Assembly: GCA_030433275.1 (NCBI GenBank)
Contig: JAUILK010000020.1
Location: forward strand, 1-57,653
From: Gammaproteobacteria bacterium
Lineage (GTDB): Bacteria > Pseudomonadota > Gammaproteobacteria > Nitrococcales > Nitrococcaceae
DNA length: 57,653 nt
Reading direction: 5' to 3'
The notes under the pieces were generated by a model, which was given only the letters and a program-made list of their open reading frames with translations, did not search any database and was not told the origin of the DNA. The position numbers and the translations under genes were made by a program. Shown in pieces: positions 1-57,653 of the stretch (positions within the stretch are counted from its first letter, which is position 1; each line of letters starts with the position of its first letter).

Positions 1-152
1 GTGTGGCTCTGACGGCTCTTGGCGACGACCCGGACTACGATACCAGTGTGGTCAGTATTTATACTCCGCGCAAGCCGATCGAAGAAGAGTCTGCCGAGGG
101 TGAGCAAGCCGCCGCTGTGCCGACCCTCGAGAGCGAGGCCGACAAAGGGTAG
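1..152 (+). CDS. rplY: 50S ribosomal protein L25 (Ctc/TL5 family), C-terminal fragment
   Basis: Partial gene running in from the left edge; the frame starts at base 3 and ends with TAG at 150-152. The visible 49 residues end the C-terminal beta domain of the L25/Ctc family, with the typical DDPDYD and VVSIYTPR stretches. These are followed by an acidic tail rich in Glu and Ala, which is common in the long Ctc form. L25 binds 5S rRNA in the large subunit. Its position directly upstream of pth and ychF is the usual gammaproteobacterial order, which supports the call. The 5' part, including the 5S-binding domain, lies outside the window. Confidence 0.85.
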   Translation, partial: VALTALGDDPDYDTSVVSIYTPRKPIEEESAEGEQAAAVPTLESEADKG

Positions 153-220
153 CGGAGGAGTCGTCTAGTGCGAGGACGGAAGCCTAATCACCGCAGGGTT
201 GAGGGAAGAGAGCATCGGTT

Positions 221-829
221 GTGGCGGATGTCGAACCTGGGGTGAGACTTATAATCGGGCTGGGAAATCCGGGGCCGCGCTATTCCAGAACCCGCCATAA
301 CGCAGGCTTTTGGTTACTGGATGAAATACTCCGACGGTTTGGCGGGTCATTTAGCACGCAGCGAAAGTTTCATGGCGATGTTGGCCGGGTTTGCATCGGC
401 AACGTCGAGTGTCATCTGCTCAAGCCGATGACCTACATGAATCACAGCGGCCTTGCTGTAGGGCAGTTCGTGCGTTACTACCGAGTGGAACTGCGGAGCA
501 TTCTGGTGGCCTACGATGACATCGATCTACCGCCCGGCATTACGCGCTTGAAACAGGGTGGGGGACACGGCGGCCACAATGGGCTACGCGATACGATCAA
601 TGTGCTTGGGACACGGGATTTCAACCGCTTGCGGATTGGGGTCGGGCATCCGGGGCACCGTGACGATGTGATCGGCTATGTTCTGTCGGCACCCAGCCGG
701 GAAGAGCAGGAGGGGATCGAAGTCGGGATCGCGGATGCTTGCGGAATACTGCCATTGTTGGTGGAAGGTGATTGGGGTCGGGCCTTTCAGTGTTTGCACT
801 CAGCGGTGCATACGCCAAAGGTTTCTTAG
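221..829 (+). CDS. pth: Peptidyl-tRNA hydrolase
   Basis: Releases the peptide from peptidyl-tRNAs that drop off the ribosome, so the tRNA can be recycled in the cytoplasm. The 202-residue product has the whole family signature: GLGNPG near residue 13, the catalytic histidine in TRHNAG (H26), the TYMN loop (M73), YDDIDLPPG with D99, and GGGHGGHNG with N120. These match E. coli H20, M67, D93 and N114 with a constant offset of 6. I use the GTG at 221, preceded by a purine-rich GGGAAGAG about 11 bases upstream; no better ATG precedes the conserved N-terminus. It lies between rplY and ychF and is probably cotranscribed with them. Confidence 0.97.
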   Translation: MADVEPGVRLIIGLGNPGPRYSRTRHNAGFWLLDEILRRFGGSFSTQRKFHGDVGRVCIGNVECHLLKPMTYMNHSGLAVGQFVRYYRVELRSILVAYDDIDLPPGITRLKQGGGHGGHNGLRDTINVLGTRDFNRLRIGVGHPGHRDDVIGYVLSAPSREEQEGIEVGIADACGILPLLVEGDWGRAFQCLHSAVHTPKVS

Positions 830-847
830 CTATGCGAGCAGGCCGAA

Positions 848-1939
848 ATGGGTTTTAATTGCGGAATTGTTGGTCTGCCCAATGTCGGCAAATCGACTTT
901 GTTCAACGCGCTTACCCGCAATCAGGTAGCTGCGGAGAACTATCCTTTTTGTACGATCGACCCGCATGTGGGCATCGTTCCAGTGCCGGATCCGCGTCTG
1001 GCGCAACTCGCCGAGATCGTGCAGCCGCAGAAAATCGTACCGACGGTGATGGAGTTCGTCGATATCGCGGGTTTGGTTGCAGGCGCTTCTAAAGGGGAAG
1101 GGCTCGGCAATCGATTTCTTGCTCATATCCGCGAGACTGATGCCGTCGCTCATGTCGTGCGCTGCTTCGAGGATGTGGATGTACACCATGTTTGTGGTCG
1201 GGTCGATCCGGTCGCGGACATCGAAACCCTGCAGACGGAGCTGATTCTGGCGGATTTGGAAAGCGTAGCCAAGGCGCTTGAGCGCTACCAACGTCGGGCC
1301 AAAGCGAATGATAAGCAGGCCATTGCCTATTGTGACTGGCTCGGGAAAATCGCTGAAGCTTTAAACGAGGGCACGCCCGTACGCGCTCAGAATTTGGGTA
1401 CAGCGATGCAGCCAATGCTTCAGGAACTGCATCTGTTGACCGCCAAGCCGATGTTGTACATCGCCAATGTCACAGAAGACGGCTTCGTCGATAACCCTCG
1501 TCTCGATGCCGTGCGCGAGATTGCCGCACAGGAGGACGCCGCCGTCACGCCGGTTTGTGCCGCCATAGAGGCGGAGCTTGCCCAACTCGATGACCGGGAG
1601 CAGGCGGGGTTCTTGGCCGAATACGGTCTTGAGGAGCCCGGACTCGATCGCGTCATCCGATCGGGTTACCGTCTCTTGGGATTGCAAACCTTCTTTACGG
1701 CCGGCCCCAAGGAAGTCCATGCCTGGACCGTCAAAGCGGGAGCGAGCGCGCCGCAGGCGGCCGGTCGTATCCATACCGACTTCGAGCGCGGCTTTATCCG
1801 TGCTGAGGTCGTCAACTTCGACGATTTCATCCGTTGCCGGGGCGAGCAAGGTGCTAAAGAGACGGGTCGGATGCGCTTGGAAGGCAAGGATTATCTAGTC
1901 GAGGAAGGCGATGTCATTCACTTCCGCTTCAATGTTTGA
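848..1939 (+). CDS. ychF: Redox-regulated ATPase YchF (Obg-like)
   Basis: Universally conserved P-loop protein of the Obg family that binds ATP rather than GTP and associates with ribosomes. In E. coli it negatively affects the oxidative stress response. The 363-residue length is standard. The G1 loop is GLPNVGKST near residue 9, the DIAG G3 motif follows, and the G4 position reads NVTE instead of NKxD, the feature that gives ATP specificity in YchF. The last 80 or so residues form the TGS domain. The gene starts 18 bases after pth stops, so the pair is very likely an operon, as in many gammaproteobacteria. Confidence 0.97.
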
Positions 1940-2014
1940 TACGCCAATATCATCGCTTTGGTGAAGACAGCGCGATCATCGCTATACCTGCCAACGCGGT
2001 TGCGTAAGTCAGCC

Positions 2015-2043
2015 TTGACAGTACAGCGAGTCACCAGGAAAAT
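2015..2043 (+). promoter_or_regulatory. Candidate sigma-70 promoter of tRNA-Met
   Basis: A perfect -35 hexamer TTGACA (2015-2020) is followed after 17 bases by GAAAAT (2038-2043) as a -10-like element, then a C-run and the mature tRNA start at 2069. Position and spacing suit a tRNA promoter, but the -10 is weak. Confidence 0.5.
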
Positions 2044-2068
2044 CCCCTGTTTACCTGCCGGAATGCAT

Positions 2069-2145
2069 GGCTACGTAGCTCAGCTGGTTAGAGCACCACA
2101 CTCATAATGTGGGAGTCGGTGGTTCGAATCCACCCGTAGCCACCA
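2069..2145 (+). tRNA. tRNA-Met (elongator), anticodon CAT
   Basis: A complete 77-base cloverleaf. The acceptor stem GGCTACG (2069-2075) pairs with CGTAGCC (2135-2141), followed by discriminator A and an encoded CCA (2143-2145). The anticodon stem CCACA/TGTGG encloses a loop with CAT at 2103-2105, and the T arm contains GGTTCGAATCC. The sequence is close to the E. coli elongator tRNA-Met and lacks initiator features such as a mismatched first pair and three G-C pairs in the anticodon stem. CAT could also be tRNA-Ile decoding AUA, but body similarity favours methionine. The gene sits at the edge of a decayed integrated element, for which it probably served as attachment site. Confidence 0.95.
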
Positions 2146-2167
2146 AATCACCGTTTCATGAAGTGCT

Positions 2168-2204
2168 AACCCGTCCCAAACTCTTGTATAGGCGGGGTTT
2201 TTAT
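2168..2204 (+). terminator. Probable Rho-independent terminator after tRNA-Met
   Basis: An AACCC-type left arm (from 2168) can pair with the GGGGTT right arm (about 2194-2199), with a bulge near the base, followed by TTTTTAT. It lies about 25 bases after the tRNA CCA end, where a tRNA terminator is expected. Confidence 0.5.
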
Positions 2205-2229
2205 GTCTGCTGCCTCCTATACAGTTCCA

Positions 2230-2303
2230 TACCGTTTCATAAAATACCGCTATTCTTGACGGTACATATGGCGGTATGTGGCACTTCGGCATAGGAGATA
2301 CCG
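2230..2303. repeat. Cluster of TACCG/CGGTA pentamers upstream of integrase remnant
   Basis: The pentamer TACCG occurs at 2230, 2245 and 2299, and its reverse complement CGGTA at 2260 and 2272. The first three steps are 15 bases apart, and ATACCGC/GCGGTAT forms an inverted repeat around 2244-2277. Upstream regions of P4-type integrase genes often carry such repeated short motifs, so these may be old integrase arm sites or an autoregulatory operator. That role is inference; the repeats themselves are visible. Confidence 0.45.
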
Positions 2304-2305
2304 TC

Positions 2306-2465
2306 ATGCCGCTATCGGCGATCCAAGTAAGCAAGGCGACGCCCGGCGATAAACCCTACAAGCTCACTGATGGCAGTGGGTTATACCTGCTGGTGAAGCC
2401 GGACGGTGGGCGTTACTGGAGATTGGATTACCGGGTTTTTGGTAAGCGCAAGACATTGGCGCTAA
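2306..2465 (+). pseudogene. P4-type tyrosine integrase, N-terminal remnant (DUF4102)
   Basis: An ATG at 2306, preceded by AGGAGA (2293-2298), opens about 53 codons that match the N-terminal arm-binding DUF4102 domain of P4-type integrases. Diagnostic stretches are PGDKPYKLTDGSGLYLLV and GKRKTLAL. The similarity stops at about 2462, where the reading frame passes into IS3-family sequence, so the catalytic domain is completely absent. The gene begins 160 bases downstream of the tRNA-Met 3' end, in the orientation usual for elements that integrate into tRNA genes. It is the surviving end of a genomic island or prophage that has otherwise been lost. Confidence 0.8.
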
Positions 2466-2790
2466 AGGGTGTGGCGGGTGTGCTGCGCAACGAAGCTCAA
2501 CTGGCGGCGTCGTTTCAAACGCCGTTACCGGCCGGAGGCGCCAGCGGCGCTTTTGCAACCCATTCGCTCCAATCAGGCCTGGTTTTCGGACTTCATGAGC
2601 GATGCACTCTACGACGGGTGAGTCTTTCGCACCTGCAACGTGATCAATGACTACAATCGCGAGATGCTGCGCATCGAGGTCGATATCTCCTTGACCGGCG
2701 CGCGGATCACCCGGGTACTTGAGCAACTGGTGCAGGGGCGTGGGCGTCCGGAGCGTTTGCGTGTCGATCGTGGCCCGGAATTCAATCGCG
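2466..2790 (+). pseudogene. IS3-family transposase OrfB fragment (decayed)
   Basis: In the frame that includes 2466, the translation resembles the middle of an IS3-family OrfB (DDE integrase core, rve domain). It starts with RVWRVCCATKLNWRRR, continues with QAWFSDFMSDALYDG, then VFRTCNVINDYNRE, IEVDISL, and ends in the RVDRGPEFN motif that holds the second catalytic aspartate and flanking glycine. An in-frame TGA at 2619-2621 replaces what is normally an Arg codon in DGRVFR. Both ends are missing: it fuses to the integrase remnant at about 2465, and similarity ends near 2790. No terminal inverted repeats are visible. The product cannot be active. Confidence 0.78.
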
Positions 2791-2998
2791 CGCTAGCCGG
2801 TAGCTCAGCTCATAGCAAACCCAGTCGTGAATCGGTGACTGGCCGCAGTCTGTTTGACCCCTCCTGCTAAAGAACACGTCCTGTCGGTCGTTATCCCATT
2901 CGAGAGCATGGAGCGCAGCAATGGAATTCCCTCTTGAGTGGTATGTCTGGTTGGTTTTGTTCCCACGGGTGGGGACTGGATGAGCAGCTAACGTGGAC

Positions 2999-3313
2999 AT
3001 GGAGATGCCAATCCCAGCTAAAACCGGAAGCCAGGATAAGGGGTCCGTGGTCATTACCTTGTTGCCGGAACAGACCATCCGCGGTGTCAAACTTTTACAT
3101 GCCGAACTCTGCGTTGCCTTGAAAGGCGCGACCCGTGTCCGGCTCGCCGCGGCTGAGGTCACGCACGTCGATACAGCGACACTGCAATTGCTCTGTGCGT
3201 TCATATTGGAGAGCCGGCAACGCGGGGTCGAGGTGGAGTGGGACACCCCCTCAGAGGCATTGTCGTCAGCGGCTCGATTATTGGGTGTCAGCGAGGTGCT
3301 GGTGCTGGAGTAA
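2999..3313 (+). CDS. STAS-domain protein of the chemotaxis cluster
   Basis: A 104-residue single-domain protein of the STAS fold (anti-sigma-factor-antagonist/MlaB type). The signature is in the middle: VTHVDTATLQLLCAFI, which aligns with the VDTAGLQLL helix start of small STAS proteins found at the head of chemotaxis operons. Where anti-sigma antagonists have a phosphorylatable Ser, this protein has Thr-Ala-Thr. The first plausible start is ATG 2999; GTG 2993 and ATG 3005 are in frame and close, and no strong ribosome site distinguishes them. It precedes the CheY-like gene by 41 bases, so it is probably the first gene of the operon. Its partner is not evident; a link to CheA or to pole organisation is inference. 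Confidence 0.75.
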   Translation: MEMPIPAKTGSQDKGSVVITLLPEQTIRGVKLLHAELCVALKGATRVRLAAAEVTHVDTATLQLLCAFILESRQRGVEVEWDTPSEALSSAARLLGVSEVLVLE

Positions 3314-3354
3314 CTCTTTTGTCGCTCGCTGATTGCGAGTCGTAAGTGGAGGCT

Positions 3355-3723
3355 ATGGCAAACATTCTAGCGGTGGACGATTCGGCTTCGATCCGCGCCA
3401 TGGTGGCCATGGCGCTGCGTGGGGCTGGGCACGAAGTTATGATGGCGTGCGATGGGGTGACAGCGCTCGAACTGGCTAAGCAGAGCTGGGATCTGGTGTT
3501 GGCGGACGTGAACATGCCGAACATGGACGGTATTTCATTGATCCGGGAGCTGCGCGCCAGGCCGGAGGGTCGTTTCATACCAATACTAATGTTGACCACT
3601 GAGACATCTATAGAGCGTAAACGAGCGGGGCGCGAGGCGGGTGCTACGGGTTGGATTATCAAGCCTTTCGACCCTGACCAACTCATAACAATTGTTGAGC
3701 GGGTAATCGGACTGGAGCTATGA
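3355..3723 (+). CDS. cheY: CheY-like chemotaxis response regulator
   Basis: A single receiver domain of 122 residues with no output domain. The acidic pair is D8-D9, the phosphoacceptor D51 lies in ADVNMPNMDG, the conserved Thr is in LTTETS (T81 or T82), and the switch lysine K103 is in IIKPF. ATG 3355 is chosen because GTGGAGG lies just upstream. It gives the usual MANILAVDDS start, whereas the GTG at 3346 would add three residues and lose the ribosome site. It overlaps the CheA start by four bases (ATGA), implying translational coupling. In this arrangement CheA phosphorylates it and it acts on the flagellar motor or as a phosphate sink; which one is not visible. Confidence 0.93.
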   Translation: MANILAVDDSASIRAMVAMALRGAGHEVMMACDGVTALELAKQSWDLVLADVNMPNMDGISLIRELRARPEGRFIPILMLTTETSIERKRAGREAGATGWIIKPFDPDQLITIVERVIGLEL

Positions 3724-5762
3724 GTCTCGATTTGACCCAATTCCACGTAACTTTCTTTGAGGAGAGTTTCGAAGCGCTCGATGGTATGGAGTTTGCCTTG
3801 CTCAGACTTAGCGCTGGCGAGCCCGATGCGGAACTTATCCACACGATTTTCCGGGCGGCTCATTGCATCAAGGGAGGGGCGGCAATTTTCGGGTTTGCCG
3901 AGATCGCTTCGTTTACACATACGTTGGAAACCTACCTGGATGCCCTTCGTGGTGGTTATCTAATAGTAAATCAATTGGGTATCGACTTGCTGCTGAAGTC
4001 GGTCGATTTGCTGCGGTCCACGCTGACTAGCGTGCGGCAGGGCAATACCGTCGATCAGCATCCGGTGGCTGCGTTGCAATCCGATCTGGAGCGGTTGTCG
4101 CAGGTGGTGGATCCGCCGGATAGTGGCGTCGGCGAGCCGGTTCACTATGGGGCGGGTGCGGTCGTTGCGAGACCCGGCGGCGATGTCGCTCGCCACGCCA
4201 AGCTTTTGCCGGGCGGCTGGCACATCGATTTCAAACCGCACCGCACGTTGTTGCAGCAAGGTAATGAGCCGCTCTGCATGTTCGGTGAGCTGCAGCGACT
4301 CGGTGCACTGCAGCCGCGTGTGGATATCGGTAATCTGCCCCTCTTAAACCTTATGAACCCCGAGCTTTGCTATCTAGCCTGGGACTTGCGCGTGCATGGT
4401 GAGGTGGTTCGAGCCGATGTAGAGGAGATCTTTGAGTGGGTGGCGGATGACTGTGAGGTGCTTATTCGGGCGCTTGCCTCAGTCGCTGAGTTACCGTTGC
4501 CAAATCAACCGGTTCCAGCGCTGTGTCCCGAGCGCGCTATTGACCTCACTGCGCCCCAGCAGACAAATATTACGCAGATTTGGTACGGCGAGAGCGGTTC
4601 GATTCGGGTCAGCATTGAGAAAATCGATGAGCTGATCAATCGGGTCGGCGAATTAGTGATAACTCAGTCGATGCTCCACGAGTTAGGTGGCAGCGGCACT
4701 CCCGAAGTGAGCCGGCTCCAAATCGGTCTAGAGCGGCTCGAACGCAATACCCGTGAGCTGCAAGAGAGCGTTATGCGGATGCGCATGTTGCCGGTCAACA
4801 CCGTGTTCAGCCGCCTTCCCAGAGTGGTGCGCGATCTTGGTCGCAAAATGGACAAACAGGTGGAACTCACGCTCTCAGGGGGGCAGACCGAACTCGATAA
4901 GAACGTGCTGGAGAAGATCGGAGATCCGTTGGTGCATTTGCTGAGGAATGCTATTGACCATGGTATCGAAAAGCCTTCGATGCGGCGCCAGCTCGGCAAG
5001 CTGGAAACTGGGCACCTTAGGCTCGCTGCCGCTTATAAGGGCGGACGGATCAATATTCGTTTGAGTGACGATGGAGCAGGACTCGACCGTGAGAAGATCC
5101 TCGCCCGGGCGCGATCCGATGGCCTTGTCCAGAATGAAGAGATCAGTGATGCAGCTATTTATGATCTCATTTTCCATCCTGGCTTGTCCACCGCCGAGCA
5201 GACGACGGAGCTGTCCGGGCGCGGCGTGGGCATGGATGTGGTACGTAAGAATATCCGGGCGCTTGGTGGCTCGGTCGAAGTCAGCAGTGAACGGGGCCGG
5301 GGTACTACGTTCAGTATTGTGTTGCCGTTGACGCTGGCGATCATGGATGGCCAGTCGGTCGTCCTTGGTGATGAGAATTACATCATTCCGCTCGTCTCAA
5401 TCGTTGAGTCGTTACAGCCAAGGGCCGGTTTAGTCGGCCATGGGAGCAACTGCGGCGAGCTTCTTTTATTTCGTGACGAATATGTGCCGATTCTTCGTCT
5501 CGACGAACTCTTCGGTACCCGCATTCAGAGCCGATCCCCAAGCGACGGTTTGATTGTCATTGTCGAGAGTGATGAGCGCCGGATCGGCATTGTCGTCGAT
5601 GACTTGCTTGGTCAACAGCAGATCGTCCTCAAATCGCTAGAGGAGAATTACCGAAAAGTGAAGGGTATTTCGGGCGCCACCATCCTGGGAGGTGGTTCGG
5701 TCGCCTTGATTCTGGATGTCCCGGAGCTGATGCGTATTGCGCAGGAACGCGGGGCCGCCTGA
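3720..5762 (+). CDS. cheA: Chemotaxis histidine kinase CheA
   Basis: Autophosphorylates in response to receptors and passes phosphate to CheY and CheB. The 680-residue protein has an N-terminal HPt domain with the phosphorylated histidine H48 in RAAHCIKGG (a Cys replaces the more usual Ser). A P2-like linker region follows to about residue 290. The dimerisation helix pair starts near 300 (IDELINRVGELVITQ). The HATPase domain has its N box LLRNAIDHGIE near 407 and the G box GRGVGMDVV near 500, and a CheW-like domain runs from about 540 to the end. It is translationally coupled to the CheY-like gene by ATGA. All catalytic motifs are intact. Confidence 0.97.
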   Translation: MSLDLTQFHVTFFEESFEALDGMEFALLRLSAGEPDAELIHTIFRAAHCIKGGAAIFGFAEIASFTHTLETYLDALRGGYLIVNQLGIDLLLKSVDLLRSTLTSVRQGNTVDQHPVAALQSDLERLSQVVDPPDSGVGEPVHYGAGAVVARPGGDVARHAKLLPGGWHIDFKPHRTLLQQGNEPLCMFGELQRLGALQPRVDIGNLPLLNLMNPELCYLAWDLRVHGEVVRADVEEIFEWVADDCEVLIRALASVAELPLPNQPVPALCPERAIDLTAPQQTNITQIWYGESGSIRVSIEKIDELINRVGELVITQSMLHELGGSGTPEVSRLQIGLERLERNTRELQESVMRMRMLPVNTVFSRLPRVVRDLGRKMDKQVELTLSGGQTELDKNVLEKIGDPLVHLLRNAIDHGIEKPSMRRQLGKLETGHLRLAAAYKGGRINIRLSDDGAGLDREKILARARSDGLVQNEEISDAAIYDLIFHPGLSTAEQTTELSGRGVGMDVVRKNIRALGGSVEVSSERGRGTTFSIVLPLTLAIMDGQSVVLGDENYIIPLVSIVESLQPRAGLVGHGSNCGELLLFRDEYVPILRLDELFGTRIQSRSPSDGLIVIVESDERRIGIVVDDLLGQQQIVLKSLEENYRKVKGISGATILGGGSVALILDVPELMRIAQERGAA

Positions 5763-5802
5763 TCGGCCGCGTATGGTTTTTGGTGGATATTGGGGAAATA
5801 CC

Positions 5803-6342
5803 ATGCAGACGCACACTGAGGAGCGAACGACCACAGCGGAACCAGCCACTGCAACGCCAGGGAAGAGCTCGCAGTACCTCACGTTCGTACTGGCCGACGA
5901 ACATTATGCCGTGGAGATCCTTCGCGTGCGAGAGATTCGGGGCTGGTCACCGGTGACTCGACTTCCGCAATCTCCTGCTTTCCTGCTGGGGGTTTTGAAT
6001 CTCAGAGGCTCCATCGTGCCGATCATTGACTTGAGGGTGCGTCTGAGCCTGGAGTCGGTGGCGTATACCTCCGTCACTGTCACCATTGTGTTGGCGGTGG
6101 AATCATCCCGTGGCAAGCGCAATTTCGGCATCGTCGTCGACGGTGTATCGGATGTGTTGGAAGTGTCGCCTTCAGATATCCAGGTACCACCGGAAATAGG
6201 CAAAGGCGTGAATCCGGAATTCATCACTGGGCTCGCTGCCGTTGCGGACAAGATGTTGATGTTGCTCGATATTGATCAGTTGTTGAATGAAAAGGAGCTT
6301 TCTGCGGTTGTGGAACGTTCTGAAGCTGCTGTGGGGTCTTGA
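5803..6342 (+). CDS. cheW: Chemotaxis coupling protein CheW
   Basis: Adaptor that docks CheA onto receptors at the cell pole. The 179 residues are one CheW-like domain: YLTFVLADEHYAVEI starts the first beta sheet, followed by the conserved VTRLPQSPAFLLGVLNLRG and PIIDLR segments. The region GIVVDGVSDVLEV and a C-terminal DIDQLLN complete the fold. I place the start at ATG 5803, behind a TGGGGAA stretch; an in-frame upstream codon at 5737 would lie inside cheA and adds a region without similarity. It begins 40 bases after cheA and is presumably in the same transcript. About 280 bases follow before the receptor gene, holding a FliA-type promoter. Confidence 0.95.
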   Translation: MQTHTEERTTTAEPATATPGKSSQYLTFVLADEHYAVEILRVREIRGWSPVTRLPQSPAFLLGVLNLRGSIVPIIDLRVRLSLESVAYTSVTVTIVLAVESSRGKRNFGIVVDGVSDVLEVSPSDIQVPPEIGKGVNPEFITGLAAVADKMLMLLDIDQLLNEKELSAVVERSEAAVGS

Positions 6343-6403
6343 CCGCGGCGAGTTGATCGATGGAAGGGCGGCGCGCGCATCGCGCCAAAATCGATCTAAA
6401 TCG

Positions 6404-6430
6404 TCAAGTTTGATTAAAGTATTCCGATAA
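6404..6430 (+). promoter_or_regulatory. FliA (sigma-28) promoter for the receptor gene
   Basis: TCAAGTTT (6404-6411), exactly 11 bases, then TCCGATAA (6423-6430). The FliA consensus is TAAAGTTT, 11 bases, GCCGATAA; only two of sixteen positions differ. It points at the receptor gene 196 bases downstream, in the only sizeable gap of the chemotaxis cluster. It predicts that the receptor, and perhaps cheR-cheD-cheB, are expressed with late flagellar genes. Confidence 0.75.
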
Positions 6431-6625
6431 CAAATTAACGAATAGAGGGCGAATCTGGGGTGCCGGTAGTCCGAGTCATTGGAACAACTTTATCTGCGGG
6501 GTCGGATGCAGCTGAAGTTGAGAAGTGGTTTGAGTGGTTATCTGAGCCTGTGGTCTCGAAATCAGATCAAGCTACGACGGCAGGGCCGCCACAGATGGAG
6601 TTGAGCGTTCCAAAAGGAGTTGGCG

Positions 6626-8455
6626 ATGAATTTTTTCAACAAAAGCCTTTTTTGGAAGTTTGCCTTGCCGACCAGCGCGCTTTTCGTGGTCTGCATTATT
6701 GCAATGGCGTTTTTCGTGCCGAATCTACTTAAACAAAGCGCTGTTGCCGGTGCGGTCGCAAACGCCGAGGAAACTGTCACTCAGTTCAAAACGTTGCGTC
6801 AATACTACACCGAGAATGTGGTGGAAAAACTAGCTGACCGGAGTGACGTCGAATTTTCGGAAAATCACAAGCAAAATCAATCGCTTCCGCTTCCTGCGAC
6901 CGTCATCCTCGACATGGGGGATTTACTGAAGAACGAGGGAACGACGTTGCAAGTTTACAGTCCTTATCCCTTCCCTAATCGAAAGGGTCGGACGCTGGAT
7001 CAGTTCAGCCGAGAAGCATGGGCCTATTTAAAGAATAATCCCGATGGTGTCTACACCAAACTGGTGGAAGAAAACGGTAAGAAGGTCGTTCGTGTGGCCA
7101 TGCCGGATCGAATGACGAGCCAGAGCTGCGTCAACTGTCACAACATGCGTGCGGACTCGGCCAAGCGGGACTGGCAACTCGGCGATTTGGGAGGGGTTTT
7201 AGAGGTTGGCTCCAACATCGACGGTGTGCTTGCCGCTGGCATACGCACGAGCCTATGGGTTGTGCTCGGGGTGATCGGGCTTGCGCTTGCAGTCATGGGA
7301 TTTGCCTATTACATCTTCAAAAAGCGCATTACTGCGCCGCTGTCGAATGCCAGCGCAGTCGCCAAGAGCATTAGCGAAGGCGATTTGGCGGTCAACATCG
7401 ATCGGGTGTCGGAGGACGAGGTTGGCCAACTCCTGGTGTCACTCAAAATGATGCAGGCCAAGCTGGTCGATATCCTTGGCGACATGCAGGGCGGTCCTGA
7501 CGCCATCGCTCATGGTTCTCACGAGATCTCTTGCGGTATAGACGATCTTTCCCAACGCACCCAGGAGCAGGCTGCGGCACTTGAGGAGACCGCCTCCAGC
7601 ATGGAGCAGATGACGGCTACGGTTAAACAGAACTCGGATAACGCAAGCCGCGCCAATCAGCTTGCGATGAGCGCGCGCGAACAGGCCGAACGCGGTGGCT
7701 CCGTGGTCACGGAAGCAATCGCCGCTATGCAGGATATCAACCATTCGAGCCAGAAGATCTCCGAAATCATAGGTGTGATCGATGAAATCGCTTTCCAGAC
7801 TAACCTATTGGCATTGAATGCTGCGGTAGAGGCGGCCCGGGCCGGGGACCAAGGCCGTGGCTTCGCGGTAGTGGCGAGCGAAGTTCGCAGCCTCGCCCAG
7901 CGCAGCGCCGGTGCCGCTAAGGAGATCAAGGAGCTGATTCAGGACAGCAGCGGCAAGGTGGAAGTCGGTAGCACTCTGGTGGATCGCTCCGGAGCGACGC
8001 TCAAGGAGATCATGGAAGGGATCAAGAAGGTGTCCGATATCGTGGCGGAAATCTCGGCAGCCAGCCAGGAACAATCGGCGGGTATTGAGCAGGTCAACAA
8101 TGCTGTCATGCAAATGGACGAAGTCACTCAGCAGAATGCGGCGCTGGTAGAACAGACTGCAGCGGCAAGTCACTCCATGTCGGAGCAGGCCATCCGACTC
8201 CGGGACCGGTTGGGATATTTCCAGTTCGCGAAGCAGGCGGCAGGCACATCAGGCGAACTCGCCAACGGTGGGGAGCAGGTGGCAAGCGCGAAGCGTGCGT
8301 ATGCTTCCAGTAATGCGTCGGCTGGCCATTTGCGCAGTCAAGCTGGGCGCAATGCAAGCGACCACCGCCCGCTGCAGGGAGGCGGCCGGCATAACGGTAA
8401 AGCTTCGGTGGCGCACTATAACGGCGATGATCAGGGCATTCTACAGGAGTTTTGA
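6626..8455 (+). CDS. Methyl-accepting chemotaxis protein with periplasmic heme-c (DUF3365-like) sensor
   Basis: A 609-residue transmembrane receptor. TM1 is about residues 10-31 and TM2 about 209-231. Between them is a periplasmic domain resembling DUF3365/Tll0287, carrying a c-type heme attachment motif CVNCH at 168-172 inside [19 protein letters not shown] domain follows (about 232-285), then a long coiled-coil signalling domain whose hairpin tip is the conserved [19 protein letters not shown] stretch. The last 70 residues are Ser/Gly/Ala rich with no terminal CheR-binding pentapeptide. ATG 6626 is preferred because AAGGAG lies six bases upstream; a TTG at 6620 is also in frame. The ligand is inferred to be redox state or a gas such as oxygen or nitric oxide, from knowledge of heme sensor domains. 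Confidence 0.9.
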
Positions 8456-8570
8456 CCAGGGTTATGTTTGATGACGGGCGCCGGATGAGCCGTGTACCCC
8501 GATCGGGTGTCTTGACAGCGATATATCCGGCACTGTGCCCAAACGGTTTGCCTGGGTGTGAGAGGGCGTA

Positions 8571-9422
8571 ATGCTAGCAGGCGTACCAAACTACTGTGCG
8601 GATGAGATCAGTGAAGCCGATTTTCGGTATATACGCGCGCTTATCGCCGAACACTCCGGTATTCAGATTACCGAGCAGAAGCGATCGATGGTGCTCGGGC
8701 GGTTGGCAAAACGTGTTCGTACCTTGGGGCTGCCGAGCATTGCCGCATATTGTGAGCGGGTGCGCGCTTGCCCCGAGCGTGAATTAACCGAGTTGATCAG
8801 CGCGTTGACCACCAACGTCACTGCGTTTTTTCGTGAGGCGCATCATTTCGTATTTCTGGCCGAACGTATTATTCCAGAACTTCTGGTACGCAATGCCGCA
8901 ACGCGCCGTATCCGCATCTGGTCGGCAGGCTGTTCAACTGGCGAAGAGCCATACTCGATTGCGATGGCGGTGCTTGAGGCTTTGCCGACAGGGCAGTTTT
9001 GGGATTTCAAACTATTGGCAACCGATTTGGATCAGCAGGTTGTCGAGTTTGGTCGGGAAGCCGTCTATCGCAGCGATCGGCTTGAGACGATGGTGCCGGG
9101 GCGGCGCCGGCGTTGGTTTCAACGCGTCGGCGGAAAGTCGGTGGATCGGATTCAGGTTGTGAATGAACTACGCGAGCGCGTGCGTTTCGTACCCCTCAAT
9201 TTGATGGGGCCATGGGCCATGAAAGGCCCGTTCGATGTGATTTTCTGCCGCAACGTCATTATCTATTTTAATAAGGAGCGCAAGGAGCGGCTGATCGATC
9301 GGTTTGCTGATTTGACAGCACTCGGCGGATATCTGTTTATCGGTCATTCCGAGTCCCTGTACGGCTTGACCGATCGTTTTCGGCCGATCGGCAAAACAAT
9401 CTACCGGAAGGGTGAGTCGTGA
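8571..9422 (+). CDS. cheR: Chemotaxis protein methyltransferase CheR
   Basis: Transfers methyl groups from S-adenosylmethionine to glutamates of chemoreceptors, the adding half of adaptation. The 283 residues have the short all-helical N-terminal domain (DFRYIRALIAEHSGI), the LTTNVTAFFREAHHF linker that carries conserved Asn and Arg, the SAM-binding loop WSAGCSTGEEPYS, and the later DVIFCRNVIIYF motif. All are standard for CheR. It begins 115 bases after the receptor gene and its stop overlaps the cheD start (GTGA), so cheR-cheD-cheB are one translationally coupled unit. The receptor lacks a terminal pentapeptide, so CheR would bind its substrate helices directly. Confidence 0.96.
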   Translation: MLAGVPNYCADEISEADFRYIRALIAEHSGIQITEQKRSMVLGRLAKRVRTLGLPSIAAYCERVRACPERELTELISALTTNVTAFFREAHHFVFLAERIIPELLVRNAATRRIRIWSAGCSTGEEPYSIAMAVLEALPTGQFWDFKLLATDLDQQVVEFGREAVYRSDRLETMVPGRRRRWFQRVGGKSVDRIQVVNELRERVRFVPLNLMGPWAMKGPFDVIFCRNVIIYFNKERKERLIDRFADLTALGGYLFIGHSESLYGLTDRFRPIGKTIYRKGES

Positions 9423-10087
9423 AGTGGGAACCGTCACCGCACAGAGGCTCAGGAGACCGGATCGAGCGGGCGAGCCGATTGCCTGGCTTCGAGCATATAG
9501 CCCGCTACCGCGACAAGGGGAGAGTGATCGCGAAAATCTTGCCGGGTGAGTACTACGTGACCAGTGAGCAGGAAGTTCTGATTACACTGCTTGGTTCGTG
9601 TGTGGCGGCTTGCATACGCGATGTGAAGCTTGGCATTGGCGGCATGAACCACTTTTTGTTGCCCGCCGCAGGTTGCAGCAATGATCGGTGGAGCGGTCCC
9701 CTTGGGAAGGCGACCCGCTACGGAAGCGCCGCGATGGAGCGACTGATCAACGACATCCTGAAACACGGCGGCCGCCGAGACCGTTTGGAGGTGAAAATAT
9801 TCGGTGGGAGCAAGGTGCTCGAGCGGATGCGCGACATCGGTGTGGGCAATATTCGTTTCGTGCGGGAATACCTGGCACGGGAGGGTTTGCAAGCTGTGGC
9901 CGAAGATGTGGGGGGAGCATCGCCGCGTCAGGTACAGTATTTCCCGCATACCGGTAAGGTATTGGTCAGACGGCTCAGGGCCTTGCGGGAGACGGATGTG
10001 GCTGGGCGTGAGCAGGCCTATCTGCGCGCTCTGCAGGCGCGGCCCGTGGTCGGTGAAATCGAGCTGTTCGGAGGTGGCGCTTCATGA
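9419..10087 (+). CDS. cheD: Chemoreceptor glutamine deamidase CheD
   Basis: Deamidates receptor glutamines to glutamates, and in some bacteria modulates CheC. The catalytic cysteine is C61 in [13 protein letters not shown] and the catalytic histidine H78 in GGMNHFLLP; their spacing of 17 equals that of the Thermotoga enzyme (C27, H44). The 222-residue protein is longer than the minimal family because of about 30 extra N-terminal residues and a C-terminal tail. The GTG start at 9419 overlaps the cheR stop, and the end overlaps cheB by four bases. No cheC or cheZ gene is visible in this window, so CheD probably acts with CheR and CheB only. Confidence 0.94.
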
Positions 10088-11208
10088 AACCGATTCGTGT
10101 GCTGATCGTTGACGATTCAGCCCTGGTCCGACAAATACTAACTCAGATTATTAATGCCCAGCCGGACATGAAGATCGTCGGTACGGCATCGGATCCTTAC
10201 CTGGCGCGGCAGCGGATCAAGCAACTCGCCCCGGATGTGCTGACCTTGGATGTGGAAATGCCGAAGATGGACGGTATCACGTTCCTCGAGAATCTGATGC
10301 GGCTGCGTCCGATGCCGGTGGTCATGGTGTCCTCGTTGACCGAGCGTGGGGCCGATGTGACGCTGCGCGCGCTCGAGCTGGGAGCGGTTGATTTCGTTGC
10401 CAAACCTCGGGTGGATATTGCCGGAAGTCTGCGCGATTACAGCGACGAGATTGTCGGTAAGGTGCGCGCGGCCGCGCGGGCGCGAGTCGGTAGGCGCGAC
10501 TGTCGCAGGCCGCCGGCGGCGATCGCACCGAAGTACACGGCTGATGCGGTGCTCGTCGCGCGCCTGGCCCCGCGGCGATTCCGCACGACCGATCGGATGA
10601 TCGCCATCGGGGCATCAACCGGTGGTACGGAGGCAATCAAAGTCGTCTTGGCGTCCATGCCACCCGATGCACCGGCAATCGTCATTACTCAGCATATCCC
10701 GGCAGCGTTCAGCGCACCTTTTGCGGCTCGGATGAACTTGGCATCGGCCATGTCTGTCTGCCAGGCGGCGGATGGTCAGCAGATCCTCTCAGGCCACGCC
10801 TATATCGCTCCAGGCGACCAGCACTTATTAGTCGAGCAGGATGGGGCGCGTAATGTGTGCCGGCTGAGCGATCGCCCACCGGTAAACCGACATCGTCCGA
10901 GTGTAGATGTCCTGTTCCGCTCGGTTGCGCAGAACGTAGGCCCCAATGCCGTGGGTATACTTCTCACGGGTATGGGCGAAGACGGTGCTCGTGGCTTGAA
11001 GGAAATGCAAGAGGCTGGCGCGCCGACTCTAGCGCAAGACGAGCGTAGCAGCGTGGTATGGGGGATGCCCGGCGCCGCAGTCCGGCTGGGTGCCGCCGAT
11101 GCCTTGGTGGCCCTGGATGATATAGCCCAGAGGGTGTTGCAGCTTTGTGCATCAAGCCAACCGAGATCGGCTCGAAGCACAGCGGATATCGCGCGCTCAC
11201 CTGGATAG
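10084..11208 (+). CDS. cheB: Chemotaxis methylesterase/deamidase CheB
   Basis: Phosphorylation-activated esterase that removes receptor methyl groups. An N-terminal receiver domain carries the phosphoacceptor D56 in [11 protein letters not shown] linker rich in Arg and Ala follows (about 130-165), then the alpha/beta esterase domain. The catalytic triad is S178 (IGASTGG), H204 (TQHIP) and D300 (GMGEDG), with the same spacings as E. coli S164, H190 and D286. ATG 10084 overlaps the cheD stop by four bases. This is the last gene of the chemotaxis cluster; about 110 bases without a gene separate it from an unrelated dehydrogenase gene. Confidence 0.97.
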
Positions 11209-11316
11209 TCCCATCGGAGACGGCTTGGTTCGGCCACTCTAAATGCTCCTACCCAGTGGGCCGCACGGGCCCTTGTCTGTTATGGTGGCACTAAAAGGCG
11301 ACGTCGATAAGATACC

Positions 11317-12477
11317 ATGCGCAGAGGATCGCGTTGGAAGGTGGCTGTGCTACCGGGTGATGGCATCGGCCCTGAAGTAATGGCAGCGGCTGTCGAAGCA
11401 TTGCAAGCATTGAGCTCGCAAGGCGAGCCGCAGTTGGATCTGACCGAGTTTCTTTGGCCTTCGCATGCCTGGCATCGGACCCATGGCGAGATGTGGCCGG
11501 CCAGTTGGCATCAAACCCTGGCAGAATTTGACGCTATTTTGCTCGGGGCGCTGGGCGATCCGGGGCCGGCTGATGATGTACGACGCTATCGTTTGTCGGA
11601 TGCCGTGGCATTGGCTCCGTTGCTGGAAATACGCAAGGGATTCGATCAATGGGCATGCGAACGCCCGGCGTTGCATCTGCAGGGCGCGCCGCAATACTTG
11701 GCTGATCCCAAGGCGGATGAGATCGATGTGCTCGTGGTTCGCGAGAACAGCGAGGGCGAGTACGTCGGACAAGGCGGTCGGTTGGCCCCAGGCACGTCGC
11801 GTGAGGTGGCCACCCAGATCGAGGTCTTTACCCATGGTGGTGCGGCGCGCATCTTCCGGCATGCTTTTGAGCGGGCCCGTCAAAGGGCCGCGGAGCGTGC
11901 CGCCGGACGGCGTCGCGATCGGGAATTTCCGCTGCCGACCGGGCGCGTGGTTCGCAGCGAGGTTTGCTTGATCACCAAGCGCAATGCGCTGCGCTACTGG
12001 GGCGAGATGTACTCGGAAATATTCGAGGCGGTGGCGTGCGAGTACCCGGACGTCGCGACGCACCATGAATTGGTTGATGCGGCCTGTATGAAATTCGTAA
12101 CGGCGCCCTGGCGCTTTGATGTCGTTGTGGCGAGCAATCTGCACGGCGATATCCTTACTGATTTAGCCGCCGTGTTGGCCGGAGGTATGGGGGTGGCCCC
12201 CTCTTGTAATCTTAATCCCGCCGACCGTCGCCAGCCGCCCATGTTCGAGCCCACCCACGGTAGTGCACCCGATATTGCGGGTCGTAACCGGGCTGGTCCC
12301 CAAGCGATGTTGCTCACGGCCGCGATGATGCTTGATTGGATGGGTGAAGAAGATGCATCCATGGCCGAGCAAGGCCGTAGACTGCGTGAGGCGGTGGCTA
12401 TGGATTTACGTGAATATGGTCTGCGTCCGCGATCAACGACCGAGGTGGGGGCGGCGGTAATCAGGCGGTTCAAATAA
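11317..12477 (+). CDS. Isocitrate/isopropylmalate-family dehydrogenase (tartrate/D-malate dehydrogenase-like)
   Basis: A 386-residue NAD-dependent oxidative decarboxylase of the beta-decarboxylating family. The start VAVLPGDGIGPEV is the family N-terminus. Closer similarity is to the tartrate dehydrogenase/D-malate dehydrogenase branch (TtuC, DmlA): KGFDQWACERP, VVRENSEGEYVGQGG, VVASNLHGDILTDLAA, MGVAPSCNLNP and MFEPTHGSAPDIAG. The leuB branch is less likely because the RxxxxRxxLR substrate motif is not seen. A likely basic catalytic residue is the Lys in LITKRN. It starts 108 bases after cheB without a strong ribosome site and is followed 81 bases later by an aminotransferase, so it probably belongs to the catabolic block and not to chemotaxis. 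Substrate assignment is tentative. Confidence 0.75.
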   Translation: MRRGSRWKVAVLPGDGIGPEVMAAAVEALQALSSQGEPQLDLTEFLWPSHAWHRTHGEMWPASWHQTLAEFDAILLGALGDPGPADDVRRYRLSDAVALAPLLEIRKGFDQWACERPALHLQGAPQYLADPKADEIDVLVVRENSEGEYVGQGGRLAPGTSREVATQIEVFTHGGAARIFRHAFERARQRAAERAAGRRRDREFPLPTGRVVRSEVCLITKRNALRYWGEMYSEIFEAVACEYPDVATHHELVDAACMKFVTAPWRFDVVVASNLHGDILTDLAAVLAGGMGVAPSCNLNPADRRQPPMFEPTHGSAPDIAGRNRAGPQAMLLTAAMMLDWMGEEDASMAEQGRRLREAVAMDLREYGLRPRSTTEVGAAVIRRFK

Positions 12478-12558
12478 AATACCAATCTCAAAACAGCACC
12501 TGGCCGGTTTGATGCGGCTAAAGTATGAGGTCGAGTTGCGGTCCGAAGGAGGCGAAAT

Positions 12559-13824
12559 ATGAGCGAGCATACCGGTCGTTTGTCACCGCTGCTAACGCAA
12601 TCCAGCGATATCCTGGCTGTTCGTGGTGAAGGTGCTTACCTTTATGACCAGCAGGGTGATCGCTATCTGGATTTTAGCTCGGGAATCGGCGTAACCAGCA
12701 CCGGGCATTGCCACCCAGCGGTGGTTGAGGCGGCACAGCGGCAGGTGGCCGAGCTCATCCATGGCCAGTACGCTATCGTCCGACACCCTCGTATCCTTGA
12801 GCTTTCCGAACGGCTCGGAGAGCTCATGCCGGGGCGGATCGACAGTTTCTTCTATGCTAACGCTGGCACCGAAGCCATCGAGGCGGCATTGCGTTTGTGC
12901 CGCCAGGCTACTGGCAAGCCCAATATGATCGTTTTTCGCGGCGGTTTCCACGGCAGGACGATGGGTGCCTTATCGATGACCACTTCCAGCGCACCCATCC
13001 GCGCTGGCCTGCAGCCGATGATGGGCGGTGTTGTCGTGGCCCCATTCCCTGACACTTATTGGTATGGTTGGGATGAGGAGACCACCACCCGGTTTTGCCT
13101 ACGCGAACTCGATCACATTCTCCAGACCTACAGCGTCCCTAAGGAAACGGCGGCGATGGTGGTTGAGCCGGTCCAGGGCGAGAGTGGTTACATACCGGCG
13201 AACCGAGCGTTCATGCAGGGTCTGCGTGAGCGTTGCGATCATCACGGGATGCTTTTGGTCATGGATGAAGTTCAAGCGGGCAATGGCCGAACAGGGCGCT
13301 ATTGGGGCCATGATCATTTCGATGTAATCCCTGATGTCGTGGTGACCGCCAAAGGGCTTGCCAGCGGCTTTCCATTATCGGTGGTGGGAGCGTCTGCCGA
13401 ACTCATGAGTCGGGGCTGGCCTAGTTCCCAGGGAGGGACTTACGGTGGGAATGCCGTGGCTTGTGCGGCCGCTCTGGCCACGCTAGGGGTCATCGATGCG
13501 GAGGGTTTGGTTGAGAATGCCCGCCAGCGTGGAGAACAGTTGCGCGCCTGTTTTGCGGAACTCTCGCGGCACTACCCGGAGATTGGTGACTTCCGCGGCT
13601 TGGGATTGATGCAAGGACTGTATATGGTAAATAGCCACGGTGAACCCGATGGTGAACGTGCCGCACGGCTTCTCAAGGCGGCCGAGCGGCGCGGGTTGCT
13701 CCTTATCCGCTGCGGTGCATACGGTGGTCAGGTCGTCCGGTGGCTGCCACCACTTATCGTGACGGCTGATCAGATCGATTGGGCGGTCAAACAGTTCGAG
13801 GAGGCACTCCAACAAACTCGTTGA
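12559..13824 (+). CDS. Class III pyridoxal-phosphate aminotransferase (GABA aminotransferase-like)
   Basis: A 421-residue fold-type I aminotransferase. The N-terminal substrate motif is LDFSSGIGVTSTGHCHP, the cofactor aspartate is D236 in LLVMDEVQAGNGRTG, and the Schiff-base lysine is K265 in VTAKGLASGFP. These mark the omega-amino acid (class III) group, which includes 4-aminobutyrate, ornithine and dialkylglycine enzymes. AAGGAGG lies seven bases before ATG 12559. It faces, tail to tail and 78 bases away, a succinate-semialdehyde-type dehydrogenase, so conversion of an omega-amino acid to a semialdehyde and then an acid is a reasonable pairing. The true amine donor cannot be read from the sequence. 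Confidence 0.85.
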   Translation: MSEHTGRLSPLLTQSSDILAVRGEGAYLYDQQGDRYLDFSSGIGVTSTGHCHPAVVEAAQRQVAELIHGQYAIVRHPRILELSERLGELMPGRIDSFFYANAGTEAIEAALRLCRQATGKPNMIVFRGGFHGRTMGALSMTTSSAPIRAGLQPMMGGVVVAPFPDTYWYGWDEETTTRFCLRELDHILQTYSVPKETAAMVVEPVQGESGYIPANRAFMQGLRERCDHHGMLLVMDEVQAGNGRTGRYWGHDHFDVIPDVVVTAKGLASGFPLSVVGASAELMSRGWPSSQGGTYGGNAVACAAALATLGVIDAEGLVENARQRGEQLRACFAELSRHYPEIGDFRGLGLMQGLYMVNSHGEPDGERAARLLKAAERRGLLLIRCGAYGGQVVRWLPPLIVTADQIDWAVKQFEEALQQTR

Positions 13825-13902
13825 GCCCGTATTGAGACCGGCCCAGTCAGGCTTTCGCTGCAACGGCCTTAGCCTGCGGCCGTCGCGAGAGGCGGGTGCG
13901 AG

Positions 13903-15345
13903 TCAGTCAGCGCGTGGTATCGTTTGAACCTCGGTAAATTCGTATAAACCCTCTAGGCCACCTTCACGACCATAACCGGAATGCTGCATGCCCCCGAAGG
14001 GCGCTTCCGGGGTTGGACCGGTGCCGGTATTGAGCCCTACATGGCCGAAATGCAGCCGTTCGGCCACACGCTGGCCGCGCTTTGAATCGCCGCAGAAAAT
14101 ATACGCCGCCAGGCCATATTCGGTGTCATTGGCGAGCTGAACGACTTCGGCTTCGTCTTGGAAGGTGACGATGGGCACGAGCGGTCCGAATGTCTCCTCG
14201 CGGTTGCAGATTGCATCCTTTGGTACCTCAATGAGCACGGTCGGCGGATAATAGGTACCGCTTAGCGCACTGGTATCTCCGCCGACAAGCCTGCGTGCGC
14301 CCTTGCCGAGGGCATCCTCTACGTGCCGTCGGACTTTGGCGACCGCATTACCATCGATCAACGGGCCAAGGTCAGTGCCCTCATCGAGGCCGTTGCCCAC
14401 GCGCAGGTGTTGAACCCGCTGTACTACCTTGTCGGCGAACGACTCGGCCACCGATCGATGGACAAAGATGCGATTGGCGCAGACACAGGTTTGCCCTCCA
14501 CCCCGGAATTTGTTGGCGATCAGATTATCGGCAGCCTGTTCCAGATCGGCGTCCTCGAACACGATGTAGGGGGCGTTGCCGCCGAGTTCCAGCGTGAGTC
14601 GTTTGATACCGTCCGCGCTTTTTCGAATGAGCTCTCGACCGACTTCAGTGGACCCTGTAAAGCTGATAACACGTACTGAAGCATGTTCGAATAAGGCGTC
14701 TGTGATTGGCCCAGCTGATCCAGTGACGAGATTAACCTTGCCAGCGGGAAGATCGAGTTTTTGCTCAAGCAAACTGAACAGTGCAATCATGGTGAGCGGC
14801 GTTTTTGCCGAGGGTTTGATAATGCAAGCACAATCCGCCGCCAGAGCTGCGCTGAGCTTTTTGGCGATCATGCCGATGGGGAAATTCCACGGTGTGACCA
14901 GCCCCACCACCCCCGCCGGCCGATAGTGGATGGTCCAGCGGCAATTGCGTGGTTGTTCCTGCAGAGTGCGGGGGCCGAGTTGATCGATATGATCGGCGCA
15001 GAAGCGGAAGAAACCGGCGGCATAATCCACCTCGGCTTGGGCTTCTTGCCACGGTTTACCGTGTTCCAAGGTGAGAATCCGGCCGAGTTCTTTGCGCTGC
15101 GCGTGCAGCGTCTGAGCAATTTGCTGTAGCCAGTGAGCGCGTCGTTCGAGGTCGGCACGCTCGCCGAGCGCCGTCGCGGCGGCTTCGATGGCGCGGAAAG
15201 TTTCGGCGCGGCCCATTTTGGGAATATCGGCAAGGTGTGTTCCGTTGGCCGGATTGGACACGGGCAAGCTCTCGCCGCTCTCGGCGTCAGTCCACTTGCC
15301 GCCGATAAAACCCATGCGGTGCGTAAGCAATGGCGATTCGATCAT
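13903..15345 (-). CDS. gabD: NAD(P)-dependent succinate-semialdehyde dehydrogenase-like aldehyde dehydrogenase
   Basis: Oxidises a short semialdehyde to the acid. The 480 residues carry the complete aldehyde dehydrogenase signature: TPWNFP near 151, IIKPSAKTP, SFTGSTEVG, the general-base glutamate E253 in LELGGNAP, and the nucleophile C287 in GQTCVCANR. The second cysteine two residues on (C289) is typical of the catalytic loop of succinate-semialdehyde dehydrogenases, where the two can form a redox-switch disulfide. It is the last gene of a leftward trio, 35 bases after the amidase. Family certainty is high; succinate semialdehyde as substrate is inferred from the loop and overall resemblance to GabD. 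Confidence 0.85.
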   Translation of the reverse strand: MIESPLLTHRMGFIGGKWTDAESGESLPVSNPANGTHLADIPKMGRAETFRAIEAAATALGERADLERRAHWLQQIAQTLHAQRKELGRILTLEHGKPWQEAQAEVDYAAGFFRFCADHIDQLGPRTLQEQPRNCRWTIHYRPAGVVGLVTPWNFPIGMIAKKLSAALAADCACIIKPSAKTPLTMIALFSLLEQKLDLPAGKVNLVTGSAGPITDALFEHASVRVISFTGSTEVGRELIRKSADGIKRLTLELGGNAPYIVFEDADLEQAADNLIANKFRGGGQTCVCANRIFVHRSVAESFADKVVQRVQHLRVGNGLDEGTDLGPLIDGNAVAKVRRHVEDALGKGARRLVGGDTSALSGTYYPPTVLIEVPKDAICNREETFGPLVPIVTFQDEAEVVQLANDTEYGLAAYIFCGDSKRGQRVAERLHFGHVGLNTGTGPTPEAPFGGMQHSGYGREGGLEGLYEFTEVQTIPRAD

Positions 15346-15380
15346 GACGCTTGTTTTTGCTCCAATAGCTCCGGTTCGGA

Positions 15381-16802
15381 TCAGTTGCTTGATTGGCCAA
15401 ATAAGGCCGGGCGCCGCTGTGTGAAAGGTTCAATGCCCTGATAGGCATGAGCAGCCTGTAAGACCCACTCATCGCGGTGCCGCGGTCCTATTATTTGTAA
15501 CCCTACGGGCAGACCGGCGCGGGTAAACCCGCAGGGTACCGAAATCGCTGGTTGTCCGGTCATGTTGAACGGATAAGTAAAAGGAGTCCAGGAGGGCCAG
15601 CGCTCCTCCTGCCAGTCCGGGGGTACCTCCAGCCCGGCCTCGAAGGCGGCGATCGGCAACGTGGGGGTGAGCAGCAGTGCGTAGCGTTGATGAAATCGGT
15701 TCATGCGCTCGATTAGCGCAGCGCGCTCGTTGAGTGCCGCTAGATAATCCAGCATAGAGAGTTGTTCGGCCCACTCGGCCACCCCAATAAGTGCGGGATC
15801 CATCTCGCGGCGCTGTTTGGCCGGGATCGTCCTTAGCGCATTGGCCGCACCACTATAAAATAACCGATCGAATGCTTCCCGCGGATTCACGAAGCCGGGA
15901 TTCATTTCCTCGACATGGGCACCCAGATCCTCGAACCGTTTGACGGCAGTGGCGACCACCTCGGCCACCTCCGAGTCCACCTCGATGTAGCCCAGCGCTG
16001 GGCTGAATGCTATATGCCAGCCTTTGATACCGTCTGCCAGCGCGGCGACGAAATCGACTTCGGGCGGGGGCAGAGTAGTATCTCGGGCGTCCGACTCACA
16101 GATGACGTTCATCAGGCGAGCCGCGTCCTGTACGCTCCATGTCATCGGACCGGGGTGGGCAAGCTGCCCGAAGGGGCTTGCGGGCCAGAAAGGTACTCTT
16201 CCCTGAGTCGGTTTGAAGCCGACCATACCGCAGAAGCTGGCCGGGATTCGAATGGAGCCGCCGGCGTCGGTGCCAAGGGCAAGCGCGCCCATGCCCAGCG
16301 GCACGGCGGCGGCGCTGCCACCGCTCGAACCGCCCGCGCCCTTGGTGGGATCCCAGGGGTTGCGGGTCACACCACATAGGGGGCTGTCGGTGACACCTTT
16401 CCAACCGAACTCTGGGGTCGTGGTCTTACCCAGTGGGATGAAGCCGTGGCGGCGCAGACTCGCGACGGCCGGTGAATCGATGGGTGCCGGGCTATCATCG
16501 ATGATTTTGGAGCCTTTGCGGGTGGGCCAGCCGCGGAACATGAATACATCTTTGATCGCTACCGGTATGCCATCCAATAAGCCGAGGGCAGCCTTGCGGC
16601 GCCGACGCTCCTGGGCTCTGCGAGCTTCGGTACGTGTGGTCTGCTCGTCCAAGAAGCAGTAAGCGTTGACCGTCTCATTGTGCAGCTCGATTCGCTCCAG
16701 CGCCGCTTCGGCAACCTCCACGGGGGAGAGTTCGCCACGCTCGAACTCTTCCAGCACCTCTGTAGCCGTCAAGCCAGAAATTTCGTCAGTTATCGGGCTC
16801 AT
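15381..16802 (-). CDS. Amidase signature family hydrolase
   Basis: A 473-residue amide hydrolase of the amidase signature family (relatives include GatA, fatty-acid amidases and AtzF-like enzymes). The Ser-cisSer-Lys triad is K84 in DGIPVAIKDV, S159 in GAGGSSGGSAAAV and S183 in GTDAGGSIRIP; the 24-residue gap between the serines is as expected. GatA is unlikely because no gatB or gatC lies nearby. The ATG at 16802 starts four bases after the dehydrogenase stop and is preceded by GAGAGTGAG; an upstream frame extension runs inside that gene and has no similarity. Substrate unknown; context with dehydrogenases and aminotransferases suggests release of an amino compound from an amide. Confidence 0.85.
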   Translation of the reverse strand: MSPITDEISGLTATEVLEEFERGELSPVEVAEAALERIELHNETVNAYCFLDEQTTRTEARRAQERRRRKAALGLLDGIPVAIKDVFMFRGWPTRKGSKIIDDSPAPIDSPAVASLRRHGFIPLGKTTTPEFGWKGVTDSPLCGVTRNPWDPTKGAGGSSGGSAAAVPLGMGALALGTDAGGSIRIPASFCGMVGFKPTQGRVPFWPASPFGQLAHPGPMTWSVQDAARLMNVICESDARDTTLPPPEVDFVAALADGIKGWHIAFSPALGYIEVDSEVAEVVATAVKRFEDLGAHVEEMNPGFVNPREAFDRLFYSGAANALRTIPAKQRREMDPALIGVAEWAEQLSMLDYLAALNERAALIERMNRFHQRYALLLTPTLPIAAFEAGLEVPPDWQEERWPSWTPFTYPFNMTGQPAISVPCGFTRAGLPVGLQIIGPRHRDEWVLQAAHAYQGIEPFTQRRPALFGQSSN

Positions 16803-16806
16803 ATTC

Positions 16807-17802
16807 TCACTCTCTGGTTGCAGAAGCATAGCCGCGCCCTTTGTCGACCAAGTTGTGCAGCGGTTCTCCCCGATGCCAACGTTGGAATTGCTCGATAAAT
16901 TGCTCGACGAGCGCCTCGCGCCAGCCGAGAAAATCCCCGGCCATGTGAGCGGAGAGAACGGTGTTCGGTGCTTTCCAGAGCGGATGATCCGCTGGTAAGG
17001 GCTCTTCCTCGAAGACATCGAGAGCGGCACCGGCAATCCAACCTTCCTGCAGCGCCTGAAGCAAAGCATCAGTAACGACAATCGGGCCACGACCGACATT
17101 GATCAGGCGGGCCGAGCGTTGCATACAGCGCAACGCTGCAGTATCGAAGAGCCCCTGTGTTGCAGGAGTCAGCGGTGCAGCCACGACGACGAAGTCTGCG
17201 TACGGGAGCCGTGCATGCAGATCCTGGGCGGCGTAAACGGCTTCGAAGTCCGGGTCGGCTGTACGCTCGGTGCGGGCGATTCCTTCAGTTACCATGCCTA
17301 CGGCACCGGTCAAGCGCGCGATTTCCCGGCCGATGGCACCGGCGCCTACCACCAGGATACGTGTGCCTTGCACACGTTCGGTGTCGCGATGGCGCCACTC
17401 GTGGCGTTGCTGCAGTTCCCAATTGCGCTGAAAGCCCTTGGCGAAGGCAATGATCTGGCCGAGAACATACTCTGCGATCGCCCGATCAAAGACCCCGCGT
17501 GCGTTGGTCAATTCGATATCGCTTGTGCGTACTTCCGGGATGAGTACGGCATCCACACCGGCGCTGGTGGTATGGATCCACTGCAGGCGGTCCGCCGCCG
17601 GCCAGGCGCTGCGTAAGGCGTCCGTGCGGAAGTCAGTAACGCACAGGATATGGGTTCCCGCTAGGGCCGCGCGCAAGGATTCGGCGTCCCAGGCCTCGCG
17701 TAGTGTGGCCACCTCGGTGAGGCGTTCAATACCTGGTGGCAGGGTGTCTCCCGGGGCGATCAGGACGGTGATCACGGGTGTCTCGGGAGCAGTTTGTGCC
17801 AT
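16807..17802 (-). CDS. D-isomer-specific 2-hydroxyacid dehydrogenase
   Basis: A 331-residue NAD-dependent dehydrogenase of the D-2-hydroxyacid family (phosphoglycerate, glyoxylate/hydroxypyruvate and lactate relatives). The nucleotide-binding loop is VVGAGAIGREIA near residue 150. The catalytic Arg is in INVGRGPIV, the Glu in DVFEEEPLP and the His in VLSAHMAGD, so the Arg-Glu-His triad is intact. It is the first gene of a leftward trio with the amidase and the aldehyde dehydrogenase; only four bases separate it from the amidase. Its promoter must lie in the 17803-17989 divergent gap shared with the class I aminotransferase. The substrate is not evident. Confidence 0.88.
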   Translation of the reverse strand: MAQTAPETPVITVLIAPGDTLPPGIERLTEVATLREAWDAESLRAALAGTHILCVTDFRTDALRSAWPAADRLQWIHTTSAGVDAVLIPEVRTSDIELTNARGVFDRAIAEYVLGQIIAFAKGFQRNWELQQRHEWRHRDTERVQGTRILVVGAGAIGREIARLTGAVGMVTEGIARTERTADPDFEAVYAAQDLHARLPYADFVVVAAPLTPATQGLFDTAALRCMQRSARLINVGRGPIVVTDALLQALQEGWIAGAALDVFEEEPLPADHPLWKAPNTVLSAHMAGDFLGWREALVEQFIEQFQRWHRGEPLHNLVDKGRGYASATRE

Positions 17803-17989
17803 GTCCGTATGTCTCCTAAAGATAGGCGATATAAACTACCCTTTGTTTCGACGTTACCTAGCCCTTCATGCCCCGGTCAACTACTCGTCGGCGCGTTTTT
17901 GCGACAGCTTGACCGGCATTACCTTCACGGCCTAGTCTCAAACTTGGGCACGTTCAGAGTATCGGAGCTTGTGGAAGAGGTGGTTTGCA

Positions 17990-19201
17990 ATGGCCGAGAG
18001 CGCCCGTCTGCTCGATATCGATCAATACGACCCCATGGGGGGGCGATTATTCAGCCCGTCACTACAAGCGATACCGATGCCAGGTATTCGCCGCATGATC
18101 AATACTGCGGCGAAGATGGACAATGTGCTGCATTTGTCCATTGGACAACCGGATTTCCCAACCCCGCGGCATATCGTTGATGCCCACATACAGGCGCTTG
18201 AGGCCGGCCAGACAGGTTATACGCTCGATGCTGGCCTACCGGAGCTGCTCAGCGCGCTCAAGGACTATTACAGCGCCCGGTACGGGCGTGAGCTTACCGA
18301 AGATAATTTCATCGTCACTACTGGCGCCACAGAGGCCATGTATTTGGCCCTGAGCGCCACGGCCGCACCAGGGCGACAGTTCATCGTCACTGATCCGACT
18401 TTCGTGCTCTATGCGCCGCTCATTCGCATGAACGGCGGTGAGGTGAAGGTCATCCCCACCCGCGCCGAGCATGGTCATCAGATCGATCCGCAAGAGGTGA
18501 TCGACGCCATTAGCATGCGGACTTTCGCCATCGTTCTCAATTCACCGAGTAATCCGACCGGGACCGTCTATCCGCGTGAGACGGTGGAAGCAATCGTCCA
18601 AGAAGCCGCTTACCGTGGGATCTACGTTTTCAGTGACGAAGTCTATGATCATCTTCTCCTTGATGACATGGAGTACCCGAGCGTTATTCGCTGCACCTCG
18701 GATCTCGATCACATCATGGCAATCAGTAGTTTTTCCAAGACTTTCAGCATGGCTGGTTTGAGAATCGGCTGGATCATCTCCAGCCAAGGTGCCATCAAGA
18801 AGCTGCGCCGCTACCACATGTTCACTACCACTGTTGCCAACACCCCGGCCCAGTGGGCCGGGGTGGCGGCGTTGCGCGGCGATCGCGGCTGTGTCGACGA
18901 TATGGTGGCTGAATACCGCCGCCGGCGCGATCGGGTAGTGCATTTGGTTAGCGAAACACCTCATTTGACCGGCTACTGGCCGCAGGGTGCTTTCTACATT
19001 TTCCCGTCGCTACCCCCACGCACCGACGGCTCTTTGCTGGCGCTGCGAATGCTCGAAGAAACCGGTGTGTGTGTGATCCCTGGGGATGCCTTTGGGGACA
19101 CGTGCAGCAATGCGATCCGCATCAGCTACTCTAACTCCATGGAGCGGATCGAAGAGGCGTTCGAGCGCATCATTCCTTGGATGGCGCGGCAGCGTATCTG
19201 A
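17990..19201 (+). CDS. Class I/II pyridoxal-phosphate aminotransferase
   Basis: A 403-residue fold-type I aminotransferase of the aspartate/aromatic group. Signature segments are LSIGQPDFPTP, GYTLDAGLPEL, the NSPSNPTGTVY asparagine loop, SDEVYDHLL, the Schiff-base lysine K250 in SSFSKTFSMAGLRIGW, and the carboxylate-binding arginine in NAIRISYSN. ATG 17990 follows GGAAGAGGTGG at a suitable distance; an in-frame TTG at 17969 overlaps that ribosome site and is rejected. It is transcribed divergently from the hydroxyacid dehydrogenase and converges on the GNAT-nitrilase gene with 21 bases between stops. Donor and acceptor cannot be assigned; it could feed a 2-oxo acid to the neighbouring dehydrogenase. 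Confidence 0.87.
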   Translation: MAESARLLDIDQYDPMGGRLFSPSLQAIPMPGIRRMINTAAKMDNVLHLSIGQPDFPTPRHIVDAHIQALEAGQTGYTLDAGLPELLSALKDYYSARYGRELTEDNFIVTTGATEAMYLALSATAAPGRQFIVTDPTFVLYAPLIRMNGGEVKVIPTRAEHGHQIDPQEVIDAISMRTFAIVLNSPSNPTGTVYPRETVEAIVQEAAYRGIYVFSDEVYDHLLLDDMEYPSVIRCTSDLDHIMAISSFSKTFSMAGLRIGWIISSQGAIKKLRRYHMFTTTVANTPAQWAGVAALRGDRGCVDDMVAEYRRRRDRVVHLVSETPHLTGYWPQGAFYIFPSLPPRTDGSLLALRMLEETGVCVIPGDAFGDTCSNAIRISYSNSMERIEEAFERIIPWMARQRI

Positions 19202-19222
19202 GGGTTTTACCGCCGGTGGGGA

Positions 19223-20791
19223 TCATTCGTTCTCATGGTCGAGCCACTCGATTCGGTAGAGATCAAGTCGCCGATCCTTGATATTGCGTACCGAGCCTTC
19301 GGCACGTAACGTCTTAAGCTTATCCATATCGAGATCGACGATCAGAGTCATTTCGGTATTGGGTGTGCTTTCTGCCACGATGCCGTCATGAGGGAAGGCG
19401 AACTCTGTCGGTGAGAACACGGCCGCTTGCGAGTACTGAATCTCGATATTCTCCACCTGGGGTAGATTGCCGACGCTGCCGGTGATGGCGACATAACATT
19501 CGTTTTCGATTGCCCGTGCCTGGGCGCAGCGGCGCACACGCAAATAGGCGTTGTTGGTATCGGTCCAGAATGGCACAAACAGCAACTGCATGCCTTGATC
19601 CGCCAGTAGACGCCCGAGTTCGGGAAATTCGACGTCGTAACAGATAAGAATTCCGATCTTGGCAACATCGGTATCGATCACGCGCAAGAATTCACCGCCT
19701 TGCACGCCCCAGTAAAAACGCTCGTCCGGGGTGGCATGCAGTTTATACTGATTGGCCGTGGTGCCGTCGCGGCGGCATAGGTAGGCTACGTTGTAGAGCT
19801 TGTTCTTCTCATAGACCGGCATGCTGCCGCAGATGATGTTTGTGTTGTAGCTTACCGCTAATCCGAGCATGGCCTCGCGCATTTCATCAGTATAGCGAGC
19901 GAGTCCACGCATCGCCTCGGCCGGTTCGTCTTGGTTGAATTGGGCCAGGAGCGGGGCGTTAAAGAGTTCGGGGAAGAGGATCAGGTCACAGTTGTATCCA
20001 GCCAGGGCGTCAATGAAAAACTCCACCTGCGTCATCAGATCGTCGAGTCCCTCCACTCGGCGCATCTGCCATTGCACGGTTCCCACGCGAACGGTCTTTT
20101 TGCGTCCCCCAATCAGTGGTGTTCGTTCGGCTTCGTAGAAGATGTTGTCCCATTGCACGAGTGTGGCAAAGGCACGTGATTCCAAATCTTCGGGCAGGTA
20201 GCCGGTGATGATACGCCGAATATGGAAATCGTTGGCGAGCTGGAACGAGAGGATCGGGTCATGCAACTCGCGGAGCTTGACCAACTCGATATAACGCTCT
20301 GGTGTTAGCTCTTGAGCGTGTTTCTGATAGCCGGGGATACGGCCGCCGGCTACGATCGCGCGTAGATTGAGTTTGCGGCAGAGTTCCTTGCGGGCATCAT
20401 AGAGGCGCCGGCCGAGGCGCATGTCCCGATAATCCGGGTGGACGAATACATCCACGCCGTAGAGCACATCCCCGTTCGGATCATGGTTGGTGAGAAAGCC
20501 ATGATCCGTGATCTCCTGGTAGGTGTGTTTGTCGCCGAAGCGGCCGTATTCCACGACCATGGAAATGGCGGCGGCGATCACGCGGCCGTTGTCCTCGATG
20601 CAAATCTGCCCCTCGGGGAAACGGTTGATCTGGGCGGAAAATTGTTTCCGGCTCCAGGCGCCGCCGAGATTGGAGTAGACATGGTCCATAATCTGTTTGA
20701 TATCTGGATAATCGGATAGACGCAGATTCCGAAGACGCAGATGATGTTCTTCGATATCGCCCCGACGAGTGTGTTCTGCTTCGGTTGGCAT
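19223..20791 (-). CDS. Bifunctional GNAT acetyltransferase / carbon-nitrogen hydrolase
   Basis: A 522-residue two-domain protein. Residues about 15-215 are a GNAT domain (VDVFVHPDYRDMRLGRRLYDAR resembles the acetyl-CoA pyrophosphate loop, written here as two adjoining parts VDVFVHPDYRD and MRLGRRLYDAR). Residues about 230-515 are a nitrilase-superfamily domain with the Glu-Lys-Cys triad in LFPELFN, QYKLHATPDE and ICYDVEFPE. Such fusions, related to B. subtilis YhcX, are widespread but their substrate is poorly defined. No strong ribosome site precedes the ATG at 20791. It adds a second amide-cleaving activity beside the amidase in this block, although separate transcription makes a shared pathway only a possibility. 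Confidence 0.88.
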   Translation of the reverse strand: MPTEAEHTRRGDIEEHHLRLRNLRLSDYPDIKQIMDHVYSNLGGAWSRKQFSAQINRFPEGQICIEDNGRVIAAAISMVVEYGRFGDKHTYQEITDHGFLTNHDPNGDVLYGVDVFVHPDYRDMRLGRRLYDARKELCRKLNLRAIVAGGRIPGYQKHAQELTPERYIELVKLRELHDPILSFQLANDFHIRRIITGYLPEDLESRAFATLVQWDNIFYEAERTPLIGGRKKTVRVGTVQWQMRRVEGLDDLMTQVEFFIDALAGYNCDLILFPELFNAPLLAQFNQDEPAEAMRGLARYTDEMREAMLGLAVSYNTNIICGSMPVYEKNKLYNVAYLCRRDGTTANQYKLHATPDERFYWGVQGGEFLRVIDTDVAKIGILICYDVEFPELGRLLADQGMQLLFVPFWTDTNNAYLRVRRCAQARAIENECYVAITGSVGNLPQVENIEIQYSQAAVFSPTEFAFPHDGIVAESTPNTEMTLIVDLDMDKLKTLRAEGSVRNIKDRRLDLYRIEWLDHENE

Positions 20792-20928
20792 AGTCGATCA
20801 GTTGTATTGAGCTAGGGTATCGGGTTGCAGGCACGCTTTAAGCGCAGCATAGCATGTTGCCTGTGGCGAGGAGTTGGGCTGTGTAACCGGAGTGCATCGG
20901 CCTGACGGTTAGCAGGGGAGGTGCGGTT

Positions 20929-21330
20929 ATGAATAAGCCATTGACCCCCGGGGAGCGTCGGGAGCTACAACGTCGGCTCGAGGATGACTACAAGGCGTTA
21001 TGCGCGAGCGTGCGTGAGGAGCTCCTGAACGCCGATCAGAACACCTACGCGGTGTTGGCGGATAAAGTACCCGATCTGGGCGACGCATCGGTTGCCGATC
21101 TGCTGGTCGATTTGGATATCGCGGAAATCGATCGGCACGTGCGCGAAATCCAGCGCATCGAGGCCGCATTGCGGAAACTCGTAGATGGAAGCTACGGATA
21201 TTGTGTTGATTGCGGCGATGCTATTTCCGTACAACGGCTCCAGGTAAACCCGGCAGTGGCGCGTTGCTATGTCTGTCAAACCCGGTTCGAACAGGGAGAG
21301 ATCGGCGGCGCTTACCCGCCGACCTTGTGA
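20929..21330 (+). CDS. TraR/DksA family zinc-finger protein
   Basis: A 133-residue DksA-like protein. The N-terminal half is charged helical coiled coil, and the C-terminal half holds a four-cysteine zinc finger: CVDCG followed by CYVCQ with about 18 residues between. DksA-type proteins enter the RNA polymerase secondary channel and, with ppGpp, alter promoter output. The coiled-coil tip here lacks the clear DxxDxA motif of true DksA, so this is a paralogue of uncertain activity. A strong ribosome site AGGGGAGG precedes ATG 20929. It is divergent from the GNAT-nitrilase gene and convergent with aroB. Confidence 0.8.
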   Translation: MNKPLTPGERRELQRRLEDDYKALCASVREELLNADQNTYAVLADKVPDLGDASVADLLVDLDIAEIDRHVREIQRIEAALRKLVDGSYGYCVDCGDAISVQRLQVNPAVARCYVCQTRFEQGEIGGAYPPTL

Positions 21331-21387
21331 TTCAGTGGGGTTGATCGCAACCAGAGCGCCGAAGTGGTTTGGTGAGCCCGGTTGGGA

Positions 21388-22506
21388 TCATTCCATAGCG
21401 GCTGCTGCGGTGAAATGTTCCAGTGTTGCGGTGAGTGCCTGATCGTCGAACGCCTCGGTGACCACAGCGCTGCCGATGCCTTCGAGCAAAACCAGGCGCA
21501 GCCGCCCGCCGCTTGCCTTCTTGTCGATGCTCATAAGCTTACGCAGCGTGTCGGGAGACAAGGGGGGGGGTGAAACGGGCAGGCCGGCCGCTTGGATCAA
21601 GGACTCTGTGCGTTCAAAGGCCTTTGCGGTCATCCAGCCCATGCTCGTCGATAGGTGAGCGGCCATGCACATGCCGACGGCCACCGCCTCGCCATGCAGC
21701 CATTCGCGATAGCCGGTTGCCGTTTCGATGGCGTGGCCAAAGGTATGCCCCAGGTTGAGCAAAGCCCTCTGACCGGATTCGCGTTCGTCGGCTGCGACCA
21801 CAAAGGCTTTGTTGCGGCAGGATTGCTCGATGATGTACATCAAAGCCTCCGGATCGCGTGCCAACACCCGTGTCAGATGACGTTCCAGCCACTGGAAAAA
21901 CGCGTAGTCTTGGATCAGTCCATATTTGATGACTTCGGCGATACCGGCGTGGAATTCACGTTCCGGTAAAGTGCCCAACGTGGCGGTGTCCGCCAGCACG
22001 CAGCGCGGTTGGTGGAAGGCTCCGATCATGTTCTTGCCGTGCGGATGGTTTACGCCGGTTTTGCCGCCCACCGCCGAGTCCACCAGGGCAAGCAACGTCG
22101 TAGGTATTTGGATAAAATGCACACCACGCTGATAGGTGGCGGCTACGAACCCTGTTATGTCGCCTACGACGCCGCCGCCTAGGCCCACCAGTGTGGCCGA
22201 GCGGTTGAAACCCCGATCAAGTAGGGCATCGTAGATGCGCAAGGTCGTCTCCAGAGTCTTGTACTGTTCACCATCGGGCAGGATGACTTGGCCGAGATCG
22301 AAACCGGCCAAGGCGGTGCAGACCCGCTCAAGGTAGAGCGGAGCGACCGTTTCATTGGTGACCACAAGCACTTGGGTGCCGGGTATGTGTCGGCGCAGTA
22401 GCTCGGCCTCATCCAGCAGACCTTGGTCGATATAGATGGGGTAGGAGCGGTCCTTCAGGTCGACGTGAACGGTGTGGCCGGAATGGCTGGTCTGGCGATT
22501 AGGCAC
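21388..22506 (-). CDS. aroB: 3-dehydroquinate synthase
   Basis: Second step of the shikimate pathway: converts DAHP to 3-dehydroquinate using NAD and a metal. From GTG 22506 the product has 372 residues (E. coli 362). Family segments are [47 protein letters not shown], the metal-ligand regions AEVIKYG and [12 protein letters not shown], and HGEAVAVGM. The GTG lies eight bases inside aroK, with GGAGA upstream; longer in-frame extensions fall fully within aroK and are unlikely. The order pilQ-aroK-aroB is classical for gammaproteobacteria. Confidence 0.96.
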
Positions 22507-23023
22507 GCACGCGCTCTCCGAGTCGTTGGATGATCTTGTCGGCAATTGCTGCAATGGTGCCATGATCCGTATCCACGGTGATATCCGCGAGCGTTTCATA
22601 AAGCGGGGTCCGCTCGAGCATCAGTGCCTGCAGGCGTGCCCGTGGGTCTTCGGTCTGCAATAGCGGCCGGTTGCTGTGTCGGGTTCGGATAAGCTGGGTG
22701 TCGATGCGGGTACGCAGGTAGACGGTAACGCCCCTCTCACGCAAACAGGTGCGATTGTGCTCGCGTAGCACAGCGCCTCCTCCAGTCGCCAAAACAATGC
22801 CAACGTGCTGAGTCAATTCCTGCAATACGGCTTCCTCGCGCGCGCGAAAGCCGATCTCGCCTTCGACGTCGAAAATCCGCGCGATATCGACGCCGGTACG
22901 CTCCTCGAGCACCCGATCGGAGTCTAAAAAACGTCGTCCCAGCCGTTGGGCCAAGACTCGGCCCAGCGCGCTTTTGCCGGCCCCCATGGGGCCGATCAAG
23001 AAGACTCGTTCCGCGCTCGACAT
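22499..23023 (-). CDS. aroK: Shikimate kinase
   Basis: Phosphorylates shikimate at the 3-hydroxyl with ATP. The 174-residue length is typical. The P-loop is GPMGAGKS at 11-18; the shikimate-binding Asp and Arg lie in [13 protein letters not shown] and FRAREE, the GGGAV glycine loop follows, and the lid is near RPLLQ. It begins about 100 bases after pilQ stops and overlaps aroB by eight bases. On its own strand a TATAAT hexamer (23056 down to 23051) lies about 30 bases before the start and could be part of a local promoter, though no matching -35 is clear. Confidence 0.95.
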
Positions 23024-23124
23024 TCAGCCTCCACCGCGACTAAACGATCTATTATAGCCATGGCGCGGCACTTGTGCGCGCAAGTACCAGGGCAGCAGTC
23101 AGGGGCCCGCTAGGCGATCCGACC

Positions 23125-25242
23125 CTATCGGTAGAGCGCCATGTTCTCCTTGAGAATTTTAGGCGTGACGAAAATCAGTAGTTCGCTGTTGTTGTTGACG
23201 CGCACGGTGTTGCGGAACAGCCAACCCAGCAGTGGCAGCTCACCGAAAAAGGGTATCCGATTTATCGTGCGGTTCTTGGTCCGCTCGTATACGCCGCCCA
23301 GCACGATGGTCTCGCCGTTGCTTACCAACACCTGAGTACCCACGGCCTGGGTATTGATTGCTGGCCCCGCGGTGGTTTCCTCGCCGCGGCTGTCTTTGGT
23401 GACCTGCAGCTCGAGCAGGATTCGATCATCGGGGGTAATCTGAGGTGTCACTGTAAGCCCGAGCACCGCCTCCTTGAACTGGACACTAGTGGCGCCACTG
23501 GAGGTGGCTTGTTGGAAGGGGATTTGCACACCCTGCTTGATGTAGGCTTCTTTTTGATTGGTCGTGATTACGCGCGGGCTGGAGATGACATCCCCTCGGT
23601 TTTCGCTTTCCATGGCGGAAAGCTCGAGCTGGAGCAGATAGCTGCCGATCTTGCCTACCGCGAGTCCGATCGAGCCGGCCGCCGCAGTGACCGGAAGATC
23701 GACCAGTAGCCCCTCGTTGCCGCTGCCGGCCGGAACCTCGAAACCTGTCGACTGGCCAAAATTGACGTCACCGGGCTGCTTGCCGCCGATGACCGCACCG
23801 TGGTCGCTGGTGCCGAAATTGCTCTGGTTGCGGCTGTAGCCGAAGCGCACCCCCAATTCGTTGGTGAAATCGTCGTTGGCGATCACTACCCGCGACTCGA
23901 TGAGCACTTGGCGCACTGGGATGTCGAGTTTGCTCGCCAGCCGCCGGATGTCATCCAGATTCCGCTCGGTGTCGCGGATAATAAGCGTGTTGGTGCGTTC
24001 ATCGACGTTGACTGTGCCACGATCAGAGAGTAAGGAGCGGCCTTTTTGGCCGCTGCCCAGGATAAGCTGGGCGAGGTCTTGGGCCTTGGCGTAATTGATC
24101 TGGATAAACTCCGATTGCAAAGGGGCGAGCTGCTGGATTTGCTGCTTGGCTTGCAATTCCAGCTTCTCGCGGGCGGCGATTTCCGCGGCCGGTGCCACGA
24201 GCATGACGTTGCCGGTCTGGCGTTGGTCGAGGCCCTTGGTTTTGAGGATGATATCCAGCGCCTGGTCCCAGGGCACATTCTGCAACCGCAGCGTAATGTT
24301 GCCTGTGACGCTGTCGCTGACCACCAGGTTGGTGCCAGTGAAATCGGCGAGCAATTGCAGCACGGAACGTACGGTAATGTCCTGGAAATTCAGTGATAAA
24401 CGCTCTCCGGTGTATTGGAAGGCCTTTTTTTGTTGCTGTTTTTGCTCTGCTGTGGATATCGGTCTGATCTCGATGGTGAACGTGTTGTCGGCTTGATAGG
24501 CGATCTGATCGTAGGTGCCGGTCGGCGCGATGGTGATGCGCGCCGAATCTCCACGCTGAGTCGTGGCGATGGTTTGCACCGGTGTGGCGAAATCGGTGAC
24601 ATCGAGACGGCGCTGTAGCCGTTCTGGAACTGCCGTACGCATGAAATTAGCCACTACTTTCCCGCCTTCCTGGCGCACATCCACGGCGGTGGAGGGGTCG
24701 GAGAAGTTGACTACGACTTTTCCTGCGCCACCGTCGCCGCGCTGGAAGTCGATTTTGGTGATCCGATTTTCGCTCGCGCCCGCCGCGTTCGAAGAGCTAG
24801 AGGATTGCGCCGCGGTTATCATAGCTGTGGGCTGTTGCAGCAGAATGTGGAATTTGTTGCCATCCACTTGGGTCATATAGGGAACCATCTGCGAGAGCGC
24901 GATGACCACGCGCGTGCGGTTGCCGGCCTCGGCGGTGGTGACCGAGTTGATCGCGCCAATGCCGATGTCCACGCTGCGCTGCGCGAGCGCGCTGCGAGTC
25001 CCCATGAAATCGAGTGCTATGCGGGCTGGGTTGCTGGTTTTGAAAGTTTTCGGCGGCGTTGCTGGCTGGTCGAGCGTCAGCGTGAGTTCGACCCGATTGC
25101 CCGGCAAGGCCGAATAGTCGAGCTGACGCAGAATATTTCCCGCCGCTTGTGCGTCTTGGGCCGCGCCGATGAGCAACAGCAACATGAGCAGCAGCGGCCA
25201 GGCGACAGGCGACGCGAGCGCTCTGATCGATATCATCCTCAT
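23125..25242 (-). CDS. pilQ: Type IV pilus secretin PilQ
   Basis: Outer-membrane channel through which the type IV pilus emerges. From ATG 25242 it has 705 residues: a signal peptide with a Leu-rich core ending near AQDAQA, two AMIN (peptidoglycan-binding) domains to about residue 240, an STN domain (LSLNFQDITVRSVLQLLADF), a secretin N1 domain, and the C-terminal secretin barrel with VLGLTVTPQITPDDRI and a final LIFVTPKIL. The start at 25242 is chosen for the GGGGGGAA ribosome site just before it; an in-frame ATG at 25272 has none and gives an unusual N-terminus. Last gene of pilMNOPQ, 49 bases after pilP. Confidence 0.96.
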   Translation of the reverse strand: MRMISIRALASPVAWPLLLMLLLLIGAAQDAQAAGNILRQLDYSALPGNRVELTLTLDQPATPPKTFKTSNPARIALDFMGTRSALAQRSVDIGIGAINSVTTAEAGNRTRVVIALSQMVPYMTQVDGNKFHILLQQPTAMITAAQSSSSSNAAGASENRITKIDFQRGDGGAGKVVVNFSDPSTAVDVRQEGGKVVANFMRTAVPERLQRRLDVTDFATPVQTIATTQRGDSARITIAPTGTYDQIAYQADNTFTIEIRPISTAEQKQQQKKAFQYTGERLSLNFQDITVRSVLQLLADFTGTNLVVSDSVTGNITLRLQNVPWDQALDIILKTKGLDQRQTGNVMLVAPAAEIAAREKLELQAKQQIQQLAPLQSEFIQINYAKAQDLAQLILGSGQKGRSLLSDRGTVNVDERTNTLIIRDTERNLDDIRRLASKLDIPVRQVLIESRVVIANDDFTNELGVRFGYSRNQSNFGTSDHGAVIGGKQPGDVNFGQSTGFEVPAGSGNEGLLVDLPVTAAAGSIGLAVGKIGSYLLQLELSAMESENRGDVISSPRVITTNQKEAYIKQGVQIPFQQATSSGATSVQFKEAVLGLTVTPQITPDDRILLELQVTKDSRGEETTAGPAINTQAVGTQVLVSNGETIVLGGVYERTKNRTINRIPFFGELPLLGWLFRNTVRVNNNSELLIFVTPKILKENMALYR

Positions 25243-25291
25243 GGTTCCCCCCAATCCTTGGTGCTTGTTCATTTTTTACGACGCCGCACTG

Positions 25292-25843
25292 TCAATCGTT
25301 CATTGCCAACGATCCCTCGTGTCGCAGCCAGCCCCCTTGTTGGTCGGGGATAAGTTCGGTGAGCTCGATCGATCGAGGCGAGATGGCAACCACGCGTCCG
25401 TAGCGTTGACCCATGTGATTGCCGTTTTGTACGCGATGAATCGTTCCGCCGGGATCGCGTATGAGCGCCCAGAACTGATCTCCGCGCCGTAAGGTGCCCA
25501 CGAATGCCAGCGAGTCCAAGGGGTATTCCTCCAGTGCCTCTTTGGGTCGGGTGGGATCCGGCCTTGGCCCGGACTGTGTGCGGTTTGCCATTTGTTCCAG
25601 TTTGCCGAAAGCCAGCGGAGCAAATGGGTCCCGCGCGACCGTCTCCGGGTAGTTGAAGGTGGCAAACGGTTCCATTTCGGGAAGCGCGGTGATGGTCCCT
25701 CCAGGTCGCTGTTTTACTTCCTGGAGGTAGCTGTGCAGGTCGCGCATGTCTTGGGAACAGCCCGCCAATAAGGCAATGATCGGCAGCATGAGGATTGTGC
25801 GCGCGTTGGCGAGCCGGTTGCGGCGGCCTAGCCATGAACTCAT
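25292..25843 (-). CDS. pilP: Type IV pilus inner-membrane lipoprotein PilP
   Basis: Lipoprotein linking the PilMNO inner-membrane complex to the PilQ secretin. The 183 residues start with a lipoprotein signal whose lipobox LLAGC places the acylated cysteine at C29. A flexible stretch follows, then the conserved ARDPFAP motif and the beta-sandwich domain near LDSLAFVGTL. The ATG at 25843 overlaps the pilO stop by four bases (ATGA), so translation is coupled. Length and gene order match PilP in Pseudomonas and Neisseria. Confidence 0.94.
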   Translation of the reverse strand: MSSWLGRRNRLANARTILMLPIIALLAGCSQDMRDLHSYLQEVKQRPGGTITALPEMEPFATFNYPETVARDPFAPLAFGKLEQMANRTQSGPRPDPTRPKEALEEYPLDSLAFVGTLRRGDQFWALIRDPGGTIHRVQNGNHMGQRYGRVVAISPRSIELTELIPDQQGGWLRHEGSLAMND

Positions 25844-26457
25844 CGGTTAGCGCCCTCTTCCAGATACCAGTAGGTTTTTGCGCTCAACGCCATGTTTAGC
25901 GGCGTGCCTTGGCTTTTATTCGGTCCGGCGCGCGCGGAGCCGTTTCGGTTGATGCTGATGTTGTGCAGGGTGACGATCCGCGGCAGATTCGCCACCGCGC
26001 TGACGAAATGGGCGAATTCTTGATAATTGCCATGAACTCGGATCGATACTGGAAGTTCGGCGTAGAATTCTTTGTGAATGGATTGGCGCGGTTTGAAAAG
26101 TTCGAACTCCAGCCCGCTTGCTAAGCCGGTTTGAGAAATATCCACTAGCAGCTTCGCCACCTCGGCCTGGCTGGGTAGCTGCCGCAGCATGGCCCCAAAA
26201 GAGGCCTCCATGTCCTTGAGCTGCTTTTGATAAGCGCCCAGGTTGGCGGCGATGCGCTGTTTGTGCTCGAATTGGTTTTTCAGCTCGGTCTCGCGCGCTC
26301 GAGCCTGCTCGAGTTGCTCCCATTGATGTTGCCAGTCGAAATACCATCCCGCCGCCAGCACCAGTGAAAATACGATGAGCATCGCTGCGAGCTTTACGGG
26401 CAGCGGCCAGCGCCCGGGTTGATTGAGATCGAGCTCACGCAACTCAGCCAGGTTCAT
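25840..26457 (-). CDS. pilO: Type IV pilus alignment protein PilO
   Basis: Bitopic inner-membrane protein that pairs with PilN. The 205 residues have a short cytoplasmic end (LDLNQPGRWPLPVK), one membrane helix about 22-42, a coiled coil about 45-85 and a ferredoxin-like periplasmic domain. ATG 26457 overlaps the pilN stop by one base (TGATG). A TTG one codon upstream is in frame but needless. It is the fourth gene from the right in pilMNOPQ order and shows the usual low sequence conservation with conserved architecture. Confidence 0.94.
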   Translation of the reverse strand: MNLAELRELDLNQPGRWPLPVKLAAMLIVFSLVLAAGWYFDWQHQWEQLEQARARETELKNQFEHKQRIAANLGAYQKQLKDMEASFGAMLRQLPSQAEVAKLLVDISQTGLASGLEFELFKPRQSIHKEFYAELPVSIRVHGNYQEFAHFVSAVANLPRIVTLHNISINRNGSARAGPNKSQGTPLNMALSAKTYWYLEEGANR

Positions 26458-27032
26458 CAACTTCCCTCCTGTGCGGCTTTGCTTGCCGCCGGGCTGGTTT
26501 GTTGCACGGCTAACGTGAAATTGCTGGTCCGAAACCCGTTGTGGTTTTTTACCTCGATGACGTTCAAGTCCGGGTCGGTTAGCCAGCGCGAACCATCGAG
26601 GTTCTCCATGTACTTGGAAACTCGGGCATTGGATTCAGCCATTCCGGTTATGGTGACGTGGCTGCCTTGCTCTTTGATGCTGTTTAAGTAGAGACCGTCG
26701 GGGAGGGTCGTTACGAACTGATGGAATAAATGCACGATCTGAGGCCGGCCTTGCTGGAGTTTCTGAATCACCTCCATTCGGGCAATCAATCGCTTCTTGG
26801 TCGCTTCGAGCTTACGGATTTTGACGATTTTTTTATCTAGCTGGGCGATTTCCGCTTTTAAGAATTGATTGCGACCGTGCTGGTAGTCGATCCGGCCATT
26901 AAGTTCGGCATGGGTAATCAGCCATACGCAGGCGCCGAGTAGCACCGAGGCCGCTAGCGTGCCGTAGAAAATACGCTCGTGCCGCTTGCGCCGCTCTTCG
27001 CGCCAGGGTAATAAATTAATGCTTATCGACAT
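26457..27032 (-). CDS. pilN: Type IV pilus assembly protein PilN
   Basis: Bitopic inner-membrane partner of PilO; its cytoplasmic N-terminus docks into PilM. The 191 residues begin with the diagnostic INLLPWREERR motif (residues 5-15), which is the PilM-binding segment. A membrane helix follows at about 22-42, then a coiled coil and a periplasmic ferredoxin-like domain. ATG 27032 lies one base after the pilM stop, with GGAG about eleven bases upstream. All features agree with PilN; no oddity is seen. Confidence 0.95.
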   Translation of the reverse strand: MSISINLLPWREERRKRHERIFYGTLAASVLLGACVWLITHAELNGRIDYQHGRNQFLKAEIAQLDKKIVKIRKLEATKKRLIARMEVIQKLQQGRPQIVHLFHQFVTTLPDGLYLNSIKEQGSHVTITGMAESNARVSKYMENLDGSRWLTDPDLNVIEVKNHNGFRTSNFTLAVQQTSPAASKAAQEGS

Positions 27033-27033
27033 C

Positions 27034-28119
27034 TCAGTGGTAACTCCTCAAGGCCAGCCCGCACGCAATCATCAGTGATGGCGCGTCTTCGGCCAGGCTC
27101 TGCGGCTGTATCTTGGAGGAGACGGCCATCCGGCCGAACGGATTCGCCACGGTGGTGGGGGCGGTGGTGTGCTCCTCGATCACCTCGGCGGCGCCGGTAA
27201 TCGCGGCGCAACCACCGGCGAGCAGTATATGATCTACGCTGTTGTGTTGGCTCGCACCGAAGAAGAACTGTAGTGATCGGGCCGCTTGTTGGGCCATGGC
27301 TTCTTTGAACGGCTCGAGGACTTCTGCTTCGTAGCCATCGGGTAGTACACCCCGGCGTTTATTGGTGTCGGCTTGCTCGTAATGCATGCCGTAGCAGCGC
27401 ATGATTTCTTCTGTGAGCTGGTGGCCCCCGAAGACTTGGTCGCGGGTATAAACGATGCGCTCGTTTTCGAACACGGTCAGCGTGGTCATGGTAGCGCCGA
27501 TATCCACTACCGCGACTGTCCTGGACTCGTCGCCGGGCAGGTCAGGGGCGATGAGCTGGAACGCCTTTTCTACGGCGTAGCTTTCGACATCGACGATTTT
27601 CGTTTTCAGGCCCGCCGCTTCGAGTGCGTCAACGCGAATGTCGACATTTTCGCTGCGCGAGGCCACCAGGAGCACTTCCACCTCTTCGGGGTTATGTGCC
27701 GATGTCCCGATTACTTGGAAATCGAGGTTGACCTCCTCCAGCGGATAAGGGATGTTCTGATCGGCTTGCAGATTGACCTGAGCCTCCATATCGTCATCGC
27801 TGAGATGGGCGGGCAGGGTCAGTGTCTTACTGATGGCCGCGGAGCTGGAAACGGCAACGGCGGCCTCCTTTATTTTCGTCTGAGCACGTTTGAGCGCGGC
27901 GCGTATACTCTCCGATACGGTTTCCAAGTTAGCGATGTTTTTCTCCACTACGGCATTTTGCGGCAGTGGTTCGATTGCATAGCTTTCTACTCGGAAGCGC
28001 TGCGCATCCAGCTGGCGCAACTCGACGAGTTTGACTGCCGTGGAGCTGATATCGATGCCGAGTAAAGGCGAGCTTTGCTTGCGAAAGAATGCGGTCACCT
28101 GTTGCGTATTGAGTCTCAT
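27034..28119 (-). CDS. pilM: Type IV pilus actin-like ATPase PilM
   Basis: Cytoplasmic actin/FtsA-like protein that binds ATP and the PilN tail. From ATG 28119 the product has 361 residues, close to the usual 354. It starts MRLNTQQV and reaches the conserved LLGIDISSTAVKLVEL phosphate-1 loop. Later come NIPYPLEEVNLDFQ, the phosphate-2 region VAVVDIGATMTTLTVF, and the adenosine loop LLAGGCAAITG. An in-frame extension to 28170 has no family similarity. It is the first gene of the pilus operon and diverges from mrcA; the 140-base gap holds both promoters. Confidence 0.95.
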   Translation of the reverse strand: MRLNTQQVTAFFRKQSSPLLGIDISSTAVKLVELRQLDAQRFRVESYAIEPLPQNAVVEKNIANLETVSESIRAALKRAQTKIKEAAVAVSSSAAISKTLTLPAHLSDDDMEAQVNLQADQNIPYPLEEVNLDFQVIGTSAHNPEEVEVLLVASRSENVDIRVDALEAAGLKTKIVDVESYAVEKAFQLIAPDLPGDESRTVAVVDIGATMTTLTVFENERIVYTRDQVFGGHQLTEEIMRCYGMHYEQADTNKRRGVLPDGYEAEVLEPFKEAMAQQAARSLQFFFGASQHNSVDHILLAGGCAAITGAAEVIEEHTTAPTTVANPFGRMAVSSKIQPQSLAEDAPSLMIACGLALRSYH

Positions 28120-28259
28120 CCCGTACCTATCCATTGCGCGCAGCGCGCTCCAAACCGATCGCGGCTGCATGGCGAATTCGTGATGTTTTCCGAGGAAATC
28201 GATGGGATGTTGCAGGTGTTATACTGGCGTTCGTTGGAGTTGCTATACCACCGCTAACG

Positions 28260-30674
28260 ATGAAACGCTTGTTGCGCATCTCGGCCTACCTCCTTGCCAG
28301 CCTGTCGTTATTGATCCTGCTAGGCTGCATTACAGCCGGAGTTGGTTATTTCGTGCTCGCGCCGAGTTTGCCTTCGGTGAAAACCCTTAAGGATGTAGAC
28401 TTCCACGAGCCATTGCGGATATTCACCGCCGATGGCGCATTAATTGCCGCCTATGGCGTGAAGAAACGCCTCCCGGTACAGTACGGCGATCTACCTCAAG
28501 ATCTGATCAACGCCGTTATCGCTGCCGAGGATCAGCGTTTTTTCAAACACCCGGGAGTAGACTACCAAGGGATTCTTCGGGCGATCTGGTACCTAGTTCG
28601 CACTGGTGAAAAAGGTCCGGGTGGCAGCACTATTACCATGCAAGTCGCCCGGAACTTTTTCCTCAGCCGAGAACGCTCCTTCATTCGGAAAGCCAAAGAG
28701 ATCCTTCTGGCGCTGAGAATCGATCGTGAGCTCAGCAAACAGGAGATCCTCGAGCTTTATCTGAACAAAATTTATCTGGGGCACCATGCTTATGGTGTAG
28801 GTGCTGCTGCCGAGATTTATTACGGTAAATCGCCGTCGGCCTTGACCGTCGCGCAGCTAGCGATGATTGCGGGTCTGCCCAAAGCACCATCGGCCTTCAA
28901 TCCCATTACCGATGAAAATCGCGCATTAATCCGACGCAGCTATGTGCTTGGCCGGATGCGCGCCATGGGTTTCCTCGACGAAGCCCGCTATCGGCAGGCC
29001 ATGGCCGCTCCCATTACAGCCAAGCTGCATGGTGCCGATTATGCGGTAGAGGCGCGCTATCTGGCGGAGATGGTGCGTGCGGTTGTGACCGAGCGGTTTG
29101 GCGAGGAAGCGGCTTATTCCAAGGGTTACCGCGTGTATACCACTGTGCAGAGCAAGCCCCAAAAAATAGCGCTGCGCGCACTGCGAAAAGCACTTTATCA
29201 ATATGATGAACGGCATGGTTACCGGGGGGCGGTAGATCATATCGCGCTTGGAAAAGCCTGGGTGCCGCCCAATTGGCGGGAGCGGCTTGCTGGTTATCCT
29301 GAGGTCGCCGATCTCCACAATGCTCTGGTGCTCGAGGTTGACAAAAGCGGCGTGAAGCTCGTCAGCGAAGGTCGGGCAGAGCCCTGGCAGCTGTCCTGGG
29401 ATGGGGTGCGCTGGGCGATCCGCAATCGCCACTCCAATCCAGACGAGCGCTTGGCGGTGGCTACTGGCGTGCTCAAGCGGGGTGATGTAATCCGCTTCCG
29501 GGCCACGGAGGCCGGACCGAGGTTGGCCGAAGTGCCCGAGGTGCAGGGCGCGCTAGTCTCCATTGCGCCTTCTGACGGGCACATTATCGCCCTCGTGGGC
29601 GGCTATGATTTCGGCCTCAGTAAATTCAACCGCGTGACCCAAGCGCAACGCCAACCAGGCTCCAGCTTCAAACCTTTTATTTATTCGGCGGCTTTGCATG
29701 CTGGCTTCACGCCGGCCACGTTGATCAATGACGCACCGGTTGTGTTCAAGGACGCGGCGTTGGAGGATACCTGGCGCCCGCAGAATTATAGCGGCCGTTT
29801 CTTCGGTCCGACGCGTCTGCGCGAGGCGCTTGTCCATTCGCGCAATCTGGTCTCGATTCGAGTTCTGCAGCAGATCGGTATCGCATCGACAATCAAATAC
29901 CTGCAACGTTTTGGTTTCAGACCTGAGCAGTTCCCACATAATTTGTCACTGGCGCTCGGTAGTGCCAACGTGACTTTATTGGAACTCGCTCGCGGCTATA
30001 CCGTTTTCGCCAACGGCGGCTTTCGAATCCGACCTCATTTCATTCAACGGATCGTCGACGACAATGGGCATGTTCTTTTCGAAGCCCATCCGGTCGTAGT
30101 CTGTTCGGAGTGTAGTGAGCCACAAAGCCGTCCGCCCACCAATGCAGCAGCCACAGTGCTCGGTAGTCGAACAGACCCGGCGCCCCGGGCGATATCGGCG
30201 GCCAACGCTTACTTGTTGACCACGATGTTGCAGGATGTGATAAATCGGGGAACGGGTCGTAAGGCTTTGGCGCTGGGTCGTTCCGACCTCGCGGGTAAGA
30301 CAGGGACCACCAACGATCAGCGAGATGCTTGGTTTTCGGGTTTTAATCCAGCTCTGGTGACCACCGCATGGGTCGGTTTCGATCGTCTGCAACCGCTGGG
30401 GCACAACGAGACGGGTGCCAAGACAGCGCTTCCTATGTGGATGGCTTATATGGAAGGTATTTTGCAGGGGGTCCCAGAGCAACCACTAGCGCAACCGCCT
30501 GGTTTAGTAACCGTGCGCATTGATTCGAGGACGGGTTTGATGACGAGATCCGACAATCCTGACGCCATGTTCGAGACTTTCCGGGCCGATAGGCTACCCG
30601 CGCGTGAACCCAAAACAGTCGACAGCGTGCCCGGCGGTGATCGAATTCCACAGTCTGTGCAGTCGCTATTTTGA
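28260..30674 (+). CDS. mrcA: Penicillin-binding protein 1A (bifunctional transglycosylase/transpeptidase)
   Basis: Class A PBP that polymerises and crosslinks peptidoglycan. The 804 residues have a short cytoplasmic end and a membrane anchor (about 12-34). A GT51 glycosyltransferase domain follows with catalytic E90 in AAEDQRFFKHPG and GGSTITMQ. A PBP1A-specific inserted OB-like domain covers about 300-420. The transpeptidase domain has SxxK at S468 (GSSFKPF), an SRN motif and KTGTTND. ATG 28260 is used; further upstream in-frame codons run into the divergent promoter region. The location opposite pilM is classical for ponA/mrcA. Confidence 0.96.
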   Translation: MKRLLRISAYLLASLSLLILLGCITAGVGYFVLAPSLPSVKTLKDVDFHEPLRIFTADGALIAAYGVKKRLPVQYGDLPQDLINAVIAAEDQRFFKHPGVDYQGILRAIWYLVRTGEKGPGGSTITMQVARNFFLSRERSFIRKAKEILLALRIDRELSKQEILELYLNKIYLGHHAYGVGAAAEIYYGKSPSALTVAQLAMIAGLPKAPSAFNPITDENRALIRRSYVLGRMRAMGFLDEARYRQAMAAPITAKLHGADYAVEARYLAEMVRAVVTERFGEEAAYSKGYRVYTTVQSKPQKIALRALRKALYQYDERHGYRGAVDHIALGKAWVPPNWRERLAGYPEVADLHNALVLEVDKSGVKLVSEGRAEPWQLSWDGVRWAIRNRHSNPDERLAVATGVLKRGDVIRFRATEAGPRLAEVPEVQGALVSIAPSDGHIIALVGGYDFGLSKFNRVTQAQRQPGSSFKPFIYSAALHAGFTPATLINDAPVVFKDAALEDTWRPQNYSGRFFGPTRLREALVHSRNLVSIRVLQQIGIASTIKYLQRFGFRPEQFPHNLSLALGSANVTLLELARGYTVFANGGFRIRPHFIQRIVDDNGHVLFEAHPVVVCSECSEPQSRPPTNAAATVLGSRTDPAPRAISAANAYLLTTMLQDVINRGTGRKALALGRSDLAGKTGTTNDQRDAWFSGFNPALVTTAWVGFDRLQPLGHNETGAKTALPMWMAYMEGILQGVPEQPLAQPPGLVTVRIDSRTGLMTRSDNPDAMFETFRADRLPAREPKTVDSVPGGDRIPQSVQSLF

Positions 30675-30690
30675 TCGACGAGGTGTGATC

Positions 30691-31308
30691 ATGCCACGCC
30701 GAGGCAACGCACGCGACAGCCGTATGCGCGAGCGCTTGATACAGCTGGCGGCTCGCCTAATGGCAGAAGAAGGAATCCGTGATTTTCATCTCGCCAAGCG
30801 CAAAGCGGCGGACCGATTAGGTGCGTCGGATACCCGAAATTTGCCACAGAACCGCGAAATCCAGGCTGCTTTGACCGATTATCAGCGGCTTTTTGGTGGT
30901 GCGGCTCAGGCGTGTCAGTTGCGTCGCTTGAGGGGGATGGCGCTGGAAGCTATGGAGTTTTTCGCGCGTTTCCACCCCCGTTTAGTCGGCTCGGTGTTGG
31001 AGGGCACGGCGGATGCTCATTCCGATATCAACCTTCATGTCTTCGCTGACACACCGGAAGAGATCGCCTTGTTTCTCATGGAGCAGCATATCCCTTTTGA
31101 GGAGAATTGGCGCCGCCTTCGTTTCAACGGGTCGGACGAATACGTGTTTCTGCCAGTCTACCGCTTCGTAGCCGACGATACGCGAATTGATCTTACCGTG
31201 TTCGGTCACCTGGGATTGCGGCAATCCCCGCGTAGCTATACGGACGGCCAACCCATGCGACGGGCCAATCGAGCCGCTGTACGTCGACTACTGCAAGAGC
31301 CGCGCTAA
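30691..31308 (+). CDS. Nucleotidyltransferase-fold protein with degenerate active site
   Basis: A 205-residue protein. The N-terminal third is basic and helical (ARLMAEEGIRDFHLAKRKAADRLG); the centre has GSVLEGTADAHSDINLHVF, which resembles the Gly-Ser helix and DxD strand of the polymerase-beta nucleotidyltransferase fold. The second metal-binding residue is Asn (D112-I-N114), while a later acidic DTRIDLTVF (D167) occupies the third position. Catalysis is therefore doubtful. Homologues with the same N-terminus are common as hypothetical proteins in gammaproteobacteria. Start ATG 30691 follows a GAGGTG. It begins 17 bases after mrcA, so a link to the cell envelope is possible but not shown. 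Confidence 0.7.
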   Translation: MPRRGNARDSRMRERLIQLAARLMAEEGIRDFHLAKRKAADRLGASDTRNLPQNREIQAALTDYQRLFGGAAQACQLRRLRGMALEAMEFFARFHPRLVGSVLEGTADAHSDINLHVFADTPEEIALFLMEQHIPFEENWRRLRFNGSDEYVFLPVYRFVADDTRIDLTVFGHLGLRQSPRSYTDGQPMRRANRAAVRRLLQEPR

Positions 31309-31399
31309 TCAAGCACTCTAACACCGTGGTGTCGAGGCCAACGCCTCGTTTCAACGAGGGGCGCCGGAAGGGGCGGGGTGGGTAAACATCCTGGAATGA

Positions 31400-32701
31400 T
31401 CAGTCCGAGCGCCGATGCAGTGGCACATAGTCACGCTTGCTCGGTCCAGCATAAAGCTGGCGTGGACGACCGATGCGCTGTTCGGGGTCGGTAACCAACT
31501 CCATCCATTGAGCGAGCCACCCCGGGGTACGGCCGATTGCAAACATTACGGTGAAAAATTCGGTCGGGATACCCAGCGCTCGGTAGATGATGCCCGAATA
31601 GAAATCAACATTGGGATAGAGCTTGCGTTCGACGAAATAATCATCTGCTAGGGCGATTTCCTCGAGCCGCATTGCCAATTCGAGCTGCGGGTCATTGTAG
31701 ATGCCCAGTTCGTCTAGCACCTCATGGCACGTTTTTCGGATGATATTGGCGCGGGGGTCATAGTGTTTGTAGACTCGATGTCCAAACCCCATCAGCCGGA
31801 ATGGATCATCCTTGTCTTTGGCTTTGTCGATGTAGCTGGGCACCTGCTTTACGTCGCCGATCTCCTCAAGCATGTTCAGAACGGCCTCGTTGGCTCCGCC
31901 GTGGGCAGGCCCCCAGAGGGCCGCACAACCGGCCGCGACGGCGGCGAACGGATTTGTTCCCGTGCTGCCGGTGAGACGGATGGTGGAAGCGCTGGCATTT
32001 TGCTCGTGGTCGGCGTGTAGGATCAGCAGTTGGTCTAGGGCGCGTTCTGCCACCGGGTTGATCTCGAATTCTTCGGAAGGCCGAGAGAAGAGCATGTTGA
32101 GGAGATTGCCGCAGTAGCTCAGGCGATTTTGTGGATAGACGAACGGCTCGCCCAGCATGTGTTTGAAGGCCGCGGCGGAGATGGTCGGCATTTTGGCGAA
32201 AATTCGGTAGGCGCAAAGGATCCGGTTGTGTGGATCGCTGACATCGACGGTATCGTGGTAAAAGGCCGATAGAGAGCCGACCACCCCCGTTAGCATCGCC
32301 ATTGGATGGGCATTGTAGTGAAAGCCGTTGAAAAAGTTCTTCAAGCTCTCGTTGACCATCGTGTGGTGGGTTATCGTGCGGTTGAATGCACTCAACTCAC
32401 GTTTGCTCGGCAATTCGCCATGCAGCAGCAGGTAAGCCACCTCGGGGAAGGAGCTCTGCTCGGCCAACTGATCGATTGGATAACCACGATACCATAGCTC
32501 GCCTTGGTCGCCGCCGATGTATGTGATCTCGCTGCGACAGCTAGCTGTGGCGGTGAATCCAGGATCGTAGGTGAAATACCCCATTTCTTTATAGAGGTCT
32601 TTGATATCAATTACAGCCGGCCCGTGTGTTGCCTCACGTATGGGGAGGTCCACGCTTTTGCCAGTGGCATTATCGGTAATCGTGACGGTTTTCTGGGACA
32701 T
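31400..32701 (-). CDS. gltA: Citrate synthase (type II, hexameric class)
   Basis: Condenses acetyl-CoA and oxaloacetate to enter the TCA cycle. The 433 residues carry the three catalytic residues H267 ([12 protein letters not shown]), H308 (GFGHRVYK) and D366 (NVDFYSG), close to E. coli H264, H305 and D362. The N-terminal beta domain (residues 1-60, including [13 protein letters not shown]) identifies the large Gram-negative, NADH-sensitive type. ATG 32701 is preceded by AGGAGAG at six bases; 40 further in-frame codons upstream have no similarity. It is monocistronic and convergent with the nucleotidyltransferase-like gene. Confidence 0.97.
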
Positions 32702-33308
32702 AAATTGCTCTCCTGCATAGACCTCATGCGTAGCCGGCGAGGCCTGGAGCGGCGTGCGTTTGCCATTGCCGCCGGGATCCATTGATGATCCATATCGGGC
32801 TGCTATAGATGGGCGGATCAAGCGTTAGTTGCATCAGGTTAGGGCGGTTACTGTGGTTTTTGGCCGCCATTCTCTCCCTAATAAGCCTTCTCGGTAAACG
32901 ATCAGGCCGTTTATGCGTGGTTATGCAGGTGACGGCTGAAGCTTCATGAACTCGTGGAACAGATTGCCATAATCAAGAAGAATTTACTCACTCGCAATGA
33001 TGCTCGATGCGCTTGGGGTTGATGAAGATGCATGGGCCTTCAGAATCGATTAACCGTGATCCGCTCGCCACCAGCCCATCGACAAGTTCATCCCGAGAGT
33101 AGTCGATGAGCCCGGCATGGACGGAATTTTCAGAGCATGCATAAGGAAGAGACGATGGAAGTTGTAGGGCTATCTATCCTCGTCCCTTCGAGTCGGGCCA
33201 TAATACAGTACCGTACGCCGTCGCGGCGTAGGCTGAGCGGGGCCGGGGCGGGTTTGGACCGCAGCAACAGCTTGCCGGACAGGCGTTGCGGCGGCCATTT
33301 ATTAGCGG
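32702..33308. other. Intergenic region of about 600 bases between gltA and rpmE2
   Basis: It must contain the gltA promoter near its left end, but no convincing -35/-10 pair stands out. The only protein-like stretch is a start-less frame on the minus strand described separately (32988-33173). No RNA gene, repeat or mobile element is recognisable. Base composition is more uneven than in neighbouring genes, which fits decayed sequence. Confidence 0.5.
32988..33173 (-). pseudogene. Unrecognised short coding remnant
   Basis: On the minus strand 61 codons are open, ending with TGA at 32990-32988. The C-terminal part has ordered, protein-like composition (DYSRDELVDGLVASGSRLI, then GPCIFINPKRIEHHC). 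There is no ATG or TTG in the frame and the only GTG would give about 25 residues, so this looks like the end of a decayed gene. I do not recognise the family. It could also be a chance open stretch. Confidence 0.25.
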
Positions 33309-33566
33309 CTACTTACTCTTGCCTGTGGTGCCGTAGCGCTTGCGGAACTGGTCCACGCGGCCACCGCTGCTTGCTACGCGCTGCTTGCCGGTAAAAAACG
33401 GATGGCTCTTGCTGGATACTTCAACCTTGCATAACGGGTATTCTTTGCCGTCATTCCATTTGATCGTTTCTTTTGTGCGCAGCGTGGAGCGAGTGAGGAA
33501 CACGAAGTCGGAAGAAAGATCCTGGAACACGACCGGGCGATATTCGGGATGGATGCCTTTTTTCAT
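33309..33566 (-). CDS. rpmE2: 50S ribosomal protein L31 type B
   Basis: An 85-residue L31. It starts [14 protein letters not shown], has the type B insertion [11 protein letters not shown], and contains [13 protein letters not shown] before the basic C-terminus. The zinc-binding cysteines of type A L31 are absent, so this is the zinc-independent paralogue. In many bacteria that form is induced under zinc starvation by Zur. ATG 33566 is preceded by TAGGAGG at a good distance. I see no obvious Zur box, so constitutive use as the only L31 is also possible. Confidence 0.95.
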
Positions 33567-33680
33567 TGAGCTGCCTCCTAATGTTCGTTGATGAGGCCAC
33601 GGTATGCAGCCACCAGGTGCAAGGCGCGTCATCATAGACTCGGCCGGCAATGGAAGGCAACTGCCGATCAAATAGGGTGG

Positions 33681-34088
33681 CTAGGACGGCTCGGGTTCGC
33701 TCTGAGTTGGTTCACGGGATTGGTCGGTTGAGTCGGACTGATCTGGTCGACGAAAGGGAAGAATTTTTGCCGAGCGCCGCCTTTGTCGGGTATCCCGCGC
33801 CGGAGTATACGGATCTGTAAGAATCTGAATGAGCCCACTTGGCCCAGCAAAAGCATCCCACATCAGCTGTGAGAGCCTCTGGCATGCAAGCAAGGGCGTG
33901 CTCGAGCTCTGTCGTATACGATCCAGCCGCCATTGTAAGCAACGTAACCGCTGGCGTCGCCAGCCGGGTTGTGCCTTGATAAATGAATCCAACATGGCAC
34001 GCCGCCGTGCCTCGAAACCTTTCGGGTCTTGCTTAGCAAGACTCGACCACTCGTCGAAGTCAATGGCGAAGCACCGTTTGCTGTCCAT
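33681..34088 (-). CDS. DUF3135 domain-containing protein
   Basis: A 135-residue cytoplasmic protein. The first 85 residues match DUF3135: FDEWSSLAKQDPKGFEARRRAM, here given as FDEWSSLAKQDP and FEARRRAM, followed by RRQRLRCLQWRLDRIR. The last 45 residues are polar, rich in Arg, Ser, Pro and Asp, and probably disordered. The family is small, known from proteobacteria, and has no established role. I use ATG 34088, preceded by a weak GAGGG, instead of a TTG two codons upstream. It lies alone between rpmE2 and the Rof-like gene. Confidence 0.7.
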   Translation of the reverse strand: MDSKRCFAIDFDEWSSLAKQDPKGFEARRRAMLDSFIKAQPGWRRQRLRCLQWRLDRIRQSSSTPLLACQRLSQLMWDAFAGPSGLIQILTDPYTPARDTRQRRRSAKILPFRRPDQSDSTDQSREPTQSEPEPS

Positions 34089-34240
34089 GGGCAAAAGCCC
34101 TCGTAAAGATCAACCCGCCAAATCTTACCCTCCAGTATAGGCGGTATCTGCTTACAGACACTACCAATAGCGCGCCTGGTGGATAATGAAGCGCACGTTA
34201 GAATGGTCGGCGCAGTTTTAGCCAATATTCCCTGGCCCGG

Positions 34241-34492
34241 CTAATTCGGGCAGGAGTTGAGAGGATCGAACCGGGTGATACGATCGAGACGAATTTCAAG
34301 CCGCTCCCCATCACTGCCCTTGGCGATCAAGCTCTCCTCGTGGCTGCGAGTCACTAAATTTCGCGGCCATAACGCCGCGAGGTGGCGTCTCTCATCGCCG
34401 TCTCGCCAACTGATGCGCCGCATTCTGCGCTGCAGAATGGTCAACTCCAGCTCAGCATATATTTTGCAAGTGATGGGACGGTAATCGGTTAT
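34241..34492 (-). CDS. Rof/YaeO-like Rho-binding antiterminator, apparently with an ATA start
   Basis: Rof binds and inhibits transcription terminator Rho. Read from ATA at 34492, the frame encodes 83 residues, close to E. coli Rof (84-86). It aligns along its length: TDYRPITCKIYAELELTIL at the N-terminus and LEIRLDRITRF near the end, corresponding to Rof YQPINCDDY and LRLDKITSF. No ATG, GTG or TTG occurs in frame between the upstream stop (TAG, 34579-34577) and the TTG at 34444, which would remove the first 16 conserved residues. AAGG lies nine bases before the ATA. Either ATA is used, or the start codon was lost and the gene is dying. Confidence 0.65.
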   Translation of the reverse strand: MTDYRPITCKIYAELELTILQRRMRRISWRDGDERRHLAALWPRNLVTRSHEESLIAKGSDGERLEIRLDRITRFDPLNSCPN

Positions 34493-34557
34493 AGGGAAGA
34501 GCCTTAGAGTAATTGTCGAGTCTGTATCACGGAGCGTTAGAAAAGGAGGAATTGGCC

Positions 34558-34932
34558 TTGTCCGCCTATATGGTCGCTAAATCGCTTCACATTACCCTGG
34601 TCACCGCCACTTTCTTGTCCTTTACGGCCCGTGGGGTATGGATGCTGTACGACTCGCCTTTGCTCAGACGGCGTTGGGTGCGCATGCTCCCTCATGCCAT
34701 AGATGCCTTGGTGCTGGCAAGCGGCCTGTATCTGGCCGCTGTGTTCTATGAGTTTCCGCTTACCTACCATCCTTGGATCATTGCCAAACTGATTGGGTTA
34801 CTTGCCTACGTTGTGCTCGGTACGGTCGCCTTGAAGCGCGGTCGGACCAAACGGGTTCGTGGGGCCGCCTTCGTCGGCTCTTTGGTGTTGTTTGGTTACA
34901 TTGTGTTTGTGGCGATAACTAAGATGGCCTAG
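34558..34932 (+). CDS. SirB2 family membrane protein
   Basis: A 124-residue protein with four predicted membrane helices: about 5-27, 40-60, 66-86 and 100-122. The first helix has KSLHITLVTATFLSFTARG, with the conserved His-Arg pair of the SirB2 family (the invasion-regulator upstream protein). TTG 34558 is chosen because AGGAGG (34544-34549) lies eight bases before it; ATG 34570 is twenty bases away and TTG 34552 only two. Function is unknown; the family is widespread in gammaproteobacteria. It is divergent from the Rof-like gene and convergent with hemW. Confidence 0.75.
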   Translation: MSAYMVAKSLHITLVTATFLSFTARGVWMLYDSPLLRRRWVRMLPHAIDALVLASGLYLAAVFYEFPLTYHPWIIAKLIGLLAYVVLGTVALKRGRTKRVRGAAFVGSLVLFGYIVFVAITKMA

Positions 34933-34982
34933 CGGGAACGGTCGCTGAAAGTGGACAATCCTGCGCACCGTTGGTAGCTGCG

Positions 34983-36149
34983 TCAGTCTGGTGGCAGAAA
35001 ACAGCCAAGGAGATCGTTCAAAAACCGCAGCCCCACCGCAGTGGGCCGTACGTAGTCGTCCGCTGTTATATCGAGCCAACCGCGTTTGCGGGCATCGTCG
35101 ACTGCGGCTTCGAACTGACTCCAGTGTAAACCGGTTCGTGTCGTACAAAGCTTACGCGGTACGCCCTCCGGTAGCCGGAGGGCGTTCATCATGAATTCCA
35201 GCACCACATCCTGTGCACTGAGGTGGCGTGAATCTGCCACCGCCTCTCCGAGGGCCGCCTTCCTCATATATGCCATCGGCCGGGCTAGTTTTTCGTAGCG
35301 GATGATGTTGCCTTTATCAAAGTCGGTTACTTTGCCATGCGCCCCCGCACCGATGCCGAGGTAGTCACCGAAAGTCCAGTAATTGAGATTATGTCGGCAG
35401 CGTCGGTCCTGGCGTGCATAAGCCGATACCTCATAGTGCAGATAGCCTGCGTTGGCGAGCTGTGTTTGGCAGCCAAACTGCATTGCATAGATTGCATCGT
35501 CTTCTGGGAGCGCGGGGGGGCGCGCCGCAAACACTGTATTGGGTTCCAGCGTAAGTTGATAGTGCGAGATGTGCGATGGTGCGAGCGCAATGGCCTGGGA
35601 AATGTCCGCGACAGCCGCCGGCAGGCTCTGATTGGGCAGCCCGTACATGAGGTCGATATTGAAGTTGTCGAAGCCGGCCGCATGGGCGGTTTCGACCGCT
35701 GCGATAGCGGCTTGGGGCCCATGGATGCGCCCAAGGCGGCGCAGGCTATCCGCTTGGAAGCTTTGTACGCCGATGGACAAACGGTTTACGCCGGTGCTGC
35801 GGAACTCCTCGAAGCGGCCCCGGTCCACACTTCCAGGGTTAGCCTCTAAGGTGATTTCGCAGTCGGTGGAGATCCATAGATAACGTTGCAGCCCCTCAAA
35901 CAATCGTGCGAGGGCCGCTGGTGGAAACAAGCTAGGGGTGCCGCCGCCCAAGAAAACGGAACTGATCTCGCGCCCATGGGTGTGCTTGATCTCCCGGAGC
36001 ACATCGGCGAGCAGCGCGTCCACGTAGGCTGTTGCCGGTAGCTCGCCGCGCAGGGCGTGTGAGTTGAAGTCGCAATATGGGCATTTGCGTACACACCAAG
36101 GTAGATGGACGTAGAGTGCGAGAGGCGGGGCGGTAGTGAAGCGGAACAC
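34983..36149 (-). CDS. hemW: Heme chaperone HemW (HemN-like radical SAM protein)
   Basis: Radical SAM-fold protein formerly annotated as coproporphyrinogen oxidase, now known as a heme-binding chaperone. From GTG 36149 it has 388 residues. The cluster motif is C19-C23-C26 in HLPWCVRKCPYCDFN, without the fourth cysteine of true HemN, which supports HemW. FLGGGTPSLF, ITLEANPGS and RLSIGVQSF follow, then the HemN C-terminal domain with NLNYWTFGDYLGIGAGAHG. GAAGG lies nine bases before the GTG, which is five bases after the rdgB stop. The rph-rdgB-hemW order is standard. Confidence 0.95.
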   Translation of the reverse strand: MFRFTTAPPLALYVHLPWCVRKCPYCDFNSHALRGELPATAYVDALLADVLREIKHTHGREISSVFLGGGTPSLFPPAALARLFEGLQRYLWISTDCEITLEANPGSVDRGRFEEFRSTGVNRLSIGVQSFQADSLRRLGRIHGPQAAIAAVETAHAAGFDNFNIDLMYGLPNQSLPAAVADISQAIALAPSHISHYQLTLEPNTVFAARPPALPEDDAIYAMQFGCQTQLANAGYLHYEVSAYARQDRRCRHNLNYWTFGDYLGIGAGAHGKVTDFDKGNIIRYEKLARPMAYMRKAALGEAVADSRHLSAQDVVLEFMMNALRLPEGVPRKLCTTRTGLHWSQFEAAVDDARKRGWLDITADDYVRPTAVGLRFLNDLLGCFLPPD

Positions 36150-36153
36150 GATG

Positions 36154-36753
36154 TCAGCCTTCGTGACGAAGGGCCTCGAGCAGCGCTCGCAGCGCTTGGC
36201 CACGATGGCTGATGCGATTTTTGTTTTGCGTTTCCAGTTCCGCTGCCGTGCATTCGAGTTTCGGCAGATAGAACAACGGATCGTAACCGAAGCCGTTGGT
36301 TCCGCGCGGGTGGTCGATGATTTGCCCTTCCCAAGTGCCACGGCAGATGAGTGGATCCGGGTCGCGGGAGTGCTGCAGGTAGGCAATGATGCAGATATAA
36401 CGAGCCTTGCGCTCGTTTACCGGGGTGTCGATGAGTTCATCGAGCAGGCGTCGATTATTGGCTGTATCGTCGGCGTCCTCACCAGCATAACGGGCCGAGT
36501 AGATGCCTGGTTCGCCAGCTAGAGCCTCGACTTCGAGGCCGGAGTCGTCGGCGATTGCGGCGTGGCCGGTGTGTTCACAGGCATGTCGTGCCTTGATAAG
36601 AGCGTTTTCGACAAAAGTTAGCCCGGTCTCCGCCACACTGGGCACGTAGTAGAGAGACTGCGGTGTTAGCTCGATACTTATGCCTCCTCGTAACAAGGCT
36701 TGCATCTCCTGCGCCTTGCTGGGATTGTTGCTGGCCAGGACGATCCGATGCAT
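36154..36753 (-). CDS. rdgB: dITP/XTP pyrophosphatase (RdgB/HAM1)
   Basis: Removes non-canonical purine nucleoside triphosphates such as dITP and XTP before they enter DNA. The 199 residues start with IVLASNNPSKAQEM, the nucleotide-binding SNNxxK motif. FVENALIKARHA, the active-site loop AIADDSGLEVEAL, and the C-terminal GTNGFGYDPLFYLP and ISHRGQAL follow. All are typical. It starts five bases after rph and is five bases from hemW, consistent with one operon. Confidence 0.96.
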   Translation of the reverse strand: MHRIVLASNNPSKAQEMQALLRGGISIELTPQSLYYVPSVAETGLTFVENALIKARHACEHTGHAAIADDSGLEVEALAGEPGIYSARYAGEDADDTANNRRLLDELIDTPVNERKARYICIIAYLQHSRDPDPLICRGTWEGQIIDHPRGTNGFGYDPLFYLPKLECTAAELETQNKNRISHRGQALRALLEALRHEG

Positions 36754-36758
36754 GCGTA

Positions 36759-37475
36759 CTAGCTTTCCAGCGCTTGGCGTTGCGTCTCAATTAGGCCGCG
36801 GATTCCTTCTTCCGCCAGATCGATCATCTGGCCCAATTCGACACGCCGGAAGGCGTGGCCCTCGGCAGTGCCTTGAATTTCGATGAGTGCGCCTACCTCA
36901 TTCATGACGATGTTCATGTCGGTCTCCGCCTCGGCATCCTCAGCGTAGTCCAAATCGAGCACTACCTTGCCCCGATAGATGCCCACGGACACCGAAGCCA
37001 CATGACCAAATAGGGGTGGGCGCTTGAGCAAGCCCTTTTTGGTAAGGCTTTGCAGAGCGTCCGCCAAGGCGACATAGCTCCCCGTAACGGCCGCGGTGCG
37101 GGTCCCGCCATCGGCCTGCAGAACATCGCAGTCGATAATGATTCGGCGCTCGCCTAACGCCTGTAAATCGATTGCCGCGCGCAGCGAACGGCCGATCAAA
37201 CGCTGAATTTCGATTGTCCGGCCCTGTTGGCGCCCCCGTACGGCTTCGCGTTCGTTGCGGCTCCGGGTCGCGCGTGGGAGCATTGCGTATTCGGCCGTTA
37301 CCCAACCCTGCCCAGTATTGCGCAGCCAAGGCGGTACACGTTCTTCGACGGAGGCGTTACAGAGGATTTTAGTGTCGCCGAATTCCACCAAAGCAGAGCC
37401 TTCCGCATGTTTGGTGAAGTGGCGAGTAATACGCACGGCCCGCATTTCGTGGTTGTCGCGGCCACTGGGGCGCAT
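36759..37475 (-). CDS. rph: Ribonuclease PH
   Basis: Phosphate-dependent 3'-to-5' exoribonuclease that trims tRNA and rRNA precursors. The 238-residue length is exact for the family. Motifs include [13 protein letters not shown] at the start, [41 protein letters not shown], the catalytic [14 protein letters not shown] and a final MIDLAEEGI. It is intact, unlike the frameshifted gene of E. coli K-12. First gene of the leftward rph-rdgB-hemW operon, divergent from yicC with 130 bases between starts. Confidence 0.97.
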
Positions 37476-37605
37476 GGCTTTCCTCGTGTCGATCTCTAGA
37501 TTTGATCGAATAGACTAGCACAGCCGTGGAGGTCGCGGGAGCGGCGTTTTCCTCGTGGCACTATTGCGCGTACCATTTTGGCCTCATCCCGCGGGGAGAG
37601 AAGCG

Positions 37606-38472
37606 ATGATTCGCAGCATGACGGCGTTTGCGCGCCGGGAGCAGCAGGGCGGCGAAGGCAAACTCGTTTGGGAGATACGCTCCGTTAATCACCGTTACCT
37701 GGATATCCGGGTGCACCTGCCCGAAGAGCTGCGCTCGCTCGAGTCGGCGGTACGTGAGCGGCTGGGGCGTCGCCTGGGTCGGGGTAAGATTGAGTGTACT
37801 TTGCGTTACCGCCCGAGCGTTGATGCGGCTAATGCACCACGGATTAATTGGCCCTACGCCGAGCAAGTCATTGCCGATTGTCTCTCGCTTGGACGCCGGC
37901 TCCCGCAGGTGGCGCCGATTTCGCCGCTTGAGTTGCTGCGTCTGCCTGGCATCCTTCGGGAGGGCGAATCCGATTTGCAGCCGGTTGCCGAAGCCGCGCT
38001 CAAGTTGTTGGAGGTTGCCTTGGGCGAGTTGTTGAGCATGCGGGGGAGAGAAGGTGAGCGACTTGCGGCAATGCTGCACGAGCGAGCGGGACAGATACGC
38101 GGGTTGACACGGGAAGTCCAGGATAGGCGTCCCGCGGTCGTGCGAGCGGCCCAGGAGCGGTTGTGCACCCGCATCGAGGGGCTCAAGGTGGCTGCTGATC
38201 CCGCTCGTTTAGAGCAGGAGTTGGTATTGATTGCGCAACGGTTGGACGTCGACGAGGAGTTAGAACGCCTGCTCAGCCATATCGAGGAGGTCGAGCAAGT
38301 GCTGCGACAGAATGAGCCGAAGGGCAGACGGTTGGATTTCCTGATGCAAGAACTCAACCGGGAAGCCAATACGCTGGCGTCGAAGTCATCGGATACCGCG
38401 ACCACTCGCGCGGCGGTGACGATGAAAGTGCTCATCGATCAGATGCGTGAACAAGTGCAGAACATAGAATAG
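37606..38472 (+). CDS. yicC: YicC family endoribonuclease
   Basis: YicC-like endoribonuclease; in E. coli it is linked to turnover of a small RNA and to growth in stationary phase. The 288 residues begin MIRSMTAFARRE, continue with WEIRSVNHRYLDI, and end with GRRLDFLMQELNREANTLASK and a conserved MKVLIDQMREQVQNIE. ATG 37606 has GGGGAGAG just upstream. An in-frame upstream codon adds 17 residues without similarity. A 19-base-pair perfect hairpin starts within its stop codon. It precedes gmk, the usual neighbour. Confidence 0.95.
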   Translation: MIRSMTAFARREQQGGEGKLVWEIRSVNHRYLDIRVHLPEELRSLESAVRERLGRRLGRGKIECTLRYRPSVDAANAPRINWPYAEQVIADCLSLGRRLPQVAPISPLELLRLPGILREGESDLQPVAEAALKLLEVALGELLSMRGREGERLAAMLHERAGQIRGLTREVQDRRPAVVRAAQERLCTRIEGLKVAADPARLEQELVLIAQRLDVDEELERLLSHIEEVEQVLRQNEPKGRRLDFLMQELNREANTLASKSSDTATTRAAVTMKVLIDQMREQVQNIE

Positions 38473-38513
38473 CGCCAGCCGCCGGTTCGAAAGACGAACC
38501 GGCGGCTGGCGCT
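38471..38513 (+). terminator. Perfect 19-bp hairpin overlapping the yicC stop codon
   Basis: Left arm 38471-38489 and right arm 38495-38513 are perfect complements with a five-base loop AAAGA. The left arm starts with the last two bases of the yicC TAG. No uridine tract follows directly; only ATTTTGCG comes about ten bases on. It may stop transcription inefficiently, or protect the 3' end and partly insulate gmk. Confidence 0.6.
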
Positions 38514-38682
38514 ATGTGGTATTTTGCGTGTTTTTGATTTGCACGCTGTGGGTTGGGTAAGGGGGCGTCTCAACGGGCCTCGTTTTGGCATTCAGGTACG
38601 GTGTGTATGCCGCTTTGCTCCGAACTCGGCGGGTAGAAGTGAGTGGCGGATGCCGATGAATAGCCGGTCTCAGGCAGAAGGC

Positions 38683-39309
38683 ATGACTGGAACATTGCAT
38701 ATCGTGTCTGCCCCGTCTGGTGGGGGCAAGACCAGCCTGCTGCGTGCTCTTAAGCAGAGCGAGCCAGGGATGGTCGTTTCGATCTCGCATACCACACGCC
38801 GACGTCGTCCGGGTGAGTATGATGGGGTGGATTATCATTTCGTGGCGGATGCGGCCTTCAAACGAATGATGGCGGCTGGTGAATTCCTCGAGTACGCGTG
38901 TGTATTCGATCACTATTACGCTACGGCGCGTGTGACGGTCGAGCAAGCGCTTGGCCGCGGCCAGGATGTGCTGCTCGATATCGATTGGCAGGGTGCGCGA
39001 CAGGTCCGCGCAGCCATGCCACAAGCGGTCTCCATCTTTATATTGCCGCCTTCGCGTGCGGAGCTGGAGCATCGGTTGCGCACTCGCGCCCAAGATAGTG
39101 ATGACGTGATTGCGGGGCGGATGCAAGCTGCCGTTGAGGAGATGACCCACTACGTCGAGTACGATTATCTCGTGATCAACGATCACTTCGACCAGGCACT
39201 GGCGGATTTGCGCGCGATCGTTCATGCGCGACGTTTGTTGCGCACGGTTCAGGCGCCGCGTTGGGCTGGAGTGGTGGGCGAGTTGCTGCGTGGAGATGAC
39301 TGCCGGTAG
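38683..39309 (+). CDS. gmk: Guanylate kinase
   Basis: Phosphorylates GMP to GDP. From ATG 38683 the product has 208 residues (E. coli 207). The P-loop is [10 protein letters not shown] near residue 10, followed by [21 protein letters not shown] for GMP binding ([11 protein letters not shown], then DGVDYHF) and [19 protein letters not shown] lies close before 38683; two in-frame ATGs at 38650 and 38656 would add about ten unconserved residues. The gmk-rpoZ-spoT order is conserved in gammaproteobacteria. Confidence 0.95.
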
Positions 39310-39514
39310 TGGAGAATGGTCCCGGTTTGACCCTTTAGGACCATAAGAGGGTGTGAATTCCTTATGTGGCCATCTAGGGGCTCGATATGGCCGATCGCGG
39401 CTCGTCCATGGTGCGGAGCGCAAATCGGCGTTCAGCTCACTTTCATCGGTAGCCGGCTTGTGACTAGAATGAATCGGGTAAGTTTCTTGCGGAATCTGGG
39501 GAGGATGCGAGCGC

Positions 39515-39772
39515 ATGGCGCGAGTAACAGTAGAAGACTGTTTGGAGCATATCGGTAATCGTTTCGAGCTTGTTTTGGCGGCCACGCGACGGGCCCGTCA
39601 GATAGCGCGTGGGGCTCAGCCACATGTGGATTGGGAAAATGATAAGCCCACTGTCGTGGCTCTGCGCGAGATCGCCGAGCGTTATGTGACGGCGGAGATT
39701 TTGCGCGCAGACGAACTGCCCAAGCCAGAGTTCGATCTGAGCGGGGATTCTGTGGAGGCTCGTTCGGATTAG
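39515..39772 (+). CDS. rpoZ: RNA polymerase subunit omega
   Basis: Small subunit that helps fold beta-prime and contributes to a ppGpp-binding site. The 85 residues start [19 protein letters not shown] and contain [13 protein letters not shown] and [12 protein letters not shown], all standard. ATG 39515 follows GGGGAGGATG at a suitable distance. The 205 bases between gmk and rpoZ hold no gene and presumably a promoter. spoT starts 15 bases later, so the two are an operon. Confidence 0.96.
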
Positions 39773-39787
39773 GTTAGGTAGTCGACC

Positions 39788-41968
39788 ATGGCTCATGGTA
39801 ATGCGGTAGTCTACGAACAGCGTGCCGGGTCCGAACTCCCGGCGCAAGCAGCCGACTTGTGTGCTTTGCTGGCAAGCTATATGGATTCCAGCGAAGTGCG
39901 ACGCGTTATTGAAGCCTACCAATTCGCGGCCTTGGCGCATAAAGATCAGCGCCGTCTCACAGGGGAGCCTTACATCACGCACCCATTGGCGGTGGCAAAG
40001 ATTTTGGCCGAGATGCGCCTTGAGGTGGAGAGCATCGTGGCGGCTCTTCTGCATGATGTTATCGAAGATACGCCCACAGCCAAAGTTGAGATTGCTACCC
40101 GTTTCGGTGATCAGGTGGCCGAGCTAGTTGATGGTGTGAGCAAGCTGACCCAAATCGACTTCGGTAGCAAAGCGGAGGCGCAGGCTGAGAACTTCCGTAA
40201 AATGTTTTTGGCCATGGCGCAGGATATCCGGGTGATCCTGATCAAGCTGGCGGATCGCCTGCATAATATGCGCACCATCTGGGTGATGCCGGCGCACAAA
40301 CGCTGGCGTATCGCGCGCGAGACGCTGGAAATCTACGCCCCAATCGCTCAGCGCTTGGGTATCAATGCCTTGCGAGTGGAGCTCGAAGATCTAGGTTTTG
40401 CTGCGCTCTACCCTATGCGCTATCGGGTGTTGAAAGAGAAGCTGAGGCATCAGCGAGGATCTCGCTCCGAGATCGTCAGCAAAATCGGACACACATTGGA
40501 GGAGCGCCTGGCCGAGGCCAGTATCCCGGGCCGTGTGGTTGGGCGGGAGAAGCATCTTTGGGGCATCTACCAGAAGATGCGTGCCAAGCATGGCAATTTT
40601 CATAACATTTTCGATGTCTATGGCTTTCGCGTCACAGTCGATGCCGTAAGTACCTGTTATCAAGTGTTGGGCATGCTGCACGGCCTATACAAGCCATTAC
40701 CTGGGCGCATCAAAGACTACATAGCGATACCCAAGGCGAATGGTTACCAGTCTTTGCATACCACATTGCTGGGTCCGCGTCGTATACATCTCGAAGTTCA
40801 GATCCGCACAGTCGAAATGGATAAGGTGGCCGAGGCCGGGATTGCCGCACATTGGCTCTATAAAGGCAATGCTGGTGCCAGCAATGTGGCCCATACTCGG
40901 GCTCGGGAGTGGTTACGCGGTCTGCTGGAGATGCAGCGCAATGCCGGGAATTCACTGGAATTCATTGAAAACGTTAAGATCGATTTGCTGCCCGATGAAG
41001 TCTATGTGTTCACGCCAAATGGCGAGATTATGGAATTGCCACGTGGCGCCACGGTAGTGGATTTCGCCTATACGGTGCATTCTCATATTGGGGACAGCTG
41101 CATTGCGGCGATGATCGACCATCGCCTGACGCCACTGCGCACCTTGCTGGAGACAGGGCAAACTGTGGAGATCATTACGGCACCGGCCGCGCGACCGAAT
41201 CCAGCGTGGTTGGATTTCGTCGTGACCGCAAAAGCCCGAACGGCCATTCGCCACAGCCTTAAACGCCTTAAGGGCGAGGAGGCCATCAACCTAGGGCGTC
41301 GTTTGGTAGGACAGGCGTTGGATGCTTTGACCGTGAAGCTCGAGGATTTGCCCGAAGCCTGGATCAAAGAGGCGGTGGAGGCATTTGGTGCGGAGAACCT
41401 CGACGGTTTATTTGAGCAAGTGGGGTTGGGGCAGCGCATGCCATGGCTGGTGGCGCAGCGTCTTTCCAGGGTCAGCGCCGAAGCGATCGAGGCGCTCGGT
41501 GTGGAAAACCAGGGGTGTGCTACCGCACCGCTTATGGTCCGTGCCACCGAGGGCGCGGTGATTACCTTCGCGCGTTGTTGTCGCCCCATTCCCGGTGATT
41601 CGATCGTTGGTTTTGCTAGTTCCGGGCGCGGCGTGGTGGTGCACCATCAAGGCTGTCATAATATTCGCGAATATCGCAATCATCCGGAGAAATGGCTCGA
41701 TGTCCAGTGGGACAAAGAGGTGGCGGGGGAGTTTCCGGTTGCTGTCGCCGTCGATGTGGTGAATCGTTGCGGCGTGCTCGCCGATGTGGCCGCTACGGTT
41801 TCCGATCTCGATTCCAACATCAAAGCGGTGGATATCGATGAAAAGGACGGTGTGATCGCCACTATCCGGCTCGTGCTCATGGTGCGCGACCGGCTGCATT
41901 TGGCTCGACTCATGCGCCGGTTGCGCGTGCTTAACACCGTGTTGCGGATCACCCGCCGTAGGGGCTAA
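39788..41968 (+). CDS. spoT: Bifunctional (p)ppGpp synthetase/hydrolase SpoT
   Basis: RelA/SpoT homologue that makes and degrades (p)ppGpp. The 726 residues have an HD hydrolase domain (HPLAVAKIL, LLHDVIEDT, LADRLHNMRT) in the first 200. The synthetase domain follows (FDVYGFRV, GRIKDYIAIPKANGYQSLH), then a TGS domain near 400, a zinc-finger-like region with Cys residues near 580-620 (RCCRPIPGD), and a C-terminal ACT domain. The synthetase loop reads RIKD, the RxKD form of bifunctional enzymes, not the ExDD of RelA. Intact HD residues argue for active hydrolysis. Confidence 0.96.
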   Translation: MAHGNAVVYEQRAGSELPAQAADLCALLASYMDSSEVRRVIEAYQFAALAHKDQRRLTGEPYITHPLAVAKILAEMRLEVESIVAALLHDVIEDTPTAKVEIATRFGDQVAELVDGVSKLTQIDFGSKAEAQAENFRKMFLAMAQDIRVILIKLADRLHNMRTIWVMPAHKRWRIARETLEIYAPIAQRLGINALRVELEDLGFAALYPMRYRVLKEKLRHQRGSRSEIVSKIGHTLEERLAEASIPGRVVGREKHLWGIYQKMRAKHGNFHNIFDVYGFRVTVDAVSTCYQVLGMLHGLYKPLPGRIKDYIAIPKANGYQSLHTTLLGPRRIHLEVQIRTVEMDKVAEAGIAAHWLYKGNAGASNVAHTRAREWLRGLLEMQRNAGNSLEFIENVKIDLLPDEVYVFTPNGEIMELPRGATVVDFAYTVHSHIGDSCIAAMIDHRLTPLRTLLETGQTVEIITAPAARPNPAWLDFVVTAKARTAIRHSLKRLKGEEAINLGRRLVGQALDALTVKLEDLPEAWIKEAVEAFGAENLDGLFEQVGLGQRMPWLVAQRLSRVSAEAIEALGVENQGCATAPLMVRATEGAVITFARCCRPIPGDSIVGFASSGRGVVVHHQGCHNIREYRNHPEKWLDVQWDKEVAGEFPVAVAVDVVNRCGVLADVAATVSDLDSNIKAVDIDEKDGVIATIRLVLMVRDRLHLARLMRRLRVLNTVLRITRRRG

Positions 41969-42022
41969 AGCGATCCGAGTTGCGAGCGCCGAGGATTGCT
42001 ATGGGCTGATTGAGGAGCCATC

Positions 42023-42409
42023 ATGGGTCGTGAGATTATTCATACCGACAATGCGCCGAGTGCTATCGGTCCGTATTCGCAGGCGGTGCGCGTCGGTGAG
42101 ATGGTTTACCTGTCGGGCCAGATTCCCCTGGATCCCCTCACCATGGAATTGGTGCCAGGTGATATTGCGACCCAGACCCGGCGTGTCTTCGATAATCTGC
42201 GCGCCGTTTGTCAGGAGGCCGGTGGCGATCTTGCCGATATTGTCAAGCTCACGATCTATCTGACGGACTTGGGTCATTTTGCTCGAGTCAATGAAATCAT
42301 GAGCGAGTATTTTCGGGAACCCTACCCGGCTCGGGCAGCCATGGGGGTCGCGGCTCTGCCGCGCGCAGCGGCCGTAGAGATGGAGGCCATAGTGAGCCTC
42401 TCTGGTTAA
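42023..42409 (+). CDS. ridA: RidA family enamine/imine deaminase
   Basis: Hydrolyses reactive enamine/imine products of PLP enzymes, such as 2-aminoacrylate, and so protects other PLP enzymes. The 128 residues are one YjgF/RidA domain: [29 protein letters not shown] and the catalytic arginine in [12 protein letters not shown], followed by [16 protein letters not shown] sits before ATG 42023. It is between spoT and recG, a common place in gammaproteobacteria. Confidence 0.94.
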
Positions 42410-42428
42410 CCACCGGATCAGAGCACGC

Positions 42429-44522
42429 ATGATCACCGCGGTGGGTGCGCTCGAGGCTCCGTTCACCGGTTGGGAGAATCTAAACCCGCATCGAGTCGCA
42501 CGGCTAGCGCGGCTGGGTATTCGTAGGGTCGAGGATCTATTATTTCATCTACCACTACGCTATGAAGATTGGTCAACGATCCTTCCTCTGGAGCATGCGC
42601 GCCCAGGGCAGAGCGCGTTGGTTGCAGGTGTCGTAGAACTCGTCGAGGTGGTCGGAGGACGGCGCCGGCAGTTGTTGTGCCGGATCAGCGATGGCACAGG
42701 CCGCCTAACTCTGCAATTCTTTCATTTTTATTCGAATCAGCGGAAGAGACTCCAAGCCGGGGTGCGGTTGTTGTGCTACGGTGAGGTGCGGTCAGGGCCC
42801 GCCGGTCTGCAGATGGTCCATCCGCAATGGCGCGTACTCGCCACAGATCGGTCTGGCTCCAGCGAAAAAGGATTCAAGCCAGTATACCCTTCGACCGAAG
42901 GTCTGGATCAAGCTTTCTTGCGTCGTCTTATACACCGTGCGCTTGGGGAGGCGATGGCTGGGCGCATGGGGGATGAACTGTTGCCACGACGGCTGCGTGA
43001 AGAGCTTGGTTTACCCAAGCTGGTTGATGCCTTGCGCCTCCTGCATGCGCCAACCTCTGCCGAGGCGGCGAGCGAACTTATGGCGCGGCGGCATCCCGCA
43101 GTGCGCCGGATTATCCTCGAAGAGCTACTGGCACATCGTCTGAGCTTGCTGCGATTGCGTGGCCGGCGGCAACTTGCCAAGCCGGCGCCGACGCTTCAGG
43201 GAACCGGTGCACTTTTAGAAGCGTGGTTTGCTCGTTTGCCGTTTCGGCTTACTTTGGCCCAGCGCCGCGTGATGCGGGAGGTGGCTAAGGACATGGGGCA
43301 GGCCCGCCCTATGTTGCGATTGGTGCAAGGCGATGTCGGTTGCGGCAAAACGGTGATTGCTGCCTTGGCGGCGTTGACCACCGTAGAAGCCGGCTGGCAG
43401 GTGGCGTTTATGGCGCCAACGGAGCTGCTGGCGGAGCAACATTATCGTACCTTTCAGCGTTGGCTGGCGCCCCTCGGAGTTGAAACAGCCTGGTTGACTG
43501 GTCGGTTGACACCCAGTGGCCGTCGTGACCACATCAAGCGCCTGGCAAGCGGCGAAATACGCGTGGTCATGGGGACGCATGCGCTGTTTCAAGAGCAGGT
43601 AGTCTTTAACCGCTTGGGGTTGGCTATTGTCGATGAGCAACATCGTTTCGGCGTACATCAGCGGCTTGCCTTGAAGAACAAAAGCGGCATGGAGGAGGTT
43701 CAACCGCACCAACTCATAATGACAGCGACCCCCATTCCGCGCACTTTGGCTATGACGGCTTTTGCCGATCTCGACGTTTCGGTGATCGATGAGCTGCCTC
43801 CGGGGCGTAAGCCCATAACTACGGTTGCTATCTCCGATGCCAGGCGGGGACAGGTGATCGAGCGTATTCGCCATGCTTGTGCCGAGGGGCGGCAAGCTTA
43901 TTGGGTATGCACACGGGTGGAGGAATCCGAGGCATGTCAAACGGAAGCAGCTGAGGCGACCGCGCAGCGGTTGCGCGAGAGTCTACCGGAGTTGCGAGTG
44001 GGCCTCGTGCATGGCCGAATGAAAGGTGTGGAGAAAGAAACGGTCATGGCGGCTTTCGAGGCTGGAGAGCTACAGTTATTGGTGGCGACTACGGTAATCG
44101 AAGTCGGCGTCGATGTGCCGAACGCCAGCCTTATGGTTATCGAGAATGCCGAGCGGTTTGGCCTTGCGCAACTGCATCAGTTACGCGGCCGCATAGGGCG
44201 GGGGGCGGCAGCGAGCAGCTGTGTGCTCATGTACCATGGTCCGTTGAGCCAGGCCGCGCAGGCGCGTCTTGCGATCCTGCGGTACACTCAGGATGGCTTC
44301 CGGATCGCGCAACGCGATTTGGAACTCCGTGGTCCTGGAGAGTTGCTTGGTACCCGTCAGACCGGCGAACTGCATTATCGGGTGGCGGATTTGCGGCGTG
44401 ATACCGATCTTCTGCCGCAAGTACGCCGTTGGGCGGCTATCCTGCTTCGGGGGTGTCCGGATCGCGTCGATGCGCTGATTACACGGTGGATCGGTGAGGC
44501 TGAACGCTACGCTCGAGTGTGA
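42429..44522 (+). CDS. recG: ATP-dependent DNA helicase RecG
   Basis: Branched-DNA helicase that regresses stalled forks. The 697 residues have an N-terminal wedge/OB domain to about 290. Helicase motif I is GDVGCGKT and the Walker B variant is DEQHRFG, followed by MTATPIPRT. A C-terminal helicase domain has TRVEESEACQTEAAE, the VGVDVPNA motif and QLHQLRGRIGRG. ATG 42429 starts 19 bases after ridA with little ribosome-site signal; length agrees with E. coli (693). Confidence 0.96.
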   Translation: MITAVGALEAPFTGWENLNPHRVARLARLGIRRVEDLLFHLPLRYEDWSTILPLEHARPGQSALVAGVVELVEVVGGRRRQLLCRISDGTGRLTLQFFHFYSNQRKRLQAGVRLLCYGEVRSGPAGLQMVHPQWRVLATDRSGSSEKGFKPVYPSTEGLDQAFLRRLIHRALGEAMAGRMGDELLPRRLREELGLPKLVDALRLLHAPTSAEAASELMARRHPAVRRIILEELLAHRLSLLRLRGRRQLAKPAPTLQGTGALLEAWFARLPFRLTLAQRRVMREVAKDMGQARPMLRLVQGDVGCGKTVIAALAALTTVEAGWQVAFMAPTELLAEQHYRTFQRWLAPLGVETAWLTGRLTPSGRRDHIKRLASGEIRVVMGTHALFQEQVVFNRLGLAIVDEQHRFGVHQRLALKNKSGMEEVQPHQLIMTATPIPRTLAMTAFADLDVSVIDELPPGRKPITTVAISDARRGQVIERIRHACAEGRQAYWVCTRVEESEACQTEAAEATAQRLRESLPELRVGLVHGRMKGVEKETVMAAFEAGELQLLVATTVIEVGVDVPNASLMVIENAERFGLAQLHQLRGRIGRGAAASSCVLMYHGPLSQAAQARLAILRYTQDGFRIAQRDLELRGPGELLGTRQTGELHYRVADLRRDTDLLPQVRRWAAILLRGCPDRVDALITRWIGEAERYARV

Positions 44523-44585
44523 GATCGATTTGGTGCGCGCTTAACAAGCGGGCAGCGGGCAAACGATGACGAATCGAGGCCATGA

Positions 44586-45152
44586 GTGAATCGAGCTGTC
44601 CGTAAGTGGCGGCCACGCCGGTTGCCATTGCAGCGTATCGCGCTGCCGCTGCTGCGTCGGTGGTTGGACGAGCCGGGTTCATTGACGCGGCGCATACGCC
44701 GCAATTGCCCGGGCTGCTTTTATGTCGAAGTTTTATGCGAACGGTGGGGCGCACCGTTTTTGGACGAGGCCCGCCGGCTTGGCCTGCAGCATAAAAATCG
44801 GGTTTGGCTACGCGAGGTTTTGTTGTGCTGTGGTGACAGTGCGTGGGTTTATGGCCGCAGCATCGTACCTGGGCAGACCCTGCGGGGGCATCTGCGCGGC
44901 CTGCAGCAGCTTGGTCAGCAACCACTGGGCAGCATCTTATTCAAGCGTCACCCGGTAAGCCGAGGTGAGATCGAGATCGCGCGTTTGGCCGCGGACGACG
45001 GGCTGTATCGTCGGGTGGTGCGGAGCACTGTGGCCGTGCCGGGTTGTTGGGTCCGACGGTCGGTTTTTCACGTCGCTGAGCGTCCGTTATTGGTGACCGA
45101 AGTATTTTTGCCGGCTTTGGTGGCTCAAGCCGCTGGTAGCGGATCATCTTAG
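44586..45152 (+). CDS. ubiC: Chorismate lyase
   Basis: Cleaves chorismate to 4-hydroxybenzoate and pyruvate, the first committed step of ubiquinone synthesis. The 188 residues include the family blocks REVLLCCGDSAWVYGRSIVP (given as REVLLCCGD and WVYGRSIVP), the core Arg and Glu in LGSILFKRH and a final VTEVFLPAL. GTG 44586 is the only good start upstream of the conserved region. ubiA follows within 30 bases and uses the product, forming the ubiCA operon. Confidence 0.9.
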   Translation: MNRAVRKWRPRRLPLQRIALPLLRRWLDEPGSLTRRIRRNCPGCFYVEVLCERWGAPFLDEARRLGLQHKNRVWLREVLLCCGDSAWVYGRSIVPGQTLRGHLRGLQQLGQQPLGSILFKRHPVSRGEIEIARLAADDGLYRRVVRSTVAVPGCWVRRSVFHVAERPLLVTEVFLPALVAQAAGSGSS

Positions 45153-45179
45153 GTCGGCGGACCCATTTGTGTGGAGCAG

Positions 45180-46049
45180 ATGACAAGCACTTTTTTGGAT
45201 CGCGCCGTTCAGTATGCACGGCTAGCTCGGTTGCATCGTCCGATCGGAAATTTTTTACTGCTCTGGCCCATGTTGTGGGCTTTGTGGATTGCGGCCGCCG
45301 GGCGGCCCGACCCGCGGGTGCTGGGTGTTTTTTTGCTCGGCGTGCTGATGATGCGTGCGGCCGGCTGTGTGGTCAATGACTATGCCGACCGCCACTTCGA
45401 TGGTCGGGTCCAGCGTACCCGTGACCGACCTATGGCGACCGGCGCGGTCCGTGCGCATGAGGCGTTGCCGTTATTTGTAATGTTGTGTCTGGCTGCATTT
45501 GGATTGGTTCTGCTGATGAACCGGCTGACTATTTATCTTTCAGTCGTGGCTGTAGTGTTGGCTGCCACTTACCCGTTCATGAAACGCTACACGCACCTGC
45601 CACAAGCGTATCTCGGCGTGGCCTTCGGTTGGGCGGTTCCTATGGCCTTTGCGGCGCAAACCGGCAGCGTGCCACCCATAGCCTGGTTGATTTTTCTATC
45701 GGCCGTAATCTGGGCGGGCATTTACGATACCGAGTACGCTATGGTGGATCGGGATGACGATCTCAGGATCGGTCTTAAATCCACGGCAATCTTGCTGGGA
45801 CGGTATGACCGTGTTGCAATCGGTTTTCTCCAGTTGCTGATGACCGTCCTGCTGATTTGGATTGGTGTCTTGATGCATCTTGGGTTGTTTTTTTGGCTTG
45901 CACTGCTACTGGCTACGCTGTTATTCGGCTATCAACAGTATTTGATTCGTGACCGTTACCGTGCGGAATGCTTCCGTGCCTTTCTCAATAACAATATTTA
46001 CGGTGGCGTTATTTTTATCGGAATCGCCTTGCACTACCTGTCGAGTTGA
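45180..46049 (+). CDS. ubiA: 4-hydroxybenzoate octaprenyltransferase
   Basis: Membrane prenyltransferase attaching the polyprenyl chain to 4-hydroxybenzoate. From ATG 45180 the product has 289 residues with eight or nine membrane helices. The two Asp-rich motifs are [10 protein letters not shown] and [12 protein letters not shown], which bind magnesium-pyrophosphate, and [11 protein letters not shown] is the family N-terminus. A GTG at 45171 is in frame and also possible. Its last 16 bases overlap the end of the convergent comF gene. Confidence 0.94.
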
Positions 46050-46774
46050 GGGGTGCGTGCCATAACCCAGATTTCGATCTGTTTGGCCCCCGCCAGGCGT
46101 AGCGTCTTGGCCAACTCGATCACGGTCGCACCGGTGGTCAAAACATCGTCGATCACTGCCACGTGTGCTGGCACGCGGTGTGTTGTTACTTGGAACGCTC
46201 CGCGTGTGTTACTCCTGCGTTCGCTTTTGTCCAGGCCGGTTTGCGCGGCCGTCGCACGGCTGCGGCGCACCATTTGTGGGGCGAGCGGAGCATCTAGTCG
46301 GCGGGCGAGCTCAAGCGCCTGATTAAACCCCCGTTGGCGTAGTCGCTGTGGGTGCAGAGGAACGGGTATCACCGCGTCGGGCACCGCTACGCTCCGCCGA
46401 TGCAGATAATCGGCTAGTAAATCACCCAGGCATCGAGCGGCAGCAAGGTCATCCCCATACTTCAGTGCCTTGATCAAGACGTCGACCGGGTGGCAATAGC
46501 GAAACGGGGCATAAACGCACCGGAAAGGCGGAGAATGGCGCAAGCAATCGCCGCAAAGCTGCTCCTCGCCGGTGTCAGTAAGTGGTAATGCGCATTGTCG
46601 GCAGTGCGTATCCAGCCAGGGCAGCTCCGCGGTGCAATGCGCACAAAGCTCTAACTCGTCTATCCCCGGTGCGGCACAAAAGCGGCAACGCATGGGGTAG
46701 AGCCGCATATGGACACGGGTTAGCCACCGGTAAACCGATGGCGGGGAATGACGGTTGACAGTCAAGGTGGCCAC
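46034..46774 (-). CDS. comF: ComF family phosphoribosyltransferase-like protein
   Basis: A 246-residue ComF/GntX type protein. The N-terminal part has two zinc-ribbon-like cysteine pairs (CRFCAAPG with CAHC, and CRQCALP with CGDC). The C-terminal part has the PRPP-binding loop [13 protein letters not shown]. Relatives are needed for DNA uptake in competent bacteria, but many carriers are not known to be competent. The GTG at 46774 gives the full frame; an ATG at 46708 would also leave the domains intact. It is divergent from bioB, only 52 bases apart, as in many gammaproteobacteria. Confidence 0.88.
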
Positions 46775-46826
46775 GCTACCATCGCCTATACTTCATATTT
46801 GATTTCACACTCCGGAGGATAACCCA

Positions 46827-47870
46827 TTGCGCTGGAGAACCGAGCCGATGGCAGCGAGCGAGGGCACAGACATTCGTCACGATTGGCAGCACAGCGAGAT
46901 CGAGGAACTACTAGGACAAGCCTTCAGCGATCTGCTATTCCAGGCCCAGGAGATTCATCGGCGCTATTTTGACCCGAACGAGATTCAGGTGTGTACGCTG
47001 CAAAGCATTAAAACCGGTGGTTGCCCAGAGGACTGTAAATATTGCCCCCAGAGCATTCGCTACCAGGCGGGTGTCGAATCTGAACCGCTCATGAGCTTCG
47101 AGGCGGTGCTTGCTGCAGCGCGCAGGGCGCGCGCAGCCGGTGCGACGCGGTTCTGTATGGGTGCGGCCTGGCGGCGCCCGAAAGACCGGGATTTGACGCG
47201 TGTCATCGAAATGGTATCGGCAATCAAAGCCTTGGGGATGGAGACCTGCGTCACCCTCGGTATGCTCACCGCTGAGCAGGCGCAGCGCCTGCAAACGGCA
47301 GGGCTCGACTACTACAATCACAACATCGATACGTCGCCCGAACGCTATCCCAGCGTTATTACGACTCGGACCTACCGGGATCGTCTTGAGACTTTAGCGC
47401 ATGTCCGAGCCGCGGGAATCAAGCTCTGTTGCGGCGGCATCATCGGTATGGGTGAGAGCCGTGCCGACCGAGCAGGTATGCTCCGTGTATTGGCCAACCT
47501 TCCGGAGCACCCGCAGAGCGTGCCGATCAACCAACTCATCCAAGTCCCGGGCACGCCATTGTATGGTGCACCGGCTGTGGATCCGTTTGAGATGATTCGT
47601 ATGGTTGCAGCCAGTCGTATCCTCATGCCGAGAGCATGGATTCGGCTATCCGCAGGCCGCTGCGAGATGAGTGACGAGACGCAGGCCCTGTGTTTCTTGG
47701 CCGGCGCCAATAGTATTTTTTATGGTGAGCGTTTGCTCACCACCGATAATCCCGCAGAGCAACACGATAGAGCGTTGTTCGCGAAGCTTGGTTTGCGCTT
47801 ACAGACGCGTTCGGAGCCTGCTCGGTCGGTGCACGGCGCGACTGGCGAGAGGATGCGGAGGTCGACCTGA
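46827..47870 (+). CDS. bioB: Biotin synthase
   Basis: Radical SAM enzyme inserting sulfur into dethiobiotin. The cluster cysteines are C66, C70 and C73 in [13 protein letters not shown]; the second cluster's ligands follow in RFCMGAAWR and LGMLTAEQA, with the ligand Arg in RLSAGRCEM. The 347 residues fit the family. I use TTG 46827 because GGAGG lies eight bases upstream; ATG 46848 is also in frame and would still keep all motifs. It is directly followed by bioC, with no bioF or bioH in between. Confidence 0.95.
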
Positions 47871-48760
47871 TGGAGGCGGGTCGGCAGTGTCTGAACAAGC
47901 GGTTGCTGCGGCGTTCCTTCAATGCCGCGGCGGTTAGCTACGATGCGGCGGCCGTACTTCAGCGAGAGGTCGGCAAGCGTCTGATCGAGCGCCTTGAGCT
48001 GATTCGGTTGAATCCGCGCTGGGTCCTGGATATTGGGGCGGGCACTGGAACTACGACGCGTCAGTTGATGCGGCGCTATCCGCGCGCGCGCTTTGTTGCG
48101 CTTGATATCGCTCCTGCAATGCTAAGCCGAGCCCGCCGCCGCGCTCCCCTGCTGCAGCGGTTGCGCTGTGCCTGTGCCGATGCCGAGTCACTTCCCTTTG
48201 CCACGGATAGCTTCGATCTCGTTTTCTCCAATCTTACACTCCAGTGGGTCAATGATCCGGGGCGGGTTTTCCGCGAAATCCAGCGGGTGCTGCGGCCGAG
48301 CGGTTTGTTGGTGTTCACCAGTTTGGGTCCGGATACTTTAAAAGAATTGCGTCAATCTTGGGAGTGTGCCGATGGCTATGTGCATGTGAACCAATTTGTC
48401 GATATGCATGAGGTAGGCGATACCCTGGTTCAGGTGCGCTTGGCCGATCCTGTCATGGAGATGGAACATTTTACCTTGACCTACCGCAGCGCGCGCGATC
48501 TGGTGCGTGAGCTTAAAGCCCTTGGCGCTCACAATGTCATCATTGGCCGGAATACAGGACTGACTGGGCGGCGACGGTGGCTTGCCATGGAGGCTGCTTA
48601 TGAGCGTTGGCGTGCTGCCGAAGGGTTGCTGCCCGCAACTTACGAGGTGGTTTATGGCCATGCGTGGGGGACGCAGTCCGCACGCCAGCGGGTGGATCGC
48701 TCGGGTGCGATCCACATCCCGCTGACCGAACTCGGAAGACGCCGATTTGGAGCACGTTGA
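47870..48760 (+). CDS. bioC: Malonyl-ACP O-methyltransferase BioC
   Basis: Methylates the free carboxyl of malonyl-ACP to start pimelate synthesis for biotin. The 296 residues have a class I SAM fold: VLDIGAGTGTTT (motif I), LDIAPAMLSRAR, the SFDLVFSNLTLQWV motif and the FTSLGPDTLKELRQ BioC stretch. The N-terminal RRSFNAAAVSYDAAAVLQ is also typical. ATG 47870 overlaps the bioB stop by one base, so expression is coupled. bioF, bioH and bioD are not in the window. Confidence 0.94.
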   Translation: MEAGRQCLNKRLLRRSFNAAAVSYDAAAVLQREVGKRLIERLELIRLNPRWVLDIGAGTGTTTRQLMRRYPRARFVALDIAPAMLSRARRRAPLLQRLRCACADAESLPFATDSFDLVFSNLTLQWVNDPGRVFREIQRVLRPSGLLVFTSLGPDTLKELRQSWECADGYVHVNQFVDMHEVGDTLVQVRLADPVMEMEHFTLTYRSARDLVRELKALGAHNVIIGRNTGLTGRRRWLAMEAAYERWRAAEGLLPATYEVVYGHAWGTQSARQRVDRSGAIHIPLTELGRRRFGAR

Positions 48761-48887
48761 TGGCCGTTAGCTTGCCTAGCGGGCCTTTACAAGCATCAGA
48801 GATGCCGCTAAGGTTGTTTTTAGGTTGTGGGCTCAATAAAATGCCCCGCAACTTGGAGTAACCGCGTGCAGCTGAAGTAGGCGCTTA

Positions 48888-48906
48888 CCGCCTCCTAGGG
48901 AGGTGG
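48888..48906 (+). promoter_or_regulatory. Hairpin that can cover the ribosome site of the DUF2244 gene
   Basis: CCGCCTCC (48888-48895) can pair with GGAGGTGG (48899-48906) around a TAG loop, with one G-T pair. The right arm contains a Shine-Dalgarno core; a second GGAGGG follows at 48905-48910, before ATG 48913. It might modulate translation at the start of the oxidase cluster or be chance. Confidence 0.3.
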
Positions 48907-48912
48907 AGGGTC

Positions 48913-49473
48913 ATGGTTGCGACACAGTACGACGAAAAGGATGGGGCTTGGTGCCTTATTTTGCGCCCGAATGTCGCGTTATCCTGGCGGCAGGCAAAGA
49001 TATTCCTGTTGTTCACCGCAGGTGTTTGTTTTTCCGCAGCGGGCGTGTTTGCCTTGATGGGCATGTGGCTGATCCTACCGTTTGCCGGTTTAGAGATCGG
49101 AGCGTTGGCCTTGGCACTCATCGTCACGGCGCAGAGAGCGTATGACACCGAGGTCATACACGTTTCGGAGTCCAAGGTCAAAATTGATAAAGGGCGGCGC
49201 CGTCCGGAGCGTCATTGGAGTTTCGACCGGCTGTGGAGCGAGGTGATCCTGGCCGTGCCAGGACACCCGTGGTATCCGACACGTTTGGCGGTGCGCTCAC
49301 GGGGTGAGCAGGTCGAGTTGGGTCGTTTCCTCGCTGACGATGAGCGGGCCCAGGTGGCCGGAGAGCTCCGTCGCTGGATCGGGCCAATGGCGGGGCTGGG
49401 CGGCCCCATTGCGAAACTGAGAATCGGTCCGGCCACCGCGCGTGAGGACGGGACTACCCACCGCAAGGCCTAA
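48913..49473 (+). CDS. DUF2244 domain-containing membrane protein
   Basis: A 186-residue integral membrane protein of DUF2244. Two membrane helices are predicted, at about 28-52 and 56-75, followed by a cytoplasmic domain that ends with RRWIGPMAG. Genes of this family commonly sit just upstream of coxB in proteobacteria, as here, and are thought to assist oxidase assembly, though the role is not established. GGTGGAGGG precedes ATG 48913. It is separated from coxB by about 155 bases. Confidence 0.8.
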   Translation: MVATQYDEKDGAWCLILRPNVALSWRQAKIFLLFTAGVCFSAAGVFALMGMWLILPFAGLEIGALALALIVTAQRAYDTEVIHVSESKVKIDKGRRRPERHWSFDRLWSEVILAVPGHPWYPTRLAVRSRGEQVELGRFLADDERAQVAGELRRWIGPMAGLGGPIAKLRIGPATAREDGTTHRKA

Positions 49474-49628
49474 TGAAAGGCTAGTGTAAATAAAATTGCG
49501 TTTTGAACGTTAATTTCAAACGGGATGCCGCGGGTTTTAACCGCACGCGTTCAGAGTTGTGTTGTGAGTTTTTTGTCTTGTTTAGGGCAAGCCTTACTGA
49601 TAATTCACCTTCGGGGAGGTTGCAGAGG

Positions 49629-50510
49629 ATGAAATGGGATAAACGACTGGTCACGATTACCTCGGGCCTTGCAGGGGGGCTGGCGCTTGCCGCGACCCCG
49701 GCATGGGCGGGGCTCGGGGAATTGAATCTGCCATATGGCGTAACGAGCATCGCCCATATGAACTACGATCTGAACATGCTCGTGCTTTGGATTACGATTT
49801 TTATCGGCATCATCGTTTTCGGAGCGATGGGGTATTCAATTTACCATCATCGCAAATCGCAGGGAGCCGTCGCCGCTCAGTTTCATCACAATACGACCAT
49901 AGAAGTCGTCTGGACGGTCATCCCATTGCTTATTCTGGTCGGCATGGCGATCGCCGCAACGCGGGGATTGGTGCTGATGTACGATACCGATAACGCCGAA
50001 ATGGATATCAAAGTCACCGGATATCAATGGCAATGGCGCTATGACTATCTCGGCGAGGGGGTCAGCTTTTACAGCAAACTCGACGAGCAGAGCAACCAGG
50101 CTCGGCAGTTGGGATCTCCGCTGCGGCCCGAGCGGGTGGAGCATTATCTGCGCAATGTGGATAAGCCGCTGGTGGTGCCGATCAATACCAAGATCCGTTT
50201 TCTGATCACCGCTGAGGATGTGATCCATGGTTGGTGGGTGCCGGAATTCGGCTGGAAAATGGACGCCATCCCTGGATACGTAAACAGAGCATGGACGAAG
50301 ATCGAGCAGCCCGGTGTGTATCGGGGGCAGTGTGCCGAGCTTTGTGGGCGTGACCATGGCTTCATGCCGATCGTGGTGATAGCCAAGACTCCGGAGGAGT
50401 ACAAGAAATGGCTAGCCGAGCAGAAAGAGCGCCAGAGCGCCTCCGAAGGTGCTGAGCAGGCCTCCGCCGAGCGCTCCCCTGCAGTCGATGCGGCTCAGAC
50501 CCAGAGCTAA
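49629..50510 (+). CDS. coxB: Cytochrome c oxidase subunit II (CuA)
   Basis: Receives electrons from cytochrome c through the binuclear CuA site. From ATG 49629 the product has 293 residues: a signal peptide, two membrane helices (about 40-62 and 85-107), then a periplasmic cupredoxin domain. CuA ligands are all present: H200 in HGWWVPEFG, C235 and C239 in CAELCG, H243 and M246. A polar Ala/Glu-rich tail of about 30 residues follows. GGGGAGG lies nine bases before the start. No cytochrome c fusion is seen. Confidence 0.96.
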   Translation: MKWDKRLVTITSGLAGGLALAATPAWAGLGELNLPYGVTSIAHMNYDLNMLVLWITIFIGIIVFGAMGYSIYHHRKSQGAVAAQFHHNTTIEVVWTVIPLLILVGMAIAATRGLVLMYDTDNAEMDIKVTGYQWQWRYDYLGEGVSFYSKLDEQSNQARQLGSPLRPERVEHYLRNVDKPLVVPINTKIRFLITAEDVIHGWWVPEFGWKMDAIPGYVNRAWTKIEQPGVYRGQCAELCGRDHGFMPIVVIAKTPEEYKKWLAEQKERQSASEGAEQASAERSPAVDAAQTQS

Positions 50511-50632
50511 TAATTGACCAGCGTGACCTCTTGCCGTAGCGGTGATTATGCTATGCGCTTTCCCGCAAGGCAGAGATGGCGTGGTTAAGAGGTTTTTTCG
50601 ATGTTAAGGAAATCGTGCCGAGGAGGTTTCAG

Positions 50633-52240
50633 ATGAGTGCTGTTGACCACGCGGAGGCCCACCATCACGATGGGCCCGAGCCCGGGCTCTTGCGGTGGGT
50701 TTTCACGACCAACCATAAAGATATCGGTACCTTGTACCTGTTGTTCTCGCTGTTGATGTTTTTCGTCGGCGGCGTAATGGCGTTGATCATCCGGGCGGAG
50801 CTTTTCCAGCCAGGCATGCAGCTAGTCGATCCTTATTTCTTCAATGAAATGACTACCTTGCACGCGTTGGTGATGATTTTCGGTGCAATCATGCCGGGTT
50901 TCGTTGGGCTCGCCAATTGGCAAGTGCCGATGATGCTGGGGGCGCCGGATATGGCGTTGCCCCGGTTGAACAACTGGAGTTTCTGGCTGCTGCCATTCGC
51001 CTTCACCCTGTTGTTGTCCACCATGTTTATGCCCGGTGGCGGGCCAGCCGGCGGCTGGACGATGTATCCCCCGCTGATGTTGGAGACGGGGCAAGCCTTC
51101 CCGTTCGTTATTTTCGCAGTTCATATAATGGGCATGTCCTCGATCTTGGGGGCGATTAACATTATTGCGACCATCTTCAACATGCGGGCGCCGGGGATGA
51201 CGCTGATGATGATGCCGTTGTTCATATGGACCTGGCTCATCACCGCTTTCCTGCTGATCGCCGCAATGCCGGTGCTTGCGGGTGCCGTTACGATGCTGCT
51301 CACCGATCAGTACTTTGGCACTCACTTCTTTAATGCCGCCGGCGGTGGCGACCCTGTGATGTACCAGCACATTTTCTGGTTCTTCGGGCACCCCGAGGTG
51401 TACATCATGATTCTGCCGGCGTTCGGAATCGTCTCTCAGATCATTCCGACGTTCGCTCGCAAGCCGTTGTTTGGTTATGCTTCGATGGTATACGCGACTG
51501 CCTCGATCGCATTTCTGTCGTTTATTGTTTGGGCTCATCATATGTTCACTGTCGGCATGCCGCTCGCCGGTGAGCTGTTTTTCATGTATGCGACGATGCT
51601 GATCGCGGTGCCGACCGGGGTGAAGGTGTTCAATTGGGTGGCCACTATGTGGCAAGGCGCCATGACTTTCGAGACCCCGATGCTGTTCGCGTTGGCGTTC
51701 GTGGTTTTGTTTTCCATCGGTGGTTTCTCGGGGTTGATGTTGGCGATCGCTTCGGTCGATTTCCAGTATCAGGACGGCTATTTCGTGGTCGCTCACTTCC
51801 ATTACGTGCTTGTCACGGGTGCGGCGTTTGCGATTATTGCAGCTGCGTATTATTGGTTGCCGAAATGGACGGGCAACATGTACGACGAGCAGCTCGGTAA
51901 GTTGCATTTCTGGACGTCCGTGGTTTCGGTGAACATTCTTTATTTCCCACAGCATTTCGTGGGTTTGGCCGGTATGCCTCGGCGTATTCCGGACTATGCG
52001 GTCCAGTTCACCGAGTGGAATATGGTTTCCACGGTCGGTGCCTTTCTCTTCGGTTTCTCCCAGCTGATTTTCGTTTGGCTCGTTATCAAGGCAATTCGTG
52101 GCGGAGTCAAAGCTGAAGGCAGAAGTTGGGAAGGCGCTCATGGGATGGAGTGGGAGCTGCCCTCACCGGCACCCTACCATAGCTTCCAGACGCCGCCTGA
52201 TATCAGCAAGATCGTGGCGAGAGGGGATCTGCATTCTTGA
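50633..52240 (+). CDS. ctaD: Cytochrome c oxidase subunit I (aa3 type, A1 family)
   Basis: Catalytic subunit with heme a, heme a3 and CuB. From ATG 50633 (GAGGAGG upstream) it has 535 residues and 12 membrane helices. The K-channel/His-Tyr motif FGHPEVYIMI marks the A1 oxidase family, and the D-channel segment NWQVPMMLGAPDMALPRLNN is visible as NWQVPMMLGAPDM and LPRLNN. Heme and CuB histidines are in TLHALVM, VWAHHMF and HFHYVLVTG. coxB stops 122 bases upstream. An antisense open frame of 439 codons exists, but it is a composition shadow. Confidence 0.97.
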   Translation: MSAVDHAEAHHHDGPEPGLLRWVFTTNHKDIGTLYLLFSLLMFFVGGVMALIIRAELFQPGMQLVDPYFFNEMTTLHALVMIFGAIMPGFVGLANWQVPMMLGAPDMALPRLNNWSFWLLPFAFTLLLSTMFMPGGGPAGGWTMYPPLMLETGQAFPFVIFAVHIMGMSSILGAINIIATIFNMRAPGMTLMMMPLFIWTWLITAFLLIAAMPVLAGAVTMLLTDQYFGTHFFNAAGGGDPVMYQHIFWFFGHPEVYIMILPAFGIVSQIIPTFARKPLFGYASMVYATASIAFLSFIVWAHHMFTVGMPLAGELFFMYATMLIAVPTGVKVFNWVATMWQGAMTFETPMLFALAFVVLFSIGGFSGLMLAIASVDFQYQDGYFVVAHFHYVLVTGAAFAIIAAAYYWLPKWTGNMYDEQLGKLHFWTSVVSVNILYFPQHFVGLAGMPRRIPDYAVQFTEWNMVSTVGAFLFGFSQLIFVWLVIKAIRGGVKAEGRSWEGAHGMEWELPSPAPYHSFQTPPDISKIVARGDLHS

Positions 52241-52277
52241 TCGCACGGATCTTTTTTGATTCGGGTATGTGAAAAAG

Positions 52278-52306
52278 CCCGGCGACTGCAGCGCAGGGTC
52301 GCCGGG
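52278..52306 (+). terminator. Hairpin after ctaD
   Basis: CCCGGCGAC (52278-52286) and GTCGCCGGG (52298-52306) form a nine-base-pair stem with an A-rich left and TTTG right flank. It lies 38 bases after the ctaD stop, so it could attenuate transcription into the small downstream gene. Confidence 0.5.
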
Positions 52307-52322
52307 TTTGCCGGATGAGACG

Positions 52323-52448
52323 ATGAAAACGATGTCACAGCAGATGGATTCCGAGGAACGCAGGCGTAAGGTTCGACTTACTGTGATTATTTTGTCCGTC
52401 GTTGCCTTTTTGATCTACGTCGCGTTCTATTTGGACCGCATACTCTAA
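52323..52448 (+). CDS. 41-residue cytochrome oxidase small assembly-type membrane protein
   Basis: A very short gene, ATG 52323 to TAA 52448. The product has a charged, basic N-terminal half (DSEERRRKVRLT) and one membrane helix (VIILSVVAFLIYVAFYL) ending in DRIL. Its size, topology and location between ctaD and coxC match the short single-helix proteins found next to ctaG in oxidase clusters of Pseudomonas and relatives. The function of these is not established. Ribosome-site signal is weak. The usual ctaG gene that accompanies it is absent here. Confidence 0.6.
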   Translation: MKTMSQQMDSEERRRKVRLTVIILSVVAFLIYVAFYLDRIL

Positions 52449-52559
52449 TAATCGGTAAACGATTCGTGACAGTCGGTTTGGCGCTGCGTCTCTAGGCTGA
52501 CGGCTGTATGTGCCGATTATGCGGCATTAAAATAATGGGCCTTACGGAGGTGTTTTAAA

Positions 52560-53423
52560 ATGGCTGCAACACACGGTGGCTACTACTTACCCCATGGAAG
52601 CCATTGGCCTATCACGGGTAGTATTGCCATATTTACGCTGGCGGTGGGCACGGCCTCGTATTTCCAAGGTGCGGGTTGGGGGCCGTGGGTGATGCTCACC
52701 GGTTTCGCAATCTTGGTTTTCATGATGTTCGGTTGGCTCGGAACCGTGATCGGTGAAAGCGTGGCCGGGTCTTACAATGAGCAAGTCGACCGGTCGTTCC
52801 GCTGGGGAATGTCTTGGTTCATCTTCTCGGAGGTGATGTTTTTCGCGGCCTTCTTCGGCGCGCTGTACTACGCTCGGATTTTTTCAGTGCCGTGGCTTGG
52901 TGGCGGTGACGTGGAAACTAGTCAACTGCTCTGGGATGGGCTCAGTCTCAATTGGCCCACGGCAGGACCCGGCTATGCGGATTTCGAATTTGAATACATG
53001 CCGGCATGGCCGATTCCGACGATCAACACCATTCTCTTGCTTACCTCCGGTGTTACCATAACGATTGCCCATCATGCGTTGAAAGCCGTTGACCGTGAAA
53101 AATTGGTTAAATGGATGTGGGCAACCGTTGCTTTGGGTGTGACCTTCTTGATGTTCCAGGCCTTTGAGTTTTATGAGGCTTGGCATCATATGAACCTGAC
53201 GCTGCACACTGGTGTCTATGGTTCGACATTTTTTATGTTGACTGGTTTCCATGGTTTTCATGTGACCATTGGAACGATCATGCTGATCGTGATTAGCCTG
53301 CGTTGCATGAAAGGCCATTTTACGCCGGAAAATCACTTTGGTTTTGAAGGTGTGGCCTGGTATTGGCATTTCGTCGATGTCGTTTGGCTTGGCCTTTATA
53401 TCTTTGTCTACGTTTTGGTTTAG
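52560..53423 (+). CDS. coxC: Cytochrome c oxidase subunit III
   Basis: Seven-helix subunit that stabilises the proton uptake path of subunit I. The 287 residues have the family N-terminus HGGYYLPHGSHWPI, GSYNEQVDRSFRWGM, FSEVMFFAAFFGALYYAR with the conserved Glu, and AFEFYEAWHHMNLT before FHGFHVTIGTIML and WYWHFVDVVWLGLY. GGAGGTG precedes ATG 52560. Its stop overlaps the convergent DUF2909 gene by four bases. Confidence 0.97.
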   Translation: MAATHGGYYLPHGSHWPITGSIAIFTLAVGTASYFQGAGWGPWVMLTGFAILVFMMFGWLGTVIGESVAGSYNEQVDRSFRWGMSWFIFSEVMFFAAFFGALYYARIFSVPWLGGGDVETSQLLWDGLSLNWPTAGPGYADFEFEYMPAWPIPTINTILLLTSGVTITIAHHALKAVDREKLVKWMWATVALGVTFLMFQAFEFYEAWHHMNLTLHTGVYGSTFFMLTGFHGFHVTIGTIMLIVISLRCMKGHFTPENHFGFEGVAWYWHFVDVVWLGLYIFVYVLV

Positions 53424-53644
53424 TAGGCTAGTGGACTCCGGTTTACCGGCAGAACGCCAGTGAACATCAAAATAAGTATCAGTACGAACAGCACCACCGA
53501 CAATGTGATGCGCAAGGTCAAGGATTGGAGCATTCGGCGGGACTGGCTGCGGTCGCGGACCAGGAAAAAACCCGCGGATATGAGACTGATAAAAATGGCG
53601 ATTAGGGTGATGACAATTCCTACCTTGATCAATAGCACGACCAT
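53420..53644 (-). CDS. Twin transmembrane protein (DUF2909 family)
   Basis: A 74-residue protein with two membrane helices at about 6-24 and 42-62 and a short polar loop with VRDRSQSRRML. The family is found in proteobacterial aa3 oxidase clusters between coxC and surf1, usually on the opposite strand, as here. ATG 53644 has AGAGGAG upstream; the frame runs on to 53680 without support. Its role is unknown, presumably in assembly or stability of the oxidase. Confidence 0.75.
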   Translation of the reverse strand: MVVLLIKVGIVITLIAIFISLISAGFFLVRDRSQSRRMLQSLTLRITLSVVLFVLILILMFTGVLPVNRSPLAY

Positions 53645-53730
53645 TTGAAGCTCCTCTGCGTTGGCATCATGAGTTGGCAATTATAGGTGATTGGGGCAGT
53701 TAGTGGGCATCGACAACCGGTTGGCGGACA

Positions 53731-54462
53731 ATGCGAATTGGTTCTTACGAATTCCGTCCGGGTTTCATACCCACATTAGCAGTGGTGCTCGTGCTGCCAC
53801 TGCTGACTGCCCTTGGTTTTTGGCAGCTTGATCGAGCAAAAGAAACCCAAGCTTATTTAGATAGTTTACACGCTGGCCTTCAGGCAGCGGCAATCAATTT
53901 GAATGCGGCGATGCCCGAGTATTCGGTGGCTCAACACCGTGTTGCTAAGGCTTACGGCCGATATGACAGCACACACCAGTTTTTGCTTGACAATCAAGTT
54001 CACGCTGGGCAGGTCGGCTACCATGTGCTCACCCCTTTACGGCTGAGCGGCGCTGGTACAGCTATTTTAATCGACCGCGGCTGGATAGCCGCGTCGTTTG
54101 ATAGGAAGATTCTCCCCGATGTCGGGGTGGCGGAGACTGAGCGCGGAGTCAGTGGGGTGGTAGACAAGGGCCCGTCGGTGGCCGTCAGGCTGGGGCAGGC
54201 CTATGTAGGTACAGGCAGTTGGCCACGGCGGATCGGATATGTAGACTTCGCGTACATAGCGCAAGCCCTGCCTTATCGAGTGGCACCTTATCTTATTCGA
54301 CTCGATCCACAGGCAGCAGATGGTTTTGTCCATGTGTCGCCGAAACCCGCGATGGGGCCGGAAAAAAATCTGGGCTATGCGGCGCAGTGGTTCACCATGG
54401 CGACCGCAGTAGTAATCATCTATTTCTTAGTCAATCTAAAGCGCCGAACTGATGACAACTGA
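53731..54462 (+). CDS. SURF1 family cytochrome oxidase assembly protein
   Basis: Assembly factor thought to help place heme a in subunit I. The 243 residues have membrane helices at both ends (about 13-32 and 220-238), with ALGFWQLDRAKE just after the first, a family hallmark. A periplasmic domain contains GYHVLTPLRL and ILIDRGWI, and NLGYAAQWFTMA lies before the last helix. ATG 53731 has a weak ribosome site. Its end overlaps the next gene by 11 bases. Confidence 0.94.
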   Translation: MRIGSYEFRPGFIPTLAVVLVLPLLTALGFWQLDRAKETQAYLDSLHAGLQAAAINLNAAMPEYSVAQHRVAKAYGRYDSTHQFLLDNQVHAGQVGYHVLTPLRLSGAGTAILIDRGWIAASFDRKILPDVGVAETERGVSGVVDKGPSVAVRLGQAYVGTGSWPRRIGYVDFAYIAQALPYRVAPYLIRLDPQAADGFVHVSPKPAMGPEKNLGYAAQWFTMATAVVIIYFLVNLKRRTDDN

Positions 54463-55096
54463 TATCGAGCCCACATCGGGACAGGTTCGCCGTCGTGGCC
54501 GTATACAAATTTTAATTATCGCCGGGCTTTTCGCGGGCCCCATGCTATTGGCGTGGTTACTCTTTAGGGCGGATTTGCGACCGAGCGGGACCACCAACCA
54601 TGGGGAGTTGCTTAAACCTCCGCAAGCAGTGGCACCAAGCAACTGGACGACTAGATCGGGGAAACCGTTCACCCGTGCCGATTTGCTGGGCTATTGGAAT
54701 CTGCTTCTGGTCGTGAATGGCAATTGTGAGCGAGTTTGCCTGGAATCATTGGATCTGCTGCGACGCCTGCGCCTAGCGCTTGGAGCGAATGCTGATCGGG
54801 TACATCTGCTGTTATTGCAGCCGCAGGAGGCTTTTGCGCCTGATTTGCCCAAGGTCTCGCAGCCTGTTGTATTCGAATTGCTTGCGCCCAACGCCCAGAT
54901 CGATTCCTTGCTCGCGAAGCGGGCGCACACGGCTGGGGAGGGGGCGGGAATATTCATCATCGACTATCGTGCTTTCAATATGATGACCTACCCAGTGCCG
55001 TTAGACGGTAGTGGCATGCTTGATGATATGGAACATTTGTTAAGGGTTTCGAACCGTCAAGTTGAACGCAATCAGCAACAATCCCAGGATTTTTAA
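54452..55096 (+). CDS. Sco-like thioredoxin-fold protein of the oxidase cluster
   Basis: A 214-residue protein with one N-terminal membrane helix (about 18-40) and a periplasmic domain. The sequence VNGNCERVCLESLD carries a CxxxC motif at C92 and C96, the copper-binding arrangement of Sco proteins. The distal copper-ligand histidine of Sco is not obvious in GIFIIDYRAFNM. Similar genes stand between surf1 and ctaA in many gammaproteobacteria and are usually left as hypothetical. Starts inside surf1 (11-base overlap), four bases before ctaA. Confidence 0.75.
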   Translation: MTTDIEPTSGQVRRRGRIQILIIAGLFAGPMLLAWLLFRADLRPSGTTNHGELLKPPQAVAPSNWTTRSGKPFTRADLLGYWNLLLVVNGNCERVCLESLDLLRRLRLALGANADRVHLLLLQPQEAFAPDLPKVSQPVVFELLAPNAQIDSLLAKRAHTAGEGAGIFIIDYRAFNMMTYPVPLDGSGMLDDMEHLLRVSNRQVERNQQQSQDF

Positions 55097-55142
55097 ACGA
55101 TGACTGCAAGCCAGACGATGACTGTGAACCCAACGATGACTG
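55097..55142 (+). repeat. Three 18-base repeats with ACGATGACTG at the ctaA start
   Basis: ACGATGACTG occurs at 55097, 55115 and 55133, exactly 18 bases apart, with less similar octamers between. Each copy places an ATG-Thr codon pair in the ctaA frame (residues 1, 7 and 13), so any of the three could initiate. The region looks like a slippage-made expansion of the start. Confidence 0.7.
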
Positions 55143-56170
55143 CCCGACGAGCGACGGTAGCAAGCCCGTGGTTTTATCGCGTCTCGCTATTAGCGACTGT
55201 ACTCGCGCTGGGTGTCGTAGTGCTCGGCGCGTATGTCCGTCTAAGCGATGCCGGACTTGGTTGCCCCGACTGGCCTGGCTGCTATGGTCATCTAACGGTG
55301 CCGGAGAGCCCGGCCGCGCAGCAGGCTGCGCAGGCAGCTTACCCGCACCGTCCGATCGAGGCAGCCAAAGGTTGGAAGGAGATGATCCATCGGTACTTCG
55401 CAGGTACGCTCGGACTGCTGATTGTCGGCTTGGCCATTGTTGCGTGGCGTAAACGCAAGATCTCAGGCTATCCATTGGCTATTCCGCTGCTTTTAGTTGG
55501 CTTGGTGGTGTTTCAGGCACTGCTGGGTATGTGGACCGTCACTTGGCAGCTTAAACCGGTGGTAGTGCTCGCACACCTGCTCGGTGGGCTGACGATTGTC
55601 TCATTACTGTGGTGGCAAGTCTTACGAATGAAGCGTTCCGGAGAGAGTTCGAGTGGGCTTGCTCCGAAATTTTGGCTAAAAGCGATTTTGACGCTCGGCT
55701 TGGTTCTTGTGGTGGCGCAGATCGCGCTTGGTGGTTGGACGAGTTCCAACTACGCGGCGCTAGCGTGCAATGAGTTCCCGGCCTGTCATAGCGGGGAGAT
55801 TTGGCCAGATGCTGATTTCAGCGAGGGCTTTGTGTTATGGCGTGGGGTCGGTACCAACTATGAATTCGGTGTACTCGAAGCGCCGGCGCGAGTCGCTATC
55901 CATTTAATACACCGATTGGGTGCTGTAATCGTTGCCGTGTTCACTCTGCTATTGGCACTTGCTCTCTGGCGCTGGGTACCTGGGCGTACCGCAACATGGT
56001 GTGCCGCGGTGCTCGCATTTTTGGTGACTATTCAATTTATTCTGGGGGTGAGCAACGTCCTGTTCAGCTTGCCCCTTCCGGTAGCGGTGGCACATAATGC
56101 CGTAGCTGCACTGCTACTTTTGACATTTGTGACACTCAATCATCTCATCAGACCGGTGCGTGCATCATGA
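55100..56170 (+). CDS. ctaA: Heme A synthase (CtaA/Cox15)
   Basis: Oxidises the methyl group of heme O to the formyl of heme A. The 356 residues have eight membrane helices. Signature segments are LGAYVRLSDAGLGCPDWPGCYG with a cysteine pair (given as LGAYVRLSDAG and GCPDWPGCYG), IHRYFAGTLG, ALACNEFPACHSG with a second cysteine pair, and IHLIHRLGAV and VAHNAVAAL with heme-ligand His. The start lies in a triple repeat and any of three ATGs could be used. Coupled to ctaB by ATGA. Confidence 0.95.
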   Translation: MTASQTMTVNPTMTARRATVASPWFYRVSLLATVLALGVVVLGAYVRLSDAGLGCPDWPGCYGHLTVPESPAAQQAAQAAYPHRPIEAAKGWKEMIHRYFAGTLGLLIVGLAIVAWRKRKISGYPLAIPLLLVGLVVFQALLGMWTVTWQLKPVVVLAHLLGGLTIVSLLWWQVLRMKRSGESSSGLAPKFWLKAILTLGLVLVVAQIALGGWTSSNYAALACNEFPACHSGEIWPDADFSEGFVLWRGVGTNYEFGVLEAPARVAIHLIHRLGAVIVAVFTLLLALALWRWVPGRTATWCAAVLAFLVTIQFILGVSNVLFSLPLPVAVAHNAVAALLLLTFVTLNHLIRPVRAS

Positions 56171-57099
56171 GTAGAAGTCCCTCTATCACATGGTTTGAGC
56201 CAGCCCGCCAGCATTTGATTCGCCATTGGCGCGACTACTATGAGCTATGCAAGCCGGGGGTCGTCGCTCTTATGGTTTTTACGGCGATCGTTGGGATGTT
56301 GGTGGCAAGTCCGGGCGACGTGCCTTGGCGGGCATTGACATTGGGCAGCCTTGGAATTGCTTTAGCGGCTGGTTCAGCTGCTGCGATCAACCACATGGTC
56401 GACCAACATGTGGATGGCCAAATGTGGCGCACTAAGCGCCGGCCGTTGCCGACGGCGCGTATTCGAACTCGGCACGCCGTTGTTTTTGCCGGGCTGCTGG
56501 GAGTCAGCGGACTTGGTATTCTTTACTTGTTCGTTAATCCGCTCACTGCCTTTTTGACATTTCTATCGCTGATTGGCTATGCATTTGTTTACACGCTCTA
56601 TCTCAAACGAGCGACGCCGCAGAATATAGTTATCGGAGGTGCGGCTGGTGCAGCGCCTCCCATGTTAGGTTGGACCGCAGTTACCGGATCGATTGATCCG
56701 AATTCATTGCTCTTGTTTCTCATCATCTTTGTGTGGACACCGCCGCATTTTTGGGCTCTTGCCATTCATCGGCGCGAAGATTATGCCAAGGTCAATATCC
56801 CCATGTTGCCGGTTACTCACGGTGACCGTTATACTCGATGGAATGTGCTTTTTTATACCATTCTATTGGTGGCGGTAAGCGCTTTGCCCTTTGTTACAGG
56901 ACTCGGCGGACTCATCTACCTCACTGGGGCAATGATCATGGGTGGAATTTATCTGTATTATGGCGTGGCCATGTTGGTTTCATCAGATAAAGCACTACCC
57001 ATGAAGTCATTTGGCTTCTCTATTATTTATTTGATGGCCATCTTTGCTATTTTGTTGTTTGATCGGTATTTACCTTATATTAAGCTGGCGTTTTCATAA
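56167..57099 (+). CDS. ctaB: Protoheme IX farnesyltransferase (heme O synthase)
   Basis: Adds a farnesyl chain to protoheme to give heme O, the substrate of the neighbouring CtaA. The 310 residues, with about nine membrane helices, have YYELCKPGVVALMVFTAIVG (given as YYELCKPGVV and LMVFTAIVG), the diphosphate motif NHMVDQHVDGQMWRTKRRP (NHMVDQHVDG and MWRTKRRP) and FVWTPPHFWALAIHRREDY (WTPPHFWALAI and HRREDYAK). ATG 56167 overlaps the ctaA stop by four bases. Last gene of the oxidase block. Confidence 0.96.
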   Translation: MSRSPSITWFEPARQHLIRHWRDYYELCKPGVVALMVFTAIVGMLVASPGDVPWRALTLGSLGIALAAGSAAAINHMVDQHVDGQMWRTKRRPLPTARIRTRHAVVFAGLLGVSGLGILYLFVNPLTAFLTFLSLIGYAFVYTLYLKRATPQNIVIGGAAGAAPPMLGWTAVTGSIDPNSLLLFLIIFVWTPPHFWALAIHRREDYAKVNIPMLPVTHGDRYTRWNVLFYTILLVAVSALPFVTGLGGLIYLTGAMIMGGIYLYYGVAMLVSSDKALPMKSFGFSIIYLMAIFAILLFDRYLPYIKLAFS

Positions 57100-57194
57100 G
57101 TGGATGCCCTGGTGATTATCGGCAAAGAGAGGCCGGTGTACTTGGATATAACCGACAGAGTGGCCCTGCTTTGGAAAGCAGTCTCAGCATGCAG

Positions 57195-57219
57195 CGACCG
57201 ACCATTGGATGGTCGGTCG
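57195..57219. terminator. Perfect 11-bp hairpin between ctaB and lipA
   Basis: CGACCGACCAT (57195-57205) pairs fully with ATGGTCGGTCG (57209-57219), with a TGG loop. It lies 95 bases after ctaB and about 115 before the end of the convergent lipA, a fitting place for a bidirectional terminator. Only a short TTCT follows, so efficiency is uncertain. Confidence 0.5.
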
Positions 57220-57335
57220 TTCTGAAGGCTCAGCGGCTCGGGTTGTAGAGTGATGTGGCGGCTCGTTATTTCGTTTTGGTTTACTAAAGTCGTGTTTGCG
57301 GTACGGCTAAAACATAGACTACTTGTTTGATTCAG

Positions 57336-57653
57336 TTATGTGCCGTTGCTCTCGTTGAGACCGCAATTAGTTTGTTCCAGTACACGCTCAGCACGGTAAC
57401 TCGAACGGACTAAGGGGCCGGATACAACTTCCAAAAAACCCTTGATTAATCCTAGACGACGATAGTGTTCGAATTCAGTGGGTGTAACGTAGCGCTGCAC
57501 CGGTAAGTGGTTGACAGTTGGGCGTAGGTATTGGCCGAAGGTAACGATGTCTACTCCCACAGCTCGGAGTTCATCCATCGTTTCCAGGATCTCGGCATCT
57601 GTCTCACCAAGACCCAGCATTAAGCTGGTTTTGGTCAGCACATTCGGATGATG
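57336..57653 (-). CDS. lipA: Lipoyl synthase, C-terminal part
   Basis: Radical SAM enzyme that inserts two sulfurs into octanoyl groups on lipoyl domains. The gene enters from the right edge (open to base 57653) and ends with TGA... on the minus strand at 57336. The 105 visible residues match the LipA end: [38 protein letters not shown] (TFGQYLRPT and [10 protein letters not shown]), and [11 protein letters not shown], whose serine is the unusual ligand of the auxiliary iron-sulfur cluster. The radical SAM cysteines lie outside the window. Confidence 0.93.

Follow-up and report, generated by a model that had tools for sequence, protein, structure and literature searches.

The stretch of DNA analysed here (hereafter the window; 57,653 nucleotides) is a whole contig of a 3.41 Mb genome assembly (G000; 104 contigs, completeness 100) and carries a complete che cluster, the eight genes of which are all encoded on the forward strand in the order STAS-cheY-cheA-cheW-mcp-cheR-cheD-cheB (Table 1). 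All eight genes are open and match their families. A scan of positions 1900-11400 returned 4 sigma-70 sites, against 4.6 in shuffled sequence, and 3 terminators, against 8.8. A tRNA-Met gene and a likely integrase remnant (2069-2650) directly precede the cluster and possibly mark an old island border. Elsewhere on the same contig (50576-56170), genes for a COX1-type oxidase subunit and COX15/CtaA constitute an aerobic oxidase locus.

Table 1. Features of the che cluster and of its chemoreceptor (positions in the window).
Feature	Position	Strand	Basis
tRNA-Met, upstream of the cluster	2069..2145	+	ARAGORN
Short ORF whose sole domain is an integrase arm-type DNA-binding domain; likely integrase remnant	2276..2650	+	PF13356
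STAS-domain protein, anti-sigma-factor-antagonist type	2993..3313	+	PF13466, 43.6 bits
cheY-like response regulator	3346..3723	+	PF00072, 87.8 bits
cheA	3720..5762	+	Hpt, H-kinase_dim, HATPase_c and CheW domains
cheW	5737..6342	+	PF01584
Chemoreceptor gene (609 aa): TM1, sCache_heme, TM2, HAMP, MCP signalling domain	6626..8455	+	ORF, Pfam, hydropathy
Tll0287-like / sCache_heme domain, presumably periplasmic (residues 37-194)	6734..7207	+	Pfam PF11845, 54.9 bits (cut-off 24.1)
PLPAT, containing Pro90 (residues 88-92)	6887..6901	+	Alignment with Tll0287 (5b82)
CVNCH, predicted heme-c attachment motif (residues 168-172)	7127..7141	+	Sequence; relatives
HAMP domain (residues 233-281)	7322..7468	+	Pfam
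MCP signalling domain core, MCPsignal (residues 345-501)	7658..8128	+	Pfam, 198.6 bits
cheR	8571..9422	+	PF01739 and PF03705
cheD	9419..10087	+	PF03975; NF010013 over cut-off
cheB	10084..11208	+	PF01339 and PF00072; NF001965 over cut-off

The receptor reading frame runs from an ATG at 6626, directly preceded by a plausible ribosome-binding site (AAAAGGAG), to a stop at 8455; an alternative TTG start is possible two codons upstream, at 6620. Two membrane segments are apparent from hydropathy (approximately residues 7-40 and 200-232), with the motif CVNCH between them, as the original prediction had it, and the sensor domain enclosed by these two helices is presumably extracytoplasmic. Three Pfam families match the receptor at E <= 0.01, none of them PAS. 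Residues 207-545 align in phmmer with residues 190-528 of E. coli receptor I, which we take to be Tsr, over 339 residues in both proteins. Since the E. coli receptors belong to the 36H class (PMC9855816, accessible text), this equal-length alignment puts the window receptor in the 36H length class.

A phmmer search of the PDB with the full-length receptor retrieved 14 sequences, every match beginning at residue 207 or later, and the seven matching NCBIfam families (Tsr, Aer2 of Vibrio and others) all score below their cut-offs and match mainly after the sensor, indicating that no named receptor family fits the whole protein. The receptor ends in ILQEF and possesses no CheR-binding pentapeptide with an aromatic residue at position 2, in contrast to McpB with its C-terminal pentapeptide GWEEF. 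Among the 59 intact MCPs in the best-scoring 80 of 480 related loci (see below), only L121 has the pattern [HFYW]xx[HFYW] within its last eight residues.

The sensor domain and its heme motif

An AlphaFold2 model of the sensor, computed from 43 sequences (mean pLDDT 89), puts CVNCH on a short helix (residues 166-174) flanked by strands 152-162 and 188-197. This arrangement agrees with the heme position in the sCache_heme family, which the accessible part of PMC12889525 describes as a Cache domain in which an insert ahead of the last strand bears the heme. Compared with known structures by VIA-align, the model matched Tll0287 (5b82) best (Z 12.3, rmsd 3.8 over 147 residues), on a par with an integrative model of WalK (Z 11.9) and ahead of the Cache domain of TlpB (Z 9.3); the heme-binding MCP domain of GSU0935 (3b42) was found at Z 6.9 over 74 residues. 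Foldseek ranked 3b42 fourth (E 0.013) and 5b82 fifth (E 0.015), after three integrative models, so the structural ranking of 5b82, as judged from the predicted model, is not sharp. A mixed sequence profile (A3) retrieved 5b82 alone from the PDB (E 5.8e-17). Profile A1 retrieved only two designed TIM barrels (E about 0.001), which we judged to be chance matches. Pfam and structure comparison thus bear out the DUF3365/Tll0287-like domain that had been predicted ahead of the HAMP and MCP domains, and the reading of this domain as a heme-c-type sensor in an MCP is supported by sequence and structure comparison alike.

A CxxCH motif arose in 71 of 200,000 shuffles of the receptor protein. For comparison, related loci were collected by a contig scan with profile A1 (21 receptors), which used the peptides [LV]YSx[YF]PFP[NI]R and [TS]P[KR]x[DGN]W[KQ][LI][GN]D, both leaving out the heme motif, and were confirmed by tblastn; the same scan from one protein alone found no loci. 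From the resulting 480 loci the 80 best-scoring were kept, and all 80 carry CxxCH within the receptor-domain reading frame, which led us to reject a chance origin of the motif. Homologues lacking CxxCH as a rule had been named beforehand as the observation that would speak against a heme sensor; the reverse was found. The 80 loci comprise 59 intact MCPs, judged by the signalling-tip motif including its NAT and NAS variants, one MCP cut by a contig end, 9 long hybrid kinases (from Oxalobacteraceae and one Burkholderiales MAG, called by a length >1100 aa or a receiver motif) and 11 other or cut frames, among them the broken L060 and several with MCP-like tails. In the nine loci of the kinase type (L082, L088, L092, L093, L096, L101, L105, L132 and L135), mostly from Duganella, Massilia and relatives within the Oxalobacteraceae, the heme domain is part of ~1200-aa proteins that end in a receiver domain and that we read as hybrid histidine kinases.

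Other samples give the same picture of motif conservation. CxxCH is present in 35/35 loci that BLAST matched to the first 235 residues of the receptor, the window copy included; these were drawn from 50 loci of the searches among relatives and across the class, leaving out 15 without a match. The motif is likewise reported in 99% and 99.4% of two sCache_heme datasets in the accessible text of PMC12889525. As for the domain itself, a class-wide survey matched the N-terminal 230 residues of the receptor in 61 of 369 genomes (own genome included), and PF11845 was detected in 15/59 genomes of the relatives set, again counting the window's own, versus 0/14 control genomes.

Within the window genome, PF11845 finds one protein besides the receptor, a TM-sCache-TM-HAMP protein encoded on contig C104 (L010:4668-7159), which is devoid of an output domain and adjoins a serine/threonine kinase gene. 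Its architecture is that of the NO-binding P. azotoformans protein described in PMC12889525 (accessible part). The pair of heme protein and kinase recurs in G001 and G004 and twice in G054, a genome of another family in which the kinase is 29% identical (loci L001, L010, L011, L012, L013 and L025), and this recurrence makes the kinase a candidate for the output partner that the heme protein lacks.

The only cysteines in the periplasmic part of the receptor are residues 168 and 171. In the A3 alignment the Cys of AVC in Tll0287 (5b82), which we take to be its axial Cys, is aligned with the second Pro of PLPAT, Pro90; the ligation of Tll0287 is given as Cys/His in the accessible text of PMC12889525. 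Pro90 is invariant in 21/21 and 43/43 sequences of two alignments (window included), and the column holds Cys in L016-L018, three homologues without a signalling domain. A proline at the axial-Cys position, together with the absence of any further periplasmic Cys, suggests that the sixth heme site is open or occupied by water or some weak ligand, and we consider an open site quite probable. On the strength of the alignment, the receptor matches the NO-binding signalling protein of PMC12889525 in having no axial Cys, as far as the accessible text defines that feature. We are highly confident in predicting that heme c is covalently attached to the receptor. CcmF, a part of cytochrome c maturation system I, has matches in 5/5 genomes of the genus, the window's included (in two pieces in G003).

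Receptor number, related clusters and output

The nearest named match to the receptor among the best 80 of the 480 loci is from the MAG Nitrococcus sp. 48_S62 (74% identity), whose stretch recurs without a single difference in contig C118 of G003, a genome of the window's own genus; by this named relative the window genome is assigned to Nitrococcus, a nitrite-oxidising genus. Contig C19 encodes an alpha subunit of the narG family (1476.7 bits) together with beta and gamma subunits, preceded by a cytochrome c gene, an arrangement that, in our view, resembles nitrite oxidoreductase operons. Judging from these genes, the organism is likely to oxidise nitrite.

The original prediction correctly stated that the heme receptor is the only one in the cluster. 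Genome-wide, PF00015 adds a single MCP gene, on contig C90, which adjoins a ChpA-type kinase gene and which we read as PilJ; the heme receptor is therefore the only flagellar-type receptor in the assembly. It seems to be the only candidate swimming receptor there, although another may have been lost to a gap in the assembly. Having few MCPs is in itself nothing out of the ordinary, as MCP numbers vary widely across the family: 18, 13, 10 and 1 in the other genera (G006 to G009) and 0 in the 14 remaining genomes. A second che set lies on contig C11 (L008, 10958-16179), where flhA-flhF-fleN-fliA are followed by a flagellar cheY-cheZ-cheA-parA-cheW-cheW row with no receptor beside it (names read from translations; CheA and the second CheW confirmed by Pfam).

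The window cluster resembles clusters of other bacteria in composition. We assume its gene order to be the same as in P. aeruginosa cluster II. According to the accessible text of PMC6739360, that cluster holds cheB2, cheD, cheR2, cheW2, cheA2, cheY, McpB (Aer2) and McpA; Shewanella che1 is described in PMC9855816, also accessible in part, as holding cheA, cheY, cheW, cheR, cheD, cheB and two MCPs, including the heme receptor Aer2. Clusters of this Aer2/McpB type (P. aeruginosa II, Shewanella che1/che2) thus share with the window cheY, cheA, cheW, a receptor, cheR, cheD and cheB, as well as the heme in the receptor; the two Shewanella clusters additionally encode anti-sigma-factor antagonists (PMC9855816). 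They differ in the sensor, since the heme of Aer2 is a PAS heme b, whereas the window receptor would bind heme c in a periplasmic Cache domain. Among the best 80 of the 480 loci, the uncultured gammaproteobacterium L120 presents the row MCP-like, cheY, STAS, cheA, cheW, MCP, cheW, heme MCP, cheR, cheD, cheB (STAS and cheY named by eye), and in an uncultured Oleiphilus (L078) the heme MCP stands in a comparable che row on a contig that begins within cheW. In both, the heme MCP stands beside further MCPs. For 71 of these 80 loci, the 3 to 16.7 kb covered contained no match to the window Che proteins (E <= 1e-8).

This resemblance raises the question of what the cluster controls. A heme-gas receptor with a non-swimming output, i.e. 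an alternative chemosensory pathway acting for instance in a stress response through the STAS protein, is a real possibility, though one that we lean against. The STAS gene heads the cluster and has a counterpart in the anti-sigma-factor antagonist that Shewanella che2 also encodes, and che1, besides its Aer2, holds CrsR/CrsA acting on RpoS (PMC9855816, accessible text). Moreover, a separate flagellar che set is available next to fliA. Conversely, no CrsR-like partner was found by eye beside the STAS gene in the list of reading frames and their translations, and a non-swimming output would leave the separate flagellar CheA without any receptor in the assembly. Navigation by means of this receptor, as originally predicted, is one possibility among others: as far as the accessible portions of the two papers go, such pathways in Vibrio, Pseudomonas and Shewanella serve non-chemotaxis functions, either still unknown or in stress response (PMC9855816), and whether P. 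aeruginosa cluster II acts in aerotaxis is described as controversial (PMC6739360). Swimming as the output of the window receptor is, in our judgement, about evenly balanced.

The ligand of the receptor

The accessible text of PMC12889525 gives the closest guide to the signal. A signalling-type sCache_heme membrane protein of P. azotoformans, with two TM segments and a HAMP domain, bound NO tightly and released it slowly, whereas the stand-alone P. putida protein looks redox-like, and stand-alone members of the redox type use an axial Cys. The signalling type corresponds to sCache_heme Cluster 2, with which the window receptor shares PF11845, CxxCH on the insert helix, the Cache fold, two TM segments, HAMP, a listed MCP fusion and the absence of an axial Cys (PMC12889525). 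The tested member nevertheless ends after HAMP and is not an MCP, so that the extension of the NO-sensor claim to MCP fusions is that of the authors of PMC12889525; the window protein, in contrast, has a full MCP domain and its own che cluster. Because the receptor lacks an axial Cys, like the NO-binding member, a heme-c gas sensor with NO as the first candidate is the best reading, and we give NO roughly an even chance of being the main ligand.

Heme-c chemoreceptors have also been considered as redox sensors. DcrA of Desulfovibrio vulgaris is reportedly an MCP with a c-type heme and is said to sense oxygen or redox potential. The Geobacter proteins GSU0582 and GSU0935 (3b47, as named in the accessible text of PMC12889525, and 3b42) are likewise MCPs with a periplasmic heme c and CxxCH, albeit of low sequence similarity to the window domain. 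Their heme domains bind CO and NO, have His/water or His/Met ligation and switch between high and low spin with Met60, for which a redox switch was proposed in the accessible part of PMC8396549. In the window receptor the oxidation state of the heme iron would then follow the ambient potential, with the sixth ligand (Met or water) swapping and gas binding being incidental. The presence of 3b42 among the structural matches fits such a sensor, and Met97, Met159, Met163 and Met174 are candidate ligands in the window domain. However, the Geobacter domains were out of reach of our profile searches, so that no alignment was obtained from which a Met equivalent to Met60 could be established, and the Cys used by stand-alone redox-type members is absent here. 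We therefore regard redox sensing as rather unlikely, although the gas binding and redox-dependent spin switching of the Geobacter domains keep it in play.

The signal had originally been predicted to be redox state or oxygen, and of these two only the former is retained as possible. An oxygen receptor for aerotaxis would have a precedent in Aer2/McpB, a heme receptor in a similarly composed cluster; its native ligand is oxygen, and in E. coli it gave repellent responses to oxygen as well as to NO and CO (PMC6739360, accessible text). Yet the Aer2 heme is of the PAS b type and McpB is soluble (PMC6739360 and PMC9855816, accessible parts), and none of the sCache_heme proteins whose tests appear in the accessible text of PMC12889525 formed a stable O2 complex, all being autoxidised; we consider oxygen very doubtful as the ligand.

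Taken as a whole, we favour, with some reserve, a transmembrane sCache_heme chemoreceptor with heme c, an open sixth site and NO as the first candidate ligand, driving the adjacent CheA as the sole flagellar-type receptor of the cell; redox sensing and an output other than motility are serious competitors of this reading. In this scheme the Ccm system would link a single heme c to Cys168 and Cys171 on the periplasmic side, with His172, to judge from the motif, as the proximal iron ligand. With Pro90 in place of the axial Cys, the sixth site would be open or taken up by water or a weak ligand, and a small reactive molecule, most likely nitric oxide, would bind there. Binding would alter the heme pocket and move TM2, after which HAMP and the 36H-type MCP tip would alter the activity of the neighbouring CheA through CheW, while CheR, CheB and CheD of the same cluster would adapt the receptor. 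The output would be the cluster's own CheY and probably flagellar switching, because the genome yielded no further receptor of the flagellar type.

Gene decay in the genus and significance of the receptor

The receptor is patchily distributed in the genus, which indicates that it is dispensable: it was not found in the genus genomes G001 and G002, and in G003 (a MAG) it is split between frames. G004 has window-like DNA matching positions 2788-3860 (86%) and 11045-11258 (87.5%) with a 43-base piece between, the two cluster ends thus lying side by side, which suggests that a window-type cluster was once present and then deleted. With the window CheA as query, an orthologue was detected among the genus relatives only in G003 (70%); the CheA-like matches of G001 and G002 fall in a long ChpA-type frame (with one further weak kinase match in G002), and G004 has a match in a frame of ChpA type plus a fragment of 39 residues. 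A PF00015 match in G001 (29.4 bits, below cut-off) was rejected as an MCP, the same protein giving coiled-coil matches and a MotA_ExbB match below cut-off.

The flagellar che set is affected as well. In G001 (L173) fliA is whole and flagellin is kept, cheY falls into two frames, and all that is left of the row that follows is the final 59 residues of the second cheW. cheY is also split between frames in G004 (L174, L176) and followed only by a 50-residue piece of parA, whereas G003 (L175) keeps cheA (its start off the contig), parA and both cheW genes. Flagellin-family matches were found in G000, G001, G002 and G003 and none in G004. The losses in G001, G003 and G004 suggest that an ancestral cluster of the genus is being lost and argue against the receptor being essential. 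Consistent as these losses are with the window copy being a relic that decay has so far left unhit, we consider this very unlikely, given that all eight genes of the window cluster are open and match their families and that CxxCH, Pro90 and the remaining invariant columns are retained in the periplasmic domains of both the window and the G003 copy, which share 74% identity.

The receptor type as such is not new, since the sCache_heme family and its MCP fusions have already been described (PMC12889525, a preprint of February 2026, accessible in part), and that description makes oxygen less likely. In our literature search, which left subscription papers mostly outside, sCache_heme and a link between DUF3365 and chemoreceptors or chemotaxis were found only in that preprint, no paper on Nitrococcus chemoreceptors was found by title or abstract start, and no heme, gas or swimming measurements were found for the protein or the MCP sub-group. 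What seems to be new here is an sCache_heme MCP as the apparently only flagellar-type receptor of a cell, in a complete che cluster.

An NO-binding domain that has only recently been named is thereby linked with a full che cluster from a nitrite-oxidising genus, and the window organism would offer a natural system with a single receptor, in which the signal of an sCache_heme MCP could be followed with no other receptor interfering. Should NO or nitrite be the ligand, the receptor would illustrate how a nitrifier finds its place in gradients of nitrogen oxides. More speculatively, and in our estimation improbably, the swimming receptors of a flagellated nitrite oxidiser may have shrunk to one heme-c receptor that reads NO or nitrite in the periplasm through its open iron site, with a heme-c Cache sensor in the place of the heme-b Aer2 of similarly composed clusters. 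Were the one-receptor reading true, the cell would steer by a by-product or substrate of its own energy metabolism.
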